A stretch of 35,154 nt of DNA from NCBI GenBank assembly GCA_013815465.1, contig JACDGE010000018.1, positions 1-35,154 of the forward strand. The letters run 5' to 3'. A program made the position numbers and the translations under genes. The stretch comes from Alphaproteobacteria bacterium (GTDB taxonomy: Bacteria > Pseudomonadota > Alphaproteobacteria > UBA9655). Each line of letters opens with the position of its first letter. The stretch's first letter is position 1. This document shows, piece by piece, positions 1 to 35,154 of the stretch. The notes under the pieces were generated by a model. The model saw only the letters and a list, made by a program, of their open reading frames with translations. It searched no databases and had not been told where the DNA came from.

Positions 1-1079
1 GTCATAGCCGTTGATGCGGTCGTCGTGGGTGATATCGTTGCTGAAGGCATTGTCGTCTGCGTCAACGCTGGCTCAGTCCTAGAGGCTGTAGAGACTGGAG
101 TTGCCGTCGCGGTTGATGCGGTCGCCGTAGTTGATGTGGATTTATTACTTTTGTTCGAAAGGAAATTACTTAGAAAATTTCTTGCATTATTAAAAGACGT
201 TGTAGTTGTTATTGCCGTCGCGGTTGATGCGGTCGTCGTGGGTGATATCGTTGCTGAAGGCATTGTCGTCTGCGTCAACGCTGGCTCAGTCCTAGAGGCT
301 GTAGAGACTGGAGTTGCCGTAACCGTTGTCGCGGTCGTCTTGGGTGATATCGTTGCTGAAGGCATTGTCGTCTGTGTCAACGCTGGCTCAGTCCCAGAGG
401 TTGTAGAGACTGGAGTTGCCGTAACCGTTGTCGCGGTCGTCGTGGGCGATGTCATTGCTGAAGGCATCGCTGTCTGTGTCAACGCTGGCTCAGTCATGGA
501 GGCTGTAGAAACTGGATTTACCATCGCCGCTAATGTTACTGTTGTTGGCCTCTGCATTACTGCTGAAAGCCCTTCTTGAACTTGAGGCGCTGGCCTCTCT
601 ACTCGAAATAGATCCTGACGTTGAATGTCTGCTTCTTGTGCGGCTATTAGAGGCCGCATTTGAAATTGAGATTGATAACGCTGGATTGTTGTTTGAAGTT
701 CCTGCAATTGAGAACTAAATTGTTGTAGTTGAATTTGAAGTTGAGCAACTCGATGCTTAAGAGGTATACGTGCTAGCCTTCTTTGCCTGACTTTATTCTC
801 AACTATATACTTTCTTTGAGCTTGCCGGCTTCTGCGATCGGCAGATTTTTTTGCTCGAACCCTGACTTTATGAGCAGCAAGAGCTTCTTGGCGAATCACT
901 TTTTTGGAATGTAAGAGGGCTTTTTTTTGTGTAAAAGATATGGAAACTTTTGATGGATGAGTTAAAGACTCCCCAGGCTGAGAGCTACTGAAGAGAAAAG
1001 AAGATGAAAGTAAAACAATCGTAAAAACTTTAATCGACTTGTCGAAACTAAATTTTTGGTTCGTTTTAAGTAAAAACAT
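1..1079 (-). CDS. Secreted Thr/Ser/Pro-rich tandem-repeat protein, C-terminus off the window
   Basis: Read on the minus strand, a frame stays open from an ATG at 1079 to the left edge (359 codons), so the C-terminus is missing. AAAGGA lies about ten bases upstream of the ATG. Residues about 18-33 are hydrophobic (IKVFTIVLLSSSFLF) and look like a signal peptide. A basic stretch rich in Arg, Lys and Gln follows, then a Gln-rich segment around residues 110-145 that could form a coiled coil. From about residue 180 the protein is almost only Thr, Ala, Ser, Pro and Val, built from a 34-residue repeat containing TEPALTQTTMPSATISP. One asparagine-rich spacer interrupts the array. I do not recognise the family. 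The composition is mucin-like, and a surface-exposed or host-contacting role is inference only. The plus-strand reading frames here are shadows of the repeats. Confidence 0.75.
   Translation of the reverse strand, partial: MFLLKTNQKFSFDKSIKVFTIVLLSSSFLFSSSQPGESLTHPSKVSISFTQKKALLHSKKVIRQEALAAHKVRVRAKKSADRRSRQAQRKYIVENKVRQRRLARIPLKHRVAQLQIQLQQFSSQLQELQTTIQRYQSQFQMRPLIAAQEADIQRQDLFRVERPAPQVQEGLSAVMQRPTTVTLAAMVNPVSTASMTEPALTQTAMPSAMTSPTTTATTVTATPVSTTSGTEPALTQTTMPSATISPKTTATTVTATPVSTASRTEPALTQTTMPSATISPTTTASTATAITTTTSFNNARNFLSNFLSNKSNKSTSTTATASTATATPVSTASRTEPALTQTTMPSATISPTTTASTAM
28..546 (-). repeat. 102-bp in-frame tandem repeat (minisatellite) inside the secreted protein gene
   Basis: Units begin at 28, 241, 343 and 445. 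The last three are exactly 102 bases apart and contiguous; the unit at 28 is separated by an extra 111 bases of mostly different sequence (about 130-213). All distances are multiples of three, so the protein frame is kept (34 residues per unit). Copies 241 and 343 are nearly identical; the copy at 445 has diverged most, especially at its end. The array runs off the window at position 1, so the true copy number is unknown. Confidence 0.9.
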
Positions 1080-1779
1080 TATAAATCATCCTTTTCTAAT
1101 TTTCAAATTATATAGTAATTTAATAGATATCAGATAATAAGAAAAAAAAAGAGTAGAATATAAAAAAATAATTAAACTTTAGTTTTAGAAATCTCGAGAG
1201 TAAGGTTGGCTCGTCTCCTCTGTAGCATACCAAAATTACGCAACTTGTTGCATTTTCTTAAGAGACAAGATGGCGAAATAACCCATGAACATTACAACTT
1301 TAAAAGCGACACCCTATCGAACTCCTGTTTTGCTCACACTTGCCTGCATGGATTTAGGTCGTTAATCCTTCAAAACAAACTTTTTGAGGAAAAGCCAGTC
1401 TACCGTCGGGGAAAAAAAGGAGTGAAGGGTTTATAGGAACTCTCTCGAAATTTAGGGCAGTTGTAAAGATGCTTCAAAACCATATGTGGTTTCTAGGCGT
1501 TGCCTTTAATAGGGCTATCGAGAGATGCTGTTCATGGTATGATCAAACCTATAGCGTATTTTCATACTAAAGATAGGCACGAGTTAAGAAAAAATCAAGG
1601 ATAGTTCATGCTCAGGTATGAGTTTAGTGAGGGCGATTGGCTACGAATCAACCCCTTACCCGGTGCTTTATCGGCTTTGAGGAAGCGGGGAAGCCTACAA
1701 TTGCGAAGAAACGCATTGTTTAATCTGTAGGCCCAGTTTATAGTAAAAATATAAAATTGAATTTGATAAAGGTATTGCT
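1080..1779. other. 700-bp gene-poor region with short inverted repeats
   Basis: No convincing gene is seen. The stretch contains an AT-rich part (1100-1185) just upstream of the repeat-protein gene, then several small dyads. CTCTCGA at 1442-1448 pairs with TCGAGAG at 1518-1524. AAACCA-TATG-TGGTTT forms a hairpin at 1477-1492. GCCTACA at 1693-1699 pairs with TGTAGGC at 1726-1732, with an inner TGCG/CGCA stem. A 76-codon TTG-initiated frame at 1206-1436 has weak initiation signals and no family I recognise. The area may be decayed mobile DNA or encode a small RNA; neither can be shown from sequence alone. Confidence 0.4.
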
Positions 1780-2811
1780 ATGTATAAAATAAAATTGATT
1801 AACATTCTTTTTGTTGTAAATTTTTTATTGTGGAGTTCTTTTTCAGCGACCGCAAGCTCACTTTTTCCAGAAATTGTTGGCGTAAAAACCGTATTTTATT
1901 ATGATTCCGCAAGACTCCGCCCTCTCGTTGGCAACATCTATTACCCGGTTGATAAGAATATACAAGGTGAAGATAAAGCTGATCCAATGGTGCACGCAAA
2001 GGAAGCAAAGAATGCTCCTGTGAAACGATCGAAAGAACCTTATCCTTTAATTATCATCTCTCATGGCTATGGTGGGTCCCGTGAGCATCTATCTTGGCTA
2101 GCAGAAGCCTTAACAAATGCAGGGTACATTGTGGCAACAATAGATCACTTTGGGAATACAGCCTCTTTTGATACCCCTAAAATAGCCCTTCAGAGATGGC
2201 TCCGCCCTCAAGATATTAGCGCTTTTTTAGATAATTTTCTTAAGGATCCTGAGTTTTCTTCCCTCATCGAAACAAATCATATAGGTTTTGCGGGTTACTC
2301 ACTTGGGGGGTTAACCGGCATTTGGCTCGCAGGGGGGATTGCTGATCAATTTACCAAACCCATCGTTGGTAAATCCTCAATCTATGAGCTGGCCCGCGAT
2401 GCGACGGAACAAGATGTCGACAGCATAGACTACGATCAAGCCCTTAAATCTTATATGGATGCCCGCATCAAAGCTGAATTTTTGATGGCACCCGCTCACG
2501 GTCAATCTTTTAGTACAAAGGGGCTAAAAAATATCCATATCCCTATCCTTATCGTAGTAGGAGAAAATGATAAAGTAACTCCCCCCTCACAGCACGCTGA
2601 TCATTATGCTAAATCTATCCCGGGTGTAAAATTAGATCTTTTAAAAGGCAATGTTTCCCATTATGTCTTTCGAAATCAAATCAGACCCGATAAAATTAAC
2701 TGCGTAAGTTCTTTTGAATTTGAAGTAGATCCTTCAGTAGATATTAAGGCCCTTCACGAAGAAACGGCGGGTCTTGCAATTGACTTTTTTAATAAACACC
2801 TAAAAAAGTGA
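1780..2811 (+). CDS. Secreted alpha/beta-hydrolase (dienelactone hydrolase/PAF-acetylhydrolase-like)
   Basis: 343 residues. A signal peptide or N-terminal anchor covers residues 1-26, with Ala-Ser cleavage-like residues at its end. The fold signature is clear: an oxyanion-type SHGYGG at 94-99, the nucleophile elbow GYSLGG with Ser174, a probable acid in VVGENDKVTPP (Asp264) and a catalytic His in NVSHYVF (His294). This spacing fits the predicted dienelactone-hydrolase group (COG4188-like), periplasmic or exported ester hydrolases. The substrate is unknown; lipid or short-chain esters are possible. Upstream is AAAGG seven bases before the ATG. The gene stands alone, with a long non-coding region before it and an acetyltransferase 80-90 bases after it. 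Confidence 0.85.
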   Translation: MYKIKLINILFVVNFLLWSSFSATASSLFPEIVGVKTVFYYDSARLRPLVGNIYYPVDKNIQGEDKADPMVHAKEAKNAPVKRSKEPYPLIIISHGYGGSREHLSWLAEALTNAGYIVATIDHFGNTASFDTPKIALQRWLRPQDISAFLDNFLKDPEFSSLIETNHIGFAGYSLGGLTGIWLAGGIADQFTKPIVGKSSIYELARDATEQDVDSIDYDQALKSYMDARIKAEFLMAPAHGQSFSTKGLKNIHIPILIVVGENDKVTPPSQHADHYAKSIPGVKLDLLKGNVSHYVFRNQIRPDKINCVSSFEFEVDPSVDIKALHEETAGLAIDFFNKHLKK

Positions 2812-2895
2812 TTCTCAAGGTGTTGTGTTTGGTCCTCAAAAAGAAGCTCTGGAAAAGACAAGAGCTAATAATTTTTGGCATTTGGGAGAGCTGGA

Positions 2896-3390
2896 GTGTG
2901 TCTGAACATTAGGCAACTTAACGTGGAAGACTGGGCCCTATGGAAACACATTCGTCTTGAAGCTCTTAAACTTCATCCAGAAGCTTTCGGTGGTTCTTAC
3001 GAAGAAGAATCATTGTGGACCGATGAAGAATTTAAGAAAGGCCTCGTAAAAAGCGATATATTTGGAGCATTTGTTGATAATAAACTGGTGGGAGTCGCCG
3101 GATTTTTTATCTATGGGCTTCAAAAACTAAAGCACAGAGGGATGCTTTTTACTTTATATGTGAAAAAAGAAAACCGAGGCTTCGGTATTGCCACTCAGTT
3201 TATGGAAACAGTGATCGAGCATGCTCGGACACGCGTTCTTCAGCTGCATTGTACGGTTATTACAGGTAATGAGAGTGCAATTAGGCTATACCAGCGGCAT
3301 GGATTCCAGATTTTTGGAACGGAGCCCCGATCCTTAAAAGTGGGTGAAACTTTTCATGACTTGCATCTGATGGTGTTAAAGTTCGATTAA
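2896..3390 (+). CDS. GNAT-family N-acetyltransferase
   Basis: About 164 residues from a GTG at 2896, preceded by GGGAG at a seven-base spacing; a TTG at 2875 would add seven residues (MAFGRAG) that the family does not need. The N-terminus NIRQLNVEDW is typical of GNAT strand 1. The acetyl-CoA loop is seen in ENRGFGIATQFME, and the C-terminal strand/helix in NESAIRLYQRHGFQIFG. This resembles small-molecule or protein N-terminal acetyltransferases of the RimI-like superfamily; the acceptor cannot be told. It follows the hydrolase gene on the same strand. The bases just before it carry a reading-frame fragment in another phase, so the 5' end may have been rearranged. Confidence 0.8.
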   Translation: MCLNIRQLNVEDWALWKHIRLEALKLHPEAFGGSYEEESLWTDEEFKKGLVKSDIFGAFVDNKLVGVAGFFIYGLQKLKHRGMLFTLYVKKENRGFGIATQFMETVIEHARTRVLQLHCTVITGNESAIRLYQRHGFQIFGTEPRSLKVGETFHDLHLMVLKFD

Positions 3391-3451
3391 TTTTGAGTTA
3401 TGGCCTTCTAAAATGATAAAGAAACTATCGTCAAGTTTCTCGGGGGTGGTG

Positions 3452-3478
3452 CCAAGAGAGGCTATTCACCTCTCTTGG
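3452..3478. terminator. 10-bp perfect hairpin between convergent genes
   Basis: CCAAGAGAGG (3452-3461) and CCTCTCTTGG (3469-3478) form a perfect ten-pair stem with a seven-base loop. It lies between the 3' ends of the acetyltransferase (plus) and the symporter (minus). It could end transcription from both sides, although neither side has a long T run, so efficiency is uncertain. Confidence 0.5.
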
Positions 3479-3485
3479 ACCTTCT

Positions 3486-4655
3486 TTAGGAAAAATCAGG
3501 CCTGGGCTTAAACCTCTCGAACGCAAGAATTATCTTCCCCATCACTTGTGCAAAGCCTCCATTTCCGAGCACATTTGCACTCGTAATAACAGGATCAAAT
3601 AAAATGTAAAGGGCTGTGATGAGAGACATCATTTCCGCATTAAATCCCAAATGCGTTTCAAGGATAGGGAGCATGACCAGGATGCCTCCCCCCGGTACGG
3701 CAGCAACAGAAAACTTAGCCAAAACAAAATAGAAAGCAAAGACGACGTAACTGATCATTGACGGCTCTGCAATTCCATAGTTTTTTAAAATAGCAAAAGC
3801 AAAGATAGGGATTGCAAAGCAATCACCAATCAGATGGATATTGACCGTTGCTGGAATGACGGACCGCACTAAAGTCGGGTCCTGCGCATTTTGTTCAGCA
3901 CCTAAAATAGTGAGAGGCATGGCGGCCGCACTTGACATTGTACTAAAGCCCGTGATGGTCGCGGGGAGCATATTCTGAAGACTCTTTAAGAATGCCTTGA
4001 CCTTGAAACGATTAACGCACATGTAGATGAATCCAATATAAGCAAACTGCGAAATGGCAATCACCAGAAAGATCAAAGCGTAATCTTCGATGATTCTTGC
4101 GATGAGCCCCTCAAACTGCAACTTAACCACAAACCCGGCAATAAATAAGGGGATAAGAATAGTAAAAAGAGATAAGATTTTCATTGTGATTTTCTCGAAC
4201 AGGTCGGAAACCTTATGGGCCAGGCGGGGTTGTAACAGCGAAGAAATCACTCCCAAGATAAGGGCCGTAAACATAGCCTTATCATTTGCGATGAGTTTTG
4301 GGAGCTCAAAAGTCCAATAGGGCTCTAACTCCTGAACATTCTGCGGCAAGACAAGAGAGAGATCAAAATAATAAACGCCCGATCCTACTGTATAACTGAG
4401 AAGGGTTGAAAAAAAATTAGAGAGACAAACACTGGCTAAAATTAAAACAATGACTTTTGTGGCATTATGAGCAAGCTGGGACGCTACTTTAAACAGAAGC
4501 CCAAAGATAATCAGGGGCAGCAAGAAAACAATAAGAGATTTAATAGATAAACTTATACCGTAAATGATCGATTTCATTTCCCAAGACATAAATGGTTCTA
4601 AAATGATAATGGCGATAATCACCACCATTAAAATAAATGGCATTTTTCTAAACAT
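3486..4655 (-). CDS. Dicarboxylate/amino acid:cation symporter (SDF family)
   Basis: 389 residues, strongly hydrophobic, with the landmarks of the glutamate-transporter (GltPh/DctA) fold. FSTMSSAAAMP corresponds to the hairpin-1 serine-rich motif. IPATVNIHLIGD corresponds to the TM7 NMDGT region. AVPGGGILVMLP corresponds to hairpin 2. FDPVITSANVLGN corresponds to the TM8 substrate site. It is an inner-membrane secondary importer driven by Na+ or H+. In TM8 the family DxxRTxxN motif keeps Asp, Thr and Asn, but Ile replaces the Arg that binds the side-chain carboxylate of acidic substrates. A neutral or otherwise altered substrate is therefore likely (inference). AGAAGGA lies just upstream of the ATG at 4655. 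Transcribed alone. Confidence 0.9.
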   Translation of the reverse strand: MFRKMPFILMVVIIAIIILEPFMSWEMKSIIYGISLSIKSLIVFLLPLIIFGLLFKVASQLAHNATKVIVLILASVCLSNFFSTLLSYTVGSGVYYFDLSLVLPQNVQELEPYWTFELPKLIANDKAMFTALILGVISSLLQPRLAHKVSDLFEKITMKILSLFTILIPLFIAGFVVKLQFEGLIARIIEDYALIFLVIAISQFAYIGFIYMCVNRFKVKAFLKSLQNMLPATITGFSTMSSAAAMPLTILGAEQNAQDPTLVRSVIPATVNIHLIGDCFAIPIFAFAILKNYGIAEPSMISYVVFAFYFVLAKFSVAAVPGGGILVMLPILETHLGFNAEMMSLITALYILFDPVITSANVLGNGGFAQVMGKIILAFERFKPRPDFS

Positions 4656-4816
4656 GAGTTAGATCCTTCTTAATAGAGTTGTTAAAAAATAAAAGATATG
4701 AAGTTTGGGTGAGAAGGAGCTATTACCGGCAACAGCCGGTTGGCGTGGTGTAGAAAAATGTAGAGACCGCTATGGGTATCACTTTATATGCCATGCAAAA
4801 AATTCATTTATTTTAA

Positions 4817-4950
4817 TAGACCTCTTGCGAAGCTCATTCTCGCTCCCCCTCGACTGTCATCCCGCACTTGTTTCGGGATCTCTTTTAGATGCTGAAACAA
4901 GTTCAGCATGACAACTGTGGGGTAGTATAGAGATTTTCGAAAGAGGTCTA
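4817..4950. mobile_element. 134-bp MITE-like element with 15-bp terminal inverted repeats
   Basis: TAGACCTCTTGCGAA at 4817-4831 and TTCGAAAGAGGTCTA at 4936-4950 are inverted copies matching at 14 of 15 positions. The 134-bp interval has no coding capacity for a transposase and carries a 57-bp palindrome in its centre. TA-rich sequence flanks both ends. This is the layout of a non-autonomous (MITE-like) insertion. The parent element is not in the window. Confidence 0.6.
4856..4912. repeat. 57-bp palindromic repeat, family A copy 1
   Basis: Starts with GTCATCCCGCACTTGTTTCG and ends with AAACAAGTTCAGCATGAC; the two halves are imperfect inverted copies, so the whole unit can fold into one long hairpin. 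A second copy of exactly the same length and plan lies at 20929-20985. Confidence 0.8.
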
Positions 4951-5168
4951 ATATAAGATCTCATCGCATAAATGTAAAGAGCAGTGGAAAATTTTTAAAA
5001 GCCATAGCTACTTCCCCCACGCCACTCAGGGGATCACCTGCCCTTTGGGGTACATGGGGAGCTATTTGCGCTTGTCGTCACACAGCACGTTCTCATGGGG
5101 GACCTTTTCATCTTCCAAAATAGATTTTGTTGTCATAGGCTTGAGAAACAATCAAAATTTCCTCATGA

Positions 5169-6395
5169 TCAACGTTTTCTAGATATCACAACTAGCTCAA
5201 ATACAATCCAGGATAGGGCTGAACACATCATAAATAGGGATGCGAGCGGGACTTGGTCTGTCTCTGGTAAATAGGAGACGAGAGCACTAACGACAGCCCC
5301 CCCACCCAATTGCATGAAGCTGTAAAGGGAACCTGCATATCCCGCTATTTTATTAAAAGACGCAAAGGCGCCAGCAAAAATACTGGGCCAGAGAAGTGTG
5401 CTCCCAAAGTAAAACAGGATCATGGGTGCGACAATAACGGCCGTGTTAATCCCGTAGATGAATTTCAATGCCAACATCAAACCGCCGGCCATAAACATGA
5501 GCGCCCATCCCATGCGTAGCATAAAGTGAGTGCCATGCTTTACAACCATTTTTCCATTCACTAAGCCTGCAAGGATCATGGAGCCCCCACCTCCAAGCAG
5601 AGTAATCCAGCCAAATTCTACCGGGCTTATCCCGACTATTTTTATCAACAAAACGGGACCGGCAGTAAACCATGCAAAGAATGCGCCATAGCTTAGAAAG
5701 GTGCAAATCGTATAACCCATGAAGACGCGGCTGGATAAGAGCTGTCCAAATGCGTATGCAATAAACTTCCTGCTAAGTCGCTCTTTATGATGATGGATAC
5801 TGGTTTCTTTAAAAAAGATAAAAACAATCAATATGGTTGTTAAAGCATACAGTATTAAGAAAAGGAAACTGGACCTCCAGCCAAAATAAGTTTGTAAATA
5901 ACCCCCCAATGTCGGTGCTGCAGGAACAATAAACGGTATTGCTATCGAGAGATATCCTCCATATTTAGCGAGTTGTGGGCCATCAAAAGAATCTCTAAAA
6001 ATTGCCCGCCAAAGAGATGCTCCTGCGCCCGCCCCAAGTCCCTGTATAAAGCGTCCCAAGAGAAGCACTTCAATACTTGGGGCAAAAAAACATACCAAAC
6101 TCCCTGCCGTTATAATGAGTAGCCCGATAATCAATGGATGTCTTCTGCCAACTCCATCGGAAATTGGGCCATAGACCAATTGGGATATTGAGAGACCCAC
6201 CATAAATATAGCCAGTGTCCATTGGACTTCTTCTATAGTTGTTTTTAAACCATCTGCTATAGCCGGTATCGAAGGGATATAAATATCCGATGAAACGCCT
6301 GCAAGACAAGCAACAAGCACAACAACGAGAAATAGCAGCAGGTTTGATTTCATTTTTGCATCTATTGTAGGCAAGGATTGGGGATTCTGGCTCAC
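5169..6395 (-). CDS. MFS multidrug efflux transporter (Bcr/CflA type)
   Basis: 408 residues, with about twelve membrane segments. DIYIPSIPAIADGL in TM1 is the Bcr/CflA version of the family signature. YGPISDGVGRRHPLIIGL is the MFS motif A loop between TM2 and TM3. LGRFIQGLGAGAG (TM4) and VPAAPTLGGYL (TM5, drug-antiporter motif C) point to drug:H+ antiport. The start is a GTG at 6395 with GGGAAGG just upstream. It overlaps the stop of the upstream gene by four bases (GTGA), which suggests translational coupling. An internal ATG (residue 15) is a less likely alternative start. Its partner is a GrpB-GNAT fusion enzyme, so a modify-and-export module is possible (inference). Substrate unknown. Confidence 0.9.
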   Translation of the reverse strand: MSQNPQSLPTIDAKMKSNLLLFLVVVLVACLAGVSSDIYIPSIPAIADGLKTTIEEVQWTLAIFMVGLSISQLVYGPISDGVGRRHPLIIGLLIITAGSLVCFFAPSIEVLLLGRFIQGLGAGAGASLWRAIFRDSFDGPQLAKYGGYLSIAIPFIVPAAPTLGGYLQTYFGWRSSFLFLILYALTTILIVFIFFKETSIHHHKERLSRKFIAYAFGQLLSSRVFMGYTICTFLSYGAFFAWFTAGPVLLIKIVGISPVEFGWITLLGGGGSMILAGLVNGKMVVKHGTHFMLRMGWALMFMAGGLMLALKFIYGINTAVIVAPMILFYFGSTLLWPSIFAGAFASFNKIAGYAGSLYSFMQLGGGAVVSALVSYLPETDQVPLASLFMMCSALSWIVFELVVISRKR

Positions 6396-7342
6396 AACAC
6401 CTTCCCCATATCCGTATCTTGTGGATCGCTTTCATGGCCATTGGGATCATTGAATGGCATTTCCGTATAGCCGTATTTGAGGTAGAACGGATAGGCATCA
6501 GGAGAGGCTTGTGTATGCAAGGCCTTGAACCCTTTCCCTTTAAGCCAGCGCTCACAGAGGGAGAGAAAGTGTCCTCCCAAACCTTGTCCTCTTAAAGATT
6601 CATTAATCACAATAATCCGTAAAGCGGCTCTTTGCTCTGGCCAGAGCTGGGTGTGGGCATAACCGATAATGTTGGTTCCCTGATACAATACCAAGTGGGT
6701 ATGGTCTTGATGATCGAAGGTCCATGTATAGGGATCTGCAATGGGAATTTTATCGAAAAAAGTCCGGTTTCTGAAGGTACGTGCAGCTTCCCATTCATCA
6801 TGATGGGTACAAATCATCATGCGCAGGCCTTTAAAGCCTGCTTGATCCAGTATTTTCTTGATAAAGGCATCTTTCCCCAAATTAAACGTACTTACTGTCG
6901 CCTTCGTTTTTTGGTGCGAAGACTCTTGCTCCACTAAGCTCAGCTTCAAGTTTGCGTATGCTTGCCTGGCATCCGGATGGTTACGTAAAAAGTCCCGAAA
7001 TAAGAGATTGAGTTCAATCTCAGGATTCCCTTCCTCAAAAACATGCAAATTAATATTCGGGAGAGGGGGCCTTTTCCTGAAGCCAAGATGAAGGGGGATG
7101 TTAAATTCTCCCCTGTATTCGTAAGCCAATTTTTCAAGGTCTCGTATGAGAGAGTGCATCGTCTTTACAGATAGGATAATATCGATTTTAGGCTTCGCAC
7201 AAAGCCCAGGCACAGCAGTGGAACCAATATGGTGAATGGCGATACAGTTCTCTCCTAAAGATTGCTTAATTTTTGCAGCCTCCTCCTCAAACATTTGAGG
7301 CCAAGCGGGGTTATAAGGAAGGATTTCAATTTTGCGGGTCAT
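6392..7342 (-). CDS. GrpB (UPF0157) nucleotidyltransferase-like and GNAT acetyltransferase fusion
   Basis: 316 residues in two domains. Residues 1-165 are a GrpB/UPF0157 domain, a minimal nucleotidyltransferase fold, with the typical NPAWP near the start, HIGSTAVPGLCAKPKIDI at about 38-55, and the IELN motif around 109-112. Residues about 175-316 are a GNAT domain with the acetyl-CoA loop RGQGLGGHFLSLCERW at 251-266 and a C-terminal AYPFYLKYGY. Standalone GrpB proteins are about 170-180 residues, so this is a genuine two-domain fusion. The nucleotidyltransferase and GNAT folds are both used by antibiotic-modifying enzymes, but the actual substrate here is unknown. The gene is followed, with a four-base overlap, by a Bcr/CflA efflux pump. 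Confidence 0.88.
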   Translation of the reverse strand: MTRKIEILPYNPAWPQMFEEEAAKIKQSLGENCIAIHHIGSTAVPGLCAKPKIDIILSVKTMHSLIRDLEKLAYEYRGEFNIPLHLGFRKRPPLPNINLHVFEEGNPEIELNLLFRDFLRNHPDARQAYANLKLSLVEQESSHQKTKATVSTFNLGKDAFIKKILDQAGFKGLRMMICTHHDEWEAARTFRNRTFFDKIPIADPYTWTFDHQDHTHLVLYQGTNIIGYAHTQLWPEQRAALRIIVINESLRGQGLGGHFLSLCERWLKGKGFKALHTQASPDAYPFYLKYGYTEMPFNDPNGHESDPQDTDMGKVL

Positions 7343-7539
7343 GGGGGGACTTATCTCTAGAATATTTACTTGGCGAAAGGTACTCTAATGAATTAGAAAT
7401 GTGAAGAACAAAATGCATCCAGAAGTTTTTCGCCTATGAGGATTACTTTTAAGTCATTCTTAGAAAAATAATCTCACAGTGTCCGTGATTTTTTAGAAGA
7501 GGTGGGGATAGAAAGCAAAAACGACCGAATAGTCCACTT

Positions 7540-8844
7540 TCACTTCACATTCATCCGAATACGGTAACGAAGACTGACCTCTTCTTGAGCCGCCAGGGTT
7601 ATCGTCCACTGCAGGCGCTTCTCTTCTTCCTCATGAGGATGGGTTTCGCGCAGGATGCTCCATTCACCCGTAACATTCTGAAAAACGGTGACTTGTTTAG
7701 GAAATTTTGTCTCATTTTTTAAATCCAGCCTATACCCCGATTCCACCACCTGACTCCCAAGTTTACGATAGTCGGTTTGCCGCATTTCAGCCGTAATTGC
7801 TTTGGTACTCCCCACGCGCAGACTTAGAGCTTTTTCCACTGGGATAAAAGGCGTTTTATTCTCACCGACATAAAAAAGAGCACCTACAGAATTGCGCTGA
7901 AAAACCTTAATAATACCCTCAGGAAGAGGAACGCCAAGTCCATGGGAACGATCATTTTGAACCGAAAGCCAAGTTTCTACCGTTGGTTTTATCACCACTC
8001 CCTCTTCATTCTCCGTTATCTTGTTTTTCGGAAAAATACGAAAGCTGGTGGAGGGTGTTAACCGAAGCGCCGAAAACCAGGAAATATTCTTTACCGCATT
8101 ATCGGAAAGGCTAATAGGCTTTTCAATGTCATAAAAATGTTCTCCTGCATTTTGCGTATGAGCGACGAGGAAATGACCTTTTTTAATATCCATGCCACTT
8201 TTGTTATGAATATTTATCCAGTTATTAAGATCAAGATGAGTTTCTGTGGCATCCAAAACAATGGTGTACCCCGCATCCCATCTAAATCCTTTGGCTAAGT
8301 ACCCCATGTTAAAAACATACTCTCCTTCCTTGGGATTATCAACTTTCAAGGTAATCAACGGTTCAGGAGCAAGCGTATAGGGAAGATGGGAAAAAGAAAT
8401 TCTATTTTTATTAAGAACAAAAATGCGGCCCTCGGATTCAACCACACAGTCTTCCCCATCGAGAGCTAAAAGCTGTGCCGTTTCAGGCATGGGAACAAGG
8501 CGACTGGGAAGAATATTTACCTTCTCCCCAATGGAGTGCTGCAATAAAGCGTTACGGGTAATTTGAGAGGTTTGAAAATTATATTCTAAAACCTTAACAG
8601 AAGCAGACGGGGGTATCATTTGGAAGATAAAGCTATCAACCAGAATATCCGATGGGACGTCTTTAATCAAAAGCTTATTAGAGCCCTCTTTTAAAAACGT
8701 TTTCCTCTTTTCCTTAATCAACGCCATATCCTGAGGATAGAGGGTGATGTTGACTTCCGTTTGAGAGGATTGAGGAACATTTTGGACAACAGCTTGGGCG
8801 GGCACTATAAGAGAAAAGAGGAGAAGAAAGAGCTTAAGTTTCAC
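7540..8844 (-). CDS. DUF4139 domain-containing exported protein
   Basis: 434 residues from a GTG at 8844 preceded by AAGGAGGG at ideal spacing. The longer frame to 8922 adds 26 residues before the signal sequence and is less likely. Residues 1-18 (MKLKLFLLLFSLIVPAQA) form a clear signal peptide. The mature part is rich in beta strands. It matches the plan of DUF4139 (COG5316) proteins, with an early VNITLYPQDMALIKEKR segment and a later YLAKGFRWDAGYTIVLD block. The function of this family is not established; members are periplasmic or outer-membrane associated. It lies 51 bases after rmuC (8974-10338) on the same strand, so the two may share a transcript. Confidence 0.8.
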   Translation of the reverse strand: MKLKLFLLLFSLIVPAQAVVQNVPQSSQTEVNITLYPQDMALIKEKRKTFLKEGSNKLLIKDVPSDILVDSFIFQMIPPSASVKVLEYNFQTSQITRNALLQHSIGEKVNILPSRLVPMPETAQLLALDGEDCVVESEGRIFVLNKNRISFSHLPYTLAPEPLITLKVDNPKEGEYVFNMGYLAKGFRWDAGYTIVLDATETHLDLNNWINIHNKSGMDIKKGHFLVAHTQNAGEHFYDIEKPISLSDNAVKNISWFSALRLTPSTSFRIFPKNKITENEEGVVIKPTVETWLSVQNDRSHGLGVPLPEGIIKVFQRNSVGALFYVGENKTPFIPVEKALSLRVGSTKAITAEMRQTDYRKLGSQVVESGYRLDLKNETKFPKQVTVFQNVTGEWSILRETHPHEEEEKRLQWTITLAAQEEVSLRYRIRMNVK

Positions 8845-8973
8845 AGGGTCAGCCCTCCTTGAGCAGCTGAAATTATAAATCTTTTTCTTTAATTTTAGAA
8901 TAATTTCATGTAACATTAGCAAAGAAAAGTTAAATTTTGGTTAATAAACTTACAGAATCCTGTCATGCTACCC

Positions 8974-10338
8974 TCATCCTACCTTTTTTAATTCGGGAGC
9001 CTGCAGCTCTCGAGGTGTTTGGTCAAGAGGGTCGAGAAGAACAATTTCAGCAGCTTCCGAAACAGACCCCAATTCTTTGAACCTTCGAGCGCTGGAAAGA
9101 ACGCGGTGTTCGAGACTGCCCATTGCACTATTATAGGACTGCACGGCTCCCCCGAGTTGCCTCCCAAGGCGGGAAAAATGATCAGCCATATCAGAAAGAC
9201 GTTTGTGAAGTTCACGACCCAGCTCGCTAATTTCTTTCGCGTTATCCGCTAAGTGCTCATGACGCCACCCATAGGCTACGGCTCTTAAAAGAGCAATGAG
9301 GGTGGTGGGGGTTGCTAGGATGATACGATCCTCCACGCCTGCTTCAATCAGGCTGGGATCTTGCTCAAGGGCTGCACTAAAAAAGGTTTCTCCTGGTAAA
9401 AACAAGACCACGAACTCTGGAGCTGGTTGAAACTGTTCATGATAGGATCGTTTCGACAGCGCCCGGATGTGGTTGCGCACTTGACGGGCATGGTCTTTAA
9501 GCTTTTCCAGACGAACATCCTCATCTTTAGCTTCAAGAGCTTCGAGATAAGCTGAAAGGGGGGCTTTCGCATCCACAATAATTTTTTTCTCCCCAGGAAG
9601 GTTAATAATGAGATCTGGGCGTAATCTTCCATCGCTTTCTGATGAAGAAACCTGTTCTTCAAAATCACAATAGTTCAACATCCCCGCCATCTCGACGACC
9701 CGCCTTAGCTGCATTTCTCCCCAACGTCCACGCACAGAAGGAGCCTTTAAGGCGTTCACAAGGTTAGAGGTTTCGCTTTTGAGTTGCTTTTGACTGACAA
9801 GAAGTTCATTAACCTGATGTTTAAGAACGGCATAGGCACTCATACGAGACTTTTCCAACTCAATAATTTTTTGATCTACCGTATGAAGGGATGCGGTCAC
9901 GGGTTTTACAAGGTCAGAGATGGCTTGCTGGCGATGGGATAAATCATTTTGAGCGACTTCTTGAAACTTCTCAAGGGTTGCGTTGGCGAGTTCTAAGAAA
10001 GACTTATTCGTTAACGAGAGGGCTTCTGACGAAATCGTTTTAAATTTATCCTCCCACTGAGTCTGAATATTTTCCAAAAGCGTGAGTTTTTCCTTACTTT
10101 CCTTTTCTGTACGGTGGAGGGCTGTTCTGAGCTCGGCGTTTCGTTCTCCCAGCAAACGCAATTCTTCTTCCCTCTTTAAAAGTAAGGCACTGACCTCGGG
10201 TAGACGACTGGCCCTTTCTTGATAAAGGGTTTTTTCTTGGATTACAGTGGAGACTTTTCTTTGAAAATAAATAAAAATACCCGCCATTCCCACAAGTACT
10301 CCTCCCATTAACCACATGAGTCCCTCAATTGCATTCAT
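8974..10338 (-). CDS. rmuC: DNA recombination protein RmuC
   Basis: 454 residues. One membrane segment lies near residues 8-25, followed by a long charged coiled coil to about residue 195. The conserved RmuC domain starts at RGRWGEMQLRRVVEMAGM (203-220) and continues with RPDLIINLPGEKKIIVDAKAPL (240-261), which resembles a PD-(D/E)XK nuclease core. The length matches the family (about 420-500). In E. coli RmuC loss changes inversion rates at short inverted repeats; the protein is thought to limit such rearrangements. That is notable here because the window has many palindromic repeats, although any link is speculation. A ribosome-binding AGGAAATAGGGA precedes the ATG. Confidence 0.93.
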   Translation of the reverse strand: MNAIEGLMWLMGGVLVGMAGIFIYFQRKVSTVIQEKTLYQERASRLPEVSALLLKREEELRLLGERNAELRTALHRTEKESKEKLTLLENIQTQWEDKFKTISSEALSLTNKSFLELANATLEKFQEVAQNDLSHRQQAISDLVKPVTASLHTVDQKIIELEKSRMSAYAVLKHQVNELLVSQKQLKSETSNLVNALKAPSVRGRWGEMQLRRVVEMAGMLNYCDFEEQVSSSESDGRLRPDLIINLPGEKKIIVDAKAPLSAYLEALEAKDEDVRLEKLKDHARQVRNHIRALSKRSYHEQFQPAPEFVVLFLPGETFFSAALEQDPSLIEAGVEDRIILATPTTLIALLRAVAYGWRHEHLADNAKEISELGRELHKRLSDMADHFSRLGRQLGGAVQSYNSAMGSLEHRVLSSARRFKELGSVSEAAEIVLLDPLDQTPRELQAPELKKVG

Positions 10339-10415
10339 TCCCTATTTCCTCTTTTATATGTTCTTATGACCCAAAGTTCAGCGGATATGATAATAGGTCT
10401 AGCATCTTAATCCAA

Positions 10416-10431
10416 CATGTTTTATGACATG
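10416..10431. promoter_or_regulatory. Short dyad upstream of nupC
   Basis: CATGT (10416-10420) and ACATG (10427-10431) form a perfect short inverted repeat in the rmuC-nupC divergent region, 41 bases before the nupC ATG. It could be part of an operator, but five-base arms occur often by chance. Confidence 0.25.
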
Positions 10432-10471
10432 AAGGTGGAATCTTTAAACAGCGATATCAGGGAGTAATCAA

Positions 10472-11737
10472 ATGACTAACATGGGACTTGTCTTTCAGGC
10501 TGTCGCAGGCCTTATTTTATTTTTCTTTCTCGCGTGGTTTTTTAGTGAAAACCGCCGGCAAGTTAATTTTAAAGCTGCCTGTATGGGGTTTCTCATTCAA
10601 GTCGCCTTAGCCATTATCGTCACTAAATTTGGCATTGTGCGGGATGCTTTCCTCTGGATTGGTGGCGGAGTCATGGCTCTTAAAGATGCGACCGCCGCGG
10701 GGACAAGCTTCGTTTTTGGGTATCTCGGAGGGGCGCCATCTCCCTTTGAGGCGAAAGAAGGCGTAAGTAGCTTTATCTTTGCTTTTCAGGCTTTACCGAT
10801 GGTCATTGTGATCAGCGCTGTTGCCATGCTTCTTTTTCACTGGCGGATTCTTCCTTTTATTGTGAAAATTTTTTCAGGAGCCTTCCAAAAAGGCCTTGGA
10901 ATTGGAGGGGCCTTAGGCGTATGTGCAGCTGCCAAAATGTTTTTAGGACAAACGGAAGCGCCTCTTTTGGTACGTCCATATCTCGGTCAATTTAGTCGAA
11001 GTGAGCTCTTTAGTGTGATGACAGCCGGTATGGCGACCACCTCCATCTCCCTTATGGTGGTTTATGCAATGATTCTAGACGGAACGGTGACGGACCCCAT
11101 TGCCCATATCCTTACCGCCTCAATCATCAGTGTACCCGCAGCGATCACTATCTCTCGCATTCTCATCCCTCATACGGGAGCGCAAACATCAGGTCATTTG
11201 GTCGTTCCTTACCAATTCTCCGGATCAATGGAAGCAATTACTCAAGGGACTTCTGATGGGATGAAACTTTATATGAATATTTTGGCCATGTTAATTGTCT
11301 TTTTGGCCATCGTGGCTTTGGCCAATTCCTTGCTCTCCCTTTTGCCTACGGTTGGGGGGGAGACGATGAGCCTTCAGCTTCTTCTCGGCTATCTTCTAGC
11401 ACCTCTCGCCTGGTCTTTAGGAATTCCTTGGGAAGAAGCAGTCCCTGCAGGGGCGCTTTTGGGAAAAAAGACAATTCTTAATGAAATTGTTGCCTTTATT
11501 GGTCTTGCCGAATTGCCAAAAGGAATTCTAAGCGTCAAAAGTGACCTCATAATGACCTATGCACTTGCAGGCTTTGCGAACTTTTCCAGTATTGCAATTC
11601 AAATTGGGGGGATAGGCACCATGGTGCCTGAGCGCAAGCAGGAAATTATCGCTCTAGGTTTTAAGGCCATGGTTGCAGGGACCATTGCAAGTTGTATGAG
11701 TGGTTCCATCATCGGTATATTGCATAGTTTTGGATAA
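10472..11737 (+). CDS. nupC: Concentrative nucleoside transporter NupC
   Basis: 421 residues. It belongs to the CNT family of Na+- or H+-coupled nucleoside importers in the inner membrane. Family marks include FVFGYLGG (around 79-86), FAFQALPMVIVISA, the GQTEAPLLVRPYL substrate-site segment (about 163-175), and the second-repeat GTSDGMKLYMNILAML. Length is normal for bacterial members (about 400-425). GGGAG lies seven bases before the ATG. The last eight bases overlap the likely miaA start, so the two are probably co-transcribed. With two nucleoside hydrolases encoded at 18410-20402, it suggests uptake and breakdown of external nucleosides. Confidence 0.93.
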   Translation: MTNMGLVFQAVAGLILFFFLAWFFSENRRQVNFKAACMGFLIQVALAIIVTKFGIVRDAFLWIGGGVMALKDATAAGTSFVFGYLGGAPSPFEAKEGVSSFIFAFQALPMVIVISAVAMLLFHWRILPFIVKIFSGAFQKGLGIGGALGVCAAAKMFLGQTEAPLLVRPYLGQFSRSELFSVMTAGMATTSISLMVVYAMILDGTVTDPIAHILTASIISVPAAITISRILIPHTGAQTSGHLVVPYQFSGSMEAITQGTSDGMKLYMNILAMLIVFLAIVALANSLLSLLPTVGGETMSLQLLLGYLLAPLAWSLGIPWEEAVPAGALLGKKTILNEIVAFIGLAELPKGILSVKSDLIMTYALAGFANFSSIAIQIGGIGTMVPERKQEIIALGFKAMVAGTIASCMSGSIIGILHSFG

Positions 11738-12569
11738 AGTCGTTGTTATAGGAGGGCCTACTGCTAGCGGTAAGTCAGCTTTGGCCACTCAAATTGCCCA
11801 GGAAAAAGGGGGGGCTATCCTCAATGGGGATAGCCTCCAAGTCTATGCTGGTCTGGAAATTTTAACAGACCAGCCGTCTTACGAGCTCCAAGGGGAAATC
11901 CCCCACCGCCTCTATGGATTTTTGGATCCAACCCAGCCTTATTCGGCAGGGATGTGGCTCGCTCATGTGTTGAAAGAAATTGAAGAGTGCCATCAAAAAG
12001 GTTTATTGCCGATAGTTGTTGGCGGCACAGGCCTTTATCTCAGAACCTTGCTGGAAGGAATAACCCCTATCCCTTCTATTGATCCCCATATAAGAGAATA
12101 TCTTCTGACCCGTGACTCTGCCACGCAAGAAATCCTTTATCATGAGCTACAAGCGCGGGATAGTCTCTTGGCGGCCCGAATTCATCCCCATGATCGCCAG
12201 CGGACTTTGCGAGGTCTTGAAGTTTTTTATGGGACGGGAAAACCGTTAAGTTTTTGGCAGACTCAAAAGCCCCAACCTTACCCCTATGAGTTTGACACCA
12301 TTTTATGCATGCCTTCAAAAGAAGATCATCGGGCCAAAATCGCTGAACGTATTGAAGGAATGCTCGTAAAGGGAGTTCTTGAGGAAATCAAGGCTGTTCT
12401 TTCTCTTAGGCCATCCTCAACAGCCATGAAAGCGATTGGTCTGAGAGAGCTTGGAGCTTACTTAGAAGGAAAATGTTCTTTGGAGGAGGCTAAGGAGCTA
12501 ACCTTTATTCATACCTGCCAATATGCGAAGCGCCAGAGAACCTGGTTTCGCCATCAATTTAAGGGATAG
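11730..12569 (+). CDS. miaA: tRNA dimethylallyltransferase MiaA
   Basis: About 279 residues from a TTG at 11730 (MDKVVVIGGPTASGKS). A GTG at 11700 would add ten residues that do not look like family sequence. MiaA transfers the dimethylallyl group to A37 of tRNAs reading UNN codons. Seen motifs are the P-loop GPTASGKS at 9-16, the catalytic GDSLQVY at 33-39, VGGTGLYLRTLLEG in the middle, and the C-terminal YAKRQRTWFRHQF. The length is slightly below the usual 300. The gene overlaps the end of nupC by eight bases and lacks a clear Shine-Dalgarno sequence, so it probably relies on coupling to nupC translation. Confidence 0.93.
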   Translation: MDKVVVIGGPTASGKSALATQIAQEKGGAILNGDSLQVYAGLEILTDQPSYELQGEIPHRLYGFLDPTQPYSAGMWLAHVLKEIEECHQKGLLPIVVGGTGLYLRTLLEGITPIPSIDPHIREYLLTRDSATQEILYHELQARDSLLAARIHPHDRQRTLRGLEVFYGTGKPLSFWQTQKPQPYPYEFDTILCMPSKEDHRAKIAERIEGMLVKGVLEEIKAVLSLRPSSTAMKAIGLRELGAYLEGKCSLEEAKELTFIHTCQYAKRQRTWFRHQFKG

Positions 12570-12616
12570 ATCCCCATTATAGAAAAGTACTTATCTTTTG
12601 AAGATCTATACGTGAG

Positions 12617-13072
12617 TTAGCTCTCCATTTTCAAATCCTCAATAATATTCTCAAAGTCTTGAGTTTCATGAAAGTCTTTATAGATGGAAGCGAAGCGCAC
12701 ATAAGCGACAGAATCAAGGGATAGAAGGGCGGTCATGATGCTCTCTCCAATCTTGTTTGATGGGATTTCGTTCTCACCCGATGTTTCCAATTGACGGACA
12801 ATAGCGGAAATGACGCGATCTATGCGTTCGTTATCGATAGGTCTTTTATGGAGGGCGAGTTGGATCGAACGATTGAGTTTCTCTCGGTCAAAATTTTCAA
12901 CCCGTCCATCCTTTTTCTTCACTAACAGTTCTCGCAAAGAAGCGCGCTCAATGGTTGAAAATCGTGACAGACATTCAGGGCATTGACGGCGCCTACGAAT
13001 GGAGCTCGCATCCTCGCTCGGGCGGGTGTCTTTAACGACGGTGTCGTTGTTACTACAAAACGGACAGCGCAT
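12617..13072 (-). CDS. nrdR: Transcriptional repressor NrdR
   Basis: 151 residues, a standard full-length NrdR. The zinc ribbon uses Cys3, Cys6, Cys31 and Cys34 (MRCPFC and CPEC). The ATP-cone domain follows from about residue 49 (VKKKDGRVENFDREKLNRSI). NrdR represses ribonucleotide reductase genes in response to ATP/dATP by binding paired NrdR boxes. No nrd genes are present in this window. It starts nine bases after the glyA stop, an order common in Alphaproteobacteria. Confidence 0.96.
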   Translation of the reverse strand: MRCPFCSNNDTVVKDTRPSEDASSIRRRRQCPECLSRFSTIERASLRELLVKKKDGRVENFDREKLNRSIQLALHKRPIDNERIDRVISAIVRQLETSGENEIPSNKIGESIMTALLSLDSVAYVRFASIYKDFHETQDFENIIEDLKMES

Positions 13073-13081
13073 ATACTGCTC

Positions 13082-14335
13082 TCAATAAATCGGGAAACGC
13101 TGGCAAAGGGCTTCAACCTTTGTGCGGGTTGCACGCTCCGTTTTTCCATCTCCTTCCAGGACATCAGCAATCCAATGGCCAATGTCTTGGAATTCGTTGC
13201 TTTTAAAACCCCGAGTCGTTCCCACAGGTGTTCCGAGACGAATGCCGGAGGACTGGGTTGGGGGCAAGGTATCAAAAGGAATGGAATTTTTATTACACGT
13301 CAGTCCTGCCCGTTCAAGCTTTTCTTCAGCCTCGGCGCCTGTGATGCCAAAGGGGGTTAAATCCACGAGAAGGAGGTGGCAGTCCGTCCCCCCTGTAATC
13401 ACATCCAGGCCGCGTTCTATCATGACCTTAGAAAGTGCCTGAGCATTTTCAATAACCGTTTTGGCATATACCTTAAAACTGGGCTGCAGAGCTTCTCCAA
13501 ATGCCACAGCTTTTGCAGCGATGACATGCATAAGAGGCCCACCTTGAAGACCAGGAAAGATGCTGCTGTTAATTTTTTTACCCACGTCAAGGTCATTGCT
13601 TAAAATCATCCCTCCCCGTGGCCCTCTTAGGGTCTTGTGGGTGGTTGTTGTGACCACATGGGCATGAGGGAGGGGGGACGGAAATGCTCCTCCTGCGACA
13701 AGCCCTGCGAAATGAGCCATATCCACCATAAGGATGGCACCGACTTCGTCGGCGATTGCTCGAAATCGCGCAAAGTCAATGGTGCGAGGATAAGCCGATC
13801 CCCCTGCAATAATCATTTTTGGACGATGGATGAGAGCTTGGCTCCGCACTTCCTCATAATCGATCAGGTGTGTTTCGGGGTGGACGCCATAGGTGGTTGC
13901 TTTAAACCATTTTCCCGAGAGGTTAACCTTTAGGCCATGGGTAAGATGGCCCCCCGCATTCAATTCCATACCAAGAATGGTATCCCCCGGGGTTAGAAAG
14001 GCCAAAAATACAGCCTGATTGGCTTGTGAGCCAGAATGCGGTTGAACATTCGCATAACCACACTCAAAAAGAGTGCAGGCTCGATCAATCGCGAGTTGTT
14101 CAGCCTGGTCGACCCATTCACATCCCCCGTAATATCGTTTTCCAGGATAACCTTCTGCATATTTATTTGTTAAAACAGATCCTTGAGCCTCTAATACTGC
14201 TTTTGATACAATATTTTCCGAGGCGATCAATTCAATTTGTGTTTGTTGCCTTCTTAATTCCCCTTGGATTGCACTGTAAAGAACTGGATCAACTGCAGAA
14301 AGACAATCGGTAAAAATTTTTTTTTCGTTAACCAT
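13082..14335 (-). CDS. glyA: Serine hydroxymethyltransferase
   Basis: 417 residues from the ATG at 14335, which has TGGAGG upstream; the longer frame to 14368 adds eleven residues not typical of the family. The enzyme is PLP-dependent and cytoplasmic. It converts serine and tetrahydrofolate to glycine and 5,10-methylene-tetrahydrofolate. Visible signatures are [11 protein letters not shown] (34-44), [15 protein letters not shown] (57-71), QPHSGSQAN (98-106) and the PLP-lysine motif [14 protein letters not shown] with Lys234. It is the first gene of a two-gene glyA-nrdR operon, feeding one-carbon units for thymidylate and purine synthesis. Confidence 0.97.
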
Positions 14336-14419
14336 TTTGAAAGAGAACCTCCAGTAGGATATGAACAAGTTCAGGTGAATTTAACAGAAGAACAGCCAAA
14401 AAGCCAGAGGAGTTCATAA

Positions 14420-14743
14420 ATGACAAAAGAAAACGATGTGCGCAAACAAGTAAAATTGTTAAAACGATTTTATATGGATAGTTTTACATTTGCTGTTGTA
14501 AATGTAGCTTTAATTGTTGTTTGGCTAAGTATTGATAGAGGTGTAACTTTTTGGCCAAAGTACGTTATTGTTATTTGGGGTATTGCCTTGGTATTTAAGG
14601 CGTATCGAATGGGAATTATCCCCCTTTTCCTTCAAAATCTTTCGTTTTTGACCCCTGAGTGGGAAGAGAAAAAAATAAAAAAACTCACAGGAGTGCATCA
14701 AGAGCAAAGACGCGTTCAACTGAGTCGGGATAAAAAAAAATAG
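14420..14743 (+). CDS. Small 2TM-domain membrane protein
   Basis: 107 residues. A charged N-terminus (VRKQVKLLKRFYMDS) is followed by two membrane segments, about 22-37 (FTFAVVNVALIVVWLS) and 46-62 (KYVIVIWGIALVFKAYR), then a basic charged tail. This is the layout of the 2TM domain family (PF13239), often found alone or attached to signalling proteins. Function is unknown. The gene diverges from glyA and converges with the small gene at 14757. GAGG lies upstream of the ATG. Confidence 0.7.
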   Translation: MTKENDVRKQVKLLKRFYMDSFTFAVVNVALIVVWLSIDRGVTFWPKYVIVIWGIALVFKAYRMGIIPLFLQNLSFLTPEWEEKKIKKLTGVHQEQRRVQLSRDKKK

Positions 14744-14756
14744 GATAAGGAAAGCT

Positions 14757-15011
14757 TCACTTTCTCTCCCTGTATTTTTTTTGTTGGCGTTGTTTGTACC
14801 GCTCGTCGTCTTCCCATTTTGGAGATAACCATTTCTCCGGAGGTTGATAAGATATTGTGTCTTGCCAAGCTGCCCGTGTCATAGGTGTTACTGCAACAGA
14901 GTATGGGGAAGAAAGGGGCGGGGTAGCTACTATAGCATCGTTTAAGAGAATCATGTTTATAATAAGAATAGCTAGAATTCCAAGAATTTCTTGAGGGAAG
15001 AATTTTGTCAT
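14757..15011 (-). CDS. Hypothetical small membrane-anchored protein
   Basis: 84 residues from an ATG at 15011 that has AGAGGA five bases upstream; an ATG at 15026 would add five residues and lacks this site. One N-terminal hydrophobic segment (ILGILAILIINMILL) could be a signal anchor. The rest is Pro- and Trp-containing and ends in a very basic tail (KQRQQKKYRERK). I recognise no family. The good ribosome-binding site and the codon structure support a real gene. Confidence 0.5.
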   Translation of the reverse strand: MTKFFPQEILGILAILIINMILLNDAIVATPPLSSPYSVAVTPMTRAAWQDTISYQPPEKWLSPKWEDDERYKQRQQKKYRERK

Positions 15012-15269
15012 TGTTTCCTCTGGCATTTTTTTACATGTGTTAAATTCCTTTTAAATCTTTTTAAATTTGGCGTCATTTATTAACTTTGGATTAATAGTAA
15101 TAGGGTCTGTGGAAATAGGTCTAGGGTCCAATAAATACTTCAATAAAAATGTTGGGGAGTGAAAAATTCCCGAATGCGTAGCTCGACTTGTGTGAAACGA
15201 TTTTCAAAAAGTAGCATTGCCATTCAAAAAATCTTTCAGGCCACCCCCCACAGTTGCACCATATCTTTT

Positions 15270-15566
15270 CTAACAGGAATAGAAGACCCCATTATGCCAC
15301 CCACACAATCCAGAGCCCCCCCAATAACCTCTGTGACCGTGATGATACCCATGCCAGGAATGACCATCATGGCCTCCATGATGACCATGACGTCCTCCAT
15401 GATGGCCTCCATGACCATGACCATGACCATGACCTTTGACGAGTATAAGATTATCTTGTGACATTGTTGACACGATAGGTTGAGTGGATGCAGCATTAGC
15501 TGCTTGCATTGTTCCGAGTGCGAATAAAACGCTAAGAACTGATGCTGATGGTTTAAGAAAATTCAT
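15270..15566 (-). CDS. Secreted His/Gly-rich protein, putative metal binder
   Basis: 98 residues. A signal peptide covers residues 1-26 (hydrophobic core ASVLSVLFALGTM, then Ala-x-Ala). From residue 45 the chain is a run of Gly-His and His-His pairs, starting KGHGHGHGHGGHHGG, with about twenty His in some forty residues. It ends with an aromatic segment containing two Cys (GLCGWHNGVFYSC). Such a sequence should bind Ni, Zn or Cu. Whether it stores, buffers or simply coats is inference. AAAGGAG precedes the ATG at good spacing. It lies 29 bases downstream of the Tyr/Pro-rich secreted protein gene, so the two are probably one operon. The CCATGA repeats in the DNA come from the His codons. Confidence 0.75.
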   Translation of the reverse strand: MNFLKPSASVLSVLFALGTMQAANAASTQPIVSTMSQDNLILVKGHGHGHGHGGHHGGRHGHHGGHDGHSWHGYHHGHRGYWGGSGLCGWHNGVFYSC

Positions 15567-15595
15567 GATAGTCTCCTTTAATTACAATTCAGTTA

Positions 15596-15862
15596 TTAAT
15601 AGCATTGTGTATAGACCCGTCCCCAAGCGTCATAAACAGGGTAACAGTTCTGATATTGTGGAACGACATAGTGAGCTCGTGGGGCTACATAATAGGGTTG
15701 AGGTACATAATAAGCTGGAGGTGCATAATATGGTTGAGGTGTTACATAAGTTGGCCCTCCCCCAAGATAAAAGCTGAAGCGTGACTTGGCTTCTGCTGGT
15801 TGGTTAGCTCCAAGACTTAAGAAAATGCCCAAAGCCACTGTGCCCATTAGTATGCTCTTCAT
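15596..15862 (-). CDS. Secreted Tyr/Pro-rich small protein
   Basis: 88 residues. A signal peptide (residues 1-25, MKSILMGTVALGIFLSLG then PAEA) is followed by a low-complexity region built from PQPYYAPPAYYVPQPYYV-like steps and a C-terminal CYPVYDAWGRVYTQCY with two Cys. Proteins of this kind occur as small exported or envelope proteins in many Alphaproteobacteria, without a known function. GGAGAA lies upstream of the ATG. It is the first gene of a probable operon with the His/Gly-rich protein. Confidence 0.7.
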   Translation of the reverse strand: MKSILMGTVALGIFLSLGANQPAEAKSRFSFYLGGGPTYVTPQPYYAPPAYYVPQPYYVAPRAHYVVPQYQNCYPVYDAWGRVYTQCY

Positions 15863-16019
15863 CGAAATTCTCCTTGATTTATTTTGTAAATGATTTTCCT
15901 TTATTATTTATAGTACCGCATAAATAATAATATATTATTAATATTTTTATTATTCTAAAAATATTTTTTAGTTTTTTATAGAGGGGTTAAAATGTGCCAA
16001 AGGCTATCATTTAAAATTA

Positions 16020-16048
16020 TTGAAATATTAACATCTTAACGCTATAAA
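16020..16048 (+). promoter_or_regulatory. Sigma70-type promoter for the universal stress protein gene
   Basis: TTGAAA (16020-16025) and TATAAA (16043-16048) are separated by exactly 17 bases and lie 45 bases before the ATG at 16094. Both hexamers match the consensus at five positions. The region upstream is very AT-rich. Confidence 0.6.
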
Positions 16049-16093
16049 ATAAGATTATATCTATGATCTTAAGAAAAATAAAGGGAGCTTGCG

Positions 16094-16933
16094 ATGATAA
16101 AAAGTATTCTCGTGATTCTTGATGAGACAGAATCAAGCCAGTCTGCAAAAAAGTTAGGTGTGAATTTGGCAAAAGCTAACAAAGCACATATCTCAGGTAT
16201 TGGTGTCTTAGACGCCCCCTGGATGACGGCTCCAGAGGCTATCCCTTTGGGGGGAGTCGCGTTTAAAGTTGATCTCGATGAGAAAATTCTTAAAACCGCA
16301 GCACGACGAGTCCATGAGATTGAACAAAAATTTACGGACTATTGCAAAAGCCAAAAAATTTCATCCTCGATCATCGATGCGGCCGGCGTTCCCACTGAGG
16401 AAATTGAGTATTTTTCTAGTGAATTTGATATGCTCATTATTGGAAAAGATGCAAACTTCCATTTTTCTCCTGCCCATAATGCCACAGGTTCTGTTAAACA
16501 GCTCTTAAAAGACAGCCCGCGCCCTATCTTTGTGACAAGTCCGCAGCTGCCGAACCAGGAAAGTTCCCAGGTTCTTGTCGCTTATGATGGGACATTTGCT
16601 TCTTCTAGAGCTCTCCACATGGCCATTTTAATAGGAATTCTGAAGGAAAAAACGATTCATATTGCTAGCATAAGTGAAGATGAAGATGAGGCCCGTCATT
16701 GGATAAACGTCGCCGTTAAACTTTGTCACAATCATAGATTGAAAACCCATATTCACCCGATTGTGAGTGGAAAAAAGCCTTCCGTTTCTCTTTTGAAATT
16801 AACAGAGGATCTTCGCCCATCCTTCATTGTTATGGGTGCGTATGGCCACAGCGGCATTCGCTCGTTCTTTACGGGATCTTGTGCGACAGACCTTTTGAAA
16901 GAAACTGATGTCCCTCTTTTTGTCTTTCATTAG
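16094..16933 (+). CDS. Tandem universal stress protein (two UspA domains)
   Basis: 279 residues made of two Usp domains. The first (about 1-150) starts with SILVILDETESSQSAKKLG and carries the IIGKD segment. The second (about 155-279) starts with VLVAYDGTFASSRALHMA and ends with VMGAYGHSGIRSFFTGSCA, which fits the G-2x-G-9x-G(S/T) ATP-binding motif. The first domain lacks a clean version of that motif. Usp proteins are cytoplasmic and induced by stress or growth arrest. AAGGGAG lies ahead of the ATG. A short stem (AGAG/CTCT) followed by T5 near 16965-16981 may end the transcript. Confidence 0.88.
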   Translation: MIKSILVILDETESSQSAKKLGVNLAKANKAHISGIGVLDAPWMTAPEAIPLGGVAFKVDLDEKILKTAARRVHEIEQKFTDYCKSQKISSSIIDAAGVPTEEIEYFSSEFDMLIIGKDANFHFSPAHNATGSVKQLLKDSPRPIFVTSPQLPNQESSQVLVAYDGTFASSRALHMAILIGILKEKTIHIASISEDEDEARHWINVAVKLCHNHRLKTHIHPIVSGKKPSVSLLKLTEDLRPSFIVMGAYGHSGIRSFFTGSCATDLLKETDVPLFVFH

Positions 16934-17115
16934 AGACGTGTTGATTATATAATCATGGGACATAGAGTCATTCTCTTTTTACCATAATTTAATATTTATT
17001 AGTCATACTAATATTATATGTTTTTTTTATTATTTTATCGCACATATCAATTATTGTTAATGCAATGAAAAAAATTAAAATATAGAGTAACAATTTTTTA
17101 AAAGGAGGACGGGGG

Positions 17116-17277
17116 ATGCTTGGATGGGTTGTCATGTTTTTAGTCGTTGCTCTTATAGCAGGTATATTAGGTTTTACCGGTATTATGGCTGCATCGGCTG
17201 AAATTGCAAAAATTATCTTCTTTATTTTTATAATATTATTTATTATTTCTTTTATTGTTAATTTATTTAGAAGATAG
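17116..17277 (+). CDS. DUF1328 (YtjA-like) small membrane protein
   Basis: 53 residues: starts [20 protein letters not shown], continues through [17 protein letters not shown], and ends in a basic VNLFRR. This matches the DUF1328/YtjA family almost end to end: two membrane segments, with the conserved AAxxAEIAKI link between them. AAAGGAGG lies five to eight bases upstream. The family is widespread in Proteobacteria and often linked to stress conditions; its function is unknown. The gene follows the universal stress protein gene on the same strand. Confidence 0.88.
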
Positions 17278-17291
17278 CCTAATTTTGTTTT

Positions 17292-18425
17292 CTATCGGTA
17301 AACCCGTGTAACCCTTGAGGTAAACCCGGTGGAAAGCGCACGGGAGTGGGTGCCTAGAGAGTGGGCAAGAGTATCGAGGGTGATGGCTTGATTCACAAGC
17401 TCTGCCCATCCACCCACATAACAGAGAGACTCTGGAATATCTGTCACATCTATAACCGTATAATCCATGGAAATACGTCCCAAAACAGGGGCTTTGAACT
17501 GCCCAAAAGCGATAAAAGCATTGTTGCTGAGACGTAGGTCATAACCATCTGCAAAGCCCACGCCGATCGTCGCAAGTTTACTGTCTCTCGTCAGCGTATG
17601 GGATGCACCATACCCTACGCTTTCCCCCTTATATGCTGTGCGAACTTGGAGAATACGCCCCAAAAACCGAAGACAGGACTTAAGTGAAGGGTGGTCTTTG
17701 GGGGGTGTATAGAGGCCAAAAAGTCCCTTTCCAGGGCGGATAAGATCATAATGAAAGGTAGGGTCTAAATAAATTCCCCCCGTATCCGCAAGACTGGCTT
17801 TTGTCAGCGGAAATTTTTTTCTAATTTGATCAAACAATTCCTTTTGTTGATCGTTGAGGGAATCATGGGGTGCATGAGAAGAGACCAGATGGCTCATGAT
17901 AAAGTGCACATCAAGAAACTTTAATAGGGTGAGGTCTTTAAAAAGCTTTTCCAAATCCAGCTGATCAAAGCCATTACGCCGCATGCCTGTATCAATGTGA
18001 AGACCGCAAGGCAGTTTCTTGTCCCGCTTTTGAGACTCTGCAGCCCAATTCTTTACCATGTTAAAGTCATTCAGAATGGGTGTTAGAGAATGCTCAATGA
18101 AATATTCTTCCGTATTTGGAAGGATTCCCGAGAGGACATAGATGGTGGGGGTTTTTAAAAGATTCCTTAAAAAAATACCTTCTTCGATATGGGCGACAAA
18201 GAAATGCTGGCAGCCCTGCTGGGCCAACACCGGCGCCACGGCCTGAATTCCAAAGCCATAAGCATCCGCTTTAAGAACAGCTCCACAAATACTTTGGGGG
18301 AGTTGTTTTTTAAGGGTATTGTAATTATACGCAATTGCCTCTGTATCAATCTCTAATGCACTGGTAACGTGCGGAGACAGGGAGAGAGCGTCAGAAATGG
18401 ATTTAGTAGCTAGCAATGACTGCAC
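17292..18425 (-). CDS. alr: Alanine racemase
   Basis: 377 residues from a GTG at 18425. The PLP enzyme converts L-Ala to D-Ala for peptidoglycan. It has the PLP-lysine motif AVLKADAYGFG with Lys52, the DTGMRRNGF segment (145-153), the second catalytic tyrosine in SVGYGASH (Tyr272), and GRISMDYTVIDVTD near the C-terminus. The N-terminus is about 20 residues longer than usual before the first strand (TSALEIDTEAIAYNY), so a later start is possible. It overlaps the upstream nucleoside-hydrolase gene by 16 bases, which implies co-transcription. Confidence 0.94.
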   Translation of the reverse strand: MQSLLATKSISDALSLSPHVTSALEIDTEAIAYNYNTLKKQLPQSICGAVLKADAYGFGIQAVAPVLAQQGCQHFFVAHIEEGIFLRNLLKTPTIYVLSGILPNTEEYFIEHSLTPILNDFNMVKNWAAESQKRDKKLPCGLHIDTGMRRNGFDQLDLEKLFKDLTLLKFLDVHFIMSHLVSSHAPHDSLNDQQKELFDQIRKKFPLTKASLADTGGIYLDPTFHYDLIRPGKGLFGLYTPPKDHPSLKSCLRFLGRILQVRTAYKGESVGYGASHTLTRDSKLATIGVGFADGYDLRLSNNAFIAFGQFKAPVLGRISMDYTVIDVTDIPESLCYVGGWAELVNQAITLDTLAHSLGTHSRALSTGFTSRVTRVYR

Positions 18426-19405
18426 GTGTGACTCTTTTGTTCTGGGAAGATATAGCGCCCCAATGCCTCTGTAAGCATCTCAAAAAAGCCATTTACATCA
18501 ATTTCATTAACCACATAAGCATTGGGCTTGCAATGAAGTTTACTATACCAATCCACCGTGGAGCGACCTGCCATAATGGTGGGAGAGACATCAATTTCTA
18601 CATATACATCTCGTCCTTTATATAGCTCAGGCTTAAGCAAATAAGCAATCACATTGGGATCATGTAAAACGCCACCGGCCACGCCTGGCTCAAAAAGTGC
18701 ATCAACACGATGGTAATAGGAAAGCATGTCCACCACAGCTTGGGAGATGGGAGTATTGATGGATTCAATGGTGCGAAGCCAGCTCTCAGAGGTGTGAGTT
18801 TGCCTTGTAGCATCAAGACCTATCATCACAATCGGGACGCCTGAGGTAAAGACAACTGAAGCTGCTTGAGGGTCACAAAAAAAGTTATATTCTGCAGAGG
18901 GGGTAATATTTCCAAGGCCGATAACCCCTCCCATAAGGACAATTTTTTCAATCTTATCCTTAAGACTAGGTTCCATAATAAGAGCGCAAGCAATATTTGT
19001 GAGAGGTCCCGAAGCAGCAATTGTAATTTTTTCAGAGGATTCTAAGAGGGTTTGTAGAATAAAACTAACAGCATGCACGGATTGTAAGGGGATAGTGGGG
19101 AAGGGGAGTTTACATCCCCCTAGTCCCGTCTCTCCGTGTATATCCGCACCTGTGTAAGTGGAAGGGGAAGAACCCACTTTAACAAAAAGGTGACGTGGAC
19201 AGCCTTGAAAAACTTTCATATCTAGTCTGCCCGCTAATTGGCAAATGCGTCGGGCGTTTTCTTGAGTTTGTTGGACAGGGCCATTTCCAACCACTGTTGT
19301 CACGCCCAGAAGATTGATAGATTCAGGGTGGGCGAGGGCGAGTAAGAGGGCGACGGCGTCATCTAAACCAGGATCGCAATCCAGAATGAGGGGGATTTTT
19401 TTCAT
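18410..19405 (-). CDS. Nucleoside hydrolase (IunH family), copy 1
   Basis: 331 residues. It belongs to the Ca2+-dependent inosine/uridine-preferring nucleoside hydrolases, which split nucleosides into base and ribose. The metal-binding motif DCDPGLDDAVAL sits at residues 9-20 and the family segment AEYNFFCDPQAASVVF in the middle. GGVLHDPNVIAYL carries the conserved late His-Asp. AAAGG lies upstream of the ATG. It is encoded between a second nucleoside hydrolase (49 bases upstream) and alr (overlapping). The two paralogues differ widely, so they may prefer different nucleosides (inference). Confidence 0.94.
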   Translation of the reverse strand: MKKIPLILDCDPGLDDAVALLLALAHPESINLLGVTTVVGNGPVQQTQENARRICQLAGRLDMKVFQGCPRHLFVKVGSSPSTYTGADIHGETGLGGCKLPFPTIPLQSVHAVSFILQTLLESSEKITIAASGPLTNIACALIMEPSLKDKIEKIVLMGGVIGLGNITPSAEYNFFCDPQAASVVFTSGVPIVMIGLDATRQTHTSESWLRTIESINTPISQAVVDMLSYYHRVDALFEPGVAGGVLHDPNVIAYLLKPELYKGRDVYVEIDVSPTIMAGRSTVDWYSKLHCKPNAYVVNEIDVNGFFEMLTEALGRYIFPEQKSHTCSHC

Positions 19406-19454
19406 TTCAGTTTCTTTCCTTTAAGTTTCGTAACATCCGCAAGGGAGGGCCGTG

Positions 19455-20402
19455 TCATAACCTTTTATAACGAAATAAAAGATCTGTCAAAAGATCAAAA
19501 AATCCCGATGCATTGAATTCATTAAAAACATGGGCATTAGGGGTAAGGCCTCTTTTTCCCCACCTGTCTATAGTAGATCGACCTCGGGTGACGCCATGGG
19601 ATGTATCAATTTCCACGTGCACATCCGTGCCTTTAAAAAGGGAAGGATCGAGGAAGTAAGCAATCACACATGGGTCATGGAGCGCGCCTCCAGCTGTTTC
19701 AAAGTTTTGGGTGTCATATTCATGGACCCCTTGCACCATGGCAGAAACAGCGGAAGCCGCTGGATTTCCCATTTTTGCTAACTTCTCCATCCATTCAGAT
19801 GTGGTGAGAGCTTGATGAGTCACATCAATACTGACGGCCGTAATCTTTTTACCGGATGTAAAAAGAATATGGGCTGCTTCCGGATCTGCATAAAAGTTAT
19901 ACTCAGCTGCAGGGGTAATGTTGCCTAAGCACATTGACCCGCCCATGGTAACAATTTCTTCTATATTGTCTAAAATACGGGGCTCGCGAACAATGGCAAG
20001 CGCCACATTCGTAAGGGGGCCTGTTGTTGCCAGAGTCACTTTTTGAGGATAGTTTAAAAGAGTGTCAATAAGGAAGTCTACAGCGTGTGTAGATTGAAGG
20101 AGCATCTTGGGTGTTGGGAGATTAACATATTTTAATCCTTCTACACCATGAACACCCTCTTCGAGAACCAGGGGCCTGAGGAGGGGTGCAGGGCACCCAG
20201 CATAAACTTTGACGTCTCGCCGTTCCGCTAATTCGCAAGCCTTGAGTGCATTCTGTGCCGTAAAGTTGATAGGGACATTTCCCCCTGAAACCGTAATTCC
20301 CAAAAGGCTAAACCGTTCAGGGGCGGCAAGGATCATCATAATTGCAATAAAGTCGTCAATACCAGGGTCGCAGTCAAGAATTATGGGGGTGGGCATTTGC
20401 AT
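19455..20402 (-). CDS. Nucleoside hydrolase (IunH family), copy 2
   Basis: 315 residues. The metal site DCDPGIDDFIA is at residues 10-20. Family segments TTGPLTNVALA, GGSMCLGNITPAAEYNFYAD and GGALHDPCVIAYF are all present. It aligns along its full length with the neighbouring copy, consistent with an old tandem duplication. It is the first gene of the hydrolase-hydrolase-alr group. The ATG at 20402 is preceded by GGATAACAAGATA, a modest binding site; a second ATG two codons in is also possible. Likely part of nucleoside salvage with NupC. Confidence 0.94.
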   Translation of the reverse strand: MQMPTPIILDCDPGIDDFIAIMMILAAPERFSLLGITVSGGNVPINFTAQNALKACELAERRDVKVYAGCPAPLLRPLVLEEGVHGVEGLKYVNLPTPKMLLQSTHAVDFLIDTLLNYPQKVTLATTGPLTNVALAIVREPRILDNIEEIVTMGGSMCLGNITPAAEYNFYADPEAAHILFTSGKKITAVSIDVTHQALTTSEWMEKLAKMGNPAASAVSAMVQGVHEYDTQNFETAGGALHDPCVIAYFLDPSLFKGTDVHVEIDTSHGVTRGRSTIDRWGKRGLTPNAHVFNEFNASGFFDLLTDLLFRYKRL

Positions 20403-20684
20403 GTTTTATCTTGTTATCCAAGACGAATTAACTATGAGTACTATTACCTCAATCATTGATACGCTGCAAGAAATAAGAATCTGTTTTTCCTCTAAGCGTT
20501 TGTGCACAGGGGAGCCCCACCCTCACTCTTTAATTTTGCGTCAAGAAATTTTTTTATAAAAAGATAAATTTTTAGACTTTACTTAAAAAAACTGTTTAAA
20601 ATCAATATATTGGTATTTTTGAAAAATATAGAAGTTTTTTACCAAAATAGCTATAGATTTATTAAATTATGTTCATTCATTTCT

Positions 20685-20705
20685 ATATCCACAAAATTAT
20701 CCACA
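20685..20705 (+). promoter_or_regulatory. Two tandem DnaA-box-like sites
   Basis: TTATCCACA at 20697-20705 is a perfect E. coli-type DnaA box. ATATCCACA at 20685-20693 matches at eight of nine positions, twelve bases upstream in the same orientation. They border the AT-rich tract at 20530-20700. Weaker matches are TTGTGCACA at 20500 and TTATCCAAG near 20414. They could be a DnaA-binding regulatory site or part of an origin. Confidence 0.4.
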
Positions 20706-20730
20706 GGCTGTGATTGAGTGCATCCCCTTC

Positions 20731-20837
20731 GGCGTCATTCCCGCGAAGGCGGGAACCCAGGAAAAATCTAAGTTAACTCTAACACATCCTTTGATATCAA
20801 CGGAGGCCGTGGTTCCCGCCTTCGCGGGAATGACGCC
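20731..20837. repeat. Palindromic repeat, family B: perfect 27-bp inverted repeat
   Basis: The arm at 20731-20757 (core TCCCGCGAAGGCGGGA) is repeated perfectly in inverse orientation at 20811-20837, with a 53-bp spacer. Related copies sit at 26141-26213, 27674-27834 and, as a single arm, 31623-31641. Confidence 0.9.
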
Positions 20838-20928
20838 GGGGGTAGCACTTAATAAAATTATAAGAGGGGTTACCTCAAGGACGCACAACTATAGTGCATT
20901 AAGTTGAAGATGCCTCAACTCCTCAGGT

Positions 20929-20985
20929 GTCATCCTGAATTTATTTCAGGATCTTTTTTAGATGCTGAAATAAGTTCAGCATGAC
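20929..20985. repeat. 57-bp palindromic repeat, family A copy 2
   Basis: Begins GTCATCCTGAATTTATTTCA and ends AAATAAGTTCAGCATGAC. Same length and hairpin plan as the copy at 4856-4912, but the stem bases differ in a compensating way (AATTTATTT here, CACTTGTTT there, each matched in the other arm). Confidence 0.8.
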
Positions 20986-21088
20986 AGTCTGGAGAGGTCA
21001 TGATGGCTATGTGATCTCCAATTCAAACTAACTCACCATAGCGCTAGCCTTTCTAAATTCAGGGATGACGCTATTTTGTTGGAATCCC

Positions 21089-22093
21089 TCAAGCTTCTCG
21101 ATAAAGGGAAAAGTGAGCCAAGTCCTCGAGGGCAATTTTAAGAGGACACTCTGAAAAAACCGTTAAACATTCCAGAGCTTCCTCTATAAAAACTTGTGCT
21201 GTATGCTTCGTTTTGAGTAAGGCTCCTGATTCTTTTAAAAGATGAATCGCATGGGTAAGCGCATTATTATCCCGCACACCGTTATGAAAGGCTTCCTCCC
21301 AAAATTCACAATCTATTCCTTGCTGATAGGCAAGAATGATAGGGAGGGTTACTTTACCTTCCCGAAAGTCATCTCCAATCGTTTTTCCCAGTTTTTCTTG
21401 ATCGGCAGCATAATCAAGGATATCATCCATGAGTTGGAAGGCAAGACCTAAGGAATACCCAAAGCGGGAAAGGGCTTTTCTTTTTGATTCATCTGCTCCC
21501 GCCACAAGTGCTCCAACTTCTGTAGCGGCTGAAAAAAGACATGCTGTTTTGGATCCAATGATTTTTAGATAGGTTTCTTCATTTAAGTTTAAGTTATGGC
21601 TAGATGACAATTGCAGGACTTCTCCCTCTGCAATAGAAGAGGAGGCCTGTGAAAGAATTTGAAGAATATCCAGAGATCCATCGAGAACCATCAACTCAAA
21701 GGCACGGCTAAAAAGAAAATCGCCGACAAGCACACTTGCTTTGTTACTCCATAACGCATTTGCTGTATCCTGGCCGCGACGAAGGATGCTTTCATCTACG
21801 ACATCGTCATGAAGGAGAGTGGCTGTATGAATAAATTCCACACAAGCCGCAAGCTGGATATGCCGTTTTCCTTTATAACCACAGAGCTCAGCCGCTGCTA
21901 CGGTTAAGAGAGGCCTTAATCGCTTTCCCCCTAAAGAAACAAGATACCCTGCAATTTGAGGAATTAAAGTAACAGGGCTTTGCATTTTCTCTAAAATACA
22001 TTCATTGATTTCACTTAATTGGGAACTTAAAAGAGAATTTAATGACGTAAGATTTGGTGTCAGGGGTGGAAGAGATTTGAGAGCAGCGATCAT
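21089..22093 (-). CDS. ispB: Polyprenyl (octaprenyl) diphosphate synthase
   Basis: 334 residues of the trans-prenyltransferase family. GGKRLRP is at 55-61. The first Asp-rich motif, LLHDDVVDES with D96, D97 and D100, and the second, QLMDDILDY with D223, D224 and D227, bind Mg-diphosphate. The enzyme extends an allylic diphosphate with isopentenyl units to make the quinone side chain. Length and the small residues before the first motif (EFIHTATL) fit long-chain (C40-C50) products, so octaprenyl or decaprenyl is likely; the exact chain length is inferred. The gene lies 86 bases downstream of the class I LysRS gene. Confidence 0.92.
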   Translation of the reverse strand: MIAALKSLPPLTPNLTSLNSLLSSQLSEINECILEKMQSPVTLIPQIAGYLVSLGGKRLRPLLTVAAAELCGYKGKRHIQLAACVEFIHTATLLHDDVVDESILRRGQDTANALWSNKASVLVGDFLFSRAFELMVLDGSLDILQILSQASSSIAEGEVLQLSSSHNLNLNEETYLKIIGSKTACLFSAATEVGALVAGADESKRKALSRFGYSLGLAFQLMDDILDYAADQEKLGKTIGDDFREGKVTLPIILAYQQGIDCEFWEEAFHNGVRDNNALTHAIHLLKESGALLKTKHTAQVFIEEALECLTVFSECPLKIALEDLAHFSLYREA

Positions 22094-22179
22094 GGGTTCA
22101 GTATTTCCTATCTTACTTTTGAGAGATAACTTACCCTATTTTACAGTCCCCTTCTAGCCCAAAAGGCAAGGAATCCTTT

Positions 22180-23745
22180 CTACTCTTTCTTCAATGCACT
22201 CTCAATCAAGGTCACCGTTTCCTCTATACCATAAAGGGCGATGAAGGAACCCATGCGAGGGCCCTCATCTTGGCCAAGAAGGATTTGATAAAGGGCTTTA
22301 AACCACTCCCTGAGATTTTCATAATGGTGCCGCTTTCCCACCTCAAAGACTTCCATCTGAATACTTTCCGCATCCCGCTTGCCCCTTTTTAAGCTGGTGG
22401 CAAGGTCTTCCAGTGCTTTGCGTTCCGCCAATGTGGGGACACGATAGTGTTTGTGGGGTTTTACAAAGTCGCGATAATAAACAATGGCATAACCCACCAG
22501 GTGGTCCACCATGGGCATGGTTTTAGGGCTAGCCGTTGGTGCATAACGGCTAATAAATCCCCACAGAATATTTTTATCTTCCGTATTACAGACGCTGGCC
22601 AAGTTCAGTAAAATCCCAAAGCTGAAGGGAAGTTCCTCTTGCGGAGGCGTGCCTTTATGAACGTGCCACGCTGGATTATTCAGTTTTTGGTCCCACGTTT
22701 GCTCGGGGAATTTATCGAGAAAGCTTAAGTACTCATCAACAGCTCGGGGGATCACATCAAAATAAAGACGCTTTGCCTTGCGAGGGGATTGATACATAAA
22801 ATAAGAAAGGCTTGTCTCTGGTGCATATCGGAGCCATTCTTCAATGGTCAGGCCATTGCCTTTGGACTTAGAGATTTTCGTTCCATCTGCATCAAGAAAA
22901 AGTTCGTAATTAAATCCTTCTGGGGGGCGGGCCCCGAGAATTTTACAAACTTGGCTTGAAAGTTTGACTGAGTCAATCAGGTCTTTTCCCGACATTTCAT
23001 AATCCACATCAAAGGCTGCCCAACGCATTCCCCAATCCACCTTCCACTGAAGTTTACAGTGTCCGCCGGTAACCGGCGTTTCAATCAGCTTCCCATCCTC
23101 GCGCTTGTAGACAATTGTACCCGCTTTTTCATTTCTTTCCACAACGAGCACTTGAAGAACACGACCGGTTTCCTCACAAATGGGCAAGAAAGGACTGTAG
23201 GTTTGTCGTCTTTCTTCTCTTAAGGTAGGTAAAATTACATTAATGATTTCCTCATAACGGGTCAGTACAGACAAAAGCATAGGGTCAAAGCGCCCTGAAT
23301 TATAACAGTCGGAAGAGCTGATAAATTCATAGTCAAAGCCAAAGGTATCCAAAAAAGCCCTCAGACGAGCATTGTTGTGATGACCAAAACTTTCGTGAGT
23401 TCCAAAAGGATCAGGGATACGCGTAAGGGGCTTACCTAAATGTTCCCTTATCATTTCCTGGTTTGGTAGATTATCTGGTATTTTGCGCAATCCATCCATG
23501 TCATCAGAAATCGCATATAGCTTGGTTGGAATGTCAGAGAGGAGGGAAAAAGCCTGGCGCACCATAGTTGTGCGTACGACTTCTCCAAAAGTCCCGATGT
23601 GGGGAAGACCTGAGGGGCCATAGCCGGTTTCGAATAAAACAAAGTCTTTTGAAGGAGGCTGGGTTTTAAGGCGTTGAAGAATTTTACGCGCTTCCTCAAA
23701 AGGCCAAGCTGTTGATGTTTGAGCGTATTTTTGTATATCTTCCAT
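22180..23745 (-). CDS. lysK: Lysine--tRNA ligase, class I
   Basis: 521 residues. This is the class I LysRS, structurally unrelated to the usual class II enzyme and found in archaea, spirochaetes and most Alphaproteobacteria. The Rossmann signature is [12 protein letters not shown] (HIGT at 49-52), and the KMSKS equivalent is [12 protein letters not shown] (KISKS at 290-294). [18 protein letters not shown] is another strongly conserved block. It charges tRNA-Lys in the cytoplasm. It is normal in length and complete. The ATG at 23745 follows AAGGGACTGGTAAA. Confidence 0.96.
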
Positions 23746-23847
23746 TTTACCAGTCCCTTAATAACCTTATATGAGCTTTACTTTACCTCATTTGGGGGAG
23801 AAAGAAAGGAAAAAGGGAGAATCTTTAAAGAAGGAGATTACATTTCA

Positions 23848-23902
23848 TAGCGTTAAACACCGGCCCCCAATTACTCGAGAGCCGTTTTTGACTTAAACGC
23901 TA
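23848..23902. repeat. Imperfect inverted repeat downstream of the small secreted protein gene
   Basis: TAGCGTTAAA (from 23848) and TTAAACGCTA (to 23902) can pair with one offset, enclosing a GC-rich loop. It is 20 bases past the stop of the gene at 23922-24197 in its direction of transcription, so it might act in termination; no T run is obvious. Confidence 0.3.
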
Positions 23903-23921
23903 TTAGAGAATCTCAGGTTAC

Positions 23922-24197
23922 CTAAGGATTTTGTGCGGGCCGAGAAGGCATTGAATTTCTTCTTACGGGTAAAGCTCGTGAAATTGAAGGTCGTTGAGAA
24001 TTCAGTGTTGGTCTAGATCGCCTCATTTGTTGCGCTTGAGCGTTTGTAAGATTTCTGGTTGGGAGTTGCCTTCTTTGAAGGCCCTTCATTTTGTCGGATT
24101 GATTGACAGGTCCTATTCGGAATCTTCCTGCAAAAGAGTCTGTTGTAACGACAATACTCAAAGCAATAAGTAATAAGGAAAATTTCTTGATATTCAT
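23922..24197 (-). CDS. Small secreted Arg-rich protein of unknown function
   Basis: 91 residues. A signal peptide covers residues 1-23 (hydrophobic FSLLLIALSIVVTT, then SFAG). The mature part is low in acidic residues and rich in Arg, Gln, Pro and Ser (for example RRSRPTLNSQRPSISRALP), giving a strongly basic exported peptide of about 68 residues. AATAGGAG lies nine bases before the ATG. I recognise no family. It is isolated between lysK and the M23 peptidase gene, on the same strand. Confidence 0.6.
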   Translation of the reverse strand: MNIKKFSLLLIALSIVVTTDSFAGRFRIGPVNQSDKMKGLQRRQLPTRNLTNAQAQQMRRSRPTLNSQRPSISRALPVRRNSMPSRPAQNP

Positions 24198-24299
24198 TAT
24201 AGGATGCTCCTATTCAACGATTTAAAAACAGATTATTCGCATCATTGGTGCTCCCTAAATTATATGTATATGTTCCTTCTTGCTAAAAAGCAATAATAA

Positions 24300-25604
24300 T
24301 TAAACCCCTGTAAATGTCCCCTCTGGTGGACGTTGTGCTTCTTCCCTATCTTTTTTTATCTTTTCAATTTTTGCCATGAAGGCTTTGAAAGCCACAAGAG
24401 CTTTGCCCGTCAATTTTGTTGCGGGCAATTGAGTTATCTTTTGAGGGTTTATGTGCTGCCCATTATGAATGAGTTCAAAATGAAGATGAGGGCCAGTGGT
24501 TCGTCCCGTAGCCCCAACGTACCCGATCACTTGTCCCTGACGAACCTTTATTCCATTCGTTACACCTTTGGCATAGCGACTCAAGTGAGCATAGGCGGTT
24601 TTCATATTTCCCTTGTGACGAATACAGATATAATTTCCATAACTGCTATAAGGACCGCACCTTTCAACAATGCCGTCACCTGCAGCCATGATAGGCGTTC
24701 CCTTGGGGGCAGCAAAATCAACCCCTTTATGCATTTTAGTGTAACCTAATATGGGGTGTTTGCGATTCCCAAAGCCAGAATTAATCCGCGCGCCATCAAT
24801 AGGGGTTTTGAGGAGCTCTTTGCGCACCGCCTCCCCGCTTGCTGTATAATAGCCGGGCACATCTCCTGGTGCTTGAAAGCGGTAAAGTTCATAGGGTTTA
24901 TCGTCAAGGAGAAGTTTTGCATAAAGAAGTTCTCCTGGGCGTTCAAGCCCTGATTCCTCATCTTTATAGGTGTCATAAAAAAGAGAAAACTGTGATCCTG
25001 GTTGGATATCTCTCTGGAAATCCACATCATAACTAAACGCTTTAATCATAGCATAGAGCATTTTAGGAGACGCACCTGCTCTGAGGGCATCAGCATACAG
25101 GCTGACTTTGATATCGCCTTCAACATTCACATAGTCATGCTTAAGTTCTTTTTTATATTTTGTCGCTTGGAAGAGTCCACCCCCCGTTCGCACTAGCTCC
25201 ACATCATAATCGAAGTCTGCCCGCAGTCGCAGAAACTTGAGATCATAATTCTCTCCATTGGGGTGTAAGTCATAGATAATGTAGACTTCTTGGTCGATTT
25301 TAAGGTCTTTGGGATTAAAGACGGTGGAGAGAGCGGTTATGGCTTCATGTGCTTGGTTAGAAGGAATGCCAATACGATTTAAGATACTCGCAAGCGTATC
25401 TCCTTCCGTGATGGTGAGGGTTTCATCATAGGGGCCTTCGTCAACGGTGGCGGTGTCTTCCTCTTGCGAGGGTACTGAAGTGGATGTCTCGGCTTTTTCA
25501 GAGTCATGATCAAAAGACTTATTGAAAAATATAAACAACACGATCGCATAAGCAGTAAAAAGACAAAGCGCGATAAGGATAACTTTTCGTTTAGATGGCG
25601 TCAT
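24300..25604 (-). CDS. M23-family murein endopeptidase with N-terminal LysM/OapA-like region
   Basis: 434 residues. There is one N-terminal membrane segment (about 9-27), then a LysM/OapA-like segment (ITEGDTLASILNRIGI at 65-80), a linker domain, and a C-terminal LytM/M23 zinc peptidase. Zinc and catalytic residues are visible: MHKGVDF with His292 and Asp296, AYAHL with His340, and GPHLHFEL with His373 and His375. The order matches MepM/YebA-type D,D-endopeptidases, which cut peptide cross-links in peptidoglycan to let the sacculus grow. All active-site residues are present, so it should be an active enzyme rather than an EnvC-like activator. Anchored in the inner membrane and facing the periplasm. 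Confidence 0.92.
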   Translation of the reverse strand: MTPSKRKVILIALCLFTAYAIVLFIFFNKSFDHDSEKAETSTSVPSQEEDTATVDEGPYDETLTITEGDTLASILNRIGIPSNQAHEAITALSTVFNPKDLKIDQEVYIIYDLHPNGENYDLKFLRLRADFDYDVELVRTGGGLFQATKYKKELKHDYVNVEGDIKVSLYADALRAGASPKMLYAMIKAFSYDVDFQRDIQPGSQFSLFYDTYKDEESGLERPGELLYAKLLLDDKPYELYRFQAPGDVPGYYTASGEAVRKELLKTPIDGARINSGFGNRKHPILGYTKMHKGVDFAAPKGTPIMAAGDGIVERCGPYSSYGNYICIRHKGNMKTAYAHLSRYAKGVTNGIKVRQGQVIGYVGATGRTTGPHLHFELIHNGQHINPQKITQLPATKLTGKALVAFKAFMAKIEKIKKDREEAQRPPEGTFTGV

Positions 25605-25882
25605 TATTCACATTGGGCTATAGGAAACGATTGAGTAACTTTGCGCATTTAAAAGGAGAAGTCAAGTCTTTTGGTGATGTATTACTCTATTTGTTCTATT
25701 TTATATAAAATATTAATAAAGAATATGAATGCTTAACAAAGACTTGTCCAGAAATAGCTCATGCTTTTAATTTTATCTCGTTGCCAACACTGAGCGCTGC
25801 TCTCGCATGCAGGCGAGGATTGTTTCAGAATCTTATATTTGTTCAAAAAAGTAATTTTAGGGGTGAAATAATAAATTCCAAT

Positions 25883-26101
25883 TTAGCTTCTCACTTCGTC
25901 TTCCTTGATGTTTGATTCTGAGAAACCTAGATTTTTAGCGCCATCCTTGCATTGACCTAATGTTTCTTTCCCTCGAGAATCAACCCAGTAGGGTTCCCGT
26001 AACTGGCCGTATTGTGATGAAGTATATGGACAATTATAATTACAGCAAGCTTTACTCTCACAACCATTTTGTAGGTTTACGATCCTAGCACATGTTGCCA
26101 C
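25883..26101 (-). pseudogene. Cys-rich small protein or 3' gene remnant
   Basis: 72 codons from a GTG at 26101. The peptide has seven Cys (NGCESKACCNYNCPY and others) and ends in a polar charged tail, like the end of an exported protein. No signal peptide or good ribosome-binding site precedes it. In frame there is a stop only about ten codons upstream, and then the palindromic repeat at 26141-26213. I therefore suspect a gene whose 5' part was lost when the repeat arrived. It could also be a short intact gene. No family recognised. Confidence 0.35.
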
Positions 26102-26140
26102 GTTACTTTCCTGCTCCCGAGGTGTTTACAACAACATCGG

Positions 26141-26213
26141 TGTCATGCCCGCGCAGGCGGGAATCCATCATTATTTCAAGCGGCTTTGGATCCCCGCCTT
26201 CGCGGGGATGACA
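26141..26213. repeat. Palindromic repeat, family B, short version
   Basis: Left arm TGTCATGCCCGCGCAGGCGG (from 26141) and right arm ending CCCGCCTTCGCGGGGATGACA (to 26213, read from 26193) form an imperfect inverted repeat with about a 20-bp spacer. It lies between the Cys-rich remnant and the LpoA-like gene. Confidence 0.85.
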
Positions 26214-26266
26214 AGAGGGGGCAGAATATCTATTGGTGAGATGGGCGTTAAAGAGTTGCCGATAAA

Positions 26267-27445
26267 TCAAAAACTCTCTGGCGCCGGGCTCAAAGGTCTA
26301 AACCCTGAGGATGTTACTTCAAGAATGGCAAGAGCTCTTTCATTTAAACCTACAGGGGTTAGGCGAAAAAGACCCTCAATTCCCGAAAATCCTTCAGAAT
26401 AGGTAAGATTTTGTAACGCGTAACCCCTATCAGCTAAACTTATCGCAAGAGCTGTGGCATCGAATGCAAGGGAGGCAATACGGGGGGGTATCGTGCCGTA
26501 GGCTTTTTTAAAGCGAGTTTCAAAGTTCTGGCGTTCTTGAGGAAGTGGCGCTGCAAAAAACCCGCCCCCTAGACCTGCGGCTGCATGTTGAAGGGTTTCA
26601 GGCGAATCCCACTGGCCACTTCCTAAAATTTTCAGAGGGAGAAGAGGGGGCAGCAGGCGCAGGAGATGGACAAGATTCTCTCCTCCTTCAGGGATGACGA
26701 GGGCATCAAGTCCTTTTGTTTTATAGAATGCTATCTCTTCTAAAAGACGAGCATTACCTGGGTTGCCTTCCAAGAGATCCCCTTTTGTATAATGGGTGAT
26801 TCCTAAAAGCTGAATATCTCCCTGGGACTCTAGGCGTTTTAAGGTATGGTCAATGAGCTGTCCGTATTGATCATCAGGGGTGACGGCGGCAATTTTTGAA
26901 AGCCCCCTTTCTTTTGCGAAACGAATAACCCGCTCAATTTGTTGGGGAGGCAAGAATCCTAAAACAAATGCCCTTTTATCAGCTACATTTTGATCAGTGG
27001 AAAATGAAATGAGGCTTACATTTCGGACGTGGAGTAAAGGTTTAACGGCCTCCACTTCGCTTGCAAAGATGGGCCCTAATAAAAGTTCGGCCCCCTCATC
27101 AAGTGCCTTGAGAGCAGCCATGTGGGCGCCTTGGGCCGTGTCTTGCGGTAAAAGTGTCACAGAAGAAGACCCCGTTTCAAAAAGGGCCATCTCCGCGGCT
27201 TGGAGCATTTCCTTTCCTAACTTTTCGTTGGGGCCGCTTAAAGGTAACAAAAGTCCAATCTTATGAGAGGGGGGCGCTGAAGGGGTTGGCATGGCTTTTG
27301 GTTTGGGTGATAAAGGAGGCAATGGTTTTTCTTTTGGAGACGCAGGGTAGGGGGGCGCTGTCGTTTCCGGCGCCTGTCTTTGGCCGCAAGAGGTGAGACT
27401 TATGAGGAGGATGCCCCACATTAAAAAATTTAGTGCTCTTGTCAT
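26267..27445 (-). CDS. LpoA-like penicillin-binding protein activator (lipoprotein)
   Basis: 392 residues from the ATG at 27445, with GGAG nine bases upstream; a TTG seven codons earlier is less likely. The N-terminus is a lipoprotein signal with lipobox LTSC (Cys20), so the protein should be lipidated. A Pro-rich linker (about 24-60) precedes a periplasmic-binding-protein-like domain (IGLLLPLSGPNEKLGKEML; later LLLGPIFASEVEAV and AAVTPDDQYGQLI). This is the C-terminal domain type of LpoA (YraM), which activates PBP1A; the N-terminal TPR domain of enterobacterial LpoA is absent. Divergence from rsmI-yraN-BON lipoprotein repeats the E. coli order and supports the call. An ABC-type amino-acid receptor is the alternative. 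Confidence 0.85.
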   Translation of the reverse strand: MTRALNFLMWGILLISLTSCGQRQAPETTAPPYPASPKEKPLPPLSPKPKAMPTPSAPPSHKIGLLLPLSGPNEKLGKEMLQAAEMALFETGSSSVTLLPQDTAQGAHMAALKALDEGAELLLGPIFASEVEAVKPLLHVRNVSLISFSTDQNVADKRAFVLGFLPPQQIERVIRFAKERGLSKIAAVTPDDQYGQLIDHTLKRLESQGDIQLLGITHYTKGDLLEGNPGNARLLEEIAFYKTKGLDALVIPEGGENLVHLLRLLPPLLPLKILGSGQWDSPETLQHAAAGLGGGFFAAPLPQERQNFETRFKKAYGTIPPRIASLAFDATALAISLADRGYALQNLTYSEGFSGIEGLFRLTPVGLNERALAILEVTSSGFRPLSPAPESF

Positions 27446-27864
27446 GGGCGGGGTCTCCGTGTTCAAATGATTTATACCCTTCGCCTTTCAAGCTTCGGGG
27501 GTGTTGACCTTCGGGATTCGCTCTTGGTCACGTATAAGAATACGCTCCTCGAGCTCACCACTCGGTCGCCTACCCGAATTCTTGAAATCCTGAGGTATAA
27601 AAGGCATAATACGCTTTTCTCTAACATGAGTAAATAGATGCTAACAGCGTTCATCAGTTTCTATAATTTTGTACATCCCCCATGGGTGTCATCCCCGCGA
27701 AGGCGGGGACCCAGGATTATTTATGATCAACTAACCCAGTTTTTTTTGTTCTTAGTTTCTTGTCGTAAAAAGTTATTTAATATCAACAGTTCCTGGGTCC
27801 CCGCCTTCGCGGGGATGACGCCCGTGGGGGACATGAAGGCAAACTGATGGAAAATAAAAAATAA
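27446..27864. other. 419-bp divergent intergenic region with palindromic repeat
   Basis: It separates the LpoA-like gene (minus) from rsmI (plus). The right half is a family B palindromic repeat ending 31 bases before the rsmI ATG, so the rsmI promoter must lie within or on either side of the repeat, or upstream of it. The left part (27446-27670) holds no convincing gene. Confidence 0.5.
27674..27834. repeat. Palindromic repeat, family B, long version (about 160 bp)
   Basis: The arm at 27688-27717 is repeated in inverse orientation at 27791-27820 with 29 of 30 bases matching. The similarity continues outward on both sides (CATCCCCCATGGG versus CCCGTGGGGGACATG), giving arms of about 45 bases around a 70-bp centre. 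The largest and best-preserved copy in the window. Confidence 0.9.
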
Positions 27865-28698
27865 ATGCTGTATCTCGTCGCAACCCCCATTGGGAATTTA
27901 ATGGATATCACTTTAAGAGCCCTATCTGTGCTAAAGGAAGTGGACGTCATTGCTTGTGAAGATAAGCGGGTTTCATCAAAACTCCTGAGCCACTATGGTA
28001 TTTCCAAGCCCCTTCTCTCTTATCATGACCATAATGCAGATCAGATGCGGCCCCGTCTTCTGGATCTTTTACGCCAACAAAAAAAAGTAGCCTACATAAC
28101 TGATGGGGGGATGCCTCTCATTTCTGATCCGGGCTTTAAGCTTGTTCGTGAGTGTCAACAAGAGAAGCTAGAATATACGGTTATTCCCGGACCCTCTGCG
28201 CCTCTTATGGCGCTTTGTCTTTCAGGGCTTGCGCCAGACCGATTTCTATTTTGTGGTTTTTTACCGTCCAAGACAGACGCCCGCAAAACAGCTCTCCAAG
28301 AGATTAAACACATCCCTGCAACCCTCGTGTTTTTTGAGTCTCCTAAAAGGGTTGTTGCTTTCTTACAAGATGCGCTAGACGTTTTCGGTAATCGGGAAGG
28401 GGCGGTTTGCCGAGAGATGACCAAAATGTTTGAAGACGTGCAAAAAAATTCACTTGGTTTCTTAATAAACCATTATGAATCTCATGCACCCCGAGGAGAA
28501 GTGGTTGTGGTCATTGAAGGCAGTTCTTTAGAGCCTACGTTGGATAAGGAAGAACTTGAGGTATTATTAAAAAAAGCCCTTGAAAACCATTCTCTAAAGC
28601 AAGCCGTCGATATGGTTTCAAAGGCTTTTGGGTTATCAAAAAGGGAGGTTTATCAACATGCGCTCCAGCTTAAATCTGAAAAAACGGGCTTACTTTAA
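27865..28698 (+). CDS. rsmI: 16S rRNA 2'-O-ribose C1402 methyltransferase RsmI
   Basis: 277 residues; E. coli RsmI has 286. It is a tetrapyrrole-methylase-fold enzyme that uses SAM to methylate C1402 of 16S rRNA. Signatures: LYLVATPIGNLMDITLRAL at the N-terminus, VDVIACEDKRVSSKLL, the DGGMPLISDPG loop, and VIPGPSAPLMAL with FLFCGFLPSK. The last 41 bases overlap the start of yraN, so the two are translated from one message. The ATG is only weakly supported by an upstream site, and a palindromic repeat ends 31 bases before it. Confidence 0.95.
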   Translation: MLYLVATPIGNLMDITLRALSVLKEVDVIACEDKRVSSKLLSHYGISKPLLSYHDHNADQMRPRLLDLLRQQKKVAYITDGGMPLISDPGFKLVRECQQEKLEYTVIPGPSAPLMALCLSGLAPDRFLFCGFLPSKTDARKTALQEIKHIPATLVFFESPKRVVAFLQDALDVFGNREGAVCREMTKMFEDVQKNSLGFLINHYESHAPRGEVVVVIEGSSLEPTLDKEELEVLLKKALENHSLKQAVDMVSKAFGLSKREVYQHALQLKSEKTGLL

Positions 28699-29023
28699 GG
28701 GCAAGAGAGCGGAGTGGATTGCTGCTCGTTATTTGCAGCTTAAGGGGTATGAAATCCTTGAAAAACGTTTTAAAACCCCTTTGGGGGAAATCGATCTTCT
28801 GGCTCGTAAAGGCACAACTCTGGTTGCGATTGAAGTGAAAGCACGAAAGACCAGGGAACAAGCTGTGATGGCGTTAACTTCCTTGCAAAAAAGGCGGATT
28901 GAAAAAGCTCTTTTGTTTTATCTAAGCGGTAAAACGTCTTGCCTTAATTTACGTTTTGATGTCATTTTAATTTCGCCCTGGAGATGGCCTTACCATATTC
29001 GAGGGGCCTGGATTACTCAATAA
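28658..29023 (+). CDS. yraN: UPF0102 (YraN) endonuclease-like protein
   Basis: 121 residues from the ATG at 28658, which has AAGGGAGG upstream; earlier start codons in frame are poor. The core is GEIDLLARKGTTLVAIEVK, the Asp/Glu-x-Lys pattern of restriction-endonuclease-like folds, preceded by GKRAEWIAARYLQLKGYEIL. YraN proteins are cytoplasmic and their function is unsettled, perhaps related to Holliday-junction resolvases. It overlaps rsmI by 41 bases and is followed directly by the BON lipoprotein gene. The order rsmI, yraN, BON lipoprotein is the conserved one, but diaA, present between the last two in E. coli, is absent. Confidence 0.93.
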   Translation: MRSSLNLKKRAYFKGKRAEWIAARYLQLKGYEILEKRFKTPLGEIDLLARKGTTLVAIEVKARKTREQAVMALTSLQKRRIEKALLFYLSGKTSCLNLRFDVILISPWRWPYHIRGAWITQ

Positions 29024-29035
29024 ATGGAGATTACG

Positions 29036-29605
29036 ATGTTGAATAGAAATACGATCTATCTTGCCCTGCCTCTTCTACTTTCTGGCTGTGCAGCTCCTCT
29101 TGTGGGGGGCATTGGAGCCATTGGGTTGAGCGCTGTTGAAGATCGCGGAATTAGCGGCGTTGCAAGTGATCAGACGCTGCGGGTGAAACTAAATTATGAG
29201 CTTTCTAATGAATTAGAAGATTTTTCGGGTATTGAGCTCACAATTTATAAGGGACGCGTGCTCTTTACAGGTGTGGCAGCGAGTGAAAGAATCAAAATTC
29301 ATGCGGTCCAACTTGCACAAAATGTTGTGGGTGTGAAAGAGATCATCGATCGGATGAATGTAAAAGGTGCAGATGGTTTTTCTGAGTATGCACGGGATGC
29401 GTGGATGACCACAAAGCTTAAAGGAATATTGTATACCGATGAAGACATCATTGCTCCTAACTACCTGGTGAAGACCTTTGACAAGATCATTTATATTTTT
29501 GGGACGGCTCAAACGAAAGAGGAAATGGACGCCGTCATGAGTTACGCGTTTGATGTTACTGGGGTTAGAAATGTGGTGAATCTGATGGAATTGCGGAAGC
29601 AGTAA
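29036..29605 (+). CDS. BON-domain outer-membrane lipoprotein (DolP/YraP-like)
   Basis: 189 residues from an ATG at 29036 with TGGAG six bases upstream; an in-frame ATG at 29024 overlaps that site and is less likely. The lipobox LLSGC places the lipidated Cys at 18. Two BON domains follow: about 45-112 (LRVKLNYELSNELE to VGVKEIIDRM) and about 120-189 (AWMTTKLKGILYTDE to TGVRNVVNLMEL). E. coli DolP, 191 residues, has the same two-domain plan and supports outer-membrane integrity. Co-transcription with rsmI and yraN is likely (12 bases apart). Confidence 0.9.
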   Translation: MLNRNTIYLALPLLLSGCAAPLVGGIGAIGLSAVEDRGISGVASDQTLRVKLNYELSNELEDFSGIELTIYKGRVLFTGVAASERIKIHAVQLAQNVVGVKEIIDRMNVKGADGFSEYARDAWMTTKLKGILYTDEDIIAPNYLVKTFDKIIYIFGTAQTKEEMDAVMSYAFDVTGVRNVVNLMELRKQ

Positions 29606-29641
29606 GCAGCGTTTAATAATTAGGGGGCAGTTAGGGGGACG

Positions 29642-29668
29642 AGGCCCCTCCCTTTAAGGGGGGAGCCT
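29642..29668 (+). terminator. GC-rich hairpin after the BON lipoprotein gene
   Basis: AGGCCCCTCCCTT (29642-29654) and AAGGGGGGAGCCT (29656-29668) pair with at most two defects. It is about 37 bases past the stop codon and followed by an A/T-rich stretch without a long T run. It probably separates the rsmI-yraN-BON transcript from comM. Confidence 0.45.
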
Positions 29669-29753
29669 TATAAAATATAAAAACCATTGAAACGGATTTA
29701 CAATAGTCATCAAAACAGAATAAACTCTTTCTCAACAACAGGGGAGGAAGAAA

Positions 29754-31268
29754 ATGTTCTCACGGCTCAATACGGTTTCTTTTCAAGGCGTTGACGTCAT
29801 CACCATTGATGTTCAAGTGCAGATTTCCTCCGGTATGCCCGGGTTCATGGTTGTAGGATTACCCGATAAGGCTGTGGGAGAGTCGAGAGAACGGGTGAGG
29901 TCAGCTTTCCATGCCATGGGGCTTTCCCTCCCTTATCGCAGAATTACGGTTAATCTGGCCCCTGCAGATGTGCAAAAGGAGGGAAGCCACTATGATCTCC
30001 CCATTGCTTTAGGCCTTTTAGCCGTCCTTGGGGTGATCCCATCCGATGTTTTATCCGAGTATGTGGCATTAGGCGAATTAGCCTTAGACAGTCGCTTAGC
30101 GCCCATTTCAGGGGTATTACCTGCAGCACTCCATGCAGCAAGCTTGAATAAAGGACTTATTTGTCCAAAAGCCTGTGGGAGTGAAGCCGCTTGGGCAGGG
30201 GACATCAATGTGCTTGCGGCCGAAAACCTGCTTTCTTTGATTAATCACTTCAAAGGCATTCAAATTTTAAGCCCTCCTGAAGCTCGGATGGAAGAAGAAA
30301 CGGTCCAAAAAATTGTTGATTTGAGGGACGTTAAAGGACAAGAAACGGCCAAACGAGCTCTTGAGATCACCGCATCGGGCGGGCACAATTTATTGATGGT
30401 AGGCCCCCCAGGTGCTGGGAAATCCATGTTGGCGGCGCGTCTTGCTGGGATTCTGCCGCCTCTAACCCCGTCAGAGGCTCTGGAAGTCACTATGATTCAC
30501 AGTTTAGCAGGCCAGCTCAATGAGGGAAAACTCTTGCGCACCCGTCCGTTCCGTGATCCCCACCATTCAGCTTCCATGCCCGCACTTGTAGGGGGCGGGC
30601 TTCGCGCCAAGCCGGGTGAAATTTCCCTTGCTCATAATGGGGTCTTGTTTTTAGATGAGCTGCCTGAATTTGCCCGGCCAACTCTTGAGGCCCTCCGTCA
30701 GCCTTTGGAATCGGGGAAAGCTGTTGTTTCCAGAGCCAATGCTCATTTCACCTATCCCGCTCGGGTTCAGCTTATAGCGGCCATGAATCCCTGTCGATGT
30801 GGCTATCTGTCCGACCCCAGTCGCTCTTGTGCTCGTGCACCTAAATGTGCTCTCGATTATCAATCCAAAATTTCCGGACCTCTCTTTGACCGCATTGATT
30901 TACATGTGGAATTACCAGAAATTTCAGCGGCTGATCTCACAACCCCTGCAACGGGGGAATATAGTTCGCTGGTTGCAGACCGGGTTAAGAGAGCCCGAGA
31001 GGTTCAAGAACAACGATACAGTGCTCTTGGTGTTACTATTCGCTTGAATGCCCATGCGGATGGAGAGCCCTTAGATGGGATTGCAGCACCGGATGAAGAA
31101 GGACAGGCCTTGCTAAAACAAGCTACAGAAAAATTTAAGCTTTCTGCCCGAGGCTATCGGCGTGTATTGCGCGTTGCGCGAACCACGGCGGATATGACAG
31201 GCTCCGAAAGTGTTTTAGCGACGCATATTGCAGAGGCCCTCAGTTACCGACGGATTTATTTCGGGTAG
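29754..31268 (+). CDS. comM: ComM/YifB-family Mg-chelatase-like AAA+ ATPase
   Basis: 504 residues. The N-terminal ChlI-like domain ([34 protein letters not shown]) is followed by the AAA+ core with Walker A GPPGAGKS at 217-224 and Walker [13 protein letters not shown] four-Cys cluster lies in [16 protein letters not shown] and PKC. The C-terminal domain contains [18 protein letters not shown]. ComM is a hexameric helicase that promotes branch migration during natural transformation; YifB is the E. coli relative. Whether this organism is competent is not shown here. GGGGAGG lies before the ATG. Confidence 0.94.
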
Positions 31269-31353
31269 GGTTCTTAAAACAATCCTAGACAACAGACAGG
31301 AAAGGTTCTATAAATTTCCTATATTGTTTATTCAAAAAGCGAGAGATATAGCC

Positions 31354-31578
31354 ATGAAGAAAGAAATTCATCCAGATTATCATGAAATTAATGTCGTTAT
31401 GACCGATGGCGTCGAGTTTAAGACCAGGTCAACGTGGGGAAAAGCTGGGGATACAATGCGTTTAGATATTGATCCTACATCTCATCCCGCTTGGACGGGG
31501 GTTCATCGTCTTCTTGATACAGCAGGTCAGCTTGCGAAATTCAAGGGTCGCTTCAAAGATTTTGATATTAAGGTATAA
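31354..31578 (+). CDS. rpmE: 50S ribosomal protein bL31 (zinc-free type)
   Basis: 74 residues from the ATG at 31354; the longer frame to 31228 has no family sequence. [35 protein letters not shown] and SHPAWTG are classic bL31. The CxxC zinc pair of the C+ form is absent (VVMTDG stands where it would be), so this is the C- variant usual in Alphaproteobacteria. It is transcribed after comM, about 85 bases apart. A compact GC hairpin at 31623-31639 may end the transcript. Confidence 0.96.
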
Positions 31579-31622
31579 GTGTAGTAACGCTTTCTGTAAG
31601 GTTGCGGCTATTGGATTGCTTT

Positions 31623-31641
31623 CCCCCGCCTTCGCGGGGGT
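31623..31641. repeat. Solo arm of palindromic repeat family B
   Basis: CCCCCGCCTTCGCGGGGGT is the core of the family B arm without a partner nearby. By itself it folds into a strong seven-pair hairpin 45 bases after rpmE and could serve as its terminator. Confidence 0.7.
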
Positions 31642-31769
31642 CGAAATGAAGAAGCCGCGGTCTTACTCAACACATTCTTGGATCCAATTCCTCTTCAAAT
31701 TATTCAGTAGACGATTGCTCCCCCAACCATTCTTCAATTAGTTAATAAAAACGTGCAGAGAGGAGCGGA

Positions 31770-32192
31770 TCAGTAAATGTTTGTAGACTCGTCTTTTGGA
31801 TCCTCTTGAATGCATTGCCAGAATGCAATGGGCGCCCCCGTTGGGCCGGTAATAACTATAAAACGGCCCTTATTAGCCACCGTTGTTACGGGCACAATGA
31901 CATCTGCCCCTAATGCCTTTGCTTTTTCAAGGGTTTCTTCCACATCTTCAACAGAAATATAGCTCATCCAATGGGGAGGTATCTGGTCAACTTTGTCTTT
32001 TGGTGTTTGGAACATCCCACCCATCCTTTTATCCCCAGACATAAACATCGTATAAGTCATATCTCCCATATCATGGTCTTGGCTAGTCCAGCCGAGTAAT
32101 TCAGTATAGAAGGCTTGTGCCTTTTTTGTGTCCGGTGTCATTAATTCATTCCAGCAAAATTCTCCAGATTGTGGTGTGGTAGTCGTGCTCAT
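31770..32192 (-). CDS. VOC-family (glyoxalase-like) protein
   Basis: 140 residues. It starts with GEFCWNELMTPDTKKAQAFY, the first beta-alpha unit of a vicinal-oxygen-chelate fold, and the second unit is seen in WMSYISVEDVEETLEKAKALG. The C-terminal GPTGAPIAFWQ is typical of the 27-kDa antigen/CFP30B group. Members bind a metal or small ligand; some detoxify, others have no known activity. It is a single gene on the minus strand between two plus-strand units. GGGAG lies upstream of the ATG. Confidence 0.88.
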   Translation of the reverse strand: MSTTTTPQSGEFCWNELMTPDTKKAQAFYTELLGWTSQDHDMGDMTYTMFMSGDKRMGGMFQTPKDKVDQIPPHWMSYISVEDVEETLEKAKALGADVIVPVTTVANKGRFIVITGPTGAPIAFWQCIQEDPKDESTNIY

Positions 32193-32595
32193 AAATGAAT
32201 CTCCCTTGTTATCAATGACTTACAGATGATTTGTTTGTCATGCTTATCCGAGCTTACATTTAACAGTCTACAGATCTTTTTGAGAGAGAGCAATTTTTTT
32301 AGCTTTAATTGCCTATCTGGCGGAAGAGGTTACGCCCATCAGCTTCATTTATTAGATCTCTTGGGAAACATAGGATGATATAGATTGGGTCTATAAAATT
32401 AGATCCTGGCTCACGGCCGGGATGACAGCGCCGGAGTTTTTTATCTCTATAATCAAGAGATTGTAGAATGTAAAAACAATGTTTGTTGTGGAGCTTTTAC
32501 GCTCTCAATCGGTCAACTCGGCTTTGAGCCGGGATCCCATTCTCATTTTCAAAGAAGTCTATTTAATTTTAAAGAATTTTTGTAAAAAGTTAGAA

Positions 32596-32624
32596 TTGCC
32601 TTGGTCTACATATTAGAGTATAGC
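32596..32624 (+). promoter_or_regulatory. Putative sigma70 promoter of the ABC transporter gene
   Basis: TTGCCT (32596-32601) and TATAGC (32619-32624) are spaced by 17 bases. Four of six bases match at each box. The -10 box lies in the left arm of the dyad at 32615-32643. The ATG is about 100 bases downstream, leaving a leader of roughly 90 bases. Confidence 0.45.
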
Positions 32625-32686
32625 TAAAGTATCGTTATACTCTTTGCCTTGGTTGTTACGGGTTATGTCAAAATACTTTAGTTGAC
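32615..32686 (+). promoter_or_regulatory. Overlapping inverted repeats at the ABC-transporter promoter and leader
   Basis: Three dyads interlock. AGAGTATA (32615-32622) pairs with TATACTCT (32636-32643). CTAAAGTAT (32624-32632) pairs with ATACTTTAG (32673-32681). GTCAA (32667-32671) pairs with TTGAC (32682-32686), flanked by GGGT/ACCC. The first covers the -10 box like a repressor operator. The second and third cannot form together, as expected for a switching leader RNA. Function is inferred from layout only. Confidence 0.4.
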
Positions 32687-32722
32687 CCGAGAGACTAAAT
32701 ACCTGCTCTAGGAAACAGAAGA

Positions 32723-34513
32723 ATGACAAAAGATATTTCTACAAAACAAGTGTTTTCATTTATCTACAAGACGGTCCGTCCTTTTTTATGGGGTATTTTT
32801 GTCATGGTTTTCGTGGCCGTCATGTGGGCAATTATTTTGTCTGTGCGATCTTATACTCTTAAAATCTTGCTCAACCGTGTTACGGATGATACCACCCCTG
32901 ATCTGTTTGCCTACTTAATGGGGCCGGCTCTTGTCTATCTTTTAATCTCTTTTCTCTACCCGACGATTTTTCGAATTCATGGATATTTTGTGGGGATAAA
33001 AATGATTCCTCAATTAAGGCGAAAGATTGGCGAGTCCACCTATGAACTTTTGTTGAAACAAAGTCATTCCTATTATCAGCATCAATTTTCTGGCAGTCTT
33101 GCCAATAAAATAAATGATTTAGTCGCTGGTATCCCTAGTATTCTAGAAAGCATTATTGATCGGTTTTTAGGAAGCGGTCTGGCTCTAGCCATTGCCATTT
33201 TCACCTTATGGCAAGTGAATATAAAATTTGGGCTTATCATGCTTATCTGGGCCGTTCTTTTTATGGGGGGGGCCTTTTTCTTATCGAAGCGTATTGTGGA
33301 GCTATCCGATAAATGGTCAGAATGGGGGTCCACCAATACTGGAAAAGTTGTTGATGCTCTCTCCAATATTCTATCTATTCGGTTGTTTGCTCGAGAAACC
33401 GCAGAGACACACTTTCTTCAGACCACCCTTGGCGCTGCAGTTAAGGCAGAACAAAAGCTCGAATGGTCTTATTTTTGGTTGTGGTTTAGCTATGGTTATT
33501 CTTTTTTCCTTGTTTTAAGCCTCAATCTATATTTCTTGATTAAGGGCCGAGCGGAGGGGTGGATTACAGTGGGTGATTTTGCTCTCGTTCTCACCCTTAA
33601 TATTGCCATTGTTGATTTTTTTTGGAGGCTGACCCAAGAATTCTCCCAATTTTCTAAATCTCTGGGGAAGATTAAGCAAGCGTTGAGAACGATTATGGTC
33701 ACGCCAGAAATTCAAGACAAAGCAAATGCCCTCTCACTTGTTGTGTCGAAAGGCGAGATCGTGTTTGATCATGTCCAATTTCAGTACAAAGGTTCAGAAC
33801 CACTCTTTTACAATAAATCCGTCCGCATCAAGTCTGGCCAAAAAGTGGGACTTGTCGGGTATTCAGGAAGTGGAAAGACCACGTTCGTGAATCTGATTTT
33901 GCGCCTCTACGATGTAACATCTGGCCATATCCTAATTGATGACCAAGACATTCAAAACATCACACAAAATTCGTTACATGAAGCCATTGGAATGATTCCT
34001 CAAGACCCCACTCTTTTTCACCGATCCCTGCTGGAAAACATTCGTTATGGGCGTTTGAGTGCCAACGACGCGGAAGTCATAGAAGCTGCCAAACGAGCTC
34101 ATACCCATGAATTTATCACCCAACTTCCTCAAGCTTACGATTCACTGGTGGGGGAGCGCGGCGTTAAGCTTTCAGGCGGTCAACGTCAACGCATTGCGAT
34201 TGCACGGGTTATTCTCAAAAATGCCCCCATCTTGATCTTAGATGAAGCCACGAGTCAGCTGGATTCGGTGACCGAAAGCTTTATTCAAGAATCCTTGTGG
34301 GACGTGATGCAGGACAAAACCACAATTGTCATTGCTCACCGTCTTTCCACTCTTCTTCACATGGATCGTATCCTTGTGTTTGATCGGGGAAAGATCGTAG
34401 AAGATGGCACTCACCAGGAACTTTTGGGCAAGGGGGGGCTCTATAAAACCTTGTGGGATGCTCAAGTCGGTGGTTTCTTGCCCGATGATGTCCCGGGGCT
34501 AATCATTAGATAA
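32723..34513 (+). CDS. ABC transporter, fused permease and ATPase (type I exporter half)
   Basis: 596 residues. The N-terminal six-helix ABC membrane domain spans about 15-325 and the nucleotide-binding domain about 345-580. Motifs are complete: Walker A GYSGSGKT at 379-386, Q-loop in MIPQDPTLF, signature LSGGQ at 483-487, Walker B ILILDE at 503-508, and the H-loop His539 in VIAHRLS. It should work as a homodimer or with a partner half-transporter; no partner is encoded next to it. The substrate (lipid, drug or peptide) cannot be told. The gene follows a leader with overlapping inverted repeats, so its expression is probably controlled. Confidence 0.93.
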   Translation: MTKDISTKQVFSFIYKTVRPFLWGIFVMVFVAVMWAIILSVRSYTLKILLNRVTDDTTPDLFAYLMGPALVYLLISFLYPTIFRIHGYFVGIKMIPQLRRKIGESTYELLLKQSHSYYQHQFSGSLANKINDLVAGIPSILESIIDRFLGSGLALAIAIFTLWQVNIKFGLIMLIWAVLFMGGAFFLSKRIVELSDKWSEWGSTNTGKVVDALSNILSIRLFARETAETHFLQTTLGAAVKAEQKLEWSYFWLWFSYGYSFFLVLSLNLYFLIKGRAEGWITVGDFALVLTLNIAIVDFFWRLTQEFSQFSKSLGKIKQALRTIMVTPEIQDKANALSLVVSKGEIVFDHVQFQYKGSEPLFYNKSVRIKSGQKVGLVGYSGSGKTTFVNLILRLYDVTSGHILIDDQDIQNITQNSLHEAIGMIPQDPTLFHRSLLENIRYGRLSANDAEVIEAAKRAHTHEFITQLPQAYDSLVGERGVKLSGGQRQRIAIARVILKNAPILILDEATSQLDSVTESFIQESLWDVMQDKTTIVIAHRLSTLLHMDRILVFDRGKIVEDGTHQELLGKGGLYKTLWDAQVGGFLPDDVPGLIIR

Positions 34514-34670
34514 AATATTTATTGCGTTTTCTGGAGCTTAGGTTGTAGGATGTCAGGTATGAGAGAACCAAAATGCTTAATTAAAAGGGAATGTGTCATA
34601 ATTTAAATTTTTTCTTTTGAAAAAATAAATAATTAAATAATATTAGGTAACACAGGGAGTAAAAACTTCC

Positions 34671-35051
34671 ATGAGAAAAGAAAAAAAAATAAAAAGTTCA
34701 CTTTCTTGTTATTTAGCAGGAGGGTTTTGTGCATTTCTCCTGTCCTATACTGTTGCGCAATATATGATTTTTAAAAATACATATGAGCAAAATTTCCTAA
34801 GAGAGTCGACGGATACAGAACATCTTTTTAAAAATATCTTAGAAGCCTATAAAGAAACTTTAAAAAAGATTTCAAATGGAATAAAAGAAAAAGATCTTTT
34901 TTCTAATAAGAGGGGCATCGCTGATTATTTGGAAAAAGCATATGCCTATGGAATCGAAAAGGAGAGCAGAGAAAAAGTCCGTACTTCAGGAATGAATTGG
35001 GTTAGCGTAGACGATACGAGGCTCATCCCCACACTACCCGTCACTTATTGA
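34671..35051 (+). CDS. Single-TM protein, probably a truncated extracytoplasmic sensor domain
   Basis: 126 residues. A basic N-terminus is followed by one membrane helix (about 13-33, YLAGGFCAFLLSYTVAQYMI), then an alpha-helical charged region (TDTEHLFKNILEAYKETLKKI; IADYLEKAYAYGI). It ends at MNWVSVDDTRLIPTLPVTY. This is how many Cache-type receptors and sensor kinases begin: TM1, a long helix, then a strand of the MxWVDxxxRL type. The chain stops before the sensor domain is complete and before any TM2. I suspect a truncated gene, but a short stand-alone membrane protein is possible. AGGGAG lies upstream of the ATG. Confidence 0.55.
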   Translation: MRKEKKIKSSLSCYLAGGFCAFLLSYTVAQYMIFKNTYEQNFLRESTDTEHLFKNILEAYKETLKKISNGIKEKDLFSNKRGIADYLEKAYAYGIEKESREKVRTSGMNWVSVDDTRLIPTLPVTY

Positions 35052-35123
35052 TAGTCAGTTGAAAAGTAAGAATAAATAGTTTAAAGTTTTGGAATCATTC
35101 CTCATCAAAGAAAGGATTTCAAA

Positions 35124-35154
35124 ATGAAAAAACTACATCTCCTTACTCATAAAG
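35124..35154 (+). CDS. Start of a gene running off the right edge
   Basis: An ATG at 35124 with AAAGGA upstream opens a frame reading MKKLHLLTHK to the window end. Only ten codons are visible, so the product cannot be named. The preceding gene ends 72 bases upstream on the same strand. Confidence 0.5.
   Translation, partial: MKKLHLLTHK

Follow-up and report, generated by a model that had tools for sequence, protein, structure and literature searches.

A GrpB-GNAT fusion protein, putatively a small-molecule-modifying enzyme, and its neighboring Bcr/CflA efflux gene in an alphaproteobacterial contig

Gene content of the locus

The window, that is, the whole stretch of DNA analyzed here (35,154 nucleotides of an alphaproteobacterial contig), carries two adjacent genes on the reverse strand. 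The first (6392..7342, -) is an open reading frame of 316 residues that starts with ATG and encodes a GrpB domain joined to a GNAT acetyltransferase domain. The second (5169..6395, -) encodes a Bcr/CflA-family MFS drug-efflux protein of 408 residues, if translated from GTG 6395, or of 394 residues, if translated from the likelier ATG 6353. The efflux-pump assignment made in the initial annotation was confirmed by profile search (TIGR00710, Bcr/CflA; 252.5 bits against the curated cut-off of 200.9). A separate GNAT gene (2875..3390, +), homologous to one of the GNATs in the G160 island described below, is located about 3 kb from the fusion.

The pair lies just beyond a conserved chromosomal backbone (7540..10338, -) made up of a DUF4139 gene and an RmuC-like gene. 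Within the genus, the conserved run consists of the gene at 10472, the RmuC-like gene and the DUF4139 gene, followed in most relatives by a gene of about 1148 residues. In the window, the DUF4139 gene is followed instead by the fusion, the pump and a dicarboxylate symporter. Because the run of genes departs from that of the relatives after DUF4139, the pair is positioned at a break in genus synteny. Promoter-like sites (6 versus 6.2 expected from shuffles) are no more common than in shuffled sequence and therefore carry no argument. PADLOC matched neither the fusion nor the pump, and there is thus no sign of a known defense system.

Domain architecture and predicted structure of the fusion protein

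The two-domain composition proposed for the fusion from the sequence is borne out by both profile and structure matches. The N-terminal half (residues 4-166; 6845..7333, -) was assigned to the GrpB/UPF0157 family by PF04229 (1.4e-44; 152.5 bits, gathering score 25.5), and the C-terminal half (residues 172-316; 6395..6829, -) to GNATs by PF00583 (residues 187-295, 1.4e-11). The structure prediction that had been suggested as a check gave two well-formed domains (AlphaFold2 model built from 23 sequences, mean pLDDT 91, pTM 0.88). In structure comparisons the GrpB half of the model matches 2nrk (Z 21.6, 158 residues, 2.3 A, 40% identity), and the GNAT half matches ordinary GNATs with Z of about 18.

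The acetyl-CoA loop of GNATs follows the motif [QR]xxGx[GA]. The fusion displays both the GNAT fold and an intact pyrophosphate-binding loop of this type, RGQGLG, at residues 251-256 (6575..6592, -). Alignment shows that the loop is changed in some relatives additionally fused to an APH domain, e.g. to RSKNAG in the L036 protein.

The start of the pump gene

Translational coupling of the two genes had been proposed from a four-base overlap, GTGA (6392..6395, -). The overlap is indeed present in the sequence and the genes do follow each other in tandem on the same strand, but the overlap holds only with the GTG start, which is doubtful. Pump orthologues in L065, L066 and L068 start exactly at the position of the in-frame ATG 6353 of the window, the orthologue in L067 starts within three codons of it, and the first 14 residues of the window frame (from GTG to ATG) have no counterpart in the orthologues. 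Since the orthologues begin there, homology favors ATG 6353 over GTG 6395 as the pump start, as judged from sequence comparison. Translation from ATG 6353 would leave a 38-base gap between the two genes. A loosely Shine-Dalgarno-like GGAAGG is found a few bases upstream of GTG 6395, and no obvious sequence of this kind precedes ATG 6353. Two pump orthologues are interrupted by in-frame stops (two TAA codons in L046 and one in L048), suggesting either decay or assembly errors.

Conservation of the gene pair

We searched for the pump in the flanks of 55 fusion loci. These come from about 35 different genomes or plasmids, and about 30 of them offer at least 900 bases downstream of the fusion. Among the loci of these roughly 30 relatives, none has an orthologous pump beside the fusion; the pair is confined to copies of the window. 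The survey proposed with the initial annotation found the ordered pair in the window genome only. Absence of the pair from relatives, named at the outset as the outcome that would speak against one pathway for the fusion and this particular pump, is thus essentially what these loci show, and the idea is not supported. Two near-misses were noted. In G160 a distant Bcr/CflA-like MFS protein is encoded two genes downstream of the fusion (26% identity; 190.6 bits, below the TIGR00710 cut-off of 200.9), and in G011 a distant MFS gene lies upstream of the fusion and points away from it. True pump orthologues (50-65% identity) do occur in G028, G011, G010 and G009, in each case apart from the fusion. 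G010 and G011 have both genes, but on different contigs; G009 has a truncated fusion and carries the pump on another contig. In three of these four genomes the pump adjoins a divergent TetR gene, whereas the window pump, although belonging to the same family, has none beside it. A TetR-operator-like pattern was also sought in the window and was not found. In L065, L067 and L068 a palindrome resembling TTGACYNRTCAGTCAA, probably an operator, is located near the pump start, beside the divergent TetR gene.

A dedicated, translationally coupled modify-and-export unit would fit the adjacency of the two genes on one strand with a possible GTGA overlap, as well as the distant Bcr/CflA protein in G160. 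It would also fit the company that the fusion keeps elsewhere, namely, an ABC exporter in the operon on Legionella plasmids and a preceding ABC exporter and GNAT in L036 and L072. However, no relative has a pump orthologue adjoining the fusion, the two genes are on separate contigs in G010, G011 and G009 (the last with the truncated fusion), and homology puts the pump start at ATG 6353, outside the overlap. We consider such a unit improbable. A coupled two-gene pathway with this pump is possible but unsupported, and the pair in itself is ordinary; the part worth knowing is the fusion family.

Taxonomic distribution of the fusion family

The full-length fusion was identified in 13 of the 14 same-genus genomes (52-72% identity), the remaining one having a truncated copy. 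Beyond the genus, named carriers of homologues include Paracaedibacteraceae, other Alphaproteobacteria, Parachlamydiaceae (Chlamydiae), Legionella and Rickettsiaceae. In a sample of 289 genomes of the class, the carriers of a near-full-length match, whose sizes were the ones considered, are all no larger than 2.6 Mb, which is in keeping with host association; carriers in general appear to be host-associated. Of the GrpB frames identified in 150 genomes of the phylum, that of the window (330 residues) alone is long enough for the fusion, the others being 128-268 residues in length. The family spans several phyla of host-associated bacteria and occurs on conjugative Legionella plasmids as well. 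In a tree of 27 fusion proteins the window protein groups with its own genus. Transfer of the fusion between phyla is likely, but the tree does not prove it, because the deeper forks are mostly unresolved.

Gene neighborhoods and larger fusions

To characterize the surroundings of the fusion, we compared 122 ORFs located within three genes of it (25 loci) with 122 control ORFs taken from 18 stretches elsewhere in related genomes. The GNAT profile matched 18 of the fusion neighbors and none of the controls (Fisher p about 2e-6), and a GNAT neighbor is present at 13 of the 25 fusion loci versus 0 of the 18 control regions (p about 1e-4); these p-values are optimistic, since loci, within the genus in particular, are related and not fully independent. 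Counting by Pfam gave a similar picture (19 GNAT neighbors versus at most 1 in controls). Other neighbors in relatives include APH, AadA-like, FosA-like, VanX-like dipeptidase, methyltransferase, NUDIX, LysE and ABC exporter genes. In a gammaproteobacterial MAG (L032), two adjacent class D beta-lactamase genes (3437-4246 and 4250-5047; 340.9 and 302.5 bits against the curated cut-off of 280) are located a few genes from a larger fusion.

This larger fusion combines APH, GrpB and GNAT in a single protein (L032:32-1777, 581 residues). A second such protein is encoded at L036:2475-4382 (635 residues), so that the architecture is represented in a Legionella MAG and in another gammaproteobacterium. 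In G263 the APH and GrpB-GNAT parts are adjacent separate genes, and in L037 the chain is GrpB-GNAT-RibD_C. Separate neighboring genes for these parts are located in L176 at 5363-6286 and 6443-7291.

On Legionella plasmids, two of the three examined being conjugative according to MOB-suite, the fusion is part of a longer run of genes. On the two conjugative plasmids an ABC exporter and an AadA-like nucleotidyltransferase precede the fusion, and the fusion stop overlaps the gene for a triple GNAT by four bases.

The apparent operon on the L. longbeachae plasmid (L078:2934-10191) encodes, in order, an ABC ATPase, an MsbA-like ABC exporter, the AadA-like nucleotidyltransferase, GrpB-GNAT, the triple GNAT, DUF1653 and an AAA_28 ATPase; the gene order on the L. 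hackeliae plasmid is the same. In G160 the fusion is part of a large, dense island (L173:119-11215) of seven GNAT-containing genes, which also encodes NUDIX, methyltransferase, cyclase-like and distant Bcr/CflA proteins.

Likely role of the fusion

Taken together, these neighborhoods give support to drug or metabolite inactivation, which had been put forward as a general idea: GNAT, APH, AadA-like, FosA-like, VanX-like and beta-lactamase genes surround the fusion in relatives, and fusions with APH occur in two lineages. With moderate confidence, we interpret the fusion as a putative small-molecule-modifying, resistance-type enzyme of amoeba- or protist-dwelling bacteria that belongs to a movable detoxification pool, and the pump as a separately acquired gene with no conserved pathway linking the two. 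The enzyme part of this interpretation draws on the GNAT-enriched neighbors (18/122 versus 0/122), the beta-lactamase, FosA-like and VanX-like genes, the APH-GrpB-GNAT proteins with the adjacent APH gene of G263, and the conjugative-plasmid operon with its exporter, AadA-like gene and triple GNAT. The separate acquisition of the pump is suggested by the uniqueness of the pair to the window, by the orthologues that start at ATG 6353, three of them next to a divergent TetR gene, and by the synteny break after DUF4139.

Several observations count against the resistance-type assignment. The fusion matches no curated resistance family: searches against curated ANT, AAC and APH families gave no match, and only dephospho-CoA kinase and RimI models were hit, both below cut-off. 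GNATs are common and versatile enzymes, movable regions gather unrelated genes, and the kinship of loci within the genus means that the neighbor counts are not fully independent. In addition, tests on M. tuberculosis CoaE revealed no role of its GrpB domain beyond folding (PMC2765170). PADLOC matched neither the fusion nor the pump, and there is thus no sign of a known defense system.

A protein or host target, in place of small molecules, could be suspected from the best structural matches of the GNAT half, which include the protein-acetylating Naa80 and GCN5, and from the apparent host association of the carriers. However, protein- and small-molecule-acetylating enzymes are tied as matches (Z about 17-18, 12-19% identity), so that Naa80 and GCN5 do not discriminate, and the neighboring genes are resistance-like. 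We regard such a target as very improbable.

For the preferred small-molecule role, the following scheme may be envisaged. Movable detoxification genes (GNATs, kinases, beta-lactamases and exporters) would shift between genomes, the fusion being one of the pool. Its GNAT half would use acetyl-CoA to acetylate an amine on a toxic compound, either an antibiotic or a metabolite of a protist or competitor. The GrpB half might add a nucleotide to compounds of the same class, or else help in binding the substrate or in folding. In the window, the fusion lies past the synteny break and precedes a Bcr/CflA pump that would have been acquired separately and may be co-transcribed with it.

Relation to described systems

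The initial annotation knew of no described system with this set of genes. That statement is too strong, as the fusion already carries a name at NCBI ('bifunctional GrpB family protein/GNAT family N-acetyltransferase') and a bifunctional aminoglycoside enzyme composed of a nucleotidyltransferase and a GNAT, ANT(3'')-Ii/AAC(6')-IId, is known from Serratia marcescens (PMC6017855). Among openly licensed papers we found none on the GrpB-GNAT family. The named representative WP_025520180.1 from Legionella plasmids matches the window protein in both domains and their order (99% of the length, about 50% identity) and belongs to the same family; it differs in context, as its operon includes the ABC exporter, the AadA-like nucleotidyltransferase and the triple GNAT, and no Bcr/CflA pump. 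The Serratia protein likewise combines a nucleotidyltransferase-fold domain and a GNAT in one chain and is a resistance enzyme. However, its ANT domain comes from another nucleotidyltransferase family, and the fusion has no family-level match to curated aminoglycoside enzymes. AAC(6')-Ie/APH(2'')-Ia, a bifunctional resistance enzyme of GNAT and APH, is comparable to the APH-GrpB-GNAT proteins of L032 and L036, but it lacks GrpB, and APH is absent from the window protein. Finally, mycobacterial CoaE-GrpB (6n39; PMC2765170) also places GrpB (UPF0157) within a two-domain protein, although the partner there is dephospho-CoA kinase and only a folding role was found.

Catalytic potential of the GrpB domain

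GrpB is a widespread bacterial domain without known catalytic function, and in the fusion family it keeps company with resistance-like genes. It has been placed among proteins with the nucleotidyltransferase fold (PMC7288161). The window domain, described initially as a minimal nucleotidyltransferase fold, has the GrpB fold and keeps all the family-invariant residues (H38, G40-S41, K50, D54, F115-R116, Y129 and K133). Of these, H38, G40, K50, D54, F115, R116, Y129 and K133 are identical in 20 of 20 diverse GrpB sequences and are also kept in fusion relatives. What the domain lacks is the canonical acidic triad. Taking the Pol-beta-type pattern (hG[GS], then [DE]h[DE], then a third acidic residue), we found GS at 40-41 and D54, but I56 and H100 at the positions of the second and third acids. 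Loss of metal- and nucleotide-binding residues had been named as evidence against the proposed activity; in these terms, the residues of its own family are all present, but the canonical triad is incomplete. Most of the 20 compared sequences likewise have neither the second nor the third acid, a few having D at position 56.

These substitutions are compatible with GrpB being a non-catalytic folding or substrate-holding module, which would make the protein a GNAT with a helper domain. CoaE of M. tuberculosis, which needs its GrpB domain for folding only, several other activities having tested negative (PMC2765170), points the same way. Against this, the residues identical in all 20 sequences exceed the needs of a passive scaffold, and standalone GrpB proteins occur in many bacteria, as seen in the survey of 150 genomes of the phylum. 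We consider the helper role possible, if on the unlikely side. More speculatively, and rather unlikely to hold in full, GrpB-GNAT and APH-GrpB-GNAT proteins might constitute an uncharacterized family of multi-domain, drug- or allelochemical-inactivating enzymes that circulate among amoeba-dwelling bacteria, in which GrpB would catalyze nucleotidyl transfer through a non-standard active site (G-S, D54 and H100). If true, the domain would thereby gain its first catalytic function. The fusion family would allow the role of GrpB to be tested directly.

No relatives of the fusion were found in viral contigs, and phage matches cover the GrpB half only. Among the matches listed, the many on Escherichia, Salmonella and Klebsiella plasmids are mostly to a 65-residue GrpB. 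On two enterobacterial resistance plasmids this short gene is located between mef(B) and sul3 (L080:1325-1570 and L081:5998-6243); we treated it as a passenger between these genes and set it aside as evidence.
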